From the NCBI RefSeq assembly GCF_030296055.1, contig NZ_AP027370.1, positions 1,848,501 to 1,912,500 on the forward strand: DNA of 64,000 nucleotides. The letters run 5' to 3'. Source of the DNA: Hydrogenimonas cancrithermarum. Its GTDB lineage: Bacteria; Campylobacterota; Campylobacteria; Campylobacterales; Hydrogenimonadaceae. Positions 1 to 64,000 of this stretch are shown here, one piece after another; positions within the stretch are counted from its first letter, which is position 1; each line of letters begins with the position of its first letter. The notes beneath the pieces are model-generated. The model saw only the letters and a program-made list of their open reading frames with translations. It searched no databases and had not been told where the DNA came from. Position numbers and translations under genes: made by a program.

Positions 1-656
1 AGGTAATCCATGGTTATGTTGAGAATGGTGCCTCTTTCCGTTCTTCCTATGGCGGTAAAGATATCGTCGGAAGAGATTTCCAGATTGGAGATCTTGTCGT
101 TGATCGAGGAAAACGTGACGATATCGCCGAAGAGAAAGGCGGCATAGTCGAGTTCGTGACTCAGGTCCCGCAGAACCCCTCCACCTTTTTGTAAAGAAGC
201 GCTGTAGGAGTCTCTGTAATCTGTTCCTGGGCGCCAGGTTGGAAGGTATTGACCGGTGAGAATGTTGACATAGAGGATCTTTTTGTTTTCGAGTATGGTG
301 CGGAGCGCCTCTATGATGGGATGAAATCTCAGGTTATAGGCGACGAATACACGGTTGTCGTGGATATCGAGAGATCTGTTGCGACAAAAAAGAGGCTTTT
401 CCACAAGGATTCTCTTTCCGTTCACATGGTTCACGACATGTTCGAGTGTATCGTAGTGTTTCGAAGTTTCGTTTGCGATAACGATATAATCGTAGGGATC
501 GAACGTTTCGATATCGTGAATGGACGAAAAACGTTTTCCTTCGAGGTCGATGTTCTGTCTCGAAACGAGATCGATACTTTCGATCTCTTCGAAATCTTTC
601 AGGATTTCGTTGTGACGCCTGCCGATGGAACCGAATCCGACTTGTAGCACCCTCAA
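1..656 (-). CDS. ptmF: Gfo/Idh/MocA-family oxidoreductase, PtmF-like (3' end cut by window)
   Basis: The first codon is TTG, overlapping the TGA stop of ptmE as TTGA; no ATG fits the reading frame. About 218 codons are visible and the C-terminus lies outside the window. The N-terminus has a Rossmann motif GFGSIGRRH (residues 8-16) and later VEKPLF, the Glu-Lys-Pro motif typical of Gfo/Idh/MocA NAD(P)-dependent dehydrogenases. In Campylobacter, PtmF with PtmA is thought to supply the glucosamine phosphate that PtmE turns into a GDP-sugar for legionaminic acid. The position directly after legI-legG-ptmE fits that role. The family is clear from sequence; the PtmF identity rests on gene order. 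Confidence 0.85.
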   Translation of the reverse strand, partial: MRVLQVGFGSIGRRHNEILKDFEEIESIDLVSRQNIDLEGKRFSSIHDIETFDPYDYIVIANETSKHYDTLEHVVNHVNGKRILVEKPLFCRNRSLDIHDNRVFVAYNLRFHPIIEALRTILENKKILYVNILTGQYLPTWRPGTDYRDSYSASLQKGGGVLRDLSHELDYAAFLFGDIVTFSSINDKISNLEISSDDIFTAIGRTERGTILNITMDY

Positions 657-1702
657 CTGAACACCTCGAAATACTCTCTGTTGGCTCTTTCGTACTCCTC
701 CATCTGCCCAATGTCGAGCCAGTATTCCCGAAGGGGGAACGAAATGGCATTTTCACCCCGTTCGATGAGCTTTTCGAAGAGGGTAGGCATGTCGTAATAT
801 TCGTCTTTTGGAATCAAATCGAGATACTCGGGGTTGAGCATGTAGATACCGGCACTGACGAAGAATTTGTGCATCGGCTTCTCCTCGATCGACTTGATGC
901 GTCCATTTTCGATGTGGACCACGCCGTAGGGGACTTGGAAATGGTATTCGCGTACGCACATACTGGCCGCGGCTTCGTTGTCGAGGTGGTACTGGAGCAT
1001 GTTCTCGAAGTTGACGTTGGTGAGCAGGTCACCGTTCATGATGAAAAAAGGCTCTTTGGGCCGCTCTTTGAGCAGGCTCAGTGCTCCGGCTGTCCCCATA
1101 CGCTTGTTCTCCAGAATATATTCGATTTTGACGCCGAAACGGCTTCCATCTCCGAAGTAGTCACGTATGATATCGGCCTTGTAGTTGACGCACATCACGA
1201 TATCGGTAAAACCATGTGCGGCGAATCGCTCCACGATGGTCTGCAAGATCGGCTTGCCACCGACATGAAGCATCGGTTTGGGGGTCGTTTCGGTCAGTGG
1301 GCGTAGGCGTGTTCCAAGGCCACCGACCATGAGAACGACTTTGTTTGGATACTTTTTGGGCTTGAGCAGTTCGTCGAGCATCGCGATGCCGACGACGCGT
1401 CCTTCATTGTCGAGGATCGGGACCTGATAGATTTTTTTGGTCGTACAGATGTTGATGATGGAGTCTTTGCTCTCGTCTACGGAGACGACGGTCGGCTCCG
1501 TAAAGTAGACCCCTTCGATGGAGTTTTCGATGGATTTTCCGTTGAGGATGGCCCTTCGGATATCTCCATCCGTAATGGTTCCCAGCAGATGGTTGCGCTC
1601 ATCCACGACGAGTGCTATCTTTACGGCACCGCTGTCGATGATGCCGAGCGCCTCTTTGATGGACGCTTTGGGCGAGAGTTTGATGGCATCGATTTTTTTC
1701 AT
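653..1702 (-). CDS. ptmE: CBS-domain sugar-1-phosphate nucleotidyltransferase (GlcN-1-P guanylyltransferase, PtmE)
   Basis: The 349-residue protein has two N-terminal CBS motifs (about residues 1-115) fused to a nucleotidyltransferase domain. The signature GGLGTRLRP sits at 127-135, PKPM at 141-144 and VGGKP at 147-151. A NGDLL segment later supplies the metal-binding Asp. This CBS plus transferase fusion is the architecture of Campylobacter PtmE, which makes GDP-glucosamine at the entry to the GDP-linked legionaminic-acid route. It starts inside the legG stop (ATGA) and ends inside the TTG start of ptmF, so translation is probably coupled. The exact donor nucleotide is inferred from the family. 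Confidence 0.9.
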   Translation of the reverse strand: MKKIDAIKLSPKASIKEALGIIDSGAVKIALVVDERNHLLGTITDGDIRRAILNGKSIENSIEGVYFTEPTVVSVDESKDSIINICTTKKIYQVPILDNEGRVVGIAMLDELLKPKKYPNKVVLMVGGLGTRLRPLTETTPKPMLHVGGKPILQTIVERFAAHGFTDIVMCVNYKADIIRDYFGDGSRFGVKIEYILENKRMGTAGALSLLKERPKEPFFIMNGDLLTNVNFENMLQYHLDNEAAASMCVREYHFQVPYGVVHIENGRIKSIEEKPMHKFFVSAGIYMLNPEYLDLIPKDEYYDMPTLFEKLIERGENAISFPLREYWLDIGQMEEYERANREYFEVFS

Positions 1703-2856
1703 ATTTCGCTCTTTATGTCGTAAAATGATTTGACGGTCGAGAATTCCGTATTCTCGAGAATTCGTACGATCTTTTCGGCGCTGTCACCGCTGCCGTAAAC
1801 GTTCGTCACATCTTCACAGTGTCGAATGAACGCTTTCGACAATGCCCGGTCGATGGCTTTTCCCACCTCTTCCACACTGCAGTCGATCGTGTTGGTACTT
1901 CGCAACCGCCCTTTCTGCCGGTCGCCGATGTTGACGACCGGTTTGCGGAAGCTGGCGGCTTCGATGATGCCGCTGGAGGTGTTGCCTATCAGCAGGTCGG
2001 CATACTTCATCGCCGCGAGATAGCGCTTCTGGCCGAGGTTTTTGACCACTTTGAAGCGTTTTGGGTCTTTGCGGCAGAACGCTTCGATCGCTTCGTTGAC
2101 GATGTGCCCGCCCTCGTCGGCGTTGGCGTAGGTGAAAAGGGTCGACAGTCCGCTGTGTTCCAGTTGCTTCAGGATCGTTTCGATATCCTTTTTCGTATCG
2201 CCGGGGGAGAGGGTGACGGGGTGGTAGGTGAACAGAGCGGTTCGCGGGCCGAAGTGCCACTCGAGTGAAGCTTCCAGCTCCTCTTTCGAGGGCAGAGGCA
2301 TCGAGAGGATGTTGTCGATGCCCGGCGCACCGACGGTGAAGACGCGTGAAGGCTCCTCCCCCATCTGGATGATACGCCGCCGATAGGTTTCGGTCGCGGC
2401 GAAGTGCAGATGGCTCATCTTCGTGATCGCATGGCGGATCTGTTCGTCGACGGCCCCTTCGGTCGTTTCGCCTCCGTGGATGTGCCCGATGGGTATGTTC
2501 ATCAGCAAAGCGGCCGTCGCGGCGGCGAGGGTTTCGTAACGGTCGCCGAGCAGCAGCACGATGTCGGGCTTCAGCCGCCGGTAGGCATCTGACAGAAGCA
2601 GCGTCGCCATCCCCGTCGATTTCGCGACGGAGGATTTCGTATCGGCGCACAACAGGTTTTCGATCGTTTCGTCGACCCTGAAGCCGTCCTCTTCGATCTG
2701 GCGGATCGTCAGGCCGAATTGCGGTGCGAGGTGCATCGTCGTCGCGATCAGCTGAAGTTCGAGCCGATACGACGCTTCGATCTTTTTCATGATGGGGTAG
2801 AAGAGTCCGTATTCTGCCCGTGTTCCGGTGACGATACACACTCTACGTCTATTCAT
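1699..2856 (-). CDS. legG: Hydrolysing NDP-N-acetylamino-sugar 2-epimerase (LegG/NeuC family)
   Basis: The 385-residue protein shows the NeuC/WecB fold signatures: TGTRAEYG at 10-17, GDRYE at 104-108, HIHGGE at 125-130 and the following TEGAVDEQIRHAITK segment. These enzymes remove the nucleotide and invert C2 of the diacetamido sugar, giving the 6-deoxy-mannosamine derivative used by LegI. It overlaps legI upstream and ptmE downstream, each by four bases (ATGA). GDP as leaving group is inferred from the legB/ptmE context, because UDP-specific homologs share the motifs. Confidence 0.92.
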   Translation of the reverse strand: MNRRRVCIVTGTRAEYGLFYPIMKKIEASYRLELQLIATTMHLAPQFGLTIRQIEEDGFRVDETIENLLCADTKSSVAKSTGMATLLLSDAYRRLKPDIVLLLGDRYETLAAATAALLMNIPIGHIHGGETTEGAVDEQIRHAITKMSHLHFAATETYRRRIIQMGEEPSRVFTVGAPGIDNILSMPLPSKEELEASLEWHFGPRTALFTYHPVTLSPGDTKKDIETILKQLEHSGLSTLFTYANADEGGHIVNEAIEAFCRKDPKRFKVVKNLGQKRYLAAMKYADLLIGNTSSGIIEAASFRKPVVNIGDRQKGRLRSTNTIDCSVEEVGKAIDRALSKAFIRHCEDVTNVYGSGDSAEKIVRILENTEFSTVKSFYDIKSEI

Positions 2857-3851
2857 ATCGGCTCGTCCGTTTCATACGTTTTTTGGGCGGTTGTCCCGAT
2901 GATTTCATCCCATCGCATGGGACTCATGCCGTTACCGGGACGTTTGATGGTCAGATTCTCTTCCGTGAAACGCTCTCCCTTCGCGATCGGCCTTGCCGCG
3001 ACGATCGACTTTCTGGCGACTTCCATATTCGGTTTTTCGCTGGGGCTCGGCTTTTTGATCCCCGTGCCAAGCGCCTTTTCGATGTTGCGAATCGCTTCGA
3101 CCATCGCACCGAGTTCATGGGGTTCCAGAGAGGCTTTGTGGTCGGGTCCTTCCATCGTTTTGTCGAGAGTGAAGTGTTTTTCGATCACCTTCGCTCCCAT
3201 GGCGACGGCGGCGATATCGACTTCGATGCCGAGGGTATGGTCACTGTAGCCGACATCGCATTGGAAGGTGCAGGCGATGGTCTGCATGGCTTTGAGGTTG
3301 ACATCCTCCATCGGGGTCGGATACATCGTATTGGCATGCAGAATCGTAATTTTCTCTTTCGGGGTGCCGGCAGATGTAAGGATGTCGAGTGCATCTTCGA
3401 TTTCGCCGATATCGGCCATCCCCGTCGAGAGAATGACCCGTTTGCCCAGAGAGCCGATATGGCGCAGATAGGGAAGATTGGTGATCTCTCCGCTAGGGAT
3501 CTTGAAGATTTCGAGGCCGAGGCCATGAAGGAGTTCTATGCTGTCGTGATCGAACGGTGTCGAGAGGAACATGATCTCTTTTTCTTGGCAATAGGCGATC
3601 AGCTCCTTGTGGGTGTCGACATCGAGTTCGAGCTTTTTTATCATTTCGTACTGCGATTCGGACGCGTCGGTCGTCTCCTGCTGGTAAGCCGCTTTTTTCG
3701 CCGCCCTGGAGACCAGTTTCCGGGCTTTGAAGGTTTGAAACTTCACGGCATCGGCACCTGCACCGGCTGCGACGTCGATCAGCTTTTTTGCCAGTTCGAC
3801 CGAACCGTTGTGGTTGACTCCCGCTTCGGCGATGATGAAGACTCTATCCAT
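2853..3851 (-). CDS. legI: N,N'-diacetyllegionaminate synthase (NeuB family)
   Basis: I chose the ATG at 3851: it has an AAGG ribosome site about 8 bases upstream, overlaps the end of legH and starts the protein at MDRVFIIAEAG, where family members begin. The 332-residue protein has AEAGVNHNGS, DAVKFQTF and GYSDHTLG of the NeuB TIM barrel, and a C-terminal SAF/antifreeze-like domain beginning near KSIVAARPIAKGE. It condenses phosphoenolpyruvate with the 2-epimerised sugar to make the nine-carbon acid. A sialate or pseudaminate synthase would look similar; the LegB/LegC/LegG/PtmE neighbours favour legionaminate. Confidence 0.93.
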   Translation of the reverse strand: MDRVFIIAEAGVNHNGSVELAKKLIDVAAGAGADAVKFQTFKARKLVSRAAKKAAYQQETTDASESQYEMIKKLELDVDTHKELIAYCQEKEIMFLSTPFDHDSIELLHGLGLEIFKIPSGEITNLPYLRHIGSLGKRVILSTGMADIGEIEDALDILTSAGTPKEKITILHANTMYPTPMEDVNLKAMQTIACTFQCDVGYSDHTLGIEVDIAAVAMGAKVIEKHFTLDKTMEGPDHKASLEPHELGAMVEAIRNIEKALGTGIKKPSPSEKPNMEVARKSIVAARPIAKGERFTEENLTIKRPGNGMSPMRWDEIIGTTAQKTYETDEPI

Positions 3852-4440
3852 TGTCATGACCTTTGAAGAGTGTGCCCGCTTTGATGAAATCGAAGGGCTT
3901 CGTTTCGACATACTCTTTGCTTACCGCGTTGCTTCCGATGAACGTTCCGATTCTCACCAGCGTACCGCCGTTGAGAATCGCGCCTGTCGAAATATGGCAG
4001 TGTGCCTCGACAGTCGCGTCGTGTTCGACGAGGGCTTTGGAGTTGACGATGCAGTTTTCCCCTATCATGGCTCCCGCGTTGATCAGTGCATGGTGCATGA
4101 CGACGCTTCCTCTGCCGATTTCGGCATGTGGCGAGACATAGGCCAGCGGAGAGACAACGGTCGCGATGTTGTCGGTATGTCGTTCGATCCGCTCGAAAAT
4201 TTCGATCCGGATCTTTGGCGATGCGATCTGCCCCACCGTGACGAGAAAATGGTACCCCTCGGCAGCCAGCTTTGGAATGTCGCTGTCCGTTCCGACAATC
4301 TCGTAGCCAAGAACCGTTTCACCGACCATTTCGGGGCGGTCGAGAATGCCGGCGATCGTGTAGGTGCCCTCTTTTTCGACCACATCGATGACGGCTTTGC
4401 AATGCCCCCCGCCGCCTGCGAGGATCAGTTTTTCGTTCAC
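3844..4440 (-). CDS. legH: Sugar N-acetyltransferase with left-handed beta helix (LegH/PglD/NeuD family)
   Basis: The start is GTG at 4440, forming GTGA with the legC stop; a longer frame running on to 5151 lies across legC and is not real. The 198-residue product has the Rossmann-like N-terminal motif GGGGHCKAVID (9-19) and hexapeptide repeats (HAEIGRGSVV, NAGAMIGENC, EHDATVEAHCHI) that form the acetyl-CoA-binding helix. The EHD motif carries the expected catalytic histidine. It should acetylate the 4-amino group made by LegC. A six-base G run sits in the GGGG loop, too short for typical slippage. Confidence 0.9.
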   Translation of the reverse strand: MNEKLILAGGGGHCKAVIDVVEKEGTYTIAGILDRPEMVGETVLGYEIVGTDSDIPKLAAEGYHFLVTVGQIASPKIRIEIFERIERHTDNIATVVSPLAYVSPHAEIGRGSVVMHHALINAGAMIGENCIVNSKALVEHDATVEAHCHISTGAILNGGTLVRIGTFIGSNAVSKEYVETKPFDFIKAGTLFKGHDNG

Positions 4441-5582
4441 GGACGTACTCCACTGGGAATGTTGACGACCCGCTCTTCGAGCCACTGGGCATTTTCGAGC
4501 GGTGCGCACTGCGCCTCTTCGAACATGGCGAGCCGGTTCATCAGGCGCCAGATAGGCCGCGTCATGACGCCGGCGTCGTTGCTCTCTTTCAAAAAAGCGT
4601 CTCTCGCGTCGCTGTTTTCGAGCACGACGGCGTTGAGCCAATAGTTGCTTTTCGCGTTTTCCGGTTCGCCGACGAATGCGATTTCCGGTTTTTGGGAAAA
4701 GTGTTTCCGGTAGGTTTCCGCCGTTTGACGCTTGTTGGCAAGGATCTCCTCGAGTTTCTCCATCTGTGCGCAGCCGAGCGCCGCGTTGAGATTGGGGAGG
4801 CGGTAGTTGTAGCCGATTTCGTCGTGGATGTATTCGTACGGATGCGGCACCTTGGCAGTGGTGGTGATATGTTTGGCCCGTCTGGCCAGCGCTTCGTCGT
4901 CGGTGACGATCATGCCACCGCCGCCGGTCGTGATGGTTTTGTTGCCGTTGAAGCTGAAAGCGGCGATTGTGCCGAAGGTGCCGGTATGACGCCCTTTGTA
5001 CCAGCTTCCAAGGCTTTCGGCCGCATCTTCGACAAGAGGGATACGGTAGCGTTCGCAGATTTCGGCGATAAGATCGATACGGCAGGGATGGCCAAAGGTG
5101 TGCATCGGTACGACGGCACCGATCTTTTTGCCCGTCGTTTTGTTGACGCAACTGCCGTTTCGCATCGTCGTATGCTCTTTCAAAAACGCTTCGAGACTTT
5201 CAGGACTCAAACCCATCGTCTCTCTGTCGACATCGACAAAGAGGGGTTTGGCGTTACAGTAGCTGATGGCGTTACATGTGGCGATGAATGTCAGTGGCTG
5301 GGTGATCACTTCGCACCGCTCGTCGACACCGACAAGTTTGAGGGCGACATGCAGTGCCGCCGTGCCGTTGACAGTGGCGACGGCATACTTGGCTCCTGTA
5401 AATTCGGCGACCATCGCTTCGAACCGGTCGACGAATTTTCCGACACTGGAGACGAAAGTCGAGTCGATACACTCGTTTAGATACGCTTTTTCATTGCCCA
5501 GAAAAACCGGGGCATGCAACGGGATGAAGTCGTTCGTATCGTAAAGCGAGCGAATGAATTCGATGGTGTCTCGATACTTCAT
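4437..5582 (-). CDS. legC: PLP-dependent sugar 4-aminotransferase (LegC)
   Basis: This 381-residue DegT/DnrJ/EryC1/StrS aminotransferase has the PLP-ring Asp at D186 (VEDAAES) and Schiff-base lysine K215 in SFNGNKTITTGGGG. The N-terminal segment with FVSSVGKFVDRFE resembles LegC-type enzymes, and the length matches them. It transfers an amino group from glutamate to the 4-keto sugar produced by LegB. It starts three bases after legB stops and overlaps legH by GTGA. I am sure of the class; the substrate is inferred from the operon. Confidence 0.92.
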   Translation of the reverse strand: MKYRDTIEFIRSLYDTNDFIPLHAPVFLGNEKAYLNECIDSTFVSSVGKFVDRFEAMVAEFTGAKYAVATVNGTAALHVALKLVGVDERCEVITQPLTFIATCNAISYCNAKPLFVDVDRETMGLSPESLEAFLKEHTTMRNGSCVNKTTGKKIGAVVPMHTFGHPCRIDLIAEICERYRIPLVEDAAESLGSWYKGRHTGTFGTIAAFSFNGNKTITTGGGGMIVTDDEALARRAKHITTTAKVPHPYEYIHDEIGYNYRLPNLNAALGCAQMEKLEEILANKRQTAETYRKHFSQKPEIAFVGEPENAKSNYWLNAVVLENSDARDAFLKESNDAGVMTRPIWRLMNRLAMFEEAQCAPLENAQWLEERVVNIPSGVRP

Positions 5583-5585
5583 CGA

Positions 5586-6776
5586 TCACATCTTCTCATC
5601 GAGATATTTTCCCGTCTCTTTATGCCCGAAATCGGGAATCATTCTGAAAAAGAGTTCGACGATCTGCTCTTTGGTCCAGCGGCCCGCTTTGCGGTAGCTT
5701 TTGATCGTCTCTTCGAATTCGTTCAGCAGGGCATCGTCATAGATGGGGTCGTTTTTGATGATACCGAGATTTTCAAAGCGCTCCATGTCGAGGACTTCCT
5801 TGTCGGTGAAAAACTCTTCGAAATCTTTTTCACCCGTCGTGTCGCTTTTGGTGAAGAGGCAGGGCCATTTGCCTTGGTCCGGAAGTATTTTCGCCAGCTC
5901 TCTGGCTTCATCTTCACTCTTGCAGAGGTAGGGTTCGTACCCCAGATTCTCGAGGTATTTGACGGCGATGTCGGCAAAGGAGATCAGATGGAGCGCTTCG
6001 GAGAGTTTCGGAAAGAAGATATCGCGGTTTTCGCCGAAGATGCAGCTCATCAGGCAGAGTTCTCCCGATTCTTGAGGGGTGACGAAATAGCGTTTGATAT
6101 CGTTGGGGGCGACGATGGGCTGGCGTTTGGCGATACGCTGGTTGAAGCCGTGCAAAAGGGACCCGTCTGAAAATGCGACATTGGCGAACCGTGCCGTGGA
6201 GATCTGTATCTCGAGGCTTCGGCGCATCAGGAACATCTCCATGATCCGCTTGCTCGCACCCATCATGTTGACCGGATTGGCCGCCTTGTCGGTCGAGACA
6301 CAGAAATACTTTTTCGTCCCCTTTTCGATCGACTGGCGAAGCGTCTTGTCGGTGTTGAAGATATTGACGTCGATCATGCGCATCAACGTATAGGGATCTT
6401 TTTCGCTACGGACATGTTTGAGGGCCGAGAGATTGAGCACGTAGTCGTATGCACCGTCGGACCGGATGAAGGCGTCGTAGATGTCGGAGCCGATATCGAG
6501 GGCGAAGGTTTTGAACTCGCCATCGATATAGCCCAGAGAACTGCGGATATCCCGAACGAGCTCGACCATGTTGTTTTCGCTGATGTCGACGACATGCAGC
6601 TTTTTCGGATTTCGTTTGAAGATCTCTTTGGTTACGGCCTGGCCGATCGAACCGGCTCCGCCGATGACGAGAAACGAGGAGGAAGAGACGATCTCCTTCA
6701 GCTCCTTTTCGTGCGTTTTTATATCATCCGAAAAGAGCGCTTTGTCCCGCCCGATCAAATGTAGTATGTTATTCAT
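5586..6776 (-). CDS. legB: NDP-GlcNAc 4,6-dehydratase (LegB, SDR/CapD-type)
   Basis: First gene of the operon, 396 residues. GGAGSIG (39-45) binds NAD. STD (161-163) and the segment MMGASKR (171-177) form the active site. The usual YxxxK tyrosine is replaced by methionine (M172, K176), as in the WbpM/PglF/LegB group of 4,6-dehydratases. It would convert GDP-GlcNAc to the 4-keto-6-deoxy sugar. The 217-base AT-rich gap upstream separates it from a divergent operon and contains a TATATA-like -10 for this strand near 6788-6795. Confidence 0.9.
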   Translation of the reverse strand: MNNILHLIGRDKALFSDDIKTHEKELKEIVSSSSFLVIGGAGSIGQAVTKEIFKRNPKKLHVVDISENNMVELVRDIRSSLGYIDGEFKTFALDIGSDIYDAFIRSDGAYDYVLNLSALKHVRSEKDPYTLMRMIDVNIFNTDKTLRQSIEKGTKKYFCVSTDKAANPVNMMGASKRIMEMFLMRRSLEIQISTARFANVAFSDGSLLHGFNQRIAKRQPIVAPNDIKRYFVTPQESGELCLMSCIFGENRDIFFPKLSEALHLISFADIAVKYLENLGYEPYLCKSEDEARELAKILPDQGKWPCLFTKSDTTGEKDFEEFFTDKEVLDMERFENLGIIKNDPIYDDALLNEFEETIKSYRKAGRWTKEQIVELFFRMIPDFGHKETGKYLDEKM

Positions 6777-6785
6777 CGGTTACAA

Positions 6786-6800
6786 CTTTTATATAGGGTT
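6786..6800 (-). promoter_or_regulatory. Possible -10 region for the legionaminic operon
   Basis: On the minus strand the AT-rich stretch reads CCTATATAAAAG, about 15 bases before the legB ATG. No convincing -35 is seen, which is common for Campylobacterota sigma-70 promoters. Assigned by eye. Confidence 0.35.
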
Positions 6801-6934
6801 TAAAATATGTTACGAGTGTATCGTATGCTTTCGATTGCATGTTTTTTGTCCAAATCCACTTTTCAATGACCGTTATTTTAACGAAATTAAGATTAAACAA
6901 AATCTATATAAATTTCATTTTATTTAAATAATTA

Positions 6935-6940
6935 TATAAT
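6935..6940 (+). promoter_or_regulatory. -10 element (TATAAT) for the ACP/ligase operon
   Basis: A perfect TATAAT lies 54 bases before the TTG start of the acyl carrier protein, in the divergent gap shared with legB. The following bases hold an imperfect inverted pair (AATTGT at 6938-6943 and ACAATT at 6958-6963) that could be an operator, but this is speculative. Confidence 0.5.
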
Positions 6941-6993
6941 TGTCGCAATCTATGTGCACAATTAAATCAAAAAATTAATAAAAGGCTTATGCA

Positions 6994-7287
6994 TTGAAGG
7001 AAAAAATCGAGAAAATCATCGTCGAAGCCTTGGAGGACATCAACGACGAGTTGGAAAACGAAAGTTTGGAAAGTCCCACATCCGAAACGAAACTGTTCGG
7101 AGAGGGCGGCGCACTCGACAGTCTGGCATTGGTTTCGGTCATCACCGATATCGAAGAGGCGGTGCACGATGCGTTCGACAAACACATTACGATCGCCGAT
7201 GAAAAAGCGATGAGCATGAAACATTCACCTTTCAGTACGGTCGGTACGCTTACCGCCTACGTCGAATCTCTTCTGGCCGCGTCCTGA
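6994..7287 (+). CDS. Acyl carrier protein
   Basis: The start is TTG at 6994, with AAAAGG at 6980-6985 as ribosome site; the nearby ATG at 6989 is out of frame and meets a stop at once. The 97-residue acidic protein has the phosphopantetheine attachment serine S43 in GGALDSLALV. It is longer and more divergent than the fatty-acid AcpP, so a dedicated carrier is likely. It heads an operon with a ketoreductase, an AMP-forming ligase and a GNAT transferase, which suggests it holds an acyl group destined for a sugar or protein. That role is inferred. Confidence 0.87.
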   Translation: MKEKIEKIIVEALEDINDELENESLESPTSETKLFGEGGALDSLALVSVITDIEEAVHDAFDKHITIADEKAMSMKHSPFSTVGTLTAYVESLLAAS

Positions 7288-7289
7288 AC

Positions 7290-7991
7290 ATGAAAAACGA
7301 AATCATGCTCATCACCGGTACGAGAAAAGGTATCGGCCGTTATTTGGCGGAGTATTATCTGGATAGAGGGTTTACGGTTATCGGGTGCAGCCGCGGAGAG
7401 AGTACCATAGAGAATGAAAACTATCGTCACCACCGGTTGAATGTCGCCGACGAGGAGAGCGTCGTCGATATGGTCAGGGGCATCCGCAAAGAGTTCGGGC
7501 GTATCGATGTATTGTTGAACAATGCGGGTGCGGCGTCGATGAACCATTTCGTCATAACGCCTTACAAAACCGCCAAAGAGATGATGGAGACGAACTATTA
7601 CGGAACGTTTCTCTTCTCCAGGGAAGTCTCCAAGGTGATGCTCAAGAAGAAGTATGGCCGTATCGTCAACTTCGTCAGCATCGCGGCACCGTTGCAGGTG
7701 GAAGGAGAAGCGGCATATGCGGCCAGCAAGGCGGCGGTCGAAAATTTGACGAAAGTGGTGGCGAGAGAGGTCGCCGAATACGGTATTACCGTCAATGCAC
7801 TGGGTGCGACGCCCATTTGGACCGACATGATCCGCAACGTTCCCAAAGAGAAGGTCGATGCACTGCTTGAGCGGCAGGCGATCAACCGACTGGGGGAGAT
7901 GCGGGACGTTTCCCAGCTTTGCGATTTTCTCATCGATGAAAAGAGCGACTTCATCACGGGGCAGGTTATCTATCTGGGGGGCGTGAGTTGA
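7290..7991 (+). CDS. FabG-like SDR reductase (3-oxoacyl-ACP reductase family)
   Basis: This 233-residue classical short-chain dehydrogenase starts two bases after the ACP stop. It has the cofactor motif TGTRKGIG (9-16), NNAG (77-80) and the catalytic set S130, Y143, K147 (AAYAASKAAV). The N-terminal TR/SR pattern would suit NADPH. Next to an ACP and a ligase it may reduce an ACP-bound 3-oxoacyl group to 3-hydroxyacyl, but reduction of a sugar keto group cannot be excluded. A six-base G run lies near its end. Confidence 0.83.
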   Translation: MKNEIMLITGTRKGIGRYLAEYYLDRGFTVIGCSRGESTIENENYRHHRLNVADEESVVDMVRGIRKEFGRIDVLLNNAGAASMNHFVITPYKTAKEMMETNYYGTFLFSREVSKVMLKKKYGRIVNFVSIAAPLQVEGEAAYAASKAAVENLTKVVAREVAEYGITVNALGATPIWTDMIRNVPKEKVDALLERQAINRLGEMRDVSQLCDFLIDEKSDFITGQVIYLGGVS

Positions 7992-9349
7992 CCATGCCCG
8001 GGCAGGCTTGGATTCTCGACCATTTTTCGAAATTTTCCAATCGTACCGCCGTCATTTCCGACAATCGTGCCTATACATACGGCGAATTGTCGAAAGCGAT
8101 AGAGGACTATCTCGCTTTCATCGAAGCACGACGTATCGAACCGGGTGAAGTCGTCGCGATCCACTCCGACTACACGTTCGATGCCATCGCACTTTTTTTT
8201 GCATTGAGCCGCAATAAAAACATTGTCGTTCCGATCGTTTCCGAAACTCCGGAGGAGGTGGAGAAACGCTTGGCAAGTTCGGGGACGGATTGGATAATGC
8301 AGAGAAGGGATGGAGGCTTCGAACTTCGAAAGAGAGATGCGGATAGTAGAGATATTTCCTATATCGAAAATCTGAAAAATCGCGGCCATTCCGGTTTGAT
8401 CCTCTTCAGCAGCGGTTCGACCGGTGAACCCAAAGCGATGATTCACGACCTGGACAATCTCATCGATTCTTACCGGGGAAAAACCCCAAAAGCACTCAAT
8501 ACGCTGGTCTTTTTGACCTTCGACCATATCGGCGGGATCGATACGATGATGCGGGCATTCGCGATCGGCGGAACCATGACGATTCCAACTTCGCGCCAAC
8601 CCGAAGCGGTATGTGAAGAGATTGAAAAGCATGGAGTCAATGTGCTTCCCGCCTCTCCGACCTTTATCAACCTTTTGCTAATGAGCGGTTTGCACCGGAA
8701 ATACGATTTGAGCTCGCTCGAAATCATCGCTTTCGGTGCCGAGCCGATGCCGCAGCCTCTTTTGAAAAGGGTGCGGGAAAATTTTCCCCATGTCAGATTG
8801 CAACAAAAGTTCGGAACGAGTGAAACGGGGGCCATAAAGATAAGAAGCGATGAAGCGGGTTCGCTTCTTTTCAAGATCGACGATCCGAATGTCGAGTACA
8901 AGATCGTCGATGGCGAACTTTGGCTGAAAAGCAAAACGCAAGTCCTTGGATATTTGAATGCCTCGATGCAAAACTTTACGGAAGATGGGTGGTTTCGCAC
9001 GGGTGACCTCGTGGAGCGGATGGAAGATGGCCGTCTCAAAATTATCGGAAGAAGTACCGAGGTCATCAATGTCGGGGGAGAAAAGGTGTTTCCTTCGGAA
9101 GTGGAAGCCGTTTTGCTCGAAATGGACGAGGTTGCCGATGCGATGGTTTACGGCGAAGAAAACCCGATTACCGGGCAGGGTGTGACAGTGGATGTGGTAC
9201 CTACCGGTGGGCAGGATAAACGGGAAATGAAAAAGTTGATCCGCAAATTTTGCAAAGAGAGATTGGACGGTTACAAGATTCCAAGCAAAGTCAATATTGT
9301 AGATAAAACCAATTTCGGTGATCGATTCAAAAAGATAAGGAGAAAATAG
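7988..9349 (+). CDS. AMP-forming acyl-ACP/acyl-CoA ligase (ANL superfamily)
   Basis: The TTG at 7988 overlaps the previous stop (TTGA); an ATG two codons later at 7994 is an equally possible start. The 453-residue protein has the ANL core motif SSGSTGEPK (141-149), FGTSETGA, GWFRTGDL, NVGGEKVFPSEVE, and ends in FKKIRRK, where the last conserved lysine of the family is expected. It activates a carboxylic acid as an adenylate and loads it on a carrier, presumably the ACP encoded two genes upstream. It is shorter than most family members, with a reduced N-terminal domain. The acid is unknown. Confidence 0.85.
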   Translation: MTMPGQAWILDHFSKFSNRTAVISDNRAYTYGELSKAIEDYLAFIEARRIEPGEVVAIHSDYTFDAIALFFALSRNKNIVVPIVSETPEEVEKRLASSGTDWIMQRRDGGFELRKRDADSRDISYIENLKNRGHSGLILFSSGSTGEPKAMIHDLDNLIDSYRGKTPKALNTLVFLTFDHIGGIDTMMRAFAIGGTMTIPTSRQPEAVCEEIEKHGVNVLPASPTFINLLLMSGLHRKYDLSSLEIIAFGAEPMPQPLLKRVRENFPHVRLQQKFGTSETGAIKIRSDEAGSLLFKIDDPNVEYKIVDGELWLKSKTQVLGYLNASMQNFTEDGWFRTGDLVERMEDGRLKIIGRSTEVINVGGEKVFPSEVEAVLLEMDEVADAMVYGEENPITGQGVTVDVVPTGGQDKREMKKLIRKFCKERLDGYKIPSKVNIVDKTNFGDRFKKIRRK

Positions 9350-10110
9350 TGGAAAAAATCTGGATTAACGATGCTTGGATGGAGTACAGGGAGACCCCTT
9401 GGGATCGACAAAGTTTCGGAGTACAGACCAAAGAGATCATGGCGGTGGAGTATAGCAACGAAGAAGATCTCGCCATGCTCGTGGAGGAGTTCGAAAAGAC
9501 GCTCGAAGAGGAGGCGCTCGTCTATTTCCGATGCGACTCGAACGATTTGACGGTCAAAAAGGTGATGATCTCCAAGGGTTACTACATCGCCGAATGCTCA
9601 TGCCTGATGAAATTGGCACGTTTCAAGAAAATCGACTTTGGAAAAATCTACAAAAACGACCTGCCGCTCGACACGCATTACGATGAAAAAGATATCGAGC
9701 AGCTGCAGGAGATCGCGCGCGAGAGCTTTCATTACAGCCGGTTTCACGAAGACCCTTTCATCGACCTGGAAAAGGCGAAGCGGCGTTACGAACACTGGAT
9801 TCTCGATCTGATCGACCAGGGAAAGGAACTTTTTCTCTATCGCAGTGGTGACGAGATCATCTCTTTTCTCTTTTACGAAGTCATCGACAACAAGGCCAAC
9901 CTGATTCTGGGCGGCAGCAAAGATGGTTACGGTATGATGACACTCTATTTCTTCTCCACCATTTTGACCCATTTTCAAAAAATCGGTATCAAAAAGGTCG
10001 AGGTAATGATCTCGGCATCGAACCTCGGTATCGCGAATACCTACATCAAGTTCGGCTTTACCGACCAGATGACGTTTTTCGACTATCACAAGATTTTCAA
10101 AAAATCGTGA
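9349..10110 (+). CDS. GNAT-like N-acyltransferase
   Basis: GTG at 9349 overlaps the ligase stop by one base. The 253-residue protein has a GNAT-like C-terminal half: ESFHYSRFHEDPFID resembles WecD-type sugar acyltransferases, and MISASNLGIANTYIKFGF is the helix/strand around the CoA or carrier site, including the N-x-x-A-x-x-x-Y pattern. As the last enzyme of the ACP/reductase/ligase set it probably moves the activated acyl group onto an amino sugar. The acceptor could be a legionaminic-acid precursor made by the divergent operon. The function is inferred. Confidence 0.75.
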   Translation: MEKIWINDAWMEYRETPWDRQSFGVQTKEIMAVEYSNEEDLAMLVEEFEKTLEEEALVYFRCDSNDLTVKKVMISKGYYIAECSCLMKLARFKKIDFGKIYKNDLPLDTHYDEKDIEQLQEIARESFHYSRFHEDPFIDLEKAKRRYEHWILDLIDQGKELFLYRSGDEIISFLFYEVIDNKANLILGGSKDGYGMMTLYFFSTILTHFQKIGIKKVEVMISASNLGIANTYIKFGFTDQMTFFDYHKIFKKS

Positions 10111-10127
10111 CGCTTCGAGGAGGTGCC

Positions 10128-11750
10128 ATGAATTCTTCACGATGGCTTCTCCTCTTTTTTCTCCTGCTCGATATTTTCGTACTGCTGTTCGGTGATATCG
10201 CGTACGGCACGAAAGACGATGTCAGGATTTTGCAGCTGCTCTCGGGGACGATGCTCTGTAGCGAGCCGACGGCTTTCATCATGTATCCGAACATTCTCGT
10301 CGGGGTTTTTTTGAAAAGCCTCTATTTGCTCTGGCCGAACGTTCCCTGGTATTTTCTTTTTCTCTCCACTTTTCTCATCATCGCCCATCTCGTTTCCATC
10401 GCCGTCGTTTCACGCCACAAAGGAGTGCCTTTCGCTGCCGTCACAGGTATCGCGTTTTATCTTTTCTTCTACCAGATCACCTTTACCGCGACATCCATAC
10501 TCATCGCCTTCGCGGGATATTCGATACTCTTCGATGCCGGCCTGCGAAACGGAAAGGGCTTTTTCGGGCGTCTCATGCCCTATTTGATAGCGGCACTCAT
10601 GTTTCTCGCCGCTGTCTCGATACGCCCAGAAACTTTCTTTTTCGCCTCTGTTTTCGGTTCTTTTTCGCTTTTGATCGCTTTGGGTATACGAAGGTTCCTC
10701 AAAGAGATGGCCCCTTTTTTAGTGATAGTTTTCCTTTTTAGTGCATCTTTGCCCGCATTCGACATCATGCAGTACGACAGCAGTGGAGGGAACAGTGAGT
10801 TTGCCAAATACAACAAGTATAAAACGTTCATCGTCGATTTCGACGTTGGCGAACATTCGGAAAACTTCGACGAAGCTCTCGCGAAAGTGGGGTGGAGCCC
10901 GAACGATTATGAACTCTTCCATGCGTGGCTCTTTTTGAAAAACGAAGTCTTTTCGCTCCAGAATCTGAAAAATTTCGTGGAGTTCCTCGAAATCTCCTAC
11001 GATTCGAAAACCCCCGATCTCATAGTTTTTTACGAACGGTTGATGAGAGATCCTTATGTCATCGTCGTTTTCGTGCTCTTTTCGCTGTGTCTTCTCCTGT
11101 ACGGAAAATCGGCCGCGAAAAGAGCGTTGACGATGTTTCTTTTCGTCAATCTCGTTTTTGTCGGTGTGACGTTAACCATGAAAATGCCGCCGCCCCGGCT
11201 CTATCTGCCCGTTTTCTACTTTATACTTGTTTTGATTTTGTTGTATACGGACGATAGGGAGGCGGCTCGATTTCGTTGGACTCCATACCTTTTGTTGTCG
11301 GTTTCGGCTGGATTTTTCTTTGTATTCGCGCAGATTGCGAAACAAAACGACATACGCCGTACCACCCATCTGAAGTATGTGCAACAGTTGGAGAAAGAGA
11401 GGTTCTATCTGTCGGTAGACGATGCATTGATGCCTACGGGGGTCGATCCCCGTAGCGATCTGGCCTATCTAAAGGGGTTCAAGGTCGTGCCGTTCGGTAC
11501 CGTCGTCATTCTGGGAGAGGTCGAGCGGTTCATGCATGAAAACGGTTTCGACGATTACGATGCCCTCTTCGAATCCGAAAATGTGCGTCTGCTTTTTCCC
11601 AGGAAAAGCCTCTGGAAAATCGAACTGTTGCGGAACTATCTACTGGAGCATTACAGTGTACGCGTCGAAGCGGAGGTGCGAAAGGGTACGAACGATCTCT
11701 ACATCGTAGGCTTCATACCGCTGGAAAAGGCTTTCGGTACCGAAAGCTAA
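10128..11750 (+). CDS. Polytopic membrane protein, possible GT-C glycosyltransferase or polymerase
   Basis: A GAGGAGG ribosome site at 10117-10123 fixes the ATG at 10128. The 540-residue product has about ten hydrophobic segments and a soluble C-terminal part. Near the N-terminus GTKDDVRILQLLSG and LYLLWPNVPWYF resemble the acidic first-loop pattern of a large family of membrane proteins from surface-glycan loci; the proteins at 16666 and 25996 share the DD-loop idea but not the C-terminus. I infer a glycosyltransferase or polymerase using a lipid-linked donor; no family name can be assigned with certainty. Its stop overlaps the convergent lipoprotein gene. Confidence 0.7.
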   Translation: MNSSRWLLLFFLLLDIFVLLFGDIAYGTKDDVRILQLLSGTMLCSEPTAFIMYPNILVGVFLKSLYLLWPNVPWYFLFLSTFLIIAHLVSIAVVSRHKGVPFAAVTGIAFYLFFYQITFTATSILIAFAGYSILFDAGLRNGKGFFGRLMPYLIAALMFLAAVSIRPETFFFASVFGSFSLLIALGIRRFLKEMAPFLVIVFLFSASLPAFDIMQYDSSGGNSEFAKYNKYKTFIVDFDVGEHSENFDEALAKVGWSPNDYELFHAWLFLKNEVFSLQNLKNFVEFLEISYDSKTPDLIVFYERLMRDPYVIVVFVLFSLCLLLYGKSAAKRALTMFLFVNLVFVGVTLTMKMPPPRLYLPVFYFILVLILLYTDDREAARFRWTPYLLLSVSAGFFFVFAQIAKQNDIRRTTHLKYVQQLEKERFYLSVDDALMPTGVDPRSDLAYLKGFKVVPFGTVVILGEVERFMHENGFDDYDALFESENVRLLFPRKSLWKIELLRNYLLEHYSVRVEAEVRKGTNDLYIVGFIPLEKAFGTES

Positions 11751-12835
11751 CGATCTTCGCCGATTTCGTACCATGAGATCGTATCGTCCCCGTAGGAAGC
11801 GGCGACGATCTCCTCTTTGAAGTCCCTGTCCATATCGGCCGCGACGATGCAGAAAACCGCCTTTACGCTGTCGGTAACGGTATGGGGAACGAATTTTTCG
11901 TACCCCGTGTTTTCGTACCATACGATAGAGTTTTTATTCTTCAGCGCGGCGACGATGTCGATGTCCCCGTCTCTGTCCGCATCCAGTGCGATGACGGATG
12001 GGACCTGGGCTCCGGTGAAATCGACGATGTGGCTTTCGAAATTCTCTTTCGAGTCATTTTCGAACCATCGAATGATGCCATCCGAATAGTCCGAAGCGAC
12101 GATGTCGATATCGCCATCTTTGTCCAGGTCGACGGCGAAAACGGAAAAGGCGTTCTTGGCTTTCGTAAATACATAATGGGTGGTGAAGCCGCCTTTGCCG
12201 TCGTTTTCGTGCCATATAATCTTTTCCCACCCTGCTGCGACGATGTCGACATCACCGTCCCTGTCCAGGTCCACGGGGTAGATCGAGGCGATTCTTCCTG
12301 CCGCAGGGGCAACCGGGCGGGTCGAAAAGCTTCCATCACCGTCGTTTCTGTGCCACAAAATCCTGCCGTCCGTGAAGTATGCGGTGATTGCGTCGTCTAA
12401 ACCGTCTCCGTCGATGTCGGCGGCTTTTATTTTATACGCTCCGGCGGGCCCCGAGTAGATGGGGTGAATGGAGAATTCGCCATTCTCATCGTTGCGATGC
12501 AGCAATACATCGTGCCTGGTTTTCGATGTCGAAAGAAGGTCCACATCGCCGTCTCTGTCGATATCCGTGGCGAAAACGGATGTCGCATGGCCTCTGTTTT
12601 GGGCAAGAACATGCGGTTCGAAACGGTTTCCGTCGATGTTCTCGAGCAAATATATCTTTCCGTCGTCATACCCCGCGCAGAATATGTCGAGGTCGCCATC
12701 TTTGTCGACATCCACACAGCTTACGGAGTGCGCGCCATGAACTTCCATCGAGACGATGTGCCCTTGCGGCTTGCTGCACCCTTGTGCCAAGAGCAGTATC
12801 AGTGAGAAAAGAGAGAGAGAAACGGTTTTTTTCAT
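11747..12835 (-). CDS. FG-GAP/VCBS seven-repeat lipoprotein (beta-propeller)
   Basis: I start it at the ATG at 12835, giving MKKTVSLSLFSLILLLAQGC, a lipoprotein signal with cysteine at about residue 20; an upstream frame extension to 12868 adds no signal. The 362-residue product contains seven repeats, each with a calcium-binding DxDxDGDxD loop (for example DVDKDGDLD, DIDRDGDVD, DLDKDGDID). The seventh loop is degenerate (DMDRDFKEE). Seven such repeats predict a closed seven-bladed propeller as in integrin alpha chains. It is probably surface or periplasmic. Its ligand is unknown. Confidence 0.85.
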   Translation of the reverse strand: MKKTVSLSLFSLILLLAQGCSKPQGHIVSMEVHGAHSVSCVDVDKDGDLDIFCAGYDDGKIYLLENIDGNRFEPHVLAQNRGHATSVFATDIDRDGDVDLLSTSKTRHDVLLHRNDENGEFSIHPIYSGPAGAYKIKAADIDGDGLDDAITAYFTDGRILWHRNDGDGSFSTRPVAPAAGRIASIYPVDLDRDGDVDIVAAGWEKIIWHENDGKGGFTTHYVFTKAKNAFSVFAVDLDKDGDIDIVASDYSDGIIRWFENDSKENFESHIVDFTGAQVPSVIALDADRDGDIDIVAALKNKNSIVWYENTGYEKFVPHTVTDSVKAVFCIVAADMDRDFKEEIVAASYGDDTISWYEIGEDR

Positions 12836-13073
12836 AAAATTTCTTTCGCTGCGAGTCGTTCGAAACATAAACTTCTCCCGTCAATGATCATGATTTTATA
12901 TTGTAAGTTACTCCGTATCAAACTCCGCTGAAAAATTTCAATTTGTCGTGTATTTCTTTGTAGACAGTTGAAAAAACACAGGCTAATCTTCCTTTTATTG
13001 AAAAACTGTTAACATTAATTAAATTATGAAGTTATTGATAACTAAAGAACTTTCGAGTATGAGGGATAAAAAA

Positions 13074-13781
13074 ATGGGCAAAATAGTCGGAATGACACAA
13101 TCGAACTATATTCCGTGGAAAGGATATTTCGATTATATCAACAGCGTGGATGAGTTCTATTTTTATGATGACGTTCAGTATACCAAGCAGGATTGGCGAA
13201 ATCGCAATCTCATCAAAACCCCCGCAGGTACGGAGTGGTTGACCGTTCCGGTCGGATCGAGCCGCGACAGGCTCATTTGTGAAGTGGAAATCAGAGACTC
13301 CCTTTGGCAGCGAAGCCATTGGGATAAAATACTTTTTTACTACAAAAACGCTCCCTACTTCAAGATGTACCGGGAATTTTTCGAAGAGATTTTTTTGGGA
13401 AGTAGATGGACCAACCTTTCGGATATGAACCAGACGATCATCAAGCGTATTTCAAGAGAGCTGTTGGGAATCACGACGAAGTTCGGCGACTCGAGACCCT
13501 TCAATCTGACAGGGAAAAAGGCGGAACGCTACATACCTTTGTTGAAAGAGGTTGGCTGCACCACGTTTCTCAGCGGGCCTTCCGCCAAAAATTACCTGAC
13601 GGAAGAGATGATGGCGAAAGAGGGGATCAAACTCGAGTGGATGAATTACGAGGGATACCCGGAATATCATCAGCTCTACCCACCCTTCGAACACAGAGTC
13701 ACGATACTCGACCTGATATTCAACGAAGGACCCGATATGAAGAAATATATGTTGAGTTTTAAAGAGAAGGTCGAAAAATGA
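13074..13781 (+). CDS. WbqC-like family protein
   Basis: The ATG at 13074 has GAGGG at 13061-13065 as ribosome site; upstream in-frame ATGs at 13026 and 13059 lack one. The 235-residue protein begins GKIVGMTQSNYIPWKGYFDYI, the signature of the WbqC family, which occurs in O-antigen and glycan loci. The biochemical role of the family is unsettled, though it often sits beside aminotransferases or carbamoyltransferases. It overlaps the following NodU-type gene by ATGA, so the two products probably act together. About 205 AT-rich bases precede it without another gene. Confidence 0.88.
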   Translation: MGKIVGMTQSNYIPWKGYFDYINSVDEFYFYDDVQYTKQDWRNRNLIKTPAGTEWLTVPVGSSRDRLICEVEIRDSLWQRSHWDKILFYYKNAPYFKMYREFFEEIFLGSRWTNLSDMNQTIIKRISRELLGITTKFGDSRPFNLTGKKAERYIPLLKEVGCTTFLSGPSAKNYLTEEMMAKEGIKLEWMNYEGYPEYHQLYPPFEHRVTILDLIFNEGPDMKKYMLSFKEKVEK

Positions 13782-15631
13782 GAATCATCGGAACGAATTT
13801 CATGGGGCACGACAGTGCCCTGTTCTTCATCGATACACAGAAAAGAGAGATTTTCGCCATGAGTACGGAGCGTGTCACGCGTATCAAGCATGACAGCAAA
13901 GACGTCTCTCTCATACTCGAAAAATACCGTTTCGAAAATGTCGATTATGTCTGCCAGGGATACGGGAATTTCGAAGAGAAGGTCCGCAGCGATCTTGGGG
14001 CGGAAAAAGTGGCGGCACTCATCCAGAAAAAGGCATACTGCGACCTGATACAGCCAAAATATATCGCCGATCTTTTTCCCGATGCCAAAACCAAGTATTT
14101 GGCCTATTTGAACGCCTTCATCAAGCATCCAATGAAGACGTTGAAAGATCTCGACAGGATCAAGCCCGATTTCAAAGAGCGGTTCGTCGAGGAGCACCGG
14201 GGAAAATCGGACCGTGAAATCGTGGAGGGGTATATGCGCGAAGTCTTCGAATCGCACGGTGTCTCTCCCAAGGCGATAGAGTTTTACGATCATCACCTTT
14301 CCCACGCTGCAGGGGCCTACTTCTTTTCACCGTTTGCCTATGCAAAAAGGTGCATCAGCCTCACGCTCGACGGTTGGGGCGACGGATATTTCGGAAAAGC
14401 CTTTATTTTCGATGGAAATACGTATGAACTCATCGCGCGATCGCCGATCCGGGAGGTGGACCACGAGGGAATCGATATCAACCCCACACACGATTTGACC
14501 TCTATCGGCATTCTGTACGGCAACTTCACCGAAGCACTGGGGCTCCGGCGTTACAGTGACGAGGGAAAAGTGGAGGCGCTGGCGGCTTTTGGAAAAAGAG
14601 ATGAGAAGATGTACCGCGAGATGATGGACGCCACCATCATCTCCGCGGATGGAATGGATTACGATCCGGCCGCCATCAAGCCTTACTATGACAGGAAGTT
14701 TTTGGCGGCCAAAGTGGAAGAGGTCGGCAAAGAGAACTTTTCGGCGACGATCCAGAGCTATCTCGAAGATGCCGTCGTCGAATACCTGCGGCTCCTTGGA
14801 GAGAGGTACGAAGATATCGATACACTCTGCCTCTCAGGCGGTGTGGCTGCCAACATTATCATGAATCTGAACATTTACGAGAGAACGAAATTCAAAAAGC
14901 TCTATATCTTTCCCCCGATGGGCGATGAAGGCGTCGCCGTGGGTGCGGCGCTTCTCAAGGCGCTCGAAATAGGAGAGGATATCAGTTGGGTGAACGAATA
15001 CTATATGCCATATTTCGGGAACCGGCTGACGAAAGAGGAGATCGAGAAGAGTATAGAGCTCTTTTCGGACAGGGTGGAAACGAAATATATCGGTGACGAG
15101 TGGTATCTCGAAGCGGCACAGTCGGTGGCGGAGAAAAGAATCGTCGCTGTCGTACATGGAAGAATGGAGTTCGGCCCGAGGGCTCTTGGAAACCGCTCTA
15201 TCCTTGCTAACCCCACCGACCCGCAGATCAAAGACAGAATCAATCTCACCGTGAAACGCCGCCCGAAATATCAGCCCTTTTGCCCTTCCATTCTGGAAGA
15301 GGAGCGTGAAAGGCTTTTCGAAAGCAGTTTTCCTCATAAACACATGGCCATCGGTTTTCGTGTCAAAAAGGAGTACCACGACAAAATACCTTCGGCCATT
15401 CATGTCGACGGTACGGCCCGTCCCCAGTTCGTCGAAGAGGCCGACAACCCCAACTATTACAAGCTTTTGAAAAGAGTGAAAGAGTTGACGGGATTTGGTG
15501 TGGTGATCAATACCTCTTTCAACCTACATGGAAGGACCATCGTCCATACGGCCGAAGACGCGCTTTTGGACTTCATCGACTGCAATATCGATGAGCTCTA
15601 TATCGAAGGGTATCGGGTCAAACGCCGCTAG
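13778..15631 (+). CDS. NodU/CmcH-family O-carbamoyltransferase
   Basis: The 617-residue protein starts with MRIIGTNFMGHDSAL, carries the metal-binding HHLSHAAGAYFFSP motif, the LCLSGGVAAN phosphate loop of the ASKHA-like N-terminal domain, and the C-terminal YrdC-like signature RMEFGPRALGNRSI. These enzymes make carbamoyl-AMP from carbamoyl phosphate and ATP and carbamoylate a hydroxyl of a sugar or antibiotic. Coupled with WbqC by ATGA, it probably decorates the surface glycan made here. The acceptor is unknown. Confidence 0.92.
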   Translation: MRIIGTNFMGHDSALFFIDTQKREIFAMSTERVTRIKHDSKDVSLILEKYRFENVDYVCQGYGNFEEKVRSDLGAEKVAALIQKKAYCDLIQPKYIADLFPDAKTKYLAYLNAFIKHPMKTLKDLDRIKPDFKERFVEEHRGKSDREIVEGYMREVFESHGVSPKAIEFYDHHLSHAAGAYFFSPFAYAKRCISLTLDGWGDGYFGKAFIFDGNTYELIARSPIREVDHEGIDINPTHDLTSIGILYGNFTEALGLRRYSDEGKVEALAAFGKRDEKMYREMMDATIISADGMDYDPAAIKPYYDRKFLAAKVEEVGKENFSATIQSYLEDAVVEYLRLLGERYEDIDTLCLSGGVAANIIMNLNIYERTKFKKLYIFPPMGDEGVAVGAALLKALEIGEDISWVNEYYMPYFGNRLTKEEIEKSIELFSDRVETKYIGDEWYLEAAQSVAEKRIVAVVHGRMEFGPRALGNRSILANPTDPQIKDRINLTVKRRPKYQPFCPSILEEERERLFESSFPHKHMAIGFRVKKEYHDKIPSAIHVDGTARPQFVEEADNPNYYKLLKRVKELTGFGVVINTSFNLHGRTIVHTAEDALLDFIDCNIDELYIEGYRVKRR

Positions 15632-15728
15632 TTAGCTCTGACTGAATCGATCTTCGACACTGGCTACCTTGGAATATACCAGGGTTGAACAGAGATATTT
15701 TCTAATTTAAAAAGGAGAAAAGCCCGGT

Positions 15729-16664
15729 ATGACACTTTCCATAATCGTTCCGTGTTACAACGAAGAGGAGGTACTGCCTGAAACGGTGGTTAGATTGAGC
15801 GAACTTCTGCAGGCGTTGATCGATAAGAAAAAAGTTGATGAGAAAAGTAGAATATGTTTTGTCGACGATGGAAGCAAAGATGCAACTTGGAAAATGATCG
15901 AACGTTATTCAACGGAGCAACCCAATATATGCGGTATAAAACTTTCCAGAAATTATGGCCACCAAAACGCTTTGATCGCCGGCTTGTTCAATACGGACAG
16001 TGATATTGCAATAACAATCGATGCGGACCTGCAAGACGATATAAGTGTTATCGAACGAATGATCGATGAATATTACCGCGGTAACGAAATCGTATATGGC
16101 GTGAGAAAAAAACGTGATACCGACACATGGTTTAAACGAATGACGGCGGAAAGTTTCTACAAATTGATGCAGCTACTTGGCGTGAATGTGGTTTACAACC
16201 ATGCAGATTTTAGATTGATGAGTCGAAACGTGATAGAGCATCTCAAAGAGTTCAAAGAGGTGAATCTTTTTTTGCGTGCAATGATTCCGTTGATAGGGTT
16301 TAAACAGACATCCATCTATTATGATCGTTCCGAAAGGATGGCGGGAGAGACAAAATACCCACTGAAAAAAATGCTCGCTTTCGCTTGGGAGGGTATTACC
16401 TCTTTCTCTATTGTACCGTTACGGTTTATCACATTTGTAGGATTTGTCATTTTCTTTTTTTCGATTTTAATGAGTCTCTGGATTCTGGGGATCAAACTCT
16501 TTACCGACTCTGCCGTACCAGGCTGGGCGTCAACGGTTTTACCCATTTATCTCATAGGAGGTATTCAAGTGTTTTCCGTGGGTATCGTTGGAGAATACAT
16601 CGGTAAAATCTATATGGAAACGAAATCCAGGCCTCGATTTATTATTGAAAGGACGCTGGATTGA
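15729..16664 (+). CDS. GtrB/ArnC-type polyprenyl-phosphate glycosyltransferase
   Basis: The 311-residue GT2 protein has the N-terminal PCYNEE, DDGSKDAT and metal-binding TIDADLQDD motifs, and two C-terminal membrane helices (from about residue 235) as in GtrB and DPM1 relatives. It transfers a hexose from a nucleotide donor to undecaprenyl phosphate on the cytoplasmic face. The adjacent polytopic gene one base downstream is the likely transferase that uses this lipid-linked sugar, by analogy with phage gtrA-gtrB-gtr serotype-conversion operons; no gtrA flippase is seen. From here on the DNA becomes AT-richer. Confidence 0.9.
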   Translation: MTLSIIVPCYNEEEVLPETVVRLSELLQALIDKKKVDEKSRICFVDDGSKDATWKMIERYSTEQPNICGIKLSRNYGHQNALIAGLFNTDSDIAITIDADLQDDISVIERMIDEYYRGNEIVYGVRKKRDTDTWFKRMTAESFYKLMQLLGVNVVYNHADFRLMSRNVIEHLKEFKEVNLFLRAMIPLIGFKQTSIYYDRSERMAGETKYPLKKMLAFAWEGITSFSIVPLRFITFVGFVIFFFSILMSLWILGIKLFTDSAVPGWASTVLPIYLIGGIQVFSVGIVGEYIGKIYMETKSRPRFIIERTLD

Positions 16665-16665
16665 A

Positions 16666-18294
16666 ATGATGTCAAACCAAACGATGCAAGTGAATTTTAA
16701 AACGATCAATATGCGATTTGCCTTATGGTTTGCGATATATACGTTATTGTCCGTTCTCTTGATCCAGCTTGGCTACAGCTATCTCGGGACCATCGATGAT
16801 TCGTATTTGAGAGATTTTCTTATCCATGGGGAAAGTCGCACGCTCATTATGAGCTATCCTCTGTCTATTGTTTTATCATGGTTGTATAGTCACTTTCCAA
16901 ATATACAATGGCTCAGTTGGACATTTCTTTTATATATCGAACTTATCATAGCACTTTATTCTTATTACCTTGCAAATATAAAAGAAACTGGTGCTGGTGT
17001 TTTGGCTGGTTTGTTAGGGATGATTGTAATATTTTTTATTTGGATGAATGTATCCATAACCATGGTGACACTTTTGCTAATCACTATGGCATATCCTCTT
17101 ATAAATCGGAACCAGATTATGTTTTGGTTTCTGGTGATGCTTGCAACTCTTTTGAGAGATACAATCGTTTTATCGATATTCCCATTATTGGTTGTTGCTT
17201 ATTTATTGATGTTTCATAAATCTTCTTTTACAAAAAAAGATGTACCGATTGTATTGGTTTTGGTTTTACTTATGGGTGCGATCGTTCTATCTCCAAAATT
17301 GGATTCTGATTATCGGTCATGGTTAAAATTTTATCATGCAAGGGTTTTTTTTACCGACTTGCATGGTATCGATAAAAAAAATATTTTGAATGATGAGGAA
17401 AAGATCATTGCCAAGTCGTGGTATCCACAGGATGAGTCATTGCTTGCTTCTGAAAAGATAATTAAAGCAGCTGGTTCAAAATGGGATGTAGTCATGCAAC
17501 ATTTGACTCGATTGAACTTACGCTCCATAGTTGCTGAACTATATCAACACAAAATATGGTTATTTTTATTGATAATAACTTTTTATTTCCTGTTTTCTAT
17601 AGAAAAGAGCTTGAAAAAAAGAGTGTACTATGCTATCTTCGTTTTTGGTTTTTTTTTACTTCTACTTATTCGCGATGCTCAAAGAGTAACTTATCCACTT
17701 TTGTTTTTATGGATGATCCTTTTATGGAGCGATTTATGGAAATATAGAAAGAAAAACACAATCAATATTATGTTGCTTGGGTTTATGGTTTTTTTTGTCA
17801 TAGAGACTCCTATTGGTAATCAAAAACACCGGAAGGAAGATGAGAAACTCTCCATCGAACTTATTGCTTTGATGAAAAAGTACGATTATTTATATGAGCC
17901 CGGTATCAGTTTTCCGCTTACAATGAATGCAAAAATGTTTCGAGCAATGTTACAAAATCGGCTTTTTGATGAAAAGAACTGGATCTCCAATTATATAATG
18001 CCAGCTGGATGGATGTCGAGACATCCTTATTTTTATACTTCTCATAATATTTCCAACCATGGCGTTCAACGAAAATACAAAAATTATCATGATTTTTTAC
18101 TCGCTGAAGAAAGTGCTTTTATTGGCTCCAAAACCACCAATGAGGAAATGAATGAAATGATTTGCGAACGATATGACAAACTATTTGGTATAAACGATCA
18201 TTGTAAGCACCGATTGGTAACGCTTGATGAGTCCAAACACTTCAAAATTGTCAAAGTGATTTGTCAGAATGGCAAAGGCTTAAATTCCCTATAG
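16666..18294 (+). CDS. Polytopic membrane protein, putative GT-C-like glycosyltransferase partner of GtrB
   Basis: The ATG at 16666 follows the gtrB-like stop by one base; longer in-frame starts lie inside gtrB. The 542-residue product has roughly ten to eleven membrane helices with an early acidic loop GTIDDSYLRDFLIHG and a soluble C-terminal region. It is homologous end to end with the interrupted gene at 25996-27606 (both have LQNRLFDE and a VQR-x-YKNYH segment). The early DD loop and the GtrB neighbour suggest a GT-C fold enzyme acting on the periplasmic side. Codon use is markedly AT-rich compared with the core genes, a sign of transfer. Confidence 0.72.
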   Translation: MMSNQTMQVNFKTINMRFALWFAIYTLLSVLLIQLGYSYLGTIDDSYLRDFLIHGESRTLIMSYPLSIVLSWLYSHFPNIQWLSWTFLLYIELIIALYSYYLANIKETGAGVLAGLLGMIVIFFIWMNVSITMVTLLLITMAYPLINRNQIMFWFLVMLATLLRDTIVLSIFPLLVVAYLLMFHKSSFTKKDVPIVLVLVLLMGAIVLSPKLDSDYRSWLKFYHARVFFTDLHGIDKKNILNDEEKIIAKSWYPQDESLLASEKIIKAAGSKWDVVMQHLTRLNLRSIVAELYQHKIWLFLLIITFYFLFSIEKSLKKRVYYAIFVFGFFLLLLIRDAQRVTYPLLFLWMILLWSDLWKYRKKNTINIMLLGFMVFFVIETPIGNQKHRKEDEKLSIELIALMKKYDYLYEPGISFPLTMNAKMFRAMLQNRLFDEKNWISNYIMPAGWMSRHPYFYTSHNISNHGVQRKYKNYHDFLLAEESAFIGSKTTNEEMNEMICERYDKLFGINDHCKHRLVTLDESKHFKIVKVICQNGKGLNSL

Positions 18295-18324
18295 AAATTT
18301 TATTTTAAAATAATATTTCTATAG
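18289..18324. terminator. 36-base near-perfect palindrome between convergent genes
   Basis: The sequence starting CTATAGAAAT and ending ATTTCTATAG forms 18-base arms with one mismatch and no loop, overlapping the stop codon of the 16666 gene. It sits between convergent genes and may act as a bidirectional terminator, although the stem is almost all A-T and lacks a separate T run. The remaining 137 bases to 18461 hold nothing else recognisable. Confidence 0.5.
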
Positions 18325-18461
18325 GTAGATCAAAAATAGTTTATTTTTTTGTTAAATCTTCAAAGATTTATAGGATTTGAGCTCGTTATTGCGAACTTTA
18401 CTTGACACTATCAACAATCTCAAAGCACTTCAAAAAGTTTAAAAAAAATAAGGCATTTATA

Positions 18462-20186
18462 TCAAAGAATTTTATAAATATATATTGTCCAGAACTTGTT
18501 GGGGCTCTCAACTTTTGCCATAAATTTCAAATTTTGGTTATGTTTCAATTCGTAAGTGGACAATATATATTTAGCACCTAATTTTTTCATCTGTTTGAAA
18601 TTGAGTTCCGAAGCATCTATAACAATATTTTTGGGTCTGTTTCCCATGAATGTGTTTTTTAAAGAAGTCACTTGCAAATAACAGTAACTTCCCCAGTAAT
18701 CGAATTGTCTTTTCATTTCGGGATTATTGTTTAAAGTTTTTTCTATAATTTTTCTAAAAGAGTGTTTGTATTGTAAAGGATAGTTTGGACTATAACCTCC
18801 TATTGTAGCGATTCCATTATATTGTGCTATTGCAGGATAAAATCCCAAACAGGCAACTTTATACCTTTTAGTGTGTTTATTTAGAATATTTTTAACTCTA
18901 TCAAACAATTCGGTATCGTAAAATTGTTTAAAAGTAGGCTGACCAGATCGATATACCTGCCAAAAATCACTTTTTGAAAAAAGATATATAGATTGCGTTG
19001 TAATAAAGGTCATTAAAATGAAAGGAATCAATTTTTTGTATTTAACATATTTTATAATAAAAAGTAATGAAAAGGCAAAAACAATGTACCATAGCAATGG
19101 GTTGATCCATACGATTCGGCCCATATTAAACTGTTTTAAGATGGGGACAGATGTTTTGACTTGATCGAATGGAGGGAAATACCAGAGTTTAAAAATGAAA
19201 CTGAATATGACGATGAGAACCAGATAGAAAGAAAGGATTTTCAATGATTTTTTATCTCTCGCGATAGAACTCAACATCAATGCAAGTGCGAGAGAGAACC
19301 CAATAACATATTTATGGAAAGTCGCAATATGGGCATGGTGACCATTGATGATATACTCAAAAACGGCATTAAGATAGTCCTGTAAACTTTGCATATGAAA
19401 ATGCATGGCTTTGGCAATCGACATTTCCTGTCTATGCGAAACAAAGTCACTTGGAAGTAGCATACCTGTGACCAATCTATAATTTACAATCAAATATATT
19501 ATCGTCATCAAGCTGATGGCAACTAAAAATTTCGTATAAAATTTTTTATATTTCATTACCATATAGACCCAGGCAAAAGAAGCGAGCATTAAATAGAAAA
19601 AATAGACGAGCACGAAGGACGTGTAAAAAGGTATCAAACATAAAATTAGCCAATCGTACCATTTGTCTTTATCGTTCAGAATATTTAAGAAGAGATATGT
19701 TACCAATGGTAAACCAGCTACGGATAGCCCTCCGGAGGGCCAGAAAGGTAAAAGTGAAAAGGTCAAAGAAACGCCGGAAGATATGATGTAGATATAATAT
19801 CTCTCAACATTCCAACCCTCCAAAAGATATCGTTTTAATAACAGGTACATGCCAATGTACGCAGTCAGCCGCATGAACAATTGATTGAGAGCATAACCGT
19901 ATATCGGTCCAAACCATTTGTTCAGCCATAGTAGAAAATCGAATTCACTCCCAAAAGATATTCTTGGAAGCCCACCCATGATGGTTGGGATGATGGTATT
20001 TGGGGAAGCAAAAATTGCATGGGAGTCAATGAGTAATTTGTACCATACGACATTTGAGTCGAGGTTGTCACCGATACGGAAATATGAATTTTCTCCCAAA
20101 ATAAATATTGGCGCAACATAGAGTAGAATAATCGATATGGCAATACCATGATATTTATATTGCTCCGTATATTTTGAAAGTGGCAT
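18462..20186 (-). CDS. DUF6044-like polytopic membrane protein
   Basis: I take the ATG at 20186 (AAAGG at a spacing of 9) over the TTG one codon earlier. The 574-residue protein has about eleven membrane helices and the N-terminal pattern FILGENSYFRIGDNLDSN followed by WYKLL, which I recognise from DUF6044 proteins of surface-polysaccharide loci; GGLPRISFGSEF is also typical. The function of the family is not established; a glycosyltransferase-like or polymer-export role is plausible. It ends the minus-strand rmlA-rmlB operon and is the most AT-rich gene of the window together with 16666-18294. Confidence 0.72.
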   Translation of the reverse strand: MPLSKYTEQYKYHGIAISIILLYVAPIFILGENSYFRIGDNLDSNVVWYKLLIDSHAIFASPNTIIPTIMGGLPRISFGSEFDFLLWLNKWFGPIYGYALNQLFMRLTAYIGMYLLLKRYLLEGWNVERYYIYIISSGVSLTFSLLPFWPSGGLSVAGLPLVTYLFLNILNDKDKWYDWLILCLIPFYTSFVLVYFFYLMLASFAWVYMVMKYKKFYTKFLVAISLMTIIYLIVNYRLVTGMLLPSDFVSHRQEMSIAKAMHFHMQSLQDYLNAVFEYIINGHHAHIATFHKYVIGFSLALALMLSSIARDKKSLKILSFYLVLIVIFSFIFKLWYFPPFDQVKTSVPILKQFNMGRIVWINPLLWYIVFAFSLLFIIKYVKYKKLIPFILMTFITTQSIYLFSKSDFWQVYRSGQPTFKQFYDTELFDRVKNILNKHTKRYKVACLGFYPAIAQYNGIATIGGYSPNYPLQYKHSFRKIIEKTLNNNPEMKRQFDYWGSYCYLQVTSLKNTFMGNRPKNIVIDASELNFKQMKKLGAKYILSTYELKHNQNLKFMAKVESPNKFWTIYIYKIL

Positions 20187-20198
20187 CAATTTTTACCT

Positions 20199-21335
20199 TT
20201 AAAAGAAATCATGAACCTTATCAATAACGAAATCGACTTCTCCCGCTTTAATTGAATAATAAAGAGGAAGCCTGACGATACATTCGCTTTCTTTGGTCGT
20301 ATAGATGTCTTGACCATGGAAATGGCCGAATATCATTCCTGCTCTACTGCTATGCAAAGGGACATAATGGAACACGGCTGAGATATTTTTCTCTTTCAGA
20401 AACTTTAACAATTTTGTACGTTCTTTCAGGTTCTTGACTTTTATGTAAAACATATGGGCATTATGAATGCAACCATCTGGAATGGTGGGGAGCGTTATAT
20501 GCCCTGATTGTTCAAGATGCTGGAGATTTTCGTTATATCTATGCCAAATAGCAATTCTTTTTTCATTGATATTTTCGGCTTTTTCGAGCTGTCCCCAGAG
20601 ATAAGCCGCCTGCAATTCGCTCGGCAGGTAGCTGCTGCCGAGATCGACCCAGCTGTACTTGTCGACCATCCCTCGGAAAAACTGGCTTCGGTTGGTCCCC
20701 TTTTCACGGATGATCTCCGCGCGTTCCGCGAAACGTTCGTCGTTGACGATGAGAAGGCCGCCTTCGCCTCCGCTCGTGTAGTTTTTCGTTTCGTGGAAGC
20801 TGTAGGTTCCGAGATGGCCGATGGTGCCCAGCGGTTTGCCTTTGTACGTGCTCATCATCCCCTGTGCGGCGTCTTCGATGACGAAGAGCCCATGTCGGTT
20901 CGCGATCTCCATGATCGTATCCATTTCGCATCCCACCCCGGCGTAGTGCACCGGAACGATCGCTTTGGTTTTCGGTGTGATGGCCGCTTCTATCAATGTT
21001 TCGTCGATGTTCATCGTATCGGGCCGGATGTCGACGAAGACGATTTTCGCGCCGCGTAAAACGAACGCGTTCGCGGTGGAGACGAACGTGTAGCTCGGCA
21101 TGATCACTTCGTCACCGGGTTGAATGTCGATGAGGATGGCGGCCATTTCGAGTGCGTGGGTGCACGAGGGTGTCAACAACGCTTTGGCACAGCCGAGTTT
21201 TTCTTCGAACCAGCCATGGCATTTTTGCGTGAACGGCCCGTCTCCACAGAGTTTTTTGTTTCGTAACGCTTCGAGGATGTATCGCTCTTCGTTACCGGTC
21301 ATGGGGGGCTCGTTGAAGGGAATGAATATTTTCAC
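20199..21335 (-). CDS. wecE: dTDP-4-amino-4,6-dideoxygalactose transaminase (WecE/RffA)
   Basis: The start is GTG at 21335, overlapping the wecD stop as GTGA; the frame continues upstream only across wecD. The 378-residue product matches the usual WecE length and begins IPFNEPPMTGNEERYI. PLP contacts are D155 (VIEDAAQ) and Schiff-base K184 in SFHETKNYTSGGEGG, the WecE signature. It aminates dTDP-4-keto-6-deoxyglucose made by RmlB. The last 120 or so codons (below about 20580) use clearly AT-richer codons than the first 250, suggesting a recombination junction inside the gene. Confidence 0.9.
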   Translation of the reverse strand: MKIFIPFNEPPMTGNEERYILEALRNKKLCGDGPFTQKCHGWFEEKLGCAKALLTPSCTHALEMAAILIDIQPGDEVIMPSYTFVSTANAFVLRGAKIVFVDIRPDTMNIDETLIEAAITPKTKAIVPVHYAGVGCEMDTIMEIANRHGLFVIEDAAQGMMSTYKGKPLGTIGHLGTYSFHETKNYTSGGEGGLLIVNDERFAERAEIIREKGTNRSQFFRGMVDKYSWVDLGSSYLPSELQAAYLWGQLEKAENINEKRIAIWHRYNENLQHLEQSGHITLPTIPDGCIHNAHMFYIKVKNLKERTKLLKFLKEKNISAVFHYVPLHSSRAGMIFGHFHGQDIYTTKESECIVRLPLYYSIKAGEVDFVIDKVHDFF

Positions 21336-22039
21336 TTGAATCTCCTGCGGTAATACCAGCACTCGATGTTGTCGATGTTGAAGCCGTATTTGATGTAAAA
21401 TTGTTGGGCTTGAATGTTTCTTCCTTCGGTGATGACGCTCAAATGGCGGTAGTTTTTGCCGTACAGAAAGTTTTCGGCATGCTGGATCAACGCTTTTCCG
21501 AGTTTTTTCCCCTGATGTCCTCTCTGGATGGAGATAAGTCCGATTTTCGCATTTCCGTTTTCGGAATATTTCAACGTGATGAAACCGATGGGGGAACGTT
21601 CGGCTTTCAGTGAGAAACAGATGTCGTCGAAGCTTCCATACACCGCTTTCTCCACCCATTTCGCATAAAACCTGCCGGTTTCGGCCTCTCCGACCAGAAC
21701 CGGCAGGCGGCTATGCTCGACCAGCCCTTCGATGGCGATTCGCTGTAGGACGTCGATATCGTCTGGCGTGGAGATATCGATGGAAAACCTTTCCTCTTTC
21801 ATGACGACGGGTTTTTTTTCGATCTCTTTTCCGAAAATCACCCTGGTGTCTTCGAAAACGAATTTGTATTCTCCGAAGATCGATTTGCTCACTTCGTCGG
21901 TGATGTAACATTTGCCCTGTACCCAGTCGTATGCGTTGAATGCGGCATCGTCGTAATACTCACCACTTTTGTGTCGTGGATAGAACTGCGCGCATTCCGT
22001 ATGGAAAAAACCGCTTTCCCACTCCAGTTTTTTAAGCAT
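21332..22039 (-). CDS. wecD: dTDP-4-amino-4,6-dideoxygalactose N-acetyltransferase (WecD/RffC-like GNAT)
   Basis: ATG at 22039 (or 22045) gives MLKKLEWESGFFHTECAQF, aligning with the WecD start; longer forms lie inside the upstream gene. The 235-residue protein ends in a GNAT domain: KIGLISIQRGHQGKKLGKAL is the acetyl-CoA loop (Q/RxxGxG/K), and TEGRNIQAQQFYIKYGF the conserved N-x-x-A-x-x-x-Y segment. With WecE it would give dTDP-Fuc4NAc. The pair order wecD-wecE is as in enterobacterial common antigen loci. Substrate stereochemistry (Fuc4N versus Qui4N) is inferred. Confidence 0.82.
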   Translation of the reverse strand: MLKKLEWESGFFHTECAQFYPRHKSGEYYDDAAFNAYDWVQGKCYITDEVSKSIFGEYKFVFEDTRVIFGKEIEKKPVVMKEERFSIDISTPDDIDVLQRIAIEGLVEHSRLPVLVGEAETGRFYAKWVEKAVYGSFDDICFSLKAERSPIGFITLKYSENGNAKIGLISIQRGHQGKKLGKALIQHAENFLYGKNYRHLSVITEGRNIQAQQFYIKYGFNIDNIECWYYRRRFK

Positions 22040-22973
22040 ATCCATTCTCTTTCTCTTTTTTCCCCGATCTGATGTAGAGGAACCAGCCGGCCAGGCCGAT
22101 GACGATTTTAACGAGATACAATAAAAAAGAGACCATGACGGCATCGGAGACATCGACACCGTAGAGTGCCATACCGGCCGTCATGACCCCTTCACGCACA
22201 CCCACACCGCCGAGCGAAACGGGAACGACGGTAGCCACATAGACGAGCGGCATGATCGACATCAGGTTCAGAATCGTGATATCGAGGTTGAAATATTGTA
22301 CAAAAATATAGCTGATGACGATATCGCCGAACTGCCCCAGACCCGACAGAAGAAGAACGACCGCCATATCTTTGTAGCCGATCGTCATTTTTTTCTGTAT
22401 GAAATATTTCGCGATGACCAGTGCCATCAACATCCCAAGTGTCGAAACGGCGATCAGGGTGAACCCGAAATCGAGTCGGCTACGGATCGTTTCGTTGAAA
22501 AGCAGGGAGAACATGAGAATGAGTCCGAGAGCGAAGAGCCCCGCCACCCGTTCGATGAAAACCGCGAGCAGGGATTTCGCTTTGCTCAGATGGTAGGCTT
22601 TGCTCACGTAGTAGAGCCGCATCGCGTCGCCACCGATGGCTCCCGGGATGAAAATGTTGAAAAAAGAGCCGATGAGATAGAACTCGTAAAGCATCCGTAA
22701 AGAGTAGTTTTTCGCTTCGATCAGCATCAGAACGAATCTCCAGCGCACCGTCATGAAGCCCAGGGCGGCGAGCATGACGATGGAAGATACCAGAATGTAC
22801 CAGACGACATCGCCATGGAGTTTTGCCAAGGAGGTGAAGTCGAGCTTCGTGACGAGGTAGGCGAGCAGCGTGAAGGAAACGACGATTTTGGCGATAAGCA
22901 GGAAAAGTCGCCTGGCTCCGGAGGTTTCGACTTTTTCGTCGGCGGAAGCCACCGCTTCGATACCGTCGCTCAT
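22032..22973 (-). CDS. Flippase-like integral membrane protein (LPG_synthase_TM/UPF0104 family)
   Basis: The ATG at 22973 lies seven bases past the GT2 stop with AAGAG in front; an ATG at 22991 is an alternative. The 313-residue protein has about eight membrane helices and the family landmarks NIFIPGAIGGDAMRLYYVSK, FIERVAGLFAL and PVSLGGVGVREG. These proteins (YbhN, AglD and MprF membrane-domain relatives) are linked to lipid or polyprenol-sugar movement. Located between a GtrB-like transferase and the Fuc4NAc genes, it may flip a lipid-linked sugar. The function is inferred. Confidence 0.82.
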   Translation of the reverse strand: MSDGIEAVASADEKVETSGARRLFLLIAKIVVSFTLLAYLVTKLDFTSLAKLHGDVVWYILVSSIVMLAALGFMTVRWRFVLMLIEAKNYSLRMLYEFYLIGSFFNIFIPGAIGGDAMRLYYVSKAYHLSKAKSLLAVFIERVAGLFALGLILMFSLLFNETIRSRLDFGFTLIAVSTLGMLMALVIAKYFIQKKMTIGYKDMAVVLLLSGLGQFGDIVISYIFVQYFNLDITILNLMSIMPLVYVATVVPVSLGGVGVREGVMTAGMALYGVDVSDAVMVSFLLYLVKIVIGLAGWFLYIRSGKKEKENGYA

Positions 22974-22977
22974 TCTA

Positions 22978-23925
22978 TCACTCTTTTTCATCTTCGAAAG
23001 TGGTTTCGGCCACGACGTAGATGGGCCTTTGTTTCGTTTCGTTGAATATTTTGCCGATATAGAGCCCAAGTATTCCCATGTTGGCGAAAAGGAGACCGCC
23101 TATCAGATAGATGGAGACCATCACGCTGGTCCAGCCGGCTACGGGCACACCAAAGGCGAAATAGCGGATAATCAGCCAGATGGCGTATGCAAGGCTGAAA
23201 AAGGTCATCAGAAAACCAAATTCGATAGAAAGTCTCAGAGGTTTGTTGGAGTGGGCGACGATGGAATCGATGGCTAACGCAATGAGCTTTCTTAGAGAAT
23301 AGGAACTTTTTCCGTATGCTCTTGGCGCATGTTCGATGTCGATGTCGGCACGTTTGAATCCCAACCAGTCGATAAAAGGGGCATAGCCTCGGTTCTGTTC
23401 ACGCATTTTGCGAAAATATTTGACAACGTTGTGGGAAATGATACTGAAGTTGGCCGTCGACTCATCGGTTTTCATACCACTTACAAACTCGAATATCCTG
23501 TGATAGAGTTTCGAAGAGAACTTTTTGAAAAAGGAGTCTTTTCTAGTGGCTCGTCGTCCAAAAACGACATCGTAGCCCTCCTGCGCTTTGTTGTAAAGTT
23601 TGACGATCTCTTCGGGCTGGTCCTGCAGGTCGCAGTCCATGACGACCACCCAGTCGCCATCGGCATAGTCGAGTCCTGCCGTGATGGCCCGGTGCTGGCC
23701 GAAATTTCTGGAAAGGTTGATGCCCTTGACACGAGAATCTTTGGCCGATAGCTGCAAGATGACATCCCAGGCTTCGTCGGGACTCTGGTCGTTGACCATG
23801 ATGATATCGAAATTTTCCGTTATCGGAGTCAATGTTTTGACAAGCCGCTGGTATAGTTCCGGCAGCGCTCGGGCACATCCGTAAACCGGTGTCACGATGG
23901 AAATGTGGGGTCGTTTAGTCGGCAT
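22978..23925 (-). CDS. GtrB/DPM1-like GT2 glycosyltransferase
   Basis: The 315-residue protein has the GT2 motifs VTPVYGCA, VNDQSPD and VMDCDLQDQPEE, then two C-terminal membrane helices. It overlaps the 3' end of rmlB by eleven bases (ATG inside the last codons), so it belongs to the same operon. It probably loads a hexose onto undecaprenyl phosphate. It is a paralog, not a copy, of the protein at 15729. A cytosolic glycosyltransferase using dTDP-Fuc4NAc is less likely given the membrane anchor. Confidence 0.87.
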   Translation of the reverse strand: MPTKRPHISIVTPVYGCARALPELYQRLVKTLTPITENFDIIMVNDQSPDEAWDVILQLSAKDSRVKGINLSRNFGQHRAITAGLDYADGDWVVVMDCDLQDQPEEIVKLYNKAQEGYDVVFGRRATRKDSFFKKFSSKLYHRIFEFVSGMKTDESTANFSIISHNVVKYFRKMREQNRGYAPFIDWLGFKRADIDIEHAPRAYGKSSYSLRKLIALAIDSIVAHSNKPLRLSIEFGFLMTFFSLAYAIWLIIRYFAFGVPVAGWTSVMVSIYLIGGLLFANMGILGLYIGKIFNETKQRPIYVVAETTFEDEKE

Positions 23926-25015
23926 TGTATTTCTCCAGGTACCATTTCACAGTTTTGAGGATGCCGCTTTCGAAGTTTTCGTCGGCTCTCCATCCGAGTT
24001 CGTTTTCTATTTTCGTGGCGTCGATGGCGTAGCGTCGGTCGTGGCCGGGACGGTCTTTTACAAAAGTTATCAGTTCTTTATAACTTTTGACTTTTGACTT
24101 TTGACTTTTGACTTTTGAATTATTTTCGATTGGATATATGTCATCTAAAATTTCGCAGATTTTGTTGGCGATGTAGAGGTTGTCGCGCTCGTTTCTTCCG
24201 CCGATGTTGTAAGTCTCTCCCACTTCGCCTTCGTGGTAGGCCAGGTCGATGCCCTTGCAGTGGTCCAGAACGTAGAGCCAGTCACGTATGTTCTTGCCGT
24301 CGCCGTAGATCGGAATGGGGTTTCCATGAATCGCGTTTCTTATGATGGTCGGGATCAGTTTTTCGTCATGCTGCTTGGGGCCGTAGTTGTTGGAGCAGTT
24401 GGTGATGATGGTATTCATCCCGTAGGTATGGTGATAACTTCGGACGATCATGTCGCTGCTCGCTTTGCTGGCCGAGTAGGGCGAGTTGGGGGCGTAAGGT
24501 GTCTTTTCGGTGAAGAGACCCGTTTCTCCGAGTGTTCCGTAGACTTCATCGGTCGAGATATGATGGAAGCGGGGAAGCGAAGCTTTCAGTGTCGAGTGTT
24601 GAGTACTGGGTGCTGAGTGTTGAGTGTTGAGATATTTCTCTTTGTATTTGAAGGGGGCATCCATCCAGTGTTTGTAGGCGACATCGATGAGGGTGAAGGT
24701 CCCTTTGACGTTGGTTTCTACGAAGACGCCCGGGTTTTCGATGGAGTTGTCGACATGGCTCTCGGCCGCGAAGTGGATGACGCCTCCAATGTCGTATTTG
24801 TCGAAAATGTATTCGACGAGTTCCCTGTTGCAAATGTCACCCTTGATGAACTCGTAACGGGGATGGCCTTCGACCTCTTCGAGATTTTCCAGGTTCCCTG
24901 CATAGGTGAGAAGATCGAGATTGACGAGGCGGTACTCCGGATACTTCTCGAGAAAATAGGGGACGAAGTTCGAGCCGATGAATCCCGCGCAACCCGTTAC
25001 CAGTAATGTTTTCAT
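23915..25015 (-). CDS. rmlB: dTDP-glucose 4,6-dehydratase with two heptad-repeat insertions
   Basis: The 366-residue SDR has [11 protein letters not shown] (8-18), the catalytic STDEVYG and YSASK motifs, SNNYGP and the late [12 protein letters not shown] signature, so the active site is intact. Two loops are unusual: one before [11 protein letters not shown] ([17 protein letters not shown]) and one before [13 protein letters not shown] ([12 protein letters not shown]). Both are encoded by tandem 7-base repeats (24587-24628 and 24084-24118). Because 7 is not a multiple of 3, gain or loss of one unit would shift the frame. The enzyme makes dTDP-4-keto-6-deoxyglucose for WecE. It overlaps rmlA by ATGA. 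Confidence 0.93.
24084..24118. repeat. Five exact tandem 7-base units inside rmlB
   Basis: Five contiguous copies of CTTTTGA (plus strand) fill these 35 bases. On the coding strand they give the low-complexity [12 protein letters not shown] segment in a surface loop. Exact tandem repetition of a non-triplet unit is a candidate slipped-strand site. Confidence 0.95.
24587..24628. repeat. Six degenerate tandem 7-base units inside rmlB
   Basis: Reading the plus strand in sevens gives CAGTGTC, GAGTGTT, GAGTACT, GGGTGCT, GAGTGTT, GAGTGTT, followed by GAG. The unit differs from that at 24084-24118 but has the same length. The 42 bases add 14 codons ([14 protein letters not shown] region) to the dehydratase. 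Confidence 0.92.
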
Positions 25016-25881
25016 TTCGCACCCGCCATTTCGAGCATGTATCGCCCATATTCGGTTTTTTTATAAGGTTGAGCCAGCTCTATGAGCTCCTCGTCGCTGA
25101 TCCACCCTTTGTAGTGGGCGATCTCTTCGATACAGGCGACTTTGTACCCTTGTCTGTGTTCGATGGTCCGTATAAACTGGCTCGCTTCGGCCAGGCTTTC
25201 GTGTGTCCCCGTATCGAGCCAGGCATAGCCGCGGCGTAGAAGCTGGACTTCCAGCTTTCCGCGTTTGAGATACTCCTGGTTGACGGAGGTAATCTCGAGC
25301 TCTCCCCGGTGCGAGGGTTCGACGCTCTTCGCGATCTCGATGACGTCGTTGTCGTAGAAGTAGAGGCCCGTCACGGCGAAATTGCTTTTGGGGTTTTCCG
25401 GTTTCTCCTCGATGGAGAGGACTTTGAGGTTCTCGTCGAACTCGACGACGCCGAACCGCTCGGGGTCTTTGACCTGGTAGCCGAAAATCGTCGCACCGCT
25501 CTTTTTCTGCGCCGCCTTTTCGACCAGGGGGGTCAACCCTGGGCCGTAGAAGATGTTGTCCCCCAGTATCAAGCAAACACCGTCGTTTCCGATAAAATCT
25601 TCCCCGATGATGAACGCTTCGGCGAGCCCATTCGGTTTCTCCTGGACAGCATAACTGAAATGCATACCCAGATGACTTCCATCGCCCAGAAGATCTTCGA
25701 ACCTCTTCAGATCGGCGGGTGTCGAGATGACGAGCACCTCTTTGATGCCCGCGAGCATCACGACCGACAGAGGATAGTAGATCATCGGTTTGTCATAGAC
25801 AGGAAGCAACTGCTTGCTGATGACTTGCGTCGTTGGGTATAGTCTCGTTCCACTACCACCCGCTAAAATGATTGCTTTCAT
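25012..25881 (-). CDS. rmlA: Glucose-1-phosphate thymidylyltransferase
   Basis: The 289-residue protein has the classic RmlA start [38 protein letters not shown] and the [11 protein letters not shown] segment, and the length is exactly that of RmlA. It makes dTDP-glucose, feeding RmlB. No rmlC or rmlD is present here, so the dTDP sugar is not rhamnose but goes to WecE/WecD. It is co-transcribed with rmlB (ATGA). The 114 AT-rich bases upstream to 25995 contain no gene. Confidence 0.95.
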
Positions 25882-25995
25882 TCATAATGTCTTTGAACAG
25901 AAAAATATTTTTTCATTTTTTCATATTTTATCCCATATACACTTCACATAAATTAAAAAAGAGAAATATCCCAAACTCTTTTTTGATGTGTAGGA

Positions 25996-27606
25996 CTATC
26001 GTTTTGAACGATTGTCCGTGCAGACAACGACGATTTGAGAAATTCCAAAATGCTCGGACTCCTTTACGATCTTCACCGTATGATGACAGTTTGTATTTTT
26101 CAGAAATTTTTTGTCATATTCTGAAAGTATTATGGGCGTAATACTTTCATTTAGTTTTTTCCCACCAATGAAAGCGGTATCCGGTGAAAGAAGGTATTCA
26201 TGATAGTTTTTGTATCTGCGTTGTACTTCGTCATGAGAAATATCGTGCAATTTATAAAAGAGTGGATGACAGCTGACCCAGTCAGCAGGAAGAATATTTT
26301 TTATAAACCAGTGATCTTCATCGAAAAGCCTGTTTTGTAAAATAGTCGACCATAAATATTCTGGTGTATAGTCGGTAGGAAAATAGATTGCTGTTTCATA
26401 CATGAAGTTTTTTTCTTGCATAAGATTGTTTTTTTCGCGTGCCCAAGCTAAATGTTTTTCGCTATGTATAGTGTTATATATTGGCAAATCAATACAAAAT
26501 ACCACAATTCCAGATGCAAATAATAACTTCAATCGATTAAGTTTTCGTCTTTCAAGAAAAAGCATCGATAGCATTATAAACCAAATCAAAGAGGTGGGAA
26601 TGGTTACTCTCTCGACATTGCGGACCAAAAGAAGAGCGATGAAACTTATGATGAAAAAGAATAAAAGAAATTTTTTTCTCCAAGAAACTTCTCTCTCTAA
26701 AAAGAGTAATATTGAAAAGAACAGCAATAAAGAAATTATTTTGTTGTGATAAACGATACTTGTGACTTTCCTGATGCTTATATGCATTAGATTATCGAAT
26801 AGTATTATATATTTGTTTCCCGCCGCTTCGATGACTTTTTTCGATGGAAGAAGATCTTCGTCCTGAATGACCCAAGTCCGAAGTAAGTGTTTTTCACTTT
26901 CAGTAAGATTTTCGAGGTTGCCCCTGCCATGAAAATCTATAAAATACTGATGTGAATTTCTGAATTCGAGCCAGTTTTGGTACGCTTGATCATAGAACTT
27001 GTTCCACATGAGGTTCATGATGAGTAGACTCCAAAGTATGAAAAGAACCGGTAGCTCTTTTTTACCGAAATTTTCTTTTCGAAAGAAAATGAGATAAGGA
27101 ATGAGCATGATGGGTGCAAGTCCCAGAACGATATTGAACCGAAACAGGCTGGCGGCAACTATAAAAAACCAGAATAGCCTGTGATGATTTTTTATGAGGG
27201 GAATAGCGAGTGCTATGATGGTTATGGTTAAAGTCGTGACAGATACATTTGTAACGAGAAACCTTAAATAGATCAATCCTAAAACAAATAAGAGGAATTT
27301 CAAACTCGCGTTTTTGATACGAACGATATAAAAAGCGTATACAATGGATATAAGAATCAATGTGGAGACCATGCATAAACTGAACCACTGAACAGTCGGA
27401 AAAACTGAATAGAGTTTTGCAAGAAGTGTCGAAAGTGGAAAACTCATAATATAAGTTTCATTGTCGCCATGGAGCAAAAAGTTTTGCAGATAAACGTCGT
27501 CGTTCGTTCCTATATAAGCCTAGTTGAAAAAAATATTTAAAATGATAAAAATTACGTAAGCTGTTATCCAGATGGAAAAAGATTTTTTATCTATGCCATT
27601 CATCAT
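25996..27606 (-). pseudogene. Polytopic membrane protein interrupted by an in-frame amber codon
   Basis: An open frame starts at ATG ATG (27606/27603) after GAGAGG, runs 28 codons (MMNGIDKKSFSIWITAYV...), meets TAG at 27520-27522, and continues open for 508 codons to 25996. The residues after TAG (AYIGTNDDVYLQNFLLHG) align with the intact paralog at 16666 (GTIDDSYLRDFLIHG), and the homology runs on to the C-terminus, so the stop lies inside the conserved first helix/loop. No frameshift is seen. Either the gene is inactivated, or a downstream TTG at 27477 makes a short form lacking the first helix and acidic loop. Confidence 0.8.
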
Positions 27607-27720
27607 ATAACCTCTCAAATTCTGATCAATATCATATAATTAATAGTTAATTGAAAGTATAGTAAATTTGTATGGTTTGAATCAAACGAAAAAAATAAAT
27701 ACCATTTGGGTGAATCAGTT

Positions 27721-28773
27721 TTAACGACATGTGTTCTGCAGATGGTTGAAATAGGAATCGATATTTTTCAAAGTCAGGAGTTTGCCGAAATTTTCTGGAG
27801 TATCATTGCCGTTATAGCCGGAAATACGATGGGCAAGTAATTTGGCCGCCGAAGCGTACAGGTGATGGGCATCGAAAAAATTGTCCAGATTGCACGTGAT
27901 TTCGTTGAGATCCATGAAGTGGTAAAGCTGTCCAAAAACTTCGACACTCTCATGGAGCCATCTTTTGTAGTCATCGATATGCCCTGCCTCGATAATAAAA
28001 GTTTCAAAAAAGGGCTTGGAGACCGGTGTGGTGAAAATGATGAAGCGTGTTTTCGGATATCTTTTTTTCATTCTTTCGAGCATCTCTTTCCATTCGGTTC
28101 TATATCGATATTGGGTGGTTAGATGCACTTTGTACTCGTTGATGTCCTTTTGAATGTGTTGTTGTTTGGTCATACCTGGTACGATGATGTTACAGTGCCT
28201 GACGTTTTTTCGGTCATAGTCACTGATGGTCGGATGAAAGGTTCGTTTGATAGATTCGAACGAATGTTTCAGCGCATCGAAATTTAGAAGAGATTTTAAT
28301 CTGTAAATAGGCTCTATGGTTTTGTCGATATAATTTTCAGGCACTTTTCCCCTGTAAAAACGACTGATGATTACATCGTAGTTTTTTGCACTTCCGAAAA
28401 AATCGATACCGAGTATTATATTTTTAAAAGGTTTTCCCTTGATTTTCATTGCGATGTCGATCCAATGTTCATATTCCCAAGGAAGCATGTTGTCCGCAGC
28501 GTAGTTGAAGACCTTCATCCCTTTGAAGTCGTACTGGTTGACATACGCGGTACGGCTGCTGCCGAGCATGAGTGTATCGTACTGTTCGAGCCCTGTGAAA
28601 TAGATGCGGTTGGTCTTCTGTTGTCGCTCATTGAAGCCGGGTTGATGATTGTTGAATCGGTTGCTGTGCGAAAAACACCATAACGGATCGATATACCAGT
28701 TGAAGATTGTAATCGGTAGGAGAGTTGCGCCGATTAGGAGAAACCAGAGTTTGACCGCTTTACGATAGTTCAT
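27721..28773 (-). CDS. SGNH/AlgX-DltD-like partner of the MBOAT acyltransferase
   Basis: The 350-residue protein has one N-terminal membrane helix (LWFLLIGATLLPITIFNWYI) and a soluble part with LMLGSSRTAYV (catalytic-serine block of the SGNH superfamily) and FFDAHHLYASAAK (DxxH block near the C-terminus). Such proteins follow MBOAT genes in alginate, Dlt and glycan O-acetylation systems and move the acyl group from the membrane enzyme to the polymer. It starts nine bases after the MBOAT stop. Assignment to a named subfamily is not possible by eye. Confidence 0.82.
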   Translation of the reverse strand: MNYRKAVKLWFLLIGATLLPITIFNWYIDPLWCFSHSNRFNNHQPGFNERQQKTNRIYFTGLEQYDTLMLGSSRTAYVNQYDFKGMKVFNYAADNMLPWEYEHWIDIAMKIKGKPFKNIILGIDFFGSAKNYDVIISRFYRGKVPENYIDKTIEPIYRLKSLLNFDALKHSFESIKRTFHPTISDYDRKNVRHCNIIVPGMTKQQHIQKDINEYKVHLTTQYRYRTEWKEMLERMKKRYPKTRFIIFTTPVSKPFFETFIIEAGHIDDYKRWLHESVEVFGQLYHFMDLNEITCNLDNFFDAHHLYASAAKLLAHRISGYNGNDTPENFGKLLTLKNIDSYFNHLQNTCR

Positions 28774-28782
28774 AGCATTTCT

Positions 28783-30240
28783 TTAAAAATTGAAATAGAT
28801 GAATTCTGAAATTTTGTTCATCGATAGAACCGATACGATGAACAAAATGGCCGAATAAAACATTTTCGCATAACTTATATTCGATTCAAATGTCAATTGA
28901 ATGGAGTTTTTTGCAAACAGCACAACGGCAAGCATGACAACCATTTTTAATATCTCTTCGGCCCCTGCGCCTACTGCATCGAGATAAGCTCCGAATTTGA
29001 CACCGAATGAGTTCAGAAAATGAAGTTTTCCCAAGAGTGCTGCCGGTAGAATCAAATCTCCCAAAAACATTCCTTTCAGCACTTTCACCGCATCGTTGAA
29101 ATCTTTGGCGCGGAAAAAAACCCAGGAGATATTGACGAAATTAAACGTGACGAACCAGGCGAGCCAGCGGGGCATCGTAAATGCGAACAGTTGCCAGATA
29201 CGATGTGTGACCAGTGCGATACCGTGTAAAAGGCCCCAGACGACGAATGTCCATCCGGCACCGTGCCAGATGCCGCCGAGAAGAAAAACTATAATGATGT
29301 TGCGGTATGTTTTCAAGGTTCCGGAACGGTTACCTCCAAGTGTAATATAAAGATAATCTCTTAAAAAACGTGTCAGTGTAATGTGCCAACGTCTCCAGAA
29401 ATCTCGAATGTTCAGCGCTTTGTATGGGCTGTAGAAGTTGATCGGGAGTCGGATGTTGAAGAGTAGTGCGGCACCGATGGCCATATCTGTGTACCCGCTG
29501 AAGTCGAAATAGAGTTGTATCGTATATGCCAAAGAGGTAAACCAGGCTTCCAGCATATTGAGAGAATGAGCGATATCGAATCCTCTGTTCGCCCATATGG
29601 CGAAACTGTCGGCGATGATCACTTTTTTGAACAGACCGATGGAAAAGATGAAAAGCCCCAAAACGATATTTTTGTGTCGAATGACCCAGTTATATTTCGA
29701 TGCGAACTGCGGCATCATCTCTTTGTGATGAACGATTGGGCCGGCGATGAGCTGAGGAAAAAATGTTACGAAGAGCGAGTAGTCCAAAAAACTGTAATTT
29801 TTTTTATCGCCTCTATATGCGTCGACAAGATAGGCGATTTGCTGAAAGGTAAAAAAAGAGATTGCCAGTGGCAGTACGATGTGTTGATAGGGCAATGAAA
29901 GATCAAACAAGAGATTGAGATTTTCAAGAAGGAAATCGGTGTATTTGAAGTATCCAAGCAGTGCAAGATTGGCGGTGATTCCAAAGAGAAGCAATGTTTT
30001 TTTTCTCTTTGCGGATATTGGAAAATTTTTGCTTACGAAATTTCCCACCATAAAGTTGAAAAATACGGATATCAGAATGATGATGAGATAGGAAGTTTCC
30101 CACCATGCATAGAAAAAAAGAGAGGTTCCAATAAGGAACGTTTTTGCGGCAAGCGCCAATCTTAGTTTATGCAGATAGAAATAGAGAAAGAAGGATGCCG
30201 GCAGGAAGAGAAAAATATACTCGTAGCTATTAAATAGCAT
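28783..30240 (-). CDS. MBOAT-family O-acyltransferase (AlgI/DltB-like)
   Basis: The 485-residue polytopic protein has the MBOAT landmarks: LPLAISFFTFQQIAYLVD, FFPQLIAGPIVHH, QLYFDFSGYTDMAIG, IRDFWRRWHITLTRFLRDY and the catalytic histidine in LLGGIWHGAGW. It takes an acyl group (usually acetyl) across the membrane for O-acylation of an exported glycan. The SGNH protein downstream is the expected partner. It is the first gene of the minus-strand glycan block; the 228 bases beyond it toward 30468 carry only the leader of the divergent lipoprotein gene. Confidence 0.93.
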   Translation of the reverse strand: MLFNSYEYIFLFLPASFFLYFYLHKLRLALAAKTFLIGTSLFFYAWWETSYLIIILISVFFNFMVGNFVSKNFPISAKRKKTLLLFGITANLALLGYFKYTDFLLENLNLLFDLSLPYQHIVLPLAISFFTFQQIAYLVDAYRGDKKNYSFLDYSLFVTFFPQLIAGPIVHHKEMMPQFASKYNWVIRHKNIVLGLFIFSIGLFKKVIIADSFAIWANRGFDIAHSLNMLEAWFTSLAYTIQLYFDFSGYTDMAIGAALLFNIRLPINFYSPYKALNIRDFWRRWHITLTRFLRDYLYITLGGNRSGTLKTYRNIIIVFLLGGIWHGAGWTFVVWGLLHGIALVTHRIWQLFAFTMPRWLAWFVTFNFVNISWVFFRAKDFNDAVKVLKGMFLGDLILPAALLGKLHFLNSFGVKFGAYLDAVGAGAEEILKMVVMLAVVLFAKNSIQLTFESNISYAKMFYSAILFIVSVLSMNKISEFIYFNF

Positions 30241-30383
30241 GCCCGCGATTGACCTTCATTTTGGAGTGGCTTCTTACTTATTAATATTATATCATAGTTC
30301 CGGATGGGTTATCACTCCTATTTGTCCAATCTGTCGTGAAGAGAAGCCGTTTGATTTGAGCTTGTTAATTAAAATGAATATCT

Positions 30384-30468
30384 CACCGATATACACATGG
30401 ATCGGCTAGAATAACCATCGGATTCCAGTTTGCAGGTTTTGCCTGTCAATCGTTTGGAGGAGACTATC
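30384..30468 (+). promoter_or_regulatory. Conserved leader of DUF1800 cassette A
   Basis: About 85 bases before the ATG match the leader of cassette B (33752-33836) closely, including TCACCGATAT, CATCGGATT, CAGGTTTTGCCTG (a small hairpin) and the ribosome site TTTGGAGGAG. A TAGAAT at 30407-30412 may be the -10. No riboswitch sequence is found between 30241 and this element. Confidence 0.6.
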
Positions 30469-32079
30469 ATGAACAAACGTATATTGAAACTTTTGCTCGT
30501 TGCCTTTGCCGTTATGGCGACGATGGCCGGATGCGGTGAAGGCGGTGATGAGGCTGTAGTCTCTACGGTACCGAGTACACCGATCGTGTCGCGTTCGACA
30601 CCGCTCGAGATGATTGGCGACGAAAGTTTCAATGCGTTGAGTGAAGAGGACAAAATTTATGTCGCGAACAAGCTCTACACGACTTTCTATAAGGGTGTCG
30701 ATCTGGAGACACTGAAGGGAAAGATTGCTTCGGGCCATTTTATTTCCGACTTTTACGCCACGTTACATTCCGACGACGTAGCGCAGCCGGATCTGGACAA
30801 AATAAAAAAAGATGAATACGAGATCGCGGATGGAAAAAGATTTGGTGGTCCTTTGACGGAAAAGTTCAGAAGTATCTACACGGAAATTGCGACGACGCTC
30901 TATTACACGAAACTGAGCAAATCCTACTACGATGCATGGATGGCTTATATACTTGATCAGACCATTCTCTTTTCGCCGGGATGGGAGATCGAGAGTGTGC
31001 ACCCCTTCCCGGAGCTAATATCGAGCAATTACAATAGGTTGAAGGATGGGATTTCCAAGGATATGCCTATCAAGAAGATCGCTTATGCGCACATGGTTTC
31101 TAAAGAGAACTGGGCACGCTTCAGAAGTTCTGAAGACAATGGGCGTGAGATGCTCGAGATATGGCTGTATGACTTCAATGATTTAGATGTTCCTTTGGCG
31201 GCCAAGGCACTGAAAAATTGGAGGTGGGAAGTCCGATATGAGCCGGTTAGCGATATGGCGAGAGATTATGCATATTATCACTTCAACGATACTACCAACG
31301 CTGATGAAAAGAATGCCGAGCCAATAGAGCTACTTGGGACTACTATCACTACTGGCGAAGACTTTTACCACGCTATCGTGAATCATGAGGATTTCATGCA
31401 CGGTGTGGTGCTACGGCTCGTCAATATCTTTTTCCCCGATTATACGGAGGAGAAAAAAGTTAAAATTGTCAACGCTATCATTGAGACAAATCCTACAACT
31501 TTTAGAGATATTTTTGAAGAGATTCTTTTTTCTAAAGAGTATCTCTTCAATTCCAACAGGGTTAAATCTTACGAAGAGATATATATGGGACTCGCCCATA
31601 AACTCGATATAAATCCTGGGTATGAAATTTTTGGCTTTTTTCATCAAACCGGAAGACAGGTTTATGAGGGTGGTTTGGTCGTTTCGAAACAGGAAGCTTT
31701 TACGTACAAGCTTGGAAGAAGTGACAGGGTGCCTTCCGACTCCGACAGTGTTATGAGACTCCATCTCAATATCAGAGATGAGGTTTTCCTAAACAGAAGA
31801 GGTTCGAGAGGATGGAATTATTCAAATCTTCTTTCCAGATATTATAACGACGATACGACACTTAAAGGGTATTTGAACAATATGTTTCTCGATATTGTTG
31901 GAAGAAACATGACTGAGATGGAGGAGAAAAAACTTATAGAAGTTGCTACAAATGCCGGATGTGTAAGTGCCACCGGATTTGACAAATTTCCGATTATGCT
32001 GATGGCGTTCGACTATTTTTCGAGACTGAGTGAAGTTTATGTATACAGGAAAGTAGAAGTGGAAGGAGATGCATCATGA
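30469..32079 (+). CDS. DUF1800-like lipoprotein, cassette A
   Basis: The ATG at 30469 follows GGAGGAG; the frame opens earlier but without a ribosome site. The 536-residue protein starts with a lipoprotein signal ending ATMAGC (cysteine near residue 22). Its middle has RSSEDNGREMLEIWLYDFND then VPLAAKALKNW, which I match to the DUF1800 core (N-x-A-R-E-x-x-E-L-x-T then A-A-R-x-L-x-G-W). The family has no settled biochemical role and often precedes DUF1501 genes, as here (ATGA overlap). Cell location: lipid-anchored in the envelope. The first ~70 codons nearly equal those of cassette B; the rest has diverged. Confidence 0.77.
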   Translation: MNKRILKLLLVAFAVMATMAGCGEGGDEAVVSTVPSTPIVSRSTPLEMIGDESFNALSEEDKIYVANKLYTTFYKGVDLETLKGKIASGHFISDFYATLHSDDVAQPDLDKIKKDEYEIADGKRFGGPLTEKFRSIYTEIATTLYYTKLSKSYYDAWMAYILDQTILFSPGWEIESVHPFPELISSNYNRLKDGISKDMPIKKIAYAHMVSKENWARFRSSEDNGREMLEIWLYDFNDLDVPLAAKALKNWRWEVRYEPVSDMARDYAYYHFNDTTNADEKNAEPIELLGTTITTGEDFYHAIVNHEDFMHGVVLRLVNIFFPDYTEEKKVKIVNAIIETNPTTFRDIFEEILFSKEYLFNSNRVKSYEEIYMGLAHKLDINPGYEIFGFFHQTGRQVYEGGLVVSKQEAFTYKLGRSDRVPSDSDSVMRLHLNIRDEVFLNRRGSRGWNYSNLLSRYYNDDTTLKGYLNNMFLDIVGRNMTEMEEKKLIEVATNAGCVSATGFDKFPIMLMAFDYFSRLSEVYVYRKVEVEGDAS

Positions 32080-33458
32080 GACGAAGAGATTTTATAAAAA
32101 CAACCATCGCAATGGCGGCGGCGACAGCGCTTTTACCCTCTTCTGCAGAGGCCGATGTCGTACCTGTGGATGCAAGCAACCCGCTGCCTATGGATCAGGT
32201 TGTGTTCGATAAAGATATATTCGACAAAAACGATGCTCAAACCATCATAATTTTCCTGAGTGGCGGGATGAGTGATGTTGTGGGAAACGTAAAGCATGTA
32301 TTGGAGGACATAATACCCAACGATATGTCTTTGAAAAAATATCCAGATAAACTCATCTCTCCGACTGATAACGGTTTTTGGAAAGAGGCTGGTGGAGACT
32401 ATTTGGAAGATATGCTCGTTTCAGGTAATCTAAATGTTTTCAGGACCTGTTATAATCCAACTGCTGCTTTAGCTCATGGAATAAACCAAAAAAGATATAT
32501 GAATGGCAATGAAGCAGGTTTCAATTCAGGAATCGTTACAACACTTATGCATGTGTTGAATCGAAACAATGCAGTTTCGAAAGATGCTATTTTGACAAAT
32601 GTCGCTATAAATGGTAGTGATTATCGACTGTTGGAAGATGGTGCAACTCCTACGATGCTGCCAGATTTTTTACGGCCTGCATCTTTCAATAGGAACCTTC
32701 AAAATGTCTATAATTATGCGATGACCTCAGATGGTTTGGTATCGGTGGGAGATACGAGTGCCACTGAAAAACTCAATGCAGCTAATTTCAGTACGGAGTT
32801 GACGGCTCTTTCACAAGAGCATAATTTATATGACGCGCTTAGCGATATTTTCAATCGTCGAGGTGAAATGAGTGATTTCCTCGATGAAATCGTCAATGGT
32901 GATCTACCTGTTCAATATCCTTCAACTGTGGATGGCACAAGGGTGGAAGCGGCAATGCGAATACTGATCAACAATCCTTCTACCAAAATAGTGAGCATGG
33001 TTGGAGGTTACAATGGATGGGATGATCACTCCAATGCTATAGAAAATCATACCAAGCGGGCTTCCCAATTGTTTGAAGCGATAAAAGTTGCGATAGATCA
33101 TGCCGGAGCTGTTGGGAAAGATAGTATCAATATCGTGGTTTTCGGTGATTTCGGACGCAATTTGACGCTCAACAGTGCGGGTGGATGGGATCATGGGAAC
33201 AACCAGGTCCTCTACTGGTTTGGTGGAAAAAAGTTTTTCAATCAGCTTGGCATTGTCGGTGAAACATACCTGGACGAGCATGTCAAGAAATATCGACTAT
33301 ATTCCCATCCGACTGACTCATCCTATCAACTCCGACCTTATTCAATCGCCGCGACGATCTATGCGCTTTACGGTGTGGAAAATCCAGAAGTTCTGACAGG
33401 CGGCGCCGGCATCATCGATCCTGTGGATTACACCGGGAAAACTTTTTTGAGGGGATGA
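32076..33458 (+). CDS. Tat-exported DUF1501-family protein, cassette A
   Basis: The 460-residue protein has a twin-arginine signal (RRRDFIKT then a hydrophobic stretch to about residue 28). DUF1501 landmarks: IIIFLSGGMSDVVGN near the start of the mature part, YNGWDDHSNA and FGDFGRNLTLNS followed by GWDHGNNQV, which place metal/phosphate-binding residues of the alkaline-phosphatase-like superfamily. The substrate is unknown. It is translationally coupled to the DUF1800 gene. Codons are AT-richer than in the cassette B homolog, so the two copies have had different histories. Confidence 0.82.
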   Translation: MRRRDFIKTTIAMAAATALLPSSAEADVVPVDASNPLPMDQVVFDKDIFDKNDAQTIIIFLSGGMSDVVGNVKHVLEDIIPNDMSLKKYPDKLISPTDNGFWKEAGGDYLEDMLVSGNLNVFRTCYNPTAALAHGINQKRYMNGNEAGFNSGIVTTLMHVLNRNNAVSKDAILTNVAINGSDYRLLEDGATPTMLPDFLRPASFNRNLQNVYNYAMTSDGLVSVGDTSATEKLNAANFSTELTALSQEHNLYDALSDIFNRRGEMSDFLDEIVNGDLPVQYPSTVDGTRVEAAMRILINNPSTKIVSMVGGYNGWDDHSNAIENHTKRASQLFEAIKVAIDHAGAVGKDSINIVVFGDFGRNLTLNSAGGWDHGNNQVLYWFGGKKFFNQLGIVGETYLDEHVKKYRLYSHPTDSSYQLRPYSIAATIYALYGVENPEVLTGGAGIIDPVDYTGKTFLRG

Positions 33459-33528
33459 CTCTGTAACTTCGAATTTTCTTTTTTGAGCTTTGATTTTATT
33501 GATTAATGTTTTTTTAAGCTACAGATAA

Positions 33529-33534
33529 TATAAT
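33529..33534 (+). promoter_or_regulatory. -10 element (TATAAT) of the riboswitch transcript
   Basis: TATAAT ends seven bases before the first base of the riboswitch, so transcription would start at or near 33541, exactly where the aptamer begins. No clear -35; the region upstream is T-rich. Confidence 0.65.
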
Positions 33535-33535
33535 T

Positions 33536-33612
33536 AGGTTAGATAAATGCCAAACCTGTTGTGAAGCAGGGACGGAAAGCCACGGGTCTTGTGAAAGATA
33601 GCCGGGTTGCCT
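33536..33612 (+). promoter_or_regulatory. Cyclic-di-GMP-I (GEMM) riboswitch aptamer
   Basis: The core GCCAAACC, a six-pair stem closed by a GTGA tetraloop (CCTGTT/AGCAGG), GGGACGGAAAGCCACGGGTC, a second GTGA-capped stem (GTCTT/AAGAT) and GATAGCCGGGTTGCC follow the GEMM-I consensus in order and spacing. Two positions differ from consensus, G to C in GGCAAACC and C to G in GACGCAAAGCC; as I align them to Vc2 they are the paired bases 21 and 46, so the changes compensate. The bases I align to G20 and A47, which contact the ligand, are kept. It precedes the cassette B lipoprotein gene by about 225 bases. Confidence 0.92.
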
Positions 33613-33679
33613 CTTCTTTACAATGAGAGAAGAGTAAAATTTAGGAAATAGATACTCCTAATCCTTCCCTCTTTACTCT
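33611..33679 (+). promoter_or_regulatory. Possible expression platform with alternative hairpins
   Basis: Hairpin 1 pairs CTCTTCT (33611-33617) with AGAAGAG (33628-33634). Hairpin 2 pairs AGAGTAAA (33631-33638) with TTTACTCT (33672-33679) around an inner TTAGGA/TCCTAA stem. They share AGAG and cannot form together, as expected for a switch. There is no T run after either, so classic intrinsic termination is not evident. The rest of the 378-base gap holds only the leader of cassette B. Confidence 0.45.
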
Positions 33680-33751
33680 CCAAGTTTGACATAATCTGAA
33701 TGTTGTTTTCATAAATAGAAGTGAAAAGTTTGTTAATGAAAATGAATTTTT

Positions 33752-33836
33752 CACCGATATGCGGATAGATGTACTATACTAGCCGTCGGATTTTAACCAA
33801 CAGGTTTTGCCTGTCAATCGTTTGGAGGAGACTATC
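33752..33836 (+). promoter_or_regulatory. Conserved leader of DUF1800 cassette B
   Basis: Matches the cassette A leader, including the CAGGTTTTGCCTG hairpin and TTTGGAGGAG ribosome site. TATACT at 33775-33780 could be a second, riboswitch-independent -10. Confidence 0.6.
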
Positions 33837-35441
33837 ATGAACAAACGTATATTAAAACTTTTACTCGTTGCCTTCGCCGTTATGGCGACGATGAGTGGAT
33901 GCGGAGGAAGCGGTAGTGAAGAGGCTGTAGTCTCTACGGTACCGAGTACGCCGATCGTGTCGCGTTCGACACCGCTCGAGATGATCGATGACGAAAGCTT
34001 CAATGCACTGAGTGAAGAGAACAAAGTTTATGTGGCGAAGAAACTTTATGGAACACTCTTCAAAGGGGTCGATATCGGCACCCTCGAAGAAGAGATCTCT
34101 ACGGGAAAGTTTATTTCGAATTTTCATACGAGACTCTACAGTAAAGTTGCACAACCCGATGCGGACAAGATACTGGTCGATACATCGGGCCCTATGGATG
34201 ACGAGCTTCGTCGTGGCGATTCGATACCCGCCAAAGAGGCCTTGATCATGAGAGAGATCGACTCGAGGCTCTATTTTACGAGACTCGGCGACGAGTATTA
34301 CGGTGACTGGATCGCTTATACGCTCAACCAGACGATCATGTTCTCACCCGCATGGGAAGTGGAGAGTGTTTACAAATTTCCCGAACTGATCGCCAGCAAC
34401 TTCGACCGGCTCCGTGCGAGAATCAACGCGGACGTTTCGATCAAAGATATCGTGAAAGAGCATATGATGTCGGTAGAGAACTGGTCCAGGTTCAGAAGCC
34501 CTGAAGACAATGGCCGTGAAATGCTCGAAATTTGGCTCTACGACTTCAACGACAACGACGTCCCGCTCGCCGCGAGAGTGTTGAAGAACTGGCGCTTTCT
34601 CAACCATGACGGTTATTCGCATACCTACTCTTTCATCGATGGTGTAGGCGACGAGGAGAACAACGAAACGGTCGTCATTCTCGGACACGAGCTGCGGACG
34701 GGAGAAGATTTCTTTTCGATGATCGTGAATCATGAAAATTTCCTCTATACAGTCGTCAACCGCCTGGTCGGGCGCTTCTTCCCCACTTTCGACGAGAGTG
34801 AAAAAGAGTCGATTACGCAGAAGATTCTCGCCTCAGACCCAAAAACGTTCAAAGATGTATTCGACCAGATTCTCTTTTCCAAAACCTATCTGTTCGAATC
34901 CGACAGAGTGAAAAGCCTGGAAGAGACCGCATTCGGGTTGATGCATACGGCCGGTTACAATGCCCAGTACAAGACATTCGTTACGACATATCAGCGTGCG
35001 CTCACCGCCGCCAATCAACGCTCGATGACCTATAAACTCGGGCGCGAAGACAAGGTGCCGGTCGATACCGTCAGCATGGCGGAGTATTACAAATATATCC
35101 GCGAGTACATCGTGCTTAACCGTGACGAGTCCGCCAATTATTCAGGAGACGATGGGATCGATCTCGGTGCCATCTCCGAACGATACGACGCATCGGATAT
35201 GCGGAGCTATCTGAATGGAATCTTCCTCGACTTTCTCGGAAGGGAGCCGACGGATCGGGAGTTTACCCTCCTTTCGGAATATTTCGAAAACAAGGTGACC
35301 TATCAGGACAAGCGGTTGGGAGATTTGAACGAGCCTACGAGCAGAGCCTACATCGTCATGATCACGCTGGACTATATAACCCGTCTTAGCGAGTTCTATC
35401 AGTACAGAAAAATCACGGATACCGAAGGGGGTGTGCAATGA
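33837..35441 (+). CDS. DUF1800-like lipoprotein, cassette B (downstream of the GEMM riboswitch)
   Basis: 534 residues, starting at the ATG at 33837 behind GGAGGAG. The signal peptide ends ATMSGC (lipobox cysteine near residue 22), followed by a Gly/Ser/Glu linker. The DUF1800 core is RSPEDNGREMLEIWLYDFND with VPLAARVLKNW. It is a paralog of cassette A: nearly identical for the first ~200 coding bases and the leader, then clearly diverged, with GC-richer codons. Expression probably responds to cyclic di-GMP through the riboswitch starting at 33536, unless the proximal TATACT promoter dominates. The molecular function is unknown. Confidence 0.78.
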   Translation: MNKRILKLLLVAFAVMATMSGCGGSGSEEAVVSTVPSTPIVSRSTPLEMIDDESFNALSEENKVYVAKKLYGTLFKGVDIGTLEEEISTGKFISNFHTRLYSKVAQPDADKILVDTSGPMDDELRRGDSIPAKEALIMREIDSRLYFTRLGDEYYGDWIAYTLNQTIMFSPAWEVESVYKFPELIASNFDRLRARINADVSIKDIVKEHMMSVENWSRFRSPEDNGREMLEIWLYDFNDNDVPLAARVLKNWRFLNHDGYSHTYSFIDGVGDEENNETVVILGHELRTGEDFFSMIVNHENFLYTVVNRLVGRFFPTFDESEKESITQKILASDPKTFKDVFDQILFSKTYLFESDRVKSLEETAFGLMHTAGYNAQYKTFVTTYQRALTAANQRSMTYKLGREDKVPVDTVSMAEYYKYIREYIVLNRDESANYSGDDGIDLGAISERYDASDMRSYLNGIFLDFLGREPTDREFTLLSEYFENKVTYQDKRLGDLNEPTSRAYIVMITLDYITRLSEFYQYRKITDTEGGVQ

Positions 35442-36766
35442 AACGACGTACATTTTTGAAAACGAGTCTGAGTTTGGCGGCGATCGCCGGCCTGAATCCC
35501 TCTTTGTTCGCGGAGACAGGGGTACCCTTGCCGCTGGAAGCGGTCGATTTCGATGCAGGTTCGGATGCCCAGACCATCGTCATCTACCTGATGGGCGGAA
35601 TGGGCGATATCATCGGCAATATGACCAATTTCGACCAGATCGTCGATGAAAATCTTTCGCAGATTGCTTATCCGATGGACAAGTTCACGAAAACGGCCGA
35701 CGGATTCTGGCGCGAAGCGGGCGGAGAGTATATCCAGTCGATGCTCGACGAGGGGAATCTGACGGTATTCAGGACATGCGAACAGACGGACGTTCTCAAA
35801 GCGCACAAGCTCAACCAGGTGCGTTTCATGCACGGCAACGACCAGGGGTATGAATCGGGAATCGTAACGACATTGATGCATGTGCTCGGCCGCTTCAATG
35901 CCGTGCCGGAAGATGCCTTCATGACCAACGTCTCTTTCGTCGACAGCAATTTTGAACTGCTGACCGACAATGCCGTCTCTTCCGGGCTCCCTTCCCATCT
36001 CAAACCGGTCTCTTTCGGCCTCTCGGTCAAAAACCCATTCGCGAGAAAAGCGGGCCTTCTCTATCAGGACGACGATTTGCTCGACAGGCTCAGCTTCGAG
36101 ATGAACGCGAGAGCGGGAAACAACGCCAAAATCGGCCGAATGTTCTCTTCGAGAGAGGATCTCGAAGCGTTTATGGAAAATCTGGCTTCCTCTTCGCTTC
36201 CTTCCGGTATCGACTATACGATCGGGGGAACCTACGACAAGTTCAATTTTGGAAAACAGCTCGAAGTCGCGATGCGGATACTCGTGGAAAACCCCGATAC
36301 GAAAGTGGTTTCGATGACGACGGAGTCGTGGGACGACCATTCGAACGCGATCGCCCAGCATACCGACAGAGGCTACCACCTCTTCAGGGCGGTCCATATG
36401 GCGATGGAGCACGCCAAAGCGCTGGGCAACGAGAACATCAACATCGTTCTCTTCGGAGATTTCGGACGCAATCTGAACATCAACAGTGCCTACGGATGGG
36501 ACCACGGGAACAACCAGTGCGTCTATTTCATCGGTGGGAAAAAACATTTCAACCATCGGGGTATCGTAGGAGAGACGGTGCTGGACGAGACCATGCTCTC
36601 GATGGGAAGGATCTACACCACGCCGGCACCGGGATCCTACAAGTTCGAACCCTACGCCATCGCTTCCACGCTATACAAACTTTACGGCGTCAAAAACCCG
36701 GAAGTGCTTACAGGCGGCAGAAAAGCGATAGGGGACGAGCTGGATGTTCCCTTTTTGAAAGGGTGA
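35438..36766 (+). CDS. Tat-exported DUF1501-family protein, cassette B
   Basis: 442 residues; starts inside the lipoprotein stop (ATGA). Twin-arginine signal MKRRTFLKTSLSLAAIAGL, then IVIYLMGGMGDIIGN, TTESWDDHSNA and LFGDFGRNLNINS with GWDHGNNQ, the DUF1501 landmarks. The two copies share all these blocks, so both are probably active. A strong hairpin follows the stop codon. DUF1501 belongs to the alkaline-phosphatase-like fold by family knowledge, but the substrate has not been settled; a role on envelope or polysaccharide is inferred only from the neighbourhood. Confidence 0.83.
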   Translation: MKRRTFLKTSLSLAAIAGLNPSLFAETGVPLPLEAVDFDAGSDAQTIVIYLMGGMGDIIGNMTNFDQIVDENLSQIAYPMDKFTKTADGFWREAGGEYIQSMLDEGNLTVFRTCEQTDVLKAHKLNQVRFMHGNDQGYESGIVTTLMHVLGRFNAVPEDAFMTNVSFVDSNFELLTDNAVSSGLPSHLKPVSFGLSVKNPFARKAGLLYQDDDLLDRLSFEMNARAGNNAKIGRMFSSREDLEAFMENLASSSLPSGIDYTIGGTYDKFNFGKQLEVAMRILVENPDTKVVSMTTESWDDHSNAIAQHTDRGYHLFRAVHMAMEHAKALGNENINIVLFGDFGRNLNINSAYGWDHGNNQCVYFIGGKKHFNHRGIVGETVLDETMLSMGRIYTTPAPGSYKFEPYAIASTLYKLYGVKNPEVLTGGRKAIGDELDVPFLKG

Positions 36767-36767
36767 C

Positions 36768-36800
36768 GTTTGCCGTGTTCCGCTTTGGAGCACGGCAAAC
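36768..36800. terminator. Strong stem-loop after the DUF1501 gene
   Basis: GTTTGCCGTG and CACGGCAAAC form a perfect 10-base stem, with an inner TCC/GGA pair around the loop GCTTT. It starts two bases after the stop. No T run follows on the plus strand, so it may stabilise the 3' end or terminate inefficiently. Confidence 0.55.
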
Positions 36801-36883
36801 CTTCATCGCAACTTCATCAATACCTGCGAATTCAAAGACAAAACAAATACTGAAAAATCGATTCAAAATCATAAAAACGCCTC

Positions 36884-37900
36884 TTACCGCTTTACCTTCT
36901 TTCTGCGTTTTATCCTCTGGTCGAAAAGATTCAAGAAAATAAAAAAGAGTATGCCGAATAGAATGAGGGATAGAAAATTGTCCGAATGTCTGAGCTGCAC
37001 GCCGATGATGGTAAAGGCTATCTGTATATAGACGAGCAGGATGGTCGTGTAGGGAACGTCTTCGTATCGGTTGTAGAGAATGTGGTGCATATGTGTCTTG
37101 TCCGCGGAGAAGGGGGAGAGGCCGCGCTGTATTCTTCTTGTCATCACGATAAAGGTATCCAGAACCGGCAGGACGACGATGAACAAAACGGCGGTGGGCT
37201 CGATGAACTCCATGGCTCGAACTGCCAGGATCGAAATGACGAATCCGAGTGTCAGGGAGCCGCTGTCGCCCATGAAGACCTTCGCCGGATGCCAGTTGAA
37301 AATCAAAAAAGCCGCGACGGCGGCCATGAAGACGGATGAAAGCATGATCATGAGCTCGTCGTGGTTGACATAGCCGATCCACAAAAACGCCCCCATCATC
37401 ACCATGGAGATCATACCAGCGAGCCCGTCGAGCCCGTCGGTGAGGTTCAATGCATTAGTGAAGCCCGCCATGGCGAAGATGGTAAAAGGGACCGCGATGT
37501 AGAGAGGAAGATCGATCTTGAACCCCATATAGTTGCCAAGCGTTTTGATATAGAGGTCATTGACACACAGGAGCATGATGGCGAGGATAATGAAGAGGAA
37601 TTTCAGTTTTGGAGAGAGCCCTTTGCGATCGTCCAGAAGGCCGGCTGCAAATACGATGGCAACAGCCGCATAGACATAGTAGTATTGTTGCAAGTGGTTG
37701 ATGTTCCAAAGAAGGGCTACGAGAGAGATAACGAGCGAGACGCCGACGAAACATATGCCCGCCCCACGCGGTATGGGGGAGGTGTGCATACTGCGTTCAT
37801 TCGGAGCGTCTATGAATCCCAACCGGGGTGCGGATTTGATGAAAACCGCAATGCATAAAATCGTCGCGACAAAAGTTACAAGCATCAAAACGAATATCAT
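36884..37900 (-). CDS. WecA/MraY-family undecaprenyl-phosphate sugar-1-P transferase
   Basis: The 338-residue polytopic protein (about ten to eleven helices) has the GT4 phosphotransferase motifs: DDRKGLSPKLKF (Mg-binding DD), NALNLTDGLDGLA, FMGDSGSLTLG and the cytoplasmic HMHH motif. The HMHH loop and lack of MurNAc-pentapeptide features favour WecA over MraY. It would start lipid-linked glycan assembly by loading a HexNAc-1-phosphate. It stands alone on the minus strand, divergent from the small secreted protein, at the edge of the glycan region. Confidence 0.9.
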   Translation of the reverse strand: MIFVLMLVTFVATILCIAVFIKSAPRLGFIDAPNERSMHTSPIPRGAGICFVGVSLVISLVALLWNINHLQQYYYVYAAVAIVFAAGLLDDRKGLSPKLKFLFIILAIMLLCVNDLYIKTLGNYMGFKIDLPLYIAVPFTIFAMAGFTNALNLTDGLDGLAGMISMVMMGAFLWIGYVNHDELMIMLSSVFMAAVAAFLIFNWHPAKVFMGDSGSLTLGFVISILAVRAMEFIEPTAVLFIVVLPVLDTFIVMTRRIQRGLSPFSADKTHMHHILYNRYEDVPYTTILLVYIQIAFTIIGVQLRHSDNFLSLILFGILFFIFLNLFDQRIKRRKKVKR

Positions 37901-37986
37901 GAAATAGATGTGTCCTTCGTGTAAACAGAATCTTTATAATTATTGTTGTATCATATTAACGAAAAACAAATTTGAAAGAGATTAAC

Positions 37987-38319
37987 ATGAAAAGAGTGTT
38001 TTTGATTATTTTGGCGGTTGGGCTGAGTGCGCTTCATGCAGACAGGATCAAGAGTACGACGGTGGCTTGTCCCACCGTCGAGATACTCGAAGGGCTTGAA
38101 AAGAGCGATGCCGATTTCAAGGAGAAAAATTTCTACATCATGCAGCAGGGGTGTGTCGTTCTGACGCCGAAGGACAAGATTCACGTCCTCTCTCCGGATG
38201 CTTCATGCTGCGGAAAATATCTTCGCATTTCCATCGACCGGACGAACGACATCATGTATGTCAACAAGTACGATGTCTTCGTGGAGCAGGGTGGAACGAA
38301 AAATATTTTACGATTCTAA
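37987..38319 (+). CDS. Small secreted protein, unknown function
   Basis: ATG at 37987 follows GAAAGAGA; an ATG five codons earlier would put charged residues before the signal. The 110-residue product begins MKRVFLIILAVGLSALHA, a Sec signal peptide, then has four cysteines (ACP, QGC, SCC) that could form disulfides in the periplasm. I do not recognise the family. Its last 12 bases overlap the convergent TcdA-like gene. Confidence 0.72.
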   Translation: MKRVFLIILAVGLSALHADRIKSTTVACPTVEILEGLEKSDADFKEKNFYIMQQGCVVLTPKDKIHVLSPDASCCGKYLRISIDRTNDIMYVNKYDVFVEQGGTKNILRF

Positions 38320-38943
38320 CAGCTTCCGAACGGCCGCGGAACACATGGCGAGACCGAAAGCTCCGGTGACGCCGACGAAACTTCCTTTGCTCGTACATTT
38401 CGGTGTTTCCGGGCTGAAGAGGGCTGGGTAGTCACCTTCGAAGCCGCTCTTTTTGAGTTCGTATCGGATCTTTCTGGCGAAGGGGTCGCCGTGGGTTTTC
38501 CAGATGGATGCGATCTCGATTTTGGTCGGGTCGAGTTTTCTGGCACCTCCTGTCGCGCTGATGAGTTTGGGCCACACCTTGTGTGCCAGTGCGATCTTGG
38601 CGCGGATGTCGTCGATGGCGTCGAGCACCAGGTCGTAGGGTTCGAAATCGAAACGTTCGATCCACTCGGCGTCGATTTTCGCTTCGATCGGCGTGACGGT
38701 CGGGTAGAGCTCGGCCAGACGCCGGACTTTGACGGCACCGACCGCTTCGCTGCCGATCTGGCGGTTTTGGTTGGTGATGTCGTACGTGTCGAAGTCGACG
38801 ATCGTGACATCCTCTACGCCGCTGCGAAAGAGACAGTCGAGGCAGAAGCTTCCGACACCGCCCGCGCCGAGCAGTAGGATTTTCGCTCGACGAAGTTTTT
38901 CGAAATCTTCACCCATCAGCGTTCGGCAGCGCTCGAATTTCAT
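38308..38943 (-). CDS. ThiF/MoeB/HesA-family protein, TcdA-like
   Basis: ATG at 38943 overlaps the surE stop (ATGA). The 211-residue protein has the ATP-binding ILLLGAGGVGSFCLDCL, VDFDTYDITNQNRQIGS with the adenylation Arg/Asp, and VLDAIDDIRAKIAL, as in TcdA (CsdL), which converts t6A to ct6A in tRNA. It is about 55 residues shorter than E. coli TcdA at the C-terminus and keeps the final GSFVGVTGAFGLAM helix. A different small ThiF-like adenylating activity is possible. The ThiF-surE pairing resembles the arrangement I recall in Campylobacter. Confidence 0.82.
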   Translation of the reverse strand: MKFERCRTLMGEDFEKLRRAKILLLGAGGVGSFCLDCLFRSGVEDVTIVDFDTYDITNQNRQIGSEAVGAVKVRRLAELYPTVTPIEAKIDAEWIERFDFEPYDLVLDAIDDIRAKIALAHKVWPKLISATGGARKLDPTKIEIASIWKTHGDPFARKIRYELKKSGFEGDYPALFSPETPKCTSKGSFVGVTGAFGLAMCSAAVRKLLES

Positions 38944-39719
38944 AGCCACGCTCTCAGGCGGTCGATATCTTCGTAGCTCGTGAGGTCGAGCTGCACCGGA
39001 GTGATGGAGACGCAGTCCGCTTTGATCGCTTCGAAGTCACAGAGCTCTCTTTCGTCCGGAACCCACTCGAGCGGGTGGAGTCCAAGCCAGTAGTACTCTT
39101 CACCGCGCGGGTTGCGGTGCAGTTGGGCGTCGTTGCCGTAGAGCCGATACCCCGCTTTGGTGATTTTGTACCCTTTGCAATCTTTGGGCTGGATGGGTGG
39201 CACATTGACGTTCAGAAAACGGCGCTCGCCCAGTGGAAACCCCTCTTCGAGAATCTTTTTGCAGATGGTATAAGCCGCCTCTTTCGCCAGTTCGAAGCCG
39301 AGTTCGTCGATGTTCTGGCAGCGGCTTCGGCACACTTGGCTGATGGCGATGCCCGGAATCCCCTGCAGTACCGCTTCCATCGCCGCGCTCGCGGTACCGC
39401 TGTAGGTGATGTCCTCGCCCATGTTGGCTCCTTTGTTGATGCCGCTGACGACCAGGTCGGGCTGGCGCTCTTCGTCGAAAAGGGCGTATTTGCTCAAGTA
39501 GACGCAGTCGGTCGGCGTGCCGTCGTCGAGTTTGAAGAAATCGTCGTCGATCTCGATGAAGCGAAGGGGCCGCGTCAGTGTGAGGCTGTGGCCGCAGGCC
39601 GATTTTTCGAGCGTCGGTGCGACGACGGTGACGTGGCCCAGCGGGCGGAGCGCCTCGACGAGTGCATGAAGCCCCGGCGATTCGAAGCCGTCGTCGTTGG
39701 TAACAAGGATACGTTTCAT
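38940..39719 (-). CDS. surE: 5'/3'-nucleotidase SurE
   Basis: The ATG at 39719 gives MKRILVTNDDGFESPG, the invariant SurE start (metal ligands D9, D10); another ATG sits one codon upstream. The 259-residue length is typical. Other family motifs present: DGTPTDCV, VVSGINKGANMGEDITYSGTASAA (nucleotide/phosphate loop). It hydrolyses nucleoside monophosphates. It is the first gene of a two-gene minus-strand unit with the TcdA-like gene and diverges from the thioredoxin-NHL gene. Confidence 0.95.
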   Translation of the reverse strand: MKRILVTNDDGFESPGLHALVEALRPLGHVTVVAPTLEKSACGHSLTLTRPLRFIEIDDDFFKLDDGTPTDCVYLSKYALFDEERQPDLVVSGINKGANMGEDITYSGTASAAMEAVLQGIPGIAISQVCRSRCQNIDELGFELAKEAAYTICKKILEEGFPLGERRFLNVNVPPIQPKDCKGYKITKAGYRLYGNDAQLHRNPRGEEYYWLGLHPLEWVPDERELCDFEAIKADCVSITPVQLDLTSYEDIDRLRAWL

Positions 39720-39762
39720 CATGATGGTATGGGTGCTCCGGAAATTTTTTCGCAAATTATAT

Positions 39763-39768
39763 TATAAT
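39763..39768 (+). promoter_or_regulatory. -10 element (TATAAT) very close to a start codon
   Basis: TATAAT ends nine bases before the ATG at 39778, and no Shine-Dalgarno sequence lies between them, so the transcript may be leaderless or nearly so. Confidence 0.5.
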
Positions 39769-39777
39769 TGGGCCGCA

Positions 39778-41097
39778 ATGGATACCCCAAAAAGAAAAGT
39801 TCCGATTCGTACGCCGTCGCTTGAAGGGCTTCGGTGTGTCGTATCGGGAAACGATATCGAAACCTTCTGTGCCGGCCGGTTCTCAGTGCTGCACTTTTTT
39901 ACCGGAGGCTGCATCAACTGTCTTCACGTGCTCAAGGAGCTGAAACGGAGCGAGTTGCCTGAAGGTATCGCTCTCGTCGGCATCCATACAGGAAAGTTCG
40001 CCAGAGAGAAAGAGGATGGCTGGATATCGGAGCTGATCGCCCGACAGGGTATCTCTCATCCCGTCGTCAACGATGCCGATGGCGGTGGCGGGCTTTGGGA
40101 CGGCTTTGCGGTGCGGGCGTGGCCGACCCTGGTACTCGTTTCGCCTGACGGCTACGAAGTGGCACGCGTAAGCGGAGAGGGGCGTGTGACGGAACTGATA
40201 GAGGCCTATGACGGCAGAGCCGGAGGCGACGAAGCGGAGGCGACGACGGTGATGCCAAGCGAAGCGGGTGCGAGTGGACGCGCTTTTTCCAAAATATTTG
40301 CCGACGAAACGCATCTGTATATTTCCGATACTGGCCGGAACACGGTCCATATCTGCACGCTCGAGGGGCGTATCGTCGAAACGCTCGAGGGGTTCGAAGA
40401 ACCGCAGGGGCTCTTCGCCAAAGATGGCAGGCTCTATGTCGCCGACAGGGCGGCTGGCGCGGTGGTCGTCGTCGACCTCGAGACAATGGAGAAAAAAGTG
40501 CTCGCAAAGGGGCTCCGTTCGCCGTGGGGCGTGACGGGCAACGACGAGGGGTTACAGGTCGCCGTGGCTGGGGCGCACCAGATCTGGCAGGTGAGGTACG
40601 ACGGCCGCGGCCTGGGCGTGATGGCCGGCATCGGTGCGGAGGGGATCCGTGACGGAAAGATGCGAAGCGACGCCCTCTTCGCGCAGCCGACCGATCTCGA
40701 CTGGCTGGACGATGTGCTCTACGTCGTCGACGCGGAGGGGAGTGCCCTGCGCGCGATCGAAAACAAAGAGGTCAAAACTCCGATCGGATGGGATCTCTTC
40801 ACCTATGGCGACCGTGACGGTATCGGCGAAGAGGTTCGGATCCAGCATCCGGAGGGGCTCTGTGCAGGTATCGGCGGTTGTGGGAATCACCGCATCTTCC
40901 TTTGCGACACCTATAACGACAAAGTGAAAGTGTACGATCCGCTGAACGGCCGCGTGACGACGCTGATCGAAGGGCTGCACCTGCCCACCGGTATCTGCAA
41001 GTCGGGCTGTTTTCTCTATGTGACGGAGTCGGGACGCGATACGATTGTGCGTTTCGATATTTCATCGATGCAATACGAAAGGATCGAAATCGAATGA
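39778..41097 (+). CDS. Thioredoxin-like/NHL-repeat protein (NHLRC2-like architecture)
   Basis: ATG at 39778; a frame extension to 39697 runs through the surE start region and is unlikely. The 439-residue protein has an N-terminal thioredoxin fold with the redox motif C45-I-N-C48 (FTGGCINCLH) and FAVRAWPTLVLV with the cis-proline. From about residue 150 there are NHL repeats forming a beta-propeller (THLYISDTGRNTVHICTLEG, RLYVADRAAG, HRIFLCDTYNDKVKVYD). No signal peptide is visible, so it is probably cytoplasmic. The substrate is unknown. It overlaps lpxB by ATGA. Confidence 0.87.
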   Translation: MDTPKRKVPIRTPSLEGLRCVVSGNDIETFCAGRFSVLHFFTGGCINCLHVLKELKRSELPEGIALVGIHTGKFAREKEDGWISELIARQGISHPVVNDADGGGGLWDGFAVRAWPTLVLVSPDGYEVARVSGEGRVTELIEAYDGRAGGDEAEATTVMPSEAGASGRAFSKIFADETHLYISDTGRNTVHICTLEGRIVETLEGFEEPQGLFAKDGRLYVADRAAGAVVVVDLETMEKKVLAKGLRSPWGVTGNDEGLQVAVAGAHQIWQVRYDGRGLGVMAGIGAEGIRDGKMRSDALFAQPTDLDWLDDVLYVVDAEGSALRAIENKEVKTPIGWDLFTYGDRDGIGEEVRIQHPEGLCAGIGGCGNHRIFLCDTYNDKVKVYDPLNGRVTTLIEGLHLPTGICKSGCFLYVTESGRDTIVRFDISSMQYERIEIE

Positions 41098-42125
41098 GAC
41101 TGCTTGTGAGTGCGCTGGAACCGTCGGCCAATCTCCATCTGAAGTATCTGCTCGAGGAGCTGGAAGGTGTGGAGATCGCCGGAATTTTCGATCGGAGCCT
41201 GGGGGAACCGCTCTACGGGATGGATGAGTTCTCGGTGATGGGGATCGTCGATGTACTGGCGAAATATTTCAAAGGCAAAGAGGCGGTGGCGGAGATGGTG
41301 TCGTTGTCCGGAAACTGTGACAAGGTTCTTCTCATCGACGCACCGGCATTCAACATCCCGCTGGCAAAGGCGATCAAAGAGAGATATCCAAAGAAAGAGA
41401 TTGTCTACTACATTCTTCCCAAAGTGTGGGCATGGAAAAGGAAACGGGCCGAAAAGGTGGAGCGCTACTGCGACCGGCTCGCTTCGATCTTCCCTTTCGA
41501 GAGGCAGTTTTACCGCCGTGCCGAGTATGTTGGCAACCCGCTGCTCGATGAGATTCATCTCACGCGACATCCCAGTGAAGAGAGTGAAACGATCGCCTTT
41601 CTGCCCGGGAGCCGAAAAAGCGAGATTACGCGGTTGATGCCCGTTTTCAAAGCGACGGCGGAGGCACTTCCGGAGCGTCGGAAGCTGCTGGTGGTTCCCT
41701 CTTTCATCGCACCCGAAAAGGTCGAAGCGTGGTATGGCGATATCCGCAGTTTCGAAGTGGTTCACGATACCCATGAAGCGGTGGCACAGAGCCACTTCGC
41801 TTTTGTCTGCAGCGGTACGGCGACCCTGGAGACGGCACTTATCGGCACGCCTTTCGTACTGGTCTACAAAGCGCGCACGCTCGACTACAAAGTCGGCCGC
41901 TTTTTCGTCAAACTTCCGCATGTGGGACTGGCCAACATTATCATGGATTTCGAAGGTAAAAGCCCCGTCCATCCTGAAATTTTCCAAGATGATGTCAACC
42001 CGGAAAAGCTTTTGGAGTTGTATGAAACGATGGACCGCTCCCGTTTTGATGAAAAGAGCCAAGAACTTCGGGCGATCCTGGCGCATGGAAGTGCAAAGAG
42101 GGTGGGGGAGATGATAGCCCAATAG
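41094..42125 (+). CDS. lpxB: Lipid-A-disaccharide synthase
   Basis: The 343-residue protein begins MRLLVSALEPSANLHL (the LpxB SxxEPSxxxH motif), then LLIDAPAFNIPLAKAIK, YYILPKVWAWKRKRA and the UDP-binding FVCSGTATLETALIGTPFV. It condenses UDP-diacylglucosamine with lipid X in lipid A synthesis. It is slightly shorter than the E. coli enzyme, as in other Campylobacterota. lpxB next to greA is also the order I recall from Helicobacter and Campylobacter. Its stop codon lies inside the first unit of a heptad repeat array. Confidence 0.95.
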   Translation: MRLLVSALEPSANLHLKYLLEELEGVEIAGIFDRSLGEPLYGMDEFSVMGIVDVLAKYFKGKEAVAEMVSLSGNCDKVLLIDAPAFNIPLAKAIKERYPKKEIVYYILPKVWAWKRKRAEKVERYCDRLASIFPFERQFYRRAEYVGNPLLDEIHLTRHPSEESETIAFLPGSRKSEITRLMPVFKATAEALPERRKLLVVPSFIAPEKVEAWYGDIRSFEVVHDTHEAVAQSHFAFVCSGTATLETALIGTPFVLVYKARTLDYKVGRFFVKLPHVGLANIIMDFEGKSPVHPEIFQDDVNPEKLLELYETMDRSRFDEKSQELRAILAHGSAKRVGEMIAQ

Positions 42126-42209
42126 CCGCAAACCGACAGTCGATGGCCAAAAATCGTCGCTTCTTCGAAAAAAGTTGCGGCTTGCGGCTGAAAAGTTGCG
42201 GCTAAAAAG
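42115..42209. repeat. Heptad repeat array between lpxB and greA
   Basis: Reading from 42115 in sevens gives ATAGCCC, AATAGCC, GCAAACC, GACAGTC, GATGGCC, and after a less regular stretch, from 42175, TTGCGGC, TTGCGGC, TGAAAAG, TTGCGGC, TAAAAAG. The first part shares units with the array at 49463-49518. It fills most of the 118-base gap and directly abuts the greA -10 box. Confidence 0.75.
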
Positions 42210-42210
42210 C

Positions 42211-42216
42211 TATAAT
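42211..42216 (+). promoter_or_regulatory. -10 element (TATAAT) for greA
   Basis: TATAAT lies 27 bases before the greA ATG, immediately after the heptad array; GGAGAG provides the ribosome site. Confidence 0.6.
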
Positions 42217-42243
42217 AAACGAAAAAAGTTTGGAGAGAAACGT

Positions 42244-42735
42244 ATGCAAAAAGAGCCGATGACAGAGTATGGTTATAAAAAACTGAGCGAGGAGCTCGAA
42301 TATCTCAAGTCCGAAGCACGCCCCGCAATCGCGAAAGAGATCGAAAAGGCGCGTGAACTCGGCGATTTGAAAGAGAATGCGGAGTACCATGCTGCCAAAG
42401 AGAAGCAGGGAATGATGGAGGCGCGTATCGCGGAGCTCGAAGATATTCTCGGACGTGCGCAGGTGGTCGACCCGGCGACATTCGAGCACAAACGCGTCAG
42501 TTTCGGATCGACCGTTACGCTGATCGATCTCGATACCGACGAAGAGCTGACCTATACGATCGTGGGAGCGAGTGAAGCGAATCCCGACAAGGGGCTCATC
42601 TCCTACCATTCGCCGCTGTCACGCCAGCTGATCGGCAAAGAGCCGGGTGACGAGGTGCGCGTGAAGTTGCCGGGAGGAGAAAAGGAGTACGAGGTGGAGC
42701 AGGTCTGTTACAAAGATATCTGCTTCGGAGTCTGA
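42244..42735 (+). CDS. greA: Transcription elongation factor GreA
   Basis: ATG at 42244 follows GGAGAG; the frame reads upstream through the repeat array but without a start signal. The 163-residue product has the N-terminal coiled coil with tip motif AKEIEKARELGDLKENAEYHAA (acidic residues D and E reach the RNA polymerase active site) and the C-terminal FKBP-like domain ending GEKEYEVEQVCYKD. It rescues backtracked RNA polymerase. Confidence 0.96.
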   Translation: MQKEPMTEYGYKKLSEELEYLKSEARPAIAKEIEKARELGDLKENAEYHAAKEKQGMMEARIAELEDILGRAQVVDPATFEHKRVSFGSTVTLIDLDTDEELTYTIVGASEANPDKGLISYHSPLSRQLIGKEPGDEVRVKLPGGEKEYEVEQVCYKDICFGV

Positions 42736-42738
42736 GCC

Positions 42739-43746
42739 GTGATTCCCGTCGCGATTATCGGTGCCAGCGGATACACCGGACTCGAACTTATCAAAATTCT
42801 CGCAGCTCACCCCGAATTCGAACTGGTCTATGCCGCGACCAGCGAAGGGGAAACGCGTGTCGAACAGCTTCATCCATCCTTGGAAAAAGTGGTGGCGATG
42901 CCGGTCGAAAAGGCGGATGCGGCCGCTGTGGCTGAAGTGGCGCAGATCGCCTTTCTGGCACTGCCGCACAAGACGGCGATGGGGTTTGCCGCACAGTTGC
43001 TGGAGAGGGGTGTCAAGGTGGTCGATCTTTCGGCGGACTACCGCCTGAAGCTGGAAGCCTACGAAGCCCACTACTGCCCCCATATCGACAGAGAACATCT
43101 TCCCGAAGCGGTCTACGGCCTGCCGGAGTTCTACCGCGAAGCGATCAAGACGAGCCGCCTTGTCGCCAACCCCGGCTGCTATCCGACCGCTTCACTGCTC
43201 GGGCTTTTGCCGTTCATCCCCTATATCAAAGCCGACACACCGATCTTCATCGATGCCAAAAGCGGTGTGAGCGGGGCGGGGAAGAAACTTTCGGCCACGA
43301 CCCATTACGTGACGATCAACGAAAATGTGTTTGCCTACAATCCCATCAAACACCGCCACGCACCCGAAATAGCGGAGAAGATCGACGACAAATTCGATAC
43401 GCAAGTACAGGTCAATTTCGTCCCGCACCTGCTACCGGTGACGCGGGGTATGCTCTGCAGCGTCTATATGCAGCTCGAAACCGAGCTCGACCCGGTCGAA
43501 ATATTGGAAGATCTTTACAGGGATGAACCGTTCGTGCGCGTCCGCCACCGACCGGTCGATATCAAAAGTGTCGCAGGCACGAATTTCTGCGATATCTATG
43601 CGACGATGAACGGCACCAGCCTCTTCGTCACTTCGTCCATCGACAATCTTCTCAGGGGTGCGAGCTCCCAGGCTGTCGTCAACGCCAACATTATCAGCGG
43701 GTTCGACGAGACGCTCGGCATTCCGAAATACGCTTACGTTCCGTAA
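42739..43746 (+). CDS. argC: N-acetyl-gamma-glutamyl-phosphate reductase
   Basis: GTG start three bases after the greA stop. The 335-residue protein has the NADP motif GASGYTGLEL (9-18), the active-site cysteine in VANPGCYPTA, and KSGVSGAGKKLS plus HRHAPEI, all typical of ArgC. It makes the semialdehyde in arginine synthesis. No other arg gene is nearby. Confidence 0.96.
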   Translation: MIPVAIIGASGYTGLELIKILAAHPEFELVYAATSEGETRVEQLHPSLEKVVAMPVEKADAAAVAEVAQIAFLALPHKTAMGFAAQLLERGVKVVDLSADYRLKLEAYEAHYCPHIDREHLPEAVYGLPEFYREAIKTSRLVANPGCYPTASLLGLLPFIPYIKADTPIFIDAKSGVSGAGKKLSATTHYVTINENVFAYNPIKHRHAPEIAEKIDDKFDTQVQVNFVPHLLPVTRGMLCSVYMQLETELDPVEILEDLYRDEPFVRVRHRPVDIKSVAGTNFCDIYATMNGTSLFVTSSIDNLLRGASSQAVVNANIISGFDETLGIPKYAYVP

Positions 43747-43752
43747 TTTATA

Positions 43753-43787
43753 GTGAGGAGTGGGAAGTGAGGAGTGGGAAGCGGGGC
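43753..43787. repeat. Heptad tandem repeat between argC and the lpxH-like gene
   Basis: Units GTGAGGA, GTGGGAA, GTGAGGA, GTGGGAA, GCGGGGC follow directly, a 14-base unit repeated twice and built of two related heptads. The array spans the region where the next gene would need its ribosome site, making that start uncertain. Confidence 0.8.
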
Positions 43788-43799
43788 TTTGGTGCTGAG

Positions 43800-44534
43800 G
43801 TGAGGCTGAAGGAGGGGGCATGGTTCATTGCCGATGCCCACTACGCCCACTACAACCCGGCGCTCTACAGGTTTCTCTCCTCGATCGAAGCTTCCGACCT
43901 TCCGCCTCAGATGATTCTCATGGGTGATATTTTCGACCTTTTGTTCGCGGATGCACCCAATTCGATTGAACCAAATCTGAAAATGGTCGATCTTTTAAAA
44001 CGTATAAGCGAATCGTGCGAAGTGATCTACCTGGAGGGGAATCACGATTTCGGTCTCGAGAAACTGTTCGGTGAGACCATGCGTGTGGTCAAACGCGCCG
44101 ACCAGCCGCTCATGGCCTCTTTTGGGCCGCAGAGGGTCGCGCTTCATCACGGAGACCTGCTTCAGGGGGTCATGTATGAGATCTATACCGCACTGATTCG
44201 CAACCCGTCGATCGATCGATTGCTCAACCGGATCGATACGCTCAAAGCGGGTGCCATAATCGGATGGCTTGAAAATTACAACCGGAAAAAAGAGCCCTGT
44301 TACCGCATCGAAGGGTTCGAGACGCGGATGCGGCAGCGGCTCGATCTGTTGATGAAACGGTACGACTTCGATATTTGGGTCGAGGGGCACTATCATCAGG
44401 ACATGGGATTCGAACATCGGGGCAGGCGATACCGCAATCTGCCCGCTTTCGCCTGTGATCAAAGTTGGGTTGTTGTAAAATCTTCTCCAAATGGCATCGA
44501 TTTTGAAGAAAAAAAGGTTAGAAATGTCGTCTAA
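43800..44534 (+). CDS. UDP-2,3-diacylglucosamine hydrolase-like metallophosphoesterase (LpxH-like)
   Basis: I prefer the GTG at 43800 (protein MRLKEGAWFIADAHY); a GTG at 43767 lies in the repeat. The 244-residue product has all calcineurin-type motifs in order: DAH (12-14), GDIFDLL, GNHD, HHGD and GHYH. The gap between motifs and the ALIRNPSIDRLLNRID insertion suit LpxH, which cleaves UDP-diacyl-GlcN to lipid X, the substrate of nearby lpxB. Campylobacterota also carry other family members, so LpxH activity is likely but not proven. It overlaps cheV by eleven bases. Confidence 0.8.
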   Translation: MRLKEGAWFIADAHYAHYNPALYRFLSSIEASDLPPQMILMGDIFDLLFADAPNSIEPNLKMVDLLKRISESCEVIYLEGNHDFGLEKLFGETMRVVKRADQPLMASFGPQRVALHHGDLLQGVMYEIYTALIRNPSIDRLLNRIDTLKAGAIIGWLENYNRKKEPCYRIEGFETRMRQRLDLLMKRYDFDIWVEGHYHQDMGFEHRGRRYRNLPAFACDQSWVVVKSSPNGIDFEEKKVRNVV

Positions 44535-45474
44535 AAGTGATGTACTGCAGGTCGGGACCAACGAACTGGAACTTGTCGATTTCCGTATTTTCAAAGAGGA
44601 AAACGGCAAGGTCTATGAAGGGATATACGGCATCAACGTCTCGAAAGTCAGGGAGATTATCAAATATCCGAAACTGACGGAGTTGCCGGGTGTTCCCGAT
44701 TTCATCGAAGGGATTTTCGACCTTCGTGGGGTCGTGATTCCAGTGGTCGATCTCGCGAAATGGATGGGAATCAAAACACCGGAAAACAAAGAGCTCCATC
44801 CGCGTGTCATCATCGCCGAATTCAACAATATCCTCATAGGGTTCGTAGTGCATGAAGCCAAACGGATACGGCGTATCAGCTGGAGCGCTATCGAACCCGC
44901 CTCTTTCTCCTCGGGGCAGGGGGTCTTGGACAAGAGCAAGATCACGGGTGTGACACGCATCGAAAACGATGAAGTGCTGCTGATTCTCGATCTCGAAAGT
45001 GTCGTCGAAGACCTCGGTTTCTATCAGCCGGATGTCGATACCGATATCTCTATCGACAAATTCAATGGTATGGCGATGGTTCTCGACGACAGCCTCACAG
45101 CTCGGAAGATCGTCAAAGAGGCGCTTCAGAAGATGGGTTTCGCCGTCGTCGAAGCCAAGGACGGAATGGAGGCCCTCGAAAAGCTGGAGGACCTCTACGC
45201 CCATTACGGCCACCAGCTTCCAGAACACCTCAAAATTATCGTTTCGGATGTCGAGATGCCGAGAATGGACGGTTTCCATTTCGCGGCCAAGGCGAAGGAC
45301 GACCCGCGGTTTTCCGATATACCCATCGTATTCAACTCCTCCATCAGCGACCATTTCAGTGAAGAGCGCGGCAAAGAGGCGGGTGGCGAAGGGTATATGG
45401 TGAAATTCGACGCCAACGTCTTTTACGCCGAAATCGCCAAAATCGTTCGTGCTCATATCAAGCAGGCATCATAA
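44524..45474 (+). CDS. cheV: Chemotaxis coupling protein CheV
   Basis: ATG at 44524 sits behind AAAAAGG. The 316-residue protein joins an N-terminal CheW-like domain (VSKVREIIKYPKLTELPGVP, FDLRGVVIPVVDLAKWMG) to a C-terminal receiver (VLDDSLTARKIV, phospho-acceptor Asp in VSDVEMPRMDG, lysine in GYMVKFD). It links receptors to CheA with phosphorylation-dependent tuning. The cheV-cheA-cheW order is the Campylobacter one. Confidence 0.96.
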   Translation: MSSKSDVLQVGTNELELVDFRIFKEENGKVYEGIYGINVSKVREIIKYPKLTELPGVPDFIEGIFDLRGVVIPVVDLAKWMGIKTPENKELHPRVIIAEFNNILIGFVVHEAKRIRRISWSAIEPASFSSGQGVLDKSKITGVTRIENDEVLLILDLESVVEDLGFYQPDVDTDISIDKFNGMAMVLDDSLTARKIVKEALQKMGFAVVEAKDGMEALEKLEDLYAHYGHQLPEHLKIIVSDVEMPRMDGFHFAAKAKDDPRFSDIPIVFNSSISDHFSEERGKEAGGEGYMVKFDANVFYAEIAKIVRAHIKQAS

Positions 45475-45485
45475 AGGAAGAGTGT

Positions 45486-47963
45486 ATGGATGAATTTCAA
45501 GAGATATTAGAGGATTTTCTGGTCGAAGCGTTCGAAATGATCGAACAACTCGACAACGACTTGATCGAACTCGAAAACAGTCCGGAGGATCTCGACCTGC
45601 TTAACCGGATCTTCCGCGTAGCGCACACGATCAAAGGGTCGAGTTCGTTTCTCAACTTCGATGTATTGACCCATCTGACCCACCATATGGAAGATGTACT
45701 CAACAAGGCGCGCCGTGGTGAACTGCTCATTACACCGGAAGTGATGGACGTGGTGCTGGAGTCGACGGACAAGATGAAGGGGCTTCTCGAGCATATCAAA
45801 GAGACCGGCAGCGACGAGGGTGCCCTTGACGTCGGGCCCACTGTGGCGAGGCTCGAGGCGGCACTCAAAGGCGAGCCGATAGAGGAGATGGCGGCTGCCG
45901 AAACGAAGTCCGAACCCGAACCTGAGCCTGCAGCCGAAGAGAAGGAGCTCTCCGAGATGAGCGACGAAGAGATCGATGCGGAGATCGAACGACTTTTGCA
46001 GGAGCGCCAGGAGGAGGACCGGAAAAGGCGGGAAGAGAAGAAAAAAGCCGAAGCGGCGGCGGAAACTCCCGGGGAGAGTGGTGAAAAAGATCTCTCCGAG
46101 ATGAGCGAAGCGGAGATCGAAGCGGAGATCGAACGACTCCTGAAGGAGCGCCAGGAGGAGGACCGAAGAAAACGGGAGGCGAAGAAGGCGAAAAAAGAGA
46201 GTGTGGAGGCCAAAGAAGCCAAGCCGGCCGAACGCGAAGCGCCTGCCAAAGCTTCCGCGCCGAGGCCTGTAGAACCCAAACAGAAACCGGAAGCCAAAAC
46301 GGCTGTGCCGAAGGAACGCAAAGCGACAGTGGAGCAGACGATACGCGTCGATGTGAAGAGGCTCGACGATCTGATGAACCTCATCGGCGAATTGGTGCTT
46401 GGGAAAAACCGGCTTCTGAAAATCTACGACGATGTCGAAGAGCGCTATGAAGGGGAGCAGTTCCTGGAGGAGCTCAATCAGGTGGTCTCTTCCATTTCGC
46501 TTGTCACGACCGACCTTCAGATCGCGGTCATGAAAACACGAATGCTTCCGATCGGAAAGGTCTTCAACAAATTCCCCCGTATGGTACGTGACCTCTCCCG
46601 GGAGCTTCACAAAGAGATCGAACTGGTGATCAGCGGCGAGGAGACGGAGCTCGACAAATCGATTGTCGAAGAGATCGGCGACCCGCTTGTGCATATCATT
46701 CGAAATTCGTGCGACCACGGCATCGAACCGCCGGAAGAGCGTGTCGCGAAGGGTAAGCCGCCGAAAGGGACGGTTCAGCTCAAAGCCTACAACGAAGGAA
46801 ATCATATCATTATCGAGATTGTCGATGACGGAAAAGGCCTCGATGCGGAGATGCTGAAGATGAAGGCGGTCGAAAAGGGGCTCATCAGCGAGAAGGAAGC
46901 GGATCAGATGAGTGACAAAGAGGCTTTCATGCTCATCTTCAGGCCGGGTTTCTCTACGGCTGCCAAGGTAACCAATGTCTCCGGGCGGGGTGTTGGAATG
47001 GATGTCGTCAAATCCAACATCGAAAAGCTCAACGGCATCATCGAGATCGATTCCGAAAAAGGCAAAGGAACGACGCTCAAACTCAAAATCCCTCTGACGC
47101 TCGCCATCATTCAGTCCCTTTTGGTCAGTGTGCAGGACGAGTACTATGCGGTACCCCTCGCTTCGGTACTCGAGACGGTGCGCATTACGCCCGACGAGAT
47201 TCAGACAGTCGAGGGGCGCAGTGTACTTCGTTTGCGCGACGAAGTTCTTTCACTGGTACATCTGGCCGACATTTTCGATGTCGAGCGTGTCTTCAGCATG
47301 GGAGAACACGCCTATGTCGTCATTATCGGCCTTGCCGAGTCGAAAATCGGCCTGATCGTCGATTCGCTTGTCGGGCAGGAGGAGATCGTCATCAAATCGC
47401 TGGGCGAGTATCTCAAAGGGATCGAAGGGATTGCCGGTGCGACGATCAGGGGAGACGGTCGGGTGACACTGATCGTCGATGTCGGGGTTTTGATGGATAT
47501 GGCCAAGCATGTCAAAAGCAGCATAAAAAATCTCGAAAGTCAGGTGCTCGTCAAGGAGAAGAACTCGCCGTCGGATTACAATATCCTGATCGTCGACGAC
47601 AGCAAGACCGACCGGACCATCATGCGCAAAGCACTCGAGCCGTTGGGTGTGACGATTGCCGAAGCGACCAATGGTGTGGAGGCACTCAATATGATGAAAG
47701 ATGGAAGCAAGATGTTCGATGCGGCGCTGGTGGATATCGAGATGCCGAGAATGGACGGCTATACATTGGCGAGTGAAATCAGGAAATTCAACAAATTCAA
47801 AAATATTCCGCTGATCGCCGTGACGAGCCGTACCAGCCGAAGCGACCGGCTGCGTGGCGTGGAAGTGGGGATGACCGAATATATCACCAAACCCTACACG
47901 CCCGATTATCTGATGAACGTCGTCGCCAGGAATATCAACCTCAATGTGGAGCAGGTATCATGA
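45486..47963 (+). CDS. cheA: Chemotaxis histidine kinase CheA with fused receiver domain (CheAY)
   Basis: The 825-residue protein has an HPt domain with H47 (RVAHTIKGSSS), a long charged linker (about 135-285), the dimerisation domain (VDVKRLDDLMNLIGELVLGK), the ATPase domain (HIIRNSCDHGIE, GRGVGMDVVKSNI), a CheW-like domain and a C-terminal receiver (ILIVDDSKTDRT, ALVDIEMPRMDGY). The terminal receiver is typical of Campylobacterota. The linker replaces a recognisable P2 domain and contains an internal duplication: LSEMSDEEIDAEIERLL at 155-171 recurs as LSEMSEAEIEAEIERLL at 203-219, followed each time by a basic coiled-coil stretch. Confidence 0.96.
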   Translation: MDEFQEILEDFLVEAFEMIEQLDNDLIELENSPEDLDLLNRIFRVAHTIKGSSSFLNFDVLTHLTHHMEDVLNKARRGELLITPEVMDVVLESTDKMKGLLEHIKETGSDEGALDVGPTVARLEAALKGEPIEEMAAAETKSEPEPEPAAEEKELSEMSDEEIDAEIERLLQERQEEDRKRREEKKKAEAAAETPGESGEKDLSEMSEAEIEAEIERLLKERQEEDRRKREAKKAKKESVEAKEAKPAEREAPAKASAPRPVEPKQKPEAKTAVPKERKATVEQTIRVDVKRLDDLMNLIGELVLGKNRLLKIYDDVEERYEGEQFLEELNQVVSSISLVTTDLQIAVMKTRMLPIGKVFNKFPRMVRDLSRELHKEIELVISGEETELDKSIVEEIGDPLVHIIRNSCDHGIEPPEERVAKGKPPKGTVQLKAYNEGNHIIIEIVDDGKGLDAEMLKMKAVEKGLISEKEADQMSDKEAFMLIFRPGFSTAAKVTNVSGRGVGMDVVKSNIEKLNGIIEIDSEKGKGTTLKLKIPLTLAIIQSLLVSVQDEYYAVPLASVLETVRITPDEIQTVEGRSVLRLRDEVLSLVHLADIFDVERVFSMGEHAYVVIIGLAESKIGLIVDSLVGQEEIVIKSLGEYLKGIEGIAGATIRGDGRVTLIVDVGVLMDMAKHVKSSIKNLESQVLVKEKNSPSDYNILIVDDSKTDRTIMRKALEPLGVTIAEATNGVEALNMMKDGSKMFDAALVDIEMPRMDGYTLASEIRKFNKFKNIPLIAVTSRTSRSDRLRGVEVGMTEYITKPYTPDYLMNVVARNINLNVEQVS
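45948..46190. repeat. Internal duplication in the CheA linker
   Basis: Two ~99-base segments (45948-46046 and 46092-46190) are near-identical at DNA level and encode a 33-residue charged coiled-coil unit twice, separated by a 15-residue spacer. Confidence 0.85.
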
Positions 47964-48457
47964 GCACGCAACTCGAAAAGGTTCTGAAGAAACAGCAGCA
48001 ACAGCAGAAGGCTCCGGTAGAGGGTGAGATCGAAAACGTGATTCAGCTGGTCGGTTTCATGGTCGGGGACGAAGAGTTCGCCGTGCCGATATTGAGTATT
48101 CAGGAGATCATCAAACCGATCGAATATACGCGTGTCCCCAAAACGCCGGAGTATGTCCTGGGTGTTTTCAATCTTCGCGGAAGTGTTTTGCCGCTCATCG
48201 ATCTTCGGATGAAGTTCGGCCTTTCACGATCCAAGGAGAACGAGGATACCCGCTATATGGTCATCAAACACAACGATGAGATCGCCGGTTTCGTAATCGA
48301 CAGGCTGACGCAGGCGACGCGCATCAAAGAGAGTGCGATCGACCCGGCACCCGAAACGATTCACGACGACCAGAACCTCATTTACGGGGTTGGAAAAAAG
48401 GAGGATTCATTGATCTCCATCCTCAATGTCGAGGCGTTGTTGAAGCGGGATTTTTAG
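47960..48457 (+). CDS. cheW: Chemotaxis coupling protein CheW
   Basis: Starts inside the cheA stop (ATGA). The 165-residue protein has a short Q-rich N-terminal tail (KKQQQQQK) and a full CheW domain: VGDEEFAVPILSIQEIIKP, PEYVLGVFNLRGSVLPLIDLR. It bridges CheA and receptors. Confidence 0.96.
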   Translation: MSTQLEKVLKKQQQQQKAPVEGEIENVIQLVGFMVGDEEFAVPILSIQEIIKPIEYTRVPKTPEYVLGVFNLRGSVLPLIDLRMKFGLSRSKENEDTRYMVIKHNDEIAGFVIDRLTQATRIKESAIDPAPETIHDDQNLIYGVGKKEDSLISILNVEALLKRDF

Positions 48458-48462
48458 AGATT

Positions 48463-48490
48463 GGCCGACGGCCGATGCCGTAGGGGTTGT
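48463..48490. repeat. Short degenerate heptads between cheW and metF
   Basis: ATTGGCC, GACGGCC, GATGCCG and TAGGGGT can be read in sevens within the 36-base gap of two convergent genes. The first two resemble the GATGGCC/GATAGCC units of the other arrays. This is the weakest of the set. Confidence 0.45.
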
Positions 48491-48493
48491 CGG

Positions 48494-49408
48494 TCAGGGC
48501 GTCAACAACTCTTTCGCCAATGAAAATCGGTTGGCGGTCATCATATGGATTTTCGGATGGATCGATTTGATCGCTTCGAAAAGCTCCCGGCTCAACGCCA
48601 GGCCTCTTTTTTCTTCCTCTTTTTCACCTTTCGCATGGGCATCGTAGAGTGTATCGATCCAGTTTTTCGGAACATGGATGCCCGGGACATGCGATGCGAG
48701 AAACTGGGCCGTTCTGAGTCGTGTGATCGGGAAGATCCCCAGGATGAGCGTTCCTTTTCTGTTGCCGCTCATCTTTTTCGCCTCTTCGAAGTGTTCGAGC
48801 AGCTCCAGAGCGTTTTGCGTATCGAATACCGGCTGGGTGATGATGCCGAGCGCGCCGTGTTCCAGCTTTTTCGTAAACTTCTTCAGAAGCGTTTTCGGAT
48901 TCTTCGCGAAGGCGTTGCTGACGGCGAAGGGGTAGACGGGACGCGGCTTGATGCCGAATTCGCGCCCGGCATAGTCGATGCCGGCATTGAAACATTTGAT
49001 GATATCGAGAAGCATTGTGCTGTCGCTCTCGAACACCCCTTTGGCTGCCGGCTGGTCGCTGATTTTCGCCGGGTCGCCCGTGAGTGCCAGGATGGCACGT
49101 ACGTCGATCCCGTTGGCGCCGAGCAGATCAGACTGCAGGGCGATCTTGTTACGGTCGCGCATGCTCATCGTCGCGAGAACCGGCTTGTCGAAACGCTGTT
49201 GCAGCAGCATCGCGGCGATGATGGCGTTGAATTTGAGTTTCGCCAGGGGATTGTCGGTTGTGCTGAAACCGTCCACCTTTTCGGCGATGCCGAGTTTTTC
49301 GATCGTATCGATGACCGGGATGAAGTCTGCGTCGTGCTTGGGCGTGGTCTCGAGCGTAATGTAGGTTTGTTTCGGGTCTTGAAGTTTGTTGATGAGCTGT
49401 TCGAACAT
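48494..49408 (-). CDS. metF: 5,10-methylenetetrahydrofolate reductase-family protein
   Basis: The 304-residue TIM-barrel protein has MetF features: an early glutamate in TLETTPKHDADF, ATMSMRDRNKIALQSDLLGANGI (folate/FAD-binding stretch with the R-N-x-x-x-L-x-S-D motif) and GDPAK. The C-terminal KRGLALSRELFEAIKSIHPKIHMM matches the family end. It reduces methylene-THF to methyl-THF for methionine synthesis. It resembles the bacterial subgroup lacking part of the E. coli N-terminus, so a MetF-like C1 enzyme is the safe call. Confidence 0.82.
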   Translation of the reverse strand: MFEQLINKLQDPKQTYITLETTPKHDADFIPVIDTIEKLGIAEKVDGFSTTDNPLAKLKFNAIIAAMLLQQRFDKPVLATMSMRDRNKIALQSDLLGANGIDVRAILALTGDPAKISDQPAAKGVFESDSTMLLDIIKCFNAGIDYAGREFGIKPRPVYPFAVSNAFAKNPKTLLKKFTKKLEHGALGIITQPVFDTQNALELLEHFEEAKKMSGNRKGTLILGIFPITRLRTAQFLASHVPGIHVPKNWIDTLYDAHAKGEKEEEKRGLALSRELFEAIKSIHPKIHMMTANRFSLAKELLTP

Positions 49409-49444
49409 GATTTTCCGTTATCTGCCTGTTATTTTGGTTTGGAT

Positions 49445-49450
49445 ATTATA
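49445..49450 (-). promoter_or_regulatory. -10 element (TATAAT) for metF
   Basis: On the minus strand GCTATAATATCC lies about 37 bases before the metF ATG. Confidence 0.55.
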
Positions 49451-49462
49451 GCATCTAAAAAA

Positions 49463-49518
49463 ATAGCCCGATAGCCAATGGCCCAATGAGGAAAAAGTCC
49501 ATCGGCTATCGGGCTATC
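49463..49518. repeat. Heptad array forming a long inverted repeat upstream of serB
   Basis: In sevens: ATAGCCC, GATAGCC, AATGGCC, CAATGAG, GAAAAAG, TCCATCG, GCTATCG, GGCTATC. The outer units are inverted: 49463-49481 and 49499-49517 form 19-base arms with one mismatch around a 17-base loop. It lies between divergent metF and serB, downstream of the metF -10 and 18 bases before the serB ATG, and could fold in the serB leader. Confidence 0.85.
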
Positions 49519-49535
49519 GAACTACAAGGATACAT

Positions 49536-50159
49536 ATGAAACTAGCCGTATTCGATTTCGATTCGACTCTGATGGATGGAGAGACGATCGACTTTCTGGC
49601 CGAACCGTTGGGGCTCAAGGAGAAGGTGGCGATCATCACCGAGCGGGCGATGCGCGGGGAACTCGACTTCTTCGAAAGCCTCACGACGCGTGTGCAGCTG
49701 CTCGAGGGCCTCGCTGTCGAGACGGTCGATACGATCTGCCAAAATCTTCCCTTTATGCCGGGCGCCGAAGAGACGATCACCGAGCTGAAAAATTTCGGTT
49801 ACAAGGTGGTGGTTTTCAGCGGCGGTTTTCGAAACGCCACGCGCCACGCCAGGGAGATTCTGGGGTTCGACGCCGACTTTTCCAATGTCCTGCACGCCAA
49901 GGATGGACAGCTGACGGGACTTGTAGGCGGCGATATGATGTTCGATTTCTCCAAAGGCGATATGCTGGAGCGCCTGCAGGCGCTTCTGGGTGTCACACCC
50001 AAAGAGACGCTCGTCGTCGGCGACGGCGCCAACGACCGCAGTATGTTCGCTCACGCCGAGACGCGTATCGCCTTCTGTGCCAAAGAGATTTTGAAAAAAG
50101 AGGCGAATATCGTTATCGATAAAAAAGATCTGACACAGATTTTGGCGCATGTCTCTTAG
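49536..50159 (+). CDS. serB: Phosphoserine phosphatase
   Basis: ATG at 49536 with AAGGA in front. The 207-residue HAD-superfamily protein has the nucleophile motif DFDST (7-11), VFSGGFRNATR (motif II), and VGDGANDRSM (motif III). It lacks an ACT domain, as in Campylobacter SerB. It makes serine from phosphoserine. It overlaps the ABC transporter gene by eleven bases. Confidence 0.95.
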   Translation: MKLAVFDFDSTLMDGETIDFLAEPLGLKEKVAIITERAMRGELDFFESLTTRVQLLEGLAVETVDTICQNLPFMPGAEETITELKNFGYKVVVFSGGFRNATRHAREILGFDADFSNVLHAKDGQLTGLVGGDMMFDFSKGDMLERLQALLGVTPKETLVVGDGANDRSMFAHAETRIAFCAKEILKKEANIVIDKKDLTQILAHVS

Positions 50160-51930
50160 CCTCGGCTCCGTTTTTCAGACGATCAAGGGGTACAAGCGGC
50201 CCCTGGTCGCCGGAAACATCGTAGCGATCCTCGCGACGCTCGTCAGCGTGCCGACGCCGCTGCTGATTCCGGTGCTGGTCGATGAAGTGCTTCTGCACAA
50301 AAGCGATACACTGACACATTGGCTCGATACCCATATCGTGCCGATGGATACTTTCGGCTATGTCGTTACGGTGTTGCTCGCCACCGTCGTGCTTCGCTTT
50401 CTCTACACCGCACTCAGTATTCTGCAGACGAAGATCTTTATGCAGATCTCCAAAGATGTCACCTACCGCATTCGTGTCGATGCGCTCGGACACCTCGAGC
50501 GGATCTCGATGAAGGCGTACGAGACATCCCGATCGGGATCGATCGCGGCGAAGCTGGTGACCGACGTCGAGACGATCGACACTTTCATCGCCTCGACGGT
50601 GAGCCGGCTGATCATCTCGGTTCTGTCGCTTATCGGCATCGCAGGTGTGCTCTTTTGGATCCACTGGGGACTGGCACTTTTCATTATCGTTCTCAATCCG
50701 CTGGTCATCACCTTTACGACGAAGCTGGCGCGAAAGGTGTCGAAACTGAAAAAAGAGGAGAACCGTGCCATCGATGCCTTTCAGTCGGCTTTGACGGAGA
50801 CATTGGATCTTTTCGGACAGATCAGAGCGTCCAATCAGGAGCGGGAATTTTTTTCCAAGTTGACCGACAAAGCGCGCCACATCCGGGAACGGAGCATCGC
50901 GTTTGGATGGAAAAGCGACGCTGCGAGCCGCATCTCCTACCTCACTTTTCTGGCCGGCTACGAAGTGTTCCGCGCCGCGAGTATTTTGGCTGTCGCCTTT
51001 TCGGATCTCAGCATCGGGATGATGCTGGCGGTGTTCGGTTACCTGTGGTACATGGTGACGCCGGTGCAGGACATTCTGGGAATCCAGTATGCGTTGCACA
51101 ACGCCAGGGCGGCGGTGGCACGCATCAACGAGGTTTTCGAAATGCCGACCGAACCCGACTATCCGCACAGGGCCAATCCGTTCACCGCCGAACGGGTCGG
51201 CGTGAAGCTGGAGAGTGTCAGTTTCGGCTACTCCCCCGAAATACCGGTGTTGTCCGATATCCATTTCGAAGCCAAACCGTCGCAACGGGTCGCGCTGGTC
51301 GGAGCCAGCGGGTCGGGGAAGACGACGCTGGCACAGCTGATCGTCGGCTTCTATCCGATCGACGGCGGGCGGGTGCTTTTCAACGGTGTGGACGTACGGG
51401 AAATCGGGCTCGACGTGGTGCGCGAACATGTGAATCTCGTGTTGCAGAGCCCCAAACTTTTCAACGATACGATCCGCTTCAACATAACGCTCGGGCGCGA
51501 GGTGCCGGAATCTCTCATCTGGAAGGCGCTCGATATGGCGCAGATGAAAGCGGTGATCGAAAGTTTCGAGGAAGGGCTCGACACGGTCGTCGGGCGCGAC
51601 GGCATCAAACTCTCCGGCGGACAGCGGCAGCGCATCGCGATCGCACGGATGATCGTCGCCGAACCGAAAATCGCCATTCTCGACGAGTCGACGTCGGCAT
51701 TGGACGTCCATACAGAAGCACACCTCTACGAAGCGCTGGAACCCTTTTTCTCCAGTCGTACGACGATCATGATCGCCCACCGGCTCAGTACGATTCGCAA
51801 AGCGGATTATATTTACGTCCTGGAAAAGGGGCATATCGTCGAAGAGGGGACACACGAAGAACTTTTAAAAAAGGAGGGGGTATATATGGGATACATCAAA
51901 CAGTCGGGGGATTGTCATGGAGTGGTTTGA
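50149..51930 (+). CDS. ABC exporter, fused permease and ATPase (MsbA/BmrA-like)
   Basis: The 593-residue protein has six membrane helices (about 1-310) and an ATPase domain with Walker A GASGSGKTT, Q-loop VLQSPKLF, signature LSGGQRQR, Walker B IAILDEST and the switch histidine in IAHRLST. It works as a homodimer or heterodimer exporting a hydrophobic substrate. Lipid A (MsbA) is possible with lpxB and uppP in the vicinity, but the substrate cannot be read from sequence. It overlaps both neighbours (serB and uppP). Confidence 0.92.
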   Translation: MSLSLGSVFQTIKGYKRPLVAGNIVAILATLVSVPTPLLIPVLVDEVLLHKSDTLTHWLDTHIVPMDTFGYVVTVLLATVVLRFLYTALSILQTKIFMQISKDVTYRIRVDALGHLERISMKAYETSRSGSIAAKLVTDVETIDTFIASTVSRLIISVLSLIGIAGVLFWIHWGLALFIIVLNPLVITFTTKLARKVSKLKKEENRAIDAFQSALTETLDLFGQIRASNQEREFFSKLTDKARHIRERSIAFGWKSDAASRISYLTFLAGYEVFRAASILAVAFSDLSIGMMLAVFGYLWYMVTPVQDILGIQYALHNARAAVARINEVFEMPTEPDYPHRANPFTAERVGVKLESVSFGYSPEIPVLSDIHFEAKPSQRVALVGASGSGKTTLAQLIVGFYPIDGGRVLFNGVDVREIGLDVVREHVNLVLQSPKLFNDTIRFNITLGREVPESLIWKALDMAQMKAVIESFEEGLDTVVGRDGIKLSGGQRQRIAIARMIVAEPKIAILDESTSALDVHTEAHLYEALEPFFSSRTTIMIAHRLSTIRKADYIYVLEKGHIVEEGTHEELLKKEGVYMGYIKQSGDCHGVV

Positions 51931-52681
51931 CGCGTTGATTCTAGGCATCGTCGAGGGAGTGACCGAGTTTCTTCCGGTCTCGTCGACGGGACACCTCATT
52001 TTGGCTTCGAAACTGATGGGTATCGAACAGACGGAGGTGCATAAAACGTTCGAGGTGGTGATCCAGCTCGGTTCCATCCTGGCGGTCATCTTCGCCTTCA
52101 AAGAGAAGATTTTTCACAGTATCGAACTCTGGAAACGCCTCATCGTGGGTTTCATTCCGACGGCGGTACTGGGCTTGACGCTCTACAAGATCATCAAGTC
52201 GCTCTTCGCGCCCGAGACGGTGGCGTATATGCTGATCGTCGGCGGGATTATCTTCGTCGTCGTGGAGCTTTTCTACAAAGAGAAGGAGCACCATGTCGCC
52301 CACGTGGAGGAGGTGAGTTACAGACAGGCTTTTCTCATCGGGCTTTTTCAGTCGCTGGCGATGGTACCGGGAACGTCACGCTCGGGTGCGACGATTATCG
52401 GTGGGCTTTTGATCGGCCTCAAGCGTAAGACGGCGACGGAATTCAGCTTTCTGCTGGCGGTACCGACGATGCTGGCGGCGACGGCCTACGACATTCTCAA
52501 GCACCACAGCGAATTCGATTTTTCCGATGCACAGGCTCTCGGAGTCGGGTTCGTGACGGCGTTTGTCGTGGCGCTTATGATCATCAAATGGTTTTTGGCC
52601 TTCATCAAAAAGCACACCTTCATCCCTTTCGGAATCTACCGTATAATTGTCGGACTTTTCTTTCTTGGAGTGATTTTATGA
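51917..52681 (+). CDS. uppP: Undecaprenyl-diphosphatase UppP/BacA
   Basis: 254 residues, eight helices, with the two family blocks EGVTEFLPVSSTGHLIL (17-residue active-site segment with E and S/T/H) and VPGTSRSGATIIGG. It recycles undecaprenyl pyrophosphate for peptidoglycan and the lipid-linked glycans made in this window. Starts within the last codons of the ABC gene. Confidence 0.96.
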   Translation: MEWFDALILGIVEGVTEFLPVSSTGHLILASKLMGIEQTEVHKTFEVVIQLGSILAVIFAFKEKIFHSIELWKRLIVGFIPTAVLGLTLYKIIKSLFAPETVAYMLIVGGIIFVVVELFYKEKEHHVAHVEEVSYRQAFLIGLFQSLAMVPGTSRSGATIIGGLLIGLKRKTATEFSFLLAVPTMLAATAYDILKHHSEFDFSDAQALGVGFVTAFVVALMIIKWFLAFIKKHTFIPFGIYRIIVGLFFLGVIL

Positions 52682-53370
52682 GCAAATATTTCGATATGGC
52701 ATCGAAGCTTTATCAAGAGGGCGACAAGGTTTCGGCATTCAATGCCTTTTTGGAGCTTGCGATCGACGGCGATGTCGATGCGCAGGCGATGGTGGGCTAC
52801 ATGCTCGAAAACGGTGAAGGGGTCGAAGCGAATCTCGCGGAAGCGGTCGGCTGGTATAAAAAAGCGGCCGACCAGGGGCACCATATCGCCCACTTCAACC
52901 TCGGGCAGATACTTCGCAGCGGCAAAGCCGGTGCGGTGGACGAGACGGCAGCGTTCAACCATTTCATGAAAGCGGCCCATGCGGGCAACGTTCATGCGAT
53001 GTTCGAGGCGGCACAGATGCTCGAGTACGGTGCCGGTACGCAAAAAAGTGTCGAACGCGCCGCGAGCTGGTATGAAACGGCGGCCAAATATGGCCATACC
53101 GAAGCGCAGAACTGCATCGGTGCGATGTATCAGGAGGGCGAGGGCGTGCCTCAGGATTACGTCAAAGCCTTCGACTGGTATGAAAAAGCGGCCATTGCGG
53201 GCCATGCCCGGGCCATGTACAACCTCGGTATGCTTTACGACAAAGGCTGGGGTGTGGAGCGCGACAGCGAAAAGGCGCTGGAGTGGTGCCGCAAAGCGGC
53301 GCATGCAGGGCACGAAAAGGCCCGAAACATCATACGCAGGCTCCAGGAAGAGGGAAAAATCGTTTTTTGA
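52678..53370 (+). CDS. Sel1-like repeat protein
   Basis: Starts inside the uppP stop (ATGA). The 230-residue protein consists of about six Sel1/TPR-like repeats of 36 residues (AQAMVGYMLENGEGVEANLA..., AMYNLGMLYDKGWGVERD). No signal peptide is visible, so it is cytoplasmic as translated. Such proteins are scaffolds or, in Helicobacter, secreted cysteine-rich Hcp relatives; this one lacks the cysteine pattern. The partner is unknown. Confidence 0.88.
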   Translation: MSKYFDMASKLYQEGDKVSAFNAFLELAIDGDVDAQAMVGYMLENGEGVEANLAEAVGWYKKAADQGHHIAHFNLGQILRSGKAGAVDETAAFNHFMKAAHAGNVHAMFEAAQMLEYGAGTQKSVERAASWYETAAKYGHTEAQNCIGAMYQEGEGVPQDYVKAFDWYEKAAIAGHARAMYNLGMLYDKGWGVERDSEKALEWCRKAAHAGHEKARNIIRRLQEEGKIVF

Positions 53371-53385
53371 CCGATGTGGAGCGTT

Positions 53386-53706
53386 TCAAGCGAGCTTTTT
53401 CAGATACTCGAGCAGCGTCAGATACTCCTGCTCGATCGTCTGCATCGTCTCGGTCAGGCGCCGCTCCTCGATCTGCGGATTTTCGCTAAGAAAAGTTTCG
53501 CGCCATGCCAGGTCTTTTTGAAGCTCCCGGAGTGAAGTTTCCAAGTACTCCATCATATCTTCGTATGCGGTGTCGTTGATCGTTTTTGTCGCATCCACGG
53601 CATAAAAAAGCTGTGCATATTTTTCGTACTCACCGCTGTAGCGGAAATCTTCCGCGATGTTGTGGACGATGGTGAGGATCTTCTCCTCTTCGATTTTGTG
53701 TTCCAT
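53386..53706 (-). CDS. Small helical protein, unknown function
   Basis: 106 residues, rich in Glu and Lys, predicted to be helical throughout with coiled-coil stretches (MMEYLETSLRELQKDL, TETMQTIEQEYLTLLEYLKKL). No signal peptide or motif that I recognise. It starts at a single ATG, and an AGAGG-type ribosome site (plus-strand ACCTCT) lies in front of it. It is convergent with the Sel1 gene. Confidence 0.7.
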   Translation of the reverse strand: MEHKIEEEKILTIVHNIAEDFRYSGEYEKYAQLFYAVDATKTINDTAYEDMMEYLETSLRELQKDLAWRETFLSENPQIEERRLTETMQTIEQEYLTLLEYLKKLA

Positions 53707-53754
53707 AAATCTACCTCTTTTTAGCCGATTGTAGCATATGTCCAGCCGCTTTCA

Positions 53755-53798
53755 CGCCAGGGAGAACCAAATGTACCGACTTTACGTTCTCCCCGGCG
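53755..53798. terminator. Stem-loop directly after the EAL gene
   Basis: GGGAGAAC (53760-53767) pairs with GTTCTCCC (53786-53793), extended by CGCC/GGCG after one mismatch. It adjoins the stop codon of the phosphodiesterase gene on the minus strand. No T run follows. Confidence 0.5.
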
Positions 53799-55796
53799 TT
53801 ACAGGTAGCCTCTCTCCTTTCTGATCAAATGCCACGCTTCGACACTCTGGGGCCGGCCGATAAAATATCCCTGCGCATATTCGATGCCGAACTCCTCCAG
53901 CTCTCTTCGCTGTTTCTCGGTTTCGACACATTCGATGATCGATTCGAGTCCCAGAGAGTGGCTCATTTTCGATGCGATGTGGATAATACGCCGTGTCGAC
54001 TCCGAATCTTCCATCGATTGCGTGAGGGAGCCGTCGAATTTCAGGTACTGGATGATGCCCTCTTCCGCAAGTTTGATGACCGTTTGAAGCGAACTGTATC
54101 CGGTTCCGAAATCGTCGATCGCGAAGATGAGCCCATGCTCTTTGTGCAGTCTCACGATCAGCCCGAGGTTTTCCAGGAGGACCTGCTCCGTCAGTTCGAT
54201 GATGATCTCCGTCCCGATCAACGGCCCCCTGATCGCCTTGATAAGTTTCTCGACATAGTCGTTTTCGAGCAGTGTATGGGCGGAGACGTTGATGAAGAGT
54301 TTGGTCGCAAAGAGGTGGATCAAATCTTTGTAATGGATGATACGGTCGAGAATGAGGTGGTCGAGACGGGGAATGAGTTTCATGTCGATCAGAAGGTCGA
54401 TGAAGGCACCGGCGGGGATGTACCCATCTTTCTCTTTGATGCGTGCGAGCACCTCGAAAGCGTGGATGTTGTCGGGATTGTAGATGCGTGAGATCGGCTG
54501 GAGAAAAATCTCCACGTTTTTCAAGTCGAGCATCTTTTTGAGATGGGTGATATGTTTGTAGTGGTTGTTGATCCAGTGCAGCATCTTTTTCTGATCCGAT
54601 TCGGAGGTCAGAAAGAGTGGTGATTCGGCACTTTTGAGCCGCTCTTTGAGATAGATGAAAATGGTCCGTATCTCCTCTTTTTCGAGTGTGAAAGGGGAGT
54701 TGATGGCGATGAGCCCCTGCTTGACGCTGAAAACTGGGAGCGAAGGGCGGTTTTCGACTCTTTTTCGAAGGTCTTCCTCGAATGCCTGCATCATCTGTTT
54801 GACCTCGTCCAGGGGACATCCTTCGAAAAAGAGGTAGTAGTCTCCGCCGACACCCCGTGTGTAGATCATGAATGGCTGGTTCTCCTGATAGACGGCTTTG
54901 AGGGATTGTTCTACCGTTTCGATGACCATGTCTCCTACTTTCGGGTTGTAGAACGTGTTGATCTGCTTCATACTGTGGATATCGAAAACGGCGATATAGG
55001 AGGTTTCGAGTTCCGGAATGGTGCGGTGAAGATAGTTTTTGAATGTTTGGGTCCGGTCGAGCTGGGCATTGAAGTAGAGAACGCCGATGAGGTTCATCAG
55101 GCGTTCGCTGTACTCCCTGATTTCGTTATAGAGGATATAGGCCGATTTGTAGTGTTTCTGCGTGAGAAGATAGGCGAACGTTGCGGCCAACTCATGCAGT
55201 TTGGTATGTGTCGTACGAAGATATTCGCAGATATTGAGTTCGTTGCATATCATCTTCGACTCGGGATAGTTCAGAGCGGCCGTGAAAGGGCATGTCGAGC
55301 TGCCGTGGATAGGAAATTCGCCCATATCGTTTCCAATGATCGCTTTTCGAAGCTGTTCCTGCCATTCGGCGTGTATCTTGTAGAGAATCTTTTCTCTGTA
55401 GTTTCCTGTAACGATCGGTTCGTGACGCCTGGCGGCAACGATGAGAAAACGGAAGGCGATATCGTTTCTCAACGCTTTGAAGTAGTCGTTGAACTCTTCG
55501 ATCCTCTCGTGTTCGACGGCGGAGATGAGCGTATCTTTGATGATATCCAGATCGTCCGACAAAATGGCGAAGGGGATATCGTGTTCTATGAACGTTTCGC
55601 TCAGCCTGTCGGCTGCTTTCTCCACACTCAGGGGATCCGTTTCGAACGTTTTTATGAATTTCTCTATTTCCGCCAGGATGGCATCTTCACTGAATTTCAG
55701 ATGATAGTTGTGCATCAGCGGATTGTGTTTGTGAAGTTTTCTCAATTTGTGTGTCAATGTTTCATAGTGTTTTTTTACCAACTGAACTCTCTTCAT
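53799..55796 (-). CDS. Cyclic-di-GMP phosphodiesterase: CZB zinc-binding, degenerate GGDEF and EAL domains
   Basis: ATG at 55796; a TTG at 55883 lies upstream of the -10 box. The 665-residue protein has an N-terminal helical region, then a CZB-like domain: H142 (IHAEWQEQL), C169 (HGSSTCPF), H197 and H201 (TTHTKLHEL), the 3-His/1-Cys zinc pattern of DgcZ. A GGDEF domain follows with GGDYY (317-321), so it is probably inactive as a cyclase. The EAL domain keeps its key motifs (EVLARI, NVSAHTLL, ELTE, DDFGTGYSSL, KFDGS, ECVET, QGYFIGRP), so hydrolysis is expected. It lies after the response regulator gene. Control by zinc is an inference. Confidence 0.88.
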   Translation of the reverse strand: MKRVQLVKKHYETLTHKLRKLHKHNPLMHNYHLKFSEDAILAEIEKFIKTFETDPLSVEKAADRLSETFIEHDIPFAILSDDLDIIKDTLISAVEHERIEEFNDYFKALRNDIAFRFLIVAARRHEPIVTGNYREKILYKIHAEWQEQLRKAIIGNDMGEFPIHGSSTCPFTAALNYPESKMICNELNICEYLRTTHTKLHELAATFAYLLTQKHYKSAYILYNEIREYSERLMNLIGVLYFNAQLDRTQTFKNYLHRTIPELETSYIAVFDIHSMKQINTFYNPKVGDMVIETVEQSLKAVYQENQPFMIYTRGVGGDYYLFFEGCPLDEVKQMMQAFEEDLRKRVENRPSLPVFSVKQGLIAINSPFTLEKEEIRTIFIYLKERLKSAESPLFLTSESDQKKMLHWINNHYKHITHLKKMLDLKNVEIFLQPISRIYNPDNIHAFEVLARIKEKDGYIPAGAFIDLLIDMKLIPRLDHLILDRIIHYKDLIHLFATKLFINVSAHTLLENDYVEKLIKAIRGPLIGTEIIIELTEQVLLENLGLIVRLHKEHGLIFAIDDFGTGYSSLQTVIKLAEEGIIQYLKFDGSLTQSMEDSESTRRIIHIASKMSHSLGLESIIECVETEKQRRELEEFGIEYAQGYFIGRPQSVEAWHLIRKERGYL

Positions 55797-55859
55797 CGTT
55801 AACGGCTCTATTGTAATTAAAAAGTCAGAGTATAAATTGTAGGATCTCTTTGCATAGCG

Positions 55860-55865
55860 ATTATA
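55860..55865 (-). promoter_or_regulatory. -10 element (TATAAT) for the CZB-EAL gene
   Basis: The minus strand reads CCACTATAATCGC 64 bases before the ATG at 55796. Two TTGACA hexamers lie 12 and 23 bases upstream of it, neither at the ideal spacing. Confidence 0.55.
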
Positions 55866-55939
55866 GTGGATGAAAAGTGTCAAAAAAGTGTCAAGAATGT
55901 GGAATTTACGAGAAGTGGTGGTCGTTATACCGTCGATTT

Positions 55940-56623
55940 TTATGGGCGTAATAGTCGATAGCCCAGGCCGAAACGATTCTCGATCAGTTCGTCGGGAAGT
56001 TTCTTTTTCAGACGCTTGATGAGCGATTTGACGGCGTTTTCGCTCAAATCTCTGTCATACTTGATATAGAAGAGTTCGCTCACCTTCGAGACGGAGAGAA
56101 AATGGACCGGTTCGGAGGCCAGGATCGAAATGAAGAGTTGCTCGTTTTTGCTCAGTGGCAGGGGCTCTCCTTTGTACATCAACGCTTCTCTCTCTTTGTG
56201 AAACGTGTACTCGCCTGTAAGTTTCAAGATAGCGCTCTTGAGTCTGTCGAGCTGAGAAACCGCCCGGTCGATCGCCTCTTTCAACGCCTGTTTCCGCACC
56301 GGCTTGATCAGGTATTTCGTGATATTGAGTTCCGTCGCCTTGAGAAGCTGCGCCTGGTCGCTGTAGGCCGTGAGAAGAATAGAACGGGTCGTGTCGTCGT
56401 GACGGCGGATCGTTTCGATCAGTGAGAGTCCATCGAGTTTCGGCATGACGATATCCGCGATGACGAGGTCGGGCTTGTATTTGCGGTAGAGTTCCAGCGC
56501 CTCTTCGCCGTCGCGTGCTCCAATGACGGTTTCGAAATAGTGCGAGAGGAAATGGAGATAGGCGTTCCTGATGGTCTCTTCGTCTTCCGCGTACAAGACG
56601 GTATAGGCTCTTTTTCGAATCAC
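55940..56623 (-). CDS. OmpR-family response regulator
   Basis: 227 residues: receiver domain (YAEDEETIRNAYLHFL, phospho-acceptor Asp in LVIADIVMPKLDG, LLTAYSD, YLIKPVRKQAL) and a C-terminal winged helix (LSKNEQLFISILASEP, SENAVKSLIKRLKKKLP, FGLGYRL). It starts within the stop of the kinase gene (ATGA), so it is the cognate regulator. Targets are unknown; the CZB-EAL gene just downstream is one candidate. Confidence 0.93.
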   Translation of the reverse strand: MIRKRAYTVLYAEDEETIRNAYLHFLSHYFETVIGARDGEEALELYRKYKPDLVIADIVMPKLDGLSLIETIRRHDDTTRSILLTAYSDQAQLLKATELNITKYLIKPVRKQALKEAIDRAVSQLDRLKSAILKLTGEYTFHKEREALMYKGEPLPLSKNEQLFISILASEPVHFLSVSKVSELFYIKYDRDLSENAVKSLIKRLKKKLPDELIENRFGLGYRLLRP

Positions 56624-58542
56624 ACAATACCTTTCAGAATGATTTTGAACAGGCTTTTTTCGGCATCGGCAAGTTTCAATGTCCCCTGCATACGGTTTTC
56701 GACGATCATCTTCGCCATGTAAAGACCGATGCCCCGGCCCTTTTCTTTGAACTTCGTCGTGAAGTAGGGGTCGAACATCTGTTTGGCGACTTCGGGGGTG
56801 ATACCCCCGGCATTGTCGCAGATCGAAATTTCACATCGGCTCTCTTTTTCACTCCTGTACGTTTTGATGAAAATCTCGATTTGCGGATTTTTGGTTTGCC
56901 GTGCGTCGAGTGCGTCGAGTGCATTGTTGAGCAGTACGAGGAACAGATGGACCATGTCCTGTTTCGTGCCGACGGTTTTGACACAGGTACGGTGTCTTAT
57001 CTCCACTTTCGCCCCTACCTCTTCGATGCGTGAGCGCAGTAAAGCGAGTGCCTCGTCGAGTGCTTCCGCCGGTTCGATCAGGGTGAGTTCTTTGGATGGT
57101 GTCGTATATTCGTGAAAAGTTTCGATGGTGTCGCCCATGAAACCGGTCACTTTTTCGAACTGTTCGAAGTACCAGTTGAACCGTTTTTCGTCCAGTGTGC
57201 CGTGATGGTAGTCGGTGTCCATATCCAGCAACAGGGCATTGAGCTCGGCCAACGGTTGTTTCCACTGGTGGGCGATATTGTTCAGGAGCCGTCCCATCTG
57301 CGCCAGACGTGTCTGGTGCATCAAAAGGGCCTGTTTCGCTTCATTCTCTTTTTGCAATCGATGAGACTGGGTAATGTCCTGGACCACCCCTTTCATCCAG
57401 TGAGGCCGCTGTTGGAAATCGTATATGAGATGCGCGGAGGAGTGGAGTATGGCTTCGGTACCGTCTTTTTTGCGAATCGTGTAGACGATGTTGAATTCGG
57501 AATCGCGATTTTCGGTGGCTCGCTCCAGTGCCTGGAGCAGCCTCTCCCGGTCTTCGGGAACGATATGCTGAAAAAAGGTTTCGAACGAAATGGGTTGCTC
57601 CATGGGCGTATATCCGAAAATACGATAGGTCTCTTCCGACCACGAGATGCTTTTGTCCCTGAGGTTGAAGTCCCAATAGCCGATTTTCGCCATCTGCTGC
57701 GCCTCTTTGAGCCGGTAGGCATTCTCTTTGAGTTGAATCTCCTGTGTTTTGAGTTTCGTGATATCGATGTAGGCTCCGAGAATACCGAAAATATTTCCAG
57801 AATGGTCCTGGAGGGGAGTTTTGTAGAGTGAAACCCACATCTTCTTTCCCGTATGGGTGTAGATCACCTCCTCTTCGCCGTACATATCTCTGCCCGTATG
57901 GAGGATTTCCAGATCTCCCCGGCGGCAGATCTCCGCGGTTTCGGATTTCAAAAGCGTGAAATCCTCTTTTCCCAGAATTTCGTCGAGTGTTTCGATTCCG
58001 AGATCCTGTAAAAAGAGGCGGTTGGCGCCGAGATAGCGGAAGTTTCTGTCTTTCCAGAAAATACGGATCGGAAGTGTGTTGATAATCGATTCGAAAATGA
58101 TGTGCTCACCGAGAATGCGGTCACTCAGTCTCTTTTCTGCCGACGTGCTGTCGGGAACCTTCCGGCTGATTCCCCGGTATCCGAGAAATGTGCCATTGCT
58201 GTCGAAAAAGGGTTTGCCTTTGATTTCGAAGAGAAAGGTTCGGCCATCCTTGTGGCGTACAGAGTGAACGAGACCCTCGAAACTGCGCGGGGAGACCTCT
58301 CTCAAAAGATAGGAGATTTTTTCGTATCTCCCTTTCTCCTCTTCCGGAATATGCGGAGGGACCGTGGTCCCGATAATCTCGTCGCGTCTGTATCCGAGTT
58401 CTGTCTCGATGGCTCTGTTGATGTAGGTGATGCGGCCTTTCGCATCTGTCTGCCAGATGATGTCGTCGCTGTTTTCCACCAGGTCTTCGTAATCGATAAT
58501 CTCCATTTTTTTACTATAGGTGCAAACAGATAAATTTTCCAT
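56620..58542 (-). CDS. Cytoplasmic PAS-domain histidine kinase
   Basis: 640 residues with no membrane helix. Three PAS/PAC modules are seen: about 17-130 (ENSDDIIWQTDAKGRITYIN), 150-265 (IFWKDRNFRYLGANRLFL) and 280-395 (IGYWDFNLRDKSISWSEETY). The kinase core has the phospho-acceptor His in NNIAHQWKQPLAELN, LLNNALDAL (N box) and DNAGGITPEV, GRGIGLYMAK. Such HQWKQPL kinases are common in Campylobacterota. The signal may be redox, light or a small ligand; no flavin or haem motif is obvious. Confidence 0.92.
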   Translation of the reverse strand: MENLSVCTYSKKMEIIDYEDLVENSDDIIWQTDAKGRITYINRAIETELGYRRDEIIGTTVPPHIPEEEKGRYEKISYLLREVSPRSFEGLVHSVRHKDGRTFLFEIKGKPFFDSNGTFLGYRGISRKVPDSTSAEKRLSDRILGEHIIFESIINTLPIRIFWKDRNFRYLGANRLFLQDLGIETLDEILGKEDFTLLKSETAEICRRGDLEILHTGRDMYGEEEVIYTHTGKKMWVSLYKTPLQDHSGNIFGILGAYIDITKLKTQEIQLKENAYRLKEAQQMAKIGYWDFNLRDKSISWSEETYRIFGYTPMEQPISFETFFQHIVPEDRERLLQALERATENRDSEFNIVYTIRKKDGTEAILHSSAHLIYDFQQRPHWMKGVVQDITQSHRLQKENEAKQALLMHQTRLAQMGRLLNNIAHQWKQPLAELNALLLDMDTDYHHGTLDEKRFNWYFEQFEKVTGFMGDTIETFHEYTTPSKELTLIEPAEALDEALALLRSRIEEVGAKVEIRHRTCVKTVGTKQDMVHLFLVLLNNALDALDARQTKNPQIEIFIKTYRSEKESRCEISICDNAGGITPEVAKQMFDPYFTTKFKEKGRGIGLYMAKMIVENRMQGTLKLADAEKSLFKIILKGIV

Positions 58543-58581
58543 TAATTTGGTTTCACGGTCTCGGGAGCGGCAGTAGAGAAC

Positions 58582-59487
58582 TCATTCGTGAATCATTGGC
58601 CACAGGATCGCGAAATAGAGCAGAAAGAAGAGGGAGCTGACAAAAACCAATGCCGCCGCATCTTTTGGACGGCAGTGAAAGAGTGCGGCGAAGTTGACAT
58701 TGGCGATGGCCAGCGGAGTGATAAGTTCCATCAGAAGCACCGATTTGACGAAAGGTTCCATCGAAAGGGCCTGCAGAAGCAGCCACGCCGCACCCGGCAG
58801 CAGGAAAAACTTGATGGATCCGACCGTCTTGACCAGCAGCCAGTCGATATGTTCGATGCGCACCTGTGAGAGATAGATGCCAAAGAGCAGCAGCTGGATG
58901 ACGATGGAGGCATACGCTCCGAGTTTGAGGTTCTCTTCGATGGCATCGGGAATCTGCCATCCGATGAGGTTGACCAGCAGGGCCGCCAATGCACTCCATA
59001 AAATCGGCATTTTTATGACGTTCATCAGCGACTCTTTTGGACTGAAGCGGCCCGAAGAGTAGATGTAGACACCAATCGTGTTGACAAAAAGGACGTTGGC
59101 GAGGTTGATCATTGTCGTATAAGGTACACTCGCTTCGCCAAAGATCGCGATACCGAGCGGAATGCCGAGGTTGGCGGTGTTGCCCACCAAAGAGGCGACG
59201 AGAAAGATGGCCCGTTTTTTTCTGTCGGGGAAAAGGTGGCGGCCGAATGGAGTCATCAGAAGGAAAAAACCGAGAACGATGGCGAGATACCAAATCGGTG
59301 CTTCGAAGATGCCGGGTTCGAGCGGCCGGGCCGTAAGCCCCCAGAAGGTGAGGAAAGGTTGCAGAATATAGACCGAAACGAGAATGAGTGAACGATCGTG
59401 TAGCTCTTCTTTGAAGTGCCATTTGGCGTAGGCACCCAATGCTACGAAAAAGTAGATACCGAGGATTGAAATCAGTAGGGAAATCAT
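58582..59487 (-). CDS. AEC-family (auxin efflux carrier-like) transporter
   Basis: I start at the ATG at 59487 because the frame upstream covers the divergent promoter. The 301-residue protein has ten predicted helices in two sets of five, with VGNTANLGIPLGIAIFG (polar crossing motif of helix 4) and LITPLAIANVNFAAL. Family members move organic acids or amino acids. The 39-base gap to the kinase start contains nothing notable. It may be translated from a nearly leaderless message. Confidence 0.85.
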   Translation of the reverse strand: MISLLISILGIYFFVALGAYAKWHFKEELHDRSLILVSVYILQPFLTFWGLTARPLEPGIFEAPIWYLAIVLGFFLLMTPFGRHLFPDRKKRAIFLVASLVGNTANLGIPLGIAIFGEASVPYTTMINLANVLFVNTIGVYIYSSGRFSPKESLMNVIKMPILWSALAALLVNLIGWQIPDAIEENLKLGAYASIVIQLLLFGIYLSQVRIEHIDWLLVKTVGSIKFFLLPGAAWLLLQALSMEPFVKSVLLMELITPLAIANVNFAALFHCRPKDAAALVFVSSLFFLLYFAILWPMIHE

Positions 59488-59494
59488 GGGTGAA

Positions 59495-59507
59495 AGTATA
59501 GTATAAT
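59495..59507. promoter_or_regulatory. Overlapping divergent -10 elements
   Basis: TATAAT (59502-59507, plus) serves the small genes at 59531, and AGTATA (59495-59500, read as TATACT on the minus strand) the AEC gene eight bases from its ATG. The two boxes are adjacent, so polymerase binding at one should hinder the other. Confidence 0.55.
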
Positions 59508-59530
59508 CGAGATAAAAAACGGAGGACGGT

Positions 59531-59767
59531 ATGGAGAAAGACGCCATTATGAAAGAGTTGCGCTCCTATGAGGAGCGGCGTGACGAATTTTACAGATTTC
59601 TGGATGAACATATTCCTCACGATGCAAGCACAGGGCTTTACGATTTCCGGGCCAAAGTGATGCTCGATGCCGAAAAGGTCTATGAACTTTTCCACAAACT
59701 CGACTACCAGGCACGGAAGATCCGTGGTATCGTCATCAATGAAGTGATAGAAAAGAAGGCCGATTGA
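59531..59767 (+). CDS. Small acidic helical protein, unknown function
   Basis: 78 residues starting at an ATG behind GGAGG. Charged, predicted all-helical (MKELRSYEERRDEFYRFLDEH, DFRAKVMLDAEKVYELFHKL). No recognised domain. It overlaps the next membrane protein by TTGA, so the two are probably functionally linked. Confidence 0.72.
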   Translation: MEKDAIMKELRSYEERRDEFYRFLDEHIPHDASTGLYDFRAKVMLDAEKVYELFHKLDYQARKIRGIVINEVIEKKAD

Positions 59768-60132
59768 CCCTTCTTTTTCTACTTGTCGCCGCCGCTGCCG
59801 GCGTCGTCGTACTGGTTTACGAGAAACGGCTGCGGGAAGAGAACATTATCAAACTGCAGAACTATCTCGTGAAGGTGGTGAGTGACGAGAAACTGCTGGA
59901 ACGCGAAAAGATGATGCGTGTCATCGATCTCTTCACCCAGAACCACTACAAAATAGAAGATATGAAAAACGGAACGCTGATCGTCAGCCGAAGAGAGTTC
60001 AGTGTCGGGGCGGCACTGCTGTGGCTCTCTGTCGCGGGTATCGGACTGATTCTCTATCTTATCTACTACTTTCTGAAGGCGCCGGAGTCGCTGCGTATCG
60101 ATCTGCGGACGGGAACGATTCATGCAGATTGA
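59764..60132 (+). CDS. Small two-helix membrane protein, unknown function
   Basis: TTG start overlapping the previous stop. The 122-residue protein has a helix at 1-19 (LLFLLVAAAAGVVVLVY), a charged middle (EKRLREENIIKLQNYLVKVV) and a second helix at 83-104 (GAALLWLSVAGIGLILYLIYYF). Family not recognised. It overlaps the YchJ-like gene by eleven bases. Confidence 0.75.
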   Translation: MTLLFLLVAAAAGVVVLVYEKRLREENIIKLQNYLVKVVSDEKLLEREKMMRVIDLFTQNHYKIEDMKNGTLIVSRREFSVGAALLWLSVAGIGLILYLIYYFLKAPESLRIDLRTGTIHAD

Positions 60133-60517
60133 ATGTCCCTGCGGTTCGGGCCTGGGTTATGAGGAGTGCTGTGGAAAGTTTGTCGAAGGGAAGGCCCATG
60201 CCCCGACGGCCGAAGCGCTGATGCGGTCGAGATACGCCGCCTACGCTTTGAAAAGAGCCGACTACATCGTGCAGACCGCACTGCATGCGGATAACCGCGA
60301 CTCGATCGCGTCATGGATGGAAAAAGCGGAATTTTTCAGGCTCGAAATCGTGCAAACGAAGCGGGGTGGGGTGCTCGACAAAAAAGGCATTGTGGAGTTC
60401 AGAGCGTGGTTCAAAGAGGAGGATGAAGAATATATCCTCCATGAGATTTCGGCCTTTGTCAAGCGAAAAGGCCGATGGTATTACGACGAGGAGGGTTCCG
60501 AAACGGTTACGCTTTAG
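60122..60517 (+). CDS. YchJ/UPF0225-family SEC-C zinc-motif protein
   Basis: 131 residues with the N-terminal SEC-C motif CPCGSG then CC (residues 5-18), followed by the YchJ core (AEALMRSRYAAYALKRADYIVQTA) and FRAWFKEED. YchJ proteins are NTF2-fold with bound zinc, of unknown role. E. coli YchJ has a second C-terminal SEC-C motif, absent here. Its end overlaps the convergent globin gene by 11 bases. Confidence 0.88.
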   Translation: MQIECPCGSGLGYEECCGKFVEGKAHAPTAEALMRSRYAAYALKRADYIVQTALHADNRDSIASWMEKAEFFRLEIVQTKRGGVLDKKGIVEFRAWFKEEDEEYILHEISAFVKRKGRWYYDEEGSETVTL

Positions 60518-60992
60518 CCAAATCTTCGAATGCACGCGCATTTCTGGGACGGTTGACCAGAAGTTTGGAGTATTGATCCAAAAAGCGAAAATAGGATTCG
60601 ACCAGTGCCGGATCGATTGCTTTGGCATGCTCTTCGAGTACTTCGCGCCAGGTGCCGAGCCATTCGTCGCGGTGCTTTTCGTTGATACTGAAGGGTTTGT
60701 GCATCTTGATCTGGTCGACATGGCCCAACGCTTCACTGTAGCGTTTCGGCCCGCCGGAGATTTCGGCAAAATATTTTCCGTTGTGGGTTTTGATCTTTTC
60801 GATCTCCTCTTCTTCTTGTGGGAAAAAGAAGGCGATGTCGCTCTCGACAATACGGTCGTAAAAATCATCGATGAGTTTTCTGAACCCCTCTTCGCCGCCG
60901 ACCGCTTCATAAAAACGCGGATCTGGAAGGGGGATCTCCTCCTCGTTCGGGATGTCGTTTGGATCGTAAGGGGTAATGACGAGATTCATCAT
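60507..60992 (-). CDS. Truncated-haemoglobin-like globin
   Basis: The 161-residue protein has the 2/2 globin pattern: FYEAVGGEEGFRKLIDDFYDRIVES (B/C helices with the Phe-Tyr pair), then IKMHKPFSINEKHRDEWLGTW, where the histidine before PF is the likely haem ligand (trHbO/group II-like RxxHxPFxI). An acidic, proline-rich N-terminal tail of about 25 residues precedes the domain. It may bind oxygen or NO. Which truncated group it belongs to is uncertain. Confidence 0.8.
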   Translation of the reverse strand: MMNLVITPYDPNDIPNEEEIPLPDPRFYEAVGGEEGFRKLIDDFYDRIVESDIAFFFPQEEEEIEKIKTHNGKYFAEISGGPKRYSEALGHVDQIKMHKPFSINEKHRDEWLGTWREVLEEHAKAIDPALVESYFRFLDQYSKLLVNRPRNARAFEDLAKA

Positions 60993-61095
60993 GGCTCCTC
61001 AATAACGTCAGTCAATAAATTTTCGGTAACTTTACCATACTGCAAACTCTTTTTCGATAAATTCAGATCAGATTTTCAAACGAAAGTGGTGGATG

Positions 61096-61992
61096 ATGAA
61101 ATTTGTAATACTCGATACCGAAACGACCGGCGCCGAAGAGAGGGACCGGATCTGTCAGCTTGCCTATATCGTGGCCCTACCGCAATTGGTGGGTACAATG
61201 ATCGAAGAGGTACACGAAGATTTGTGCAAGCCTCCGCTTCCGATCTCCTACGGTGCGATGGCCGTGCACCACATCACGAACGAGATGGTAGAGAAAAAGC
61301 CGCCATGCATCGAGACGGAAAGCTACAGACGGCTCGAAGCGCTCAATAACCCGGAAAATATTCTGGTGATTCAGAATGCATCTTTCGATCTTGCGATGCT
61401 GCAAAAAGAGGGGTTTTCATCGAAGATGAGGCTGATCGACACGCTGCGCTGCCTGCGGCATCTGCATCCCGATCTCGAGGCGCACGGCCTGCAGTATGTA
61501 CGTTACGCCTTCGGTCTTTACAGAAGCGAAACGAAAGAGGCGAAGTCGATCGGCCTGAAGATCCAGGCCCACGATGCGCTTGGCGATGTGCTGGTGCTGA
61601 AGCTGCTGCTCGATTACCTTCTGATTGACCATTCGCCCGAAAAGCTGATCGAACTGACGGCAAAGCCGATCATCTACAAAACGTTCAGATTCGGCAAATA
61701 CAAAGGCGAGGAGATTGTCGAGGTGGCCAGGAAAGATCCGGGCTATCTGGAGTGGATGCTGATGGATAAAGAGGGCGAAGAGGGGCTCGACGAAGATTGG
61801 CGGCAGACACTTGAAAAGGCGCTGGAGGCGGCGGAGGAAGAGGCGGTGTGGCTCTTCCCGTTCGGCAAATATAAAGGGCAGAGCGTCGAGGAGATCGCTC
61901 AGCACGACATCGGATATCTCAGATGGAGTCTCGAGAATATGGATAAATTGTCGGAAGGGATGAAAAAGGCTATTCGGCGCGTCGTCGGATAG
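61096..61992 (+). CDS. DnaQ-like 3'-5' exonuclease with two DUF3820-like motifs
   Basis: ATG at 61096 (a second ATG one codon earlier is possible). The 298-residue protein starts with the Exo I motif DTETTG, then HHITNEMV and NASFDLAML (Exo II) and HDALGDVLVLKLLL (Exo III His/Asp). After about residue 200 come two copies of a FGKYKG unit: FRFGKYKGEEIVEVARKD then GYLEWML, and FPFGKYKGQSVEEIAQHD then GYLRWSL. Each matches the DUF3820 consensus. It is probably a nuclease; the role of the paired motifs is unknown. Confidence 0.87.
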   Translation: MKFVILDTETTGAEERDRICQLAYIVALPQLVGTMIEEVHEDLCKPPLPISYGAMAVHHITNEMVEKKPPCIETESYRRLEALNNPENILVIQNASFDLAMLQKEGFSSKMRLIDTLRCLRHLHPDLEAHGLQYVRYAFGLYRSETKEAKSIGLKIQAHDALGDVLVLKLLLDYLLIDHSPEKLIELTAKPIIYKTFRFGKYKGEEIVEVARKDPGYLEWMLMDKEGEEGLDEDWRQTLEKALEAAEEEAVWLFPFGKYKGQSVEEIAQHDIGYLRWSLENMDKLSEGMKKAIRRVVG

Positions 61993-62007
61993 CTGAAAAT
62001 TTTCCAT

Positions 62008-62046
62008 AAAAAAAGGCCGGAACGCCAAAACAGGCGCCCGACCTTC
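62008..62046 (-). terminator. Rho-independent terminator of the cytochrome gene
   Basis: On the minus strand a GC-rich stem (GGTCGGGCGCC with GGCGTTCCGGCC, partly wobble) is followed by seven T, 21 bases beyond the cytochrome stop. This is the clearest intrinsic terminator in the window. Confidence 0.8.
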
Positions 62047-62066
62047 AAAACTTGAAGAAGTATAAC

Positions 62067-62366
62067 TTACTTCAGGCCGTGGATGTACTCTGCGACCGCT
62101 TTGATGTCAGCATCGCTCATAGATGCGACCTGACCTTTCATCAGCATACCCATCCCGTGCTTGTTGAGCGTGCCCGCTTTGTAGCCTTTGATATCTGCTT
62201 CGAGCGTCGCAACGTCCATTCCACCGATAACGGCAGATTTCCCGAGCGCTTTCTTTTCACCTTTGGCACCGTGGCATCCGGCACATTTTTTGAACAGAGC
62301 CGCTCCATCAGCCATGACCAGGCTTGCCGCTCCGGCGAGCATCAATGCGAGTGTTACTTTTTTCAT
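62067..62366 (-). CDS. Cytochrome c553-like monohaem cytochrome
   Basis: 99 residues with a Sec signal (MKKVTLALMLAGAASLVMA) and the haem site C28-A-G-C31-H32. A methionine-rich C-terminal part (HGMGMLMKG) provides the sixth ligand. It is a small periplasmic electron carrier. AAGGAG precedes the ATG, and TATAAT at 62401-62406 (minus) gives the promoter; the gene appears to be transcribed alone. Confidence 0.93.
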   Translation of the reverse strand: MKKVTLALMLAGAASLVMADGAALFKKCAGCHGAKGEKKALGKSAVIGGMDVATLEADIKGYKAGTLNKHGMGMLMKGQVASMSDADIKAVAEYIHGLK

Positions 62367-62400
62367 AATAATCTCCTTTTGGAATTTTTGATATGTTCGT

Positions 62401-62406
62401 ATTATA
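62401..62406 (-). promoter_or_regulatory. -10 element (TATAAT) for the cytochrome c553 gene
   Basis: TATAAT on the minus strand lies 35 bases before the ATG. Confidence 0.6.
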
Positions 62407-62472
62407 GCGAATTGTCGTCACCAAAGCTTGATGAAAATCAAGCTTTTTTTTAATGAATGTTACAATCCGAAA

Positions 62473-62805
62473 TTAGCAGGCCGGTACATTGCCGCTGTCG
62501 TTTGCATACTCATATGCGAAATCGTAAAGATCTTTCAAGTATTTTTTGAATTTGCCGCTCGTGAAAATTTTTGCACCTTTCGGGCAGAGTTTTCCCATCT
62601 CTTCGGCGAATTTTCCCTCTTCATAGAGCTCTTCCCACTCGTCCTGAGAGTGTTTCGCAGCGAATTTTGCACCGTTGAATCCGCACAGGTTTTTCACCTT
62701 TTTGCTGTAGATCTTCTGTCCTTTGGCAGCGTCTGCAGATGCCGATGTCGCCATCAGACTCATAGCAACGAATCCCGCTGCGACCATTGTAAGTAGCTTT
62801 TTCAT
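62473..62805 (-). CDS. Cytochrome-c-like periplasmic protein lacking a haem motif
   Basis: 110 residues, with a signal peptide MKKLLTMVAAGFVAMSLMA, a cleavage near ASA-DAA, and AGGAGG before the ATG. The body (GQKIYSKKVKNLCGFNGAKF..., YLKDLYDFAYEYANDSGNVPAC) resembles small c-type cytochromes, but where CxxCH is expected there is CGFNG. Three cysteines remain, so it may use a disulfide or a different cofactor. I recall similar haemless relatives in Campylobacterota, but not a function. Confidence 0.75.
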   Translation of the reverse strand: MKKLLTMVAAGFVAMSLMATSASADAAKGQKIYSKKVKNLCGFNGAKFAAKHSQDEWEELYEEGKFAEEMGKLCPKGAKIFTSGKFKKYLKDLYDFAYEYANDSGNVPAC

Positions 62806-62880
62806 GTATACCTCCTAAATTTGTTACCCACATTGTAAAGTACAATCGTGGAGTAATCGTGAAAACGATTTTAGCACAAA

Positions 62881-63219
62881 CTATTTTATTTTCCCAAATA
62901 CTTTATAGGTTTCCCAGTAGGTGTCGATCGCTTTGCGTAAATCTGTATCACTTAGCGCTGTTTTGGGCATCAGTCCATACTGTTTTATAAGTTCTTCTGA
63001 AGCAAGCACTTTTTTCTTCGTAGGATTTTTGATGAAATCGTAGAGTGCCTCCTTGACGCGCCGTTCGCTGCTGTGTTTGAGGAGGTAATTGAAGAAAAAC
63101 TTATCGAGTGAGACCGTCAACCGCTTGTGACAGGCTACACAGTTTCGTTCATAGATGTTTACATTTTCGGCGTTCAGCAAGCTCAGCAAGAGTAAAAAAG
63201 TGACACTTAACCGTTCCAT
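62881..63219 (-). CDS. Small c-type cytochrome following a sensor kinase
   Basis: 112 residues: signal peptide MERLSVTFLLLLSLLNA, then the haem site C27-V-A-C30-H31 (NCVACHKRL). The rest is helical and basic, without the usual Met ligand context of c553. Its ATG lies in the last codons of the kinase gene (13-base overlap), so the two are cotranslated. It may be a redox partner or accessory to the kinase sensor. A weak hairpin AATCGT/ACGATT follows the stop. Confidence 0.85.
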   Translation of the reverse strand: MERLSVTFLLLLSLLNAENVNIYERNCVACHKRLTVSLDKFFFNYLLKHSSERRVKEALYDFIKNPTKKKVLASEELIKQYGLMPKTALSDTDLRKAIDTYWETYKVFGKIK

Positions 63220-64000
63220 TGTATGAATACCTCCGAGCCTTTTCCTTTTTTCGAATGGATGTCGATGTGCAATCCATACTCTTTCGCGATCATCGCGACG
63301 ATATTGAGGCCGATACCGAAGCCGCCGGCACTTGTATCGAACCGTTTGTAGCGCTTGAAGACCTCTTTGATCTGTTTTTCGTCCATTCCGCTGCCGGTAT
63401 CCTGCACCAGCAGTTCGCCAGGCCTGAGCCGCACAAAGATCTCACCGCCTCTGCGATTGTATTTGATGGCATTGGAGAGCAGATTGTCGATGAGCCGGGC
63501 CATTTTTCCCTCATCGATCCAGAGTTTGACGCCGGGCTGGATATCGGTTTCGATCTCTATTTTTTTCGATTCGGCCAGAATTTTGAAGTAATCGGCCCGC
63601 TCCTGTACCAGCCGGCTCAGATCGACCTCACGGTTCTGCGAGGCGATTTTGTGATTGAGAACGAGATAGGTAAGGTCCTGGTAGATGTTGCTGATGGTTC
63701 GTGCGGCGATTTCGATACGTTTGATCTTTTTTCTCAGCTTCGGCTCGAGGTTTTGTGTGTCGATCATCTCTATATTGCTCAAAATGGCGTTGACGGGGGT
63801 GTTGAGTTCATGTGTCGTGTCTTTGATAAAATGATCGAGCAGTCGGATGGCATTGCGCATGGGGGCGAGAAAGAGACGTACCAACGCGAGACCCGCAAGC
63901 AAAAAGAGTGTCAGCATTGCACCTCCGTAAAGGAGGAGGTTCTTCCATGTTTGGAGGAACCATTCGCCGTCGTCGTCGATTTCGACGACGACATATTTGG
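63207..64000 (-). CDS. Membrane sensor histidine kinase (5' end outside the window)
   Basis: The frame is open through the window edge, so the N-terminus is missing. Visible: a periplasmic stretch ending VEIDDDGEWFLQTW, a membrane helix (LLLYGGAMLTLFLLAGLALVR), then a HisKA domain with the phospho-acceptor in DTTHELNTPVNA and an ATPase domain with LLSNAIKYNRR (N box), DTGSGM (G1) and GGFGIGLNIV (G2). There is no HAMP domain between. It resembles two-component kinases with a short membrane-proximal linker. The response regulator should lie upstream, outside the window. Confidence 0.9.
   Translation of the reverse strand, partial: KYVVVEIDDDGEWFLQTWKNLLLYGGAMLTLFLLAGLALVRLFLAPMRNAIRLLDHFIKDTTHELNTPVNAILSNIEMIDTQNLEPKLRKKIKRIEIAARTISNIYQDLTYLVLNHKIASQNREVDLSRLVQERADYFKILAESKKIEIETDIQPGVKLWIDEGKMARLIDNLLSNAIKYNRRGGEIFVRLRPGELLVQDTGSGMDEKQIKEVFKRYKRFDTSAGGFGIGLNIVAMIAKEYGLHIDIHSKKGKGSEVFIQWNG

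Follow-up and report, generated by a model that had tools for sequence, protein, structure and literature searches.

The window (the whole 64,000-nucleotide stretch of Hydrogenimonas cancrithermarum DNA analysed here) contains two paralogous gene cassettes for exported proteins, and all features described below lie on its forward strand (+). Cassette B comprises a ribosome-binding site, GGAGGAG (33824–33830), a gene for a DUF1800-like lipoprotein of 534 aa (33837–35441), and a gene for a DUF1501 protein of 442 aa (35438–36766), which begins with the twin-arginine-type leader MKRRTFLK. Cassette A (30472–33458) encodes paralogues of both proteins and has no riboswitch. The DUF1501 label that the initial annotation gave to these systems is sound: PF07394 (cutoff 27 bits) matches at 30.8 bits in A, 35.9 bits in B and 46.4 bits in a third cassette of the genome. 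Its DUF1800 label is weak, with PF08811 scoring 12.1 bits against a Pfam cutoff of 26.1 and giving weak matches in 3 of 15 members, and the gene is therefore named DUF1800-like only. The predicted structure of the DUF1501 protein resembles the alkaline phosphatase/sulfatase superfamily; a structure search with the DUF1800-like protein against the PDB returned no match. Operons of DUF1800 and DUF1501 genes are known from other contexts, such as the neighbourhood of bacterial chitin synthase genes (PMC5122149).

An all-family Rfam scan of the window returned a single match at gathering score, located at 33540–33615 upstream of cassette B. The covariance model of the c-di-GMP-I (GEMM-I) riboswitch, RF01051, scored 64.9 bits against a gathering cutoff of 35, in agreement with the GEMM-I elements recognized earlier from the sequence. 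Also present, as had been reported, are the two GTGA tetraloops (33561–33564 in P2 and 33591–33594 in P3) and a TATAAT upstream of the aptamer (33529–33534). In the model alignment, the bases equivalent to the Vc2 ligand contacts G20, A47 and C92 (numbering per PMC4744006) are 33549, 33576 and 33610, and all three are canonical, so the claim that the contact bases are kept stands. G20 and A47 are invariant among 41 aligned aptamers. The match in the all-family scan was itself to RF03167, c-di-GMP-I-GGC (E 7e-12, 60.8 bits with a cutoff of 59), a family whose diagnostic base, read from its name and model consensus, is G47; position 33576 is instead an A and the score is below that of RF01051, and thus canonical c-di-GMP-I is the better label. 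The cGAMP class (GEMM-Ib), which we take to be marked by A20, was likewise rejected, given the G at 33549. With all three contact bases canonical, we infer that the ligand is c-di-GMP. On these sequence grounds, the feature is a real riboswitch of a known class, c-di-GMP-I.

Covariation was evaluated over P1, P2 and P3 in 41 aligned Campylobacterota aptamers. Paired cells amounted to 91.7%, compared with 81.3% in shuffled columns, the covariation score was 0.398 against 0.196 (reached by 0 of 500 shuffles), and two-sided changes numbered 128 against 43. P2 and P3 were paired in 98.5% and 97.1% of cells, respectively, with two-sided changes in both. The initial annotation had pointed to a G-C to C-G change at pair 21/46 (C33550-G33575). 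This change is compensatory, since G-C occurs at two loci (L099 and L110), but it is not local: the pair is C-G in 39 of the 41 aptamers, and the flip is thus a lineage trait. In Sulfurovum-type aptamers, pair 22/45 has changed from C-G to U-A. P1 is poorly formed in the window aptamer, where pair 14/93 is A-C; this pair forms in 10 of 24 Hydrogenimonas aptamers, and 51% of P1 cells are paired across the phylum. At the site of the P1 3' strand lies a 9-bp hairpin (33611–33634) that starts from nucleotide 93. In the comparison of 24 Hydrogenimonas leaders, a hairpin starts exactly there in 15, against 11% at other offsets, with a mean z of −2.26 (−0.02 at other offsets).

The riboswitch had been proposed to possess its own promoter, and this is supported by the −10 element TATAAT (33529–33534) and strengthened by a conserved direct repeat with 11-bp spacing upstream of it, ATTAAT-GTTTT-TTTAAG (33502–33518), a HP1043/HsrA-type box and probable activator site. 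The spacing between box and −10 is the same at C1:27086–27118, in front of the second riboswitch of the genome, and we infer that distal transcription starts near 33541. The pattern TTAA-N7-TTAA was found in 9 of 24 Hydrogenimonas riboswitch promoters, with 0.29 expected; eight of the nine boxes lie 45–48 nt before G20, and each of the other spacings occurred zero times or once among the 24. Genome-wide, the box followed by a −10 element was detected at 26 sites, as opposed to 4 for the reversed pattern, and this set of 26 includes the two riboswitch promoters. The sites make up a promoter class that a single OmpR-type regulator probably controls. The HP1043/HsrA site is TTTAAG-N5-TTTAAG (PMC8345958, PMC5253667), with which 33502–33518 agrees at 10 of 12 positions. 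Seventeen OmpR-type regulators are encoded in the genome, including a close HP1043 homologue at C1:865348 (structure 2hqr, E 2.6e-87). At another locus (L145), a GEMM-I precedes a gene for a response regulator that shares 60% identity with C1:539565 of the genome studied here, which makes C1:539565 a second candidate. In that locus (L145:1636–2423), the regulator and its GEMM-I adjoin a second GEMM-I in front of a DUF1800-like/DUF1501 cassette, and a GTAATRYT-type 11-bp repeat is found in both GEMM-I promoters. An OmpR-family protein of the HP1043/HsrA/CosR type is the probable activator of the distal promoter.

A second putative promoter lies 3' of the riboswitch, with a −10 element TATACT (33775–33780) preceded by the element GTTAATGAAAATGAATTTT (33732–33750). 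Both are conserved across six orthologous leaders, and the upstream element also occurs before cassette A. It weakly resembles a Fur box; the match (13–14 of 19 positions) is not significant alone, and this assignment was rejected. A promoter located downstream of the riboswitch and shared with cassette A would be a new feature. Over ~245 bases (30359–30600 and 33727–33971), a segment that in B starts at 33727 and covers the start codon and the signal peptide, the two cassettes show 85% identity, whereas the whole proteins are ~50% identical, a contrast that points to local gene conversion or to a shuffled duplication. What they share is the proximal promoter region, and therefore either B gained the riboswitch or A lost it. 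Before cassette A, a search with filters off found nothing above 7.5 bits, consistent with the absence noted in the initial annotation. One match (at L079) considered as a cassette A aptamer proved to be that of B, cut by the locus end. The further claim that only cassette B is switched is not supported: a second GEMM-I lies at C1:27121 before the third DUF1800-like/DUF1501 cassette, so that two of the three cassettes detected in the genome carry one. With a proximal promoter region shared with A, cassette B could also be expressed without the riboswitch promoter, and the suggested exchange of A for B as c-di-GMP changes does not follow. The genome contains 36 GGDEF matches.

Among the 18 genomes of the family, 15 contained GEMM-I aptamers, 24 in total, with 17 of the 24 preceding DUF1800-like/DUF1501 genes (15 complete pairs and 2 DUF1800-like genes cut by a contig end). 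Of the remaining seven, one is found before the gene of a beta-propeller lipoprotein, another is at the end of a contig, and five stand upstream of genes for surface lipoproteins of a different type. The five consist of a tandem pair in G016 (G016:C1:966511–966743, L034), situated before a surface lipoprotein gene, and one case each in G010, G004 and G015; carboxypeptidase-regulatory-like domains are present in the protein of G015, and the lipoproteins of the other three genomes were grouped with it through similarity or synteny. Switched and unswitched cassettes occur together in two genomes (G005 and G007), and a third (G013) has unswitched cassettes only. A contig search with one DUF1501 protein as query returned nothing. 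Named genomes were then searched for the DUF1501 family and scanned with a custom covariance model, and an aptamer directly before a DUF1800-like gene was also found in Sulfurovum, a Sulfuricurvum and others. In the phylum as a whole, the aptamer was present in 43 of the 397 genomes sampled. Between 7 and 10 GEMM-I aptamers are present in each of three Campylobacterota genomes (G049, G250 and G418); several of those in G049 precede genes for large exported proteins, one of which has a long Asn/Gly/Thr repeat. Near DUF1501 genes, two AT-rich, GEMM-like matches with marginal scores of ~20 bits (L183:1338–1423 and L126:1328–1408) may be decayed aptamers.

Downstream of the hairpin, the pyrimidine-rich strand TCCTTCCCTCTTTAC (33662–33676) pairs in the predicted leader fold with 33561–33576, which comprises the loop and 3' strand of P2, J2-3 and A47, and the pairing can be extended by GTTTG (33684–33688) with CAAAC (33551–33555). 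Genus-wide, complementarity to this aptamer segment exceeded that of dinucleotide shuffles with a mean z of 1.7, a value that is not a probability because the leaders compared are related and not independent. The same measure was ~0 upstream of the aptamer and weak (0.47) further downstream, and it fell to about zero when the bait was reversed or taken from P3. Matched aptamers and leaders were more complementary than swapped ones (0 of 5000 permutations). The result persisted at 0.0008 without the trio G004, G010 and G015, in which changes in the aptamer are mirrored in the anti-aptamer element. All native P2 pairs were broken in the predicted fold of 21 of 24 full Hydrogenimonas leaders, while P2 was kept in 23 of the 24 sequences when the aptamer was folded alone. 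The cost of the native fold had a median of 6.4 kcal/mol over the 24 leaders and was 13.7 in that of the window (−51.5 kcal/mol unbound against −37.8 with P2 intact), a cost that tight ligand binding, as in Vc2, could presumably cover. Among leaders from other families, P2 was broken in only 2 of 11, and those of Sulfurovum type gave a mean z of 0.5 with no permutation signal for the anti-aptamer strand. By these sequence comparisons, the signal is clear in Hydrogenimonas only. An anti-aptamer strand aimed at P2 and a hairpin at nucleotide 93 would both be new features.

The computed elements (aptamer, contact bases, anti-aptamer complementarity, hairpin, conserved promoter elements and association with the cassettes) can be assembled into a model in which the ligand, the start sites, the regulator and refolding in the cell are presumed. 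Transcription would start at the distal promoter, probably with an activator of the HP1043/HsrA/CosR type, and the aptamer would be the first part of the leader to fold. With c-di-GMP bound, P2 and J2-3 would remain folded. With no ligand, 33662–33676 would pair with P2, J2-3 and A47 and unfold the sensor, and the hairpin at nucleotide 93, taking the place of P1, would bring the aptamer and anti-aptamer strands together. In the bound state, a C-rich, G-poor stretch would be left free, at which Rho could terminate transcription ahead of the cassette (OFF), while in the unbound state this stretch would be hidden from Rho. The C/G ratio is ~2 in aggregate at +20 to +60; a C>G skew of this kind is ordinary in single leaders, that of the window included, and could itself result from complementarity to a G-rich aptamer; it therefore points only faintly to Rho. 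The promoter at 33775, past the riboswitch, would add a ligand-independent level of expression and may dominate that of cassette B. Leaving the direction of switching aside, we favour with modest confidence a c-di-GMP-I riboswitch with an anti-aptamer platform, forming part of the leader of a cassette for exported proteins. An OFF direction is close to a guess, and we lean towards it only slightly over ON.

The same riboswitch and anti-aptamer strand could work in the ON direction, with c-di-GMP relieving an inhibition that the unbound fold imposes (through pausing, poor read-through or decay), a serious possibility that we rate as somewhat doubtful. The great stability of the unbound fold is consistent with it, and Vc1, an ON switch that lacks a terminator and an anti-Shine-Dalgarno sequence and precedes a gene for a secreted protein (PMC4744006), offers a precedent by analogy. 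On the other side, no intrinsic terminator was found in the leaders, the anti-aptamer helix is followed by no consistent U-tract, and pairing between the ribosome-binding site and the leader showed no excess over permutation. A classical GEMM-I arrangement, in which P1 competes with the hairpin at nucleotide 93, the 3' strand of this hairpin pairs downstream when ligand is bound and the complementarity to P2 is incidental, appears unlikely. The hairpin does use the P1 3' strand, and AGAGTAAA is able to pair with TTTACTCT in the window; however, the P1 strands of the genus were no more complementary than permuted ones (119 of 500), pairing of the hairpin 3' strand with downstream sequence was not better than permuted (236 of 300), and the complementarity to P2 is specific. 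Less likely still is a riboswitch nearly irrelevant to B, with the aptamer transcript a side product or trans-acting and the cassette driven by a proximal promoter region that is conserved and common to the unswitched cassette A, as the aptamer is kept directly before cassettes in several species and genera and covaries strongly.

Returning to the riboswitch with an anti-aptamer platform, its fullest form would be a lineage-specific GEMM-I that has abandoned P1 for a strand antisense to P2, J2-3 and A47, is set between a regulator-activated and a ligand-independent promoter, and defines a c-di-GMP regulon of DUF1800-like/DUF1501 exported proteins in Campylobacterota; this we propose tentatively, holding it slightly more in doubt than in belief. 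Several bacterial groups contain DUF1800/DUF1501 pairs, which are functionally uncharacterized. A c-di-GMP riboswitch conserved upstream of such pairs in several Campylobacterota genera links them to a signal of surface and sessile life and offers a direct handle for testing them; a search of the open-access literature found no link of c-di-GMP to DUF1501 or to Hydrogenimonas. An anti-aptamer strand acting on P2, if true, would be an added switching route for a well-studied riboswitch class.

Among known systems, the Helicobacter HP1043/HsrA promoters (PMC5253667, PMC8345958) share two TTTAAG-like half-sites, spaced 11 bp apart and lying just before the −10 element, and a close homologue of their regulator is also present here; 33502–33518 is a candidate site in a genome with its 17 OmpR-type regulators. 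With Vibrio cholerae Vc2 and RF01051, the aptamer shares the P2/P3 architecture, a GNRA tetraloop in P2 and the bases G20, A47 and C92, and it differs in the C-G pair at 21/46, the weak P1, the hairpin at nucleotide 93 and the downstream strand antisense to P2 and J2-3. V. cholerae Vc1, located before gbpA (PMC4744006), is similar in that its aptamer lies nearly flush with the transcription start (its G20 equivalent is G12), its leader is long (244 nt) with no terminator or anti-Shine-Dalgarno sequence, and its target is an exported protein, whereas here there is a conserved anti-aptamer strand and a putative second promoter between aptamer and gene, and the target genes are different. In the cGAMP riboswitch of Geobacter pilM (PMC9262584), as proposed here, downstream sequence sequesters the ligand pocket in the unbound state; there, the C92 equivalent is captured and a terminator is used, while here P2/J2-3 and A47 would be captured, no terminator was found and G20 predicts c-di-GMP. 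What is new with respect to the known class lies in the proposed anti-aptamer platform, the promoter layout and the target genes.
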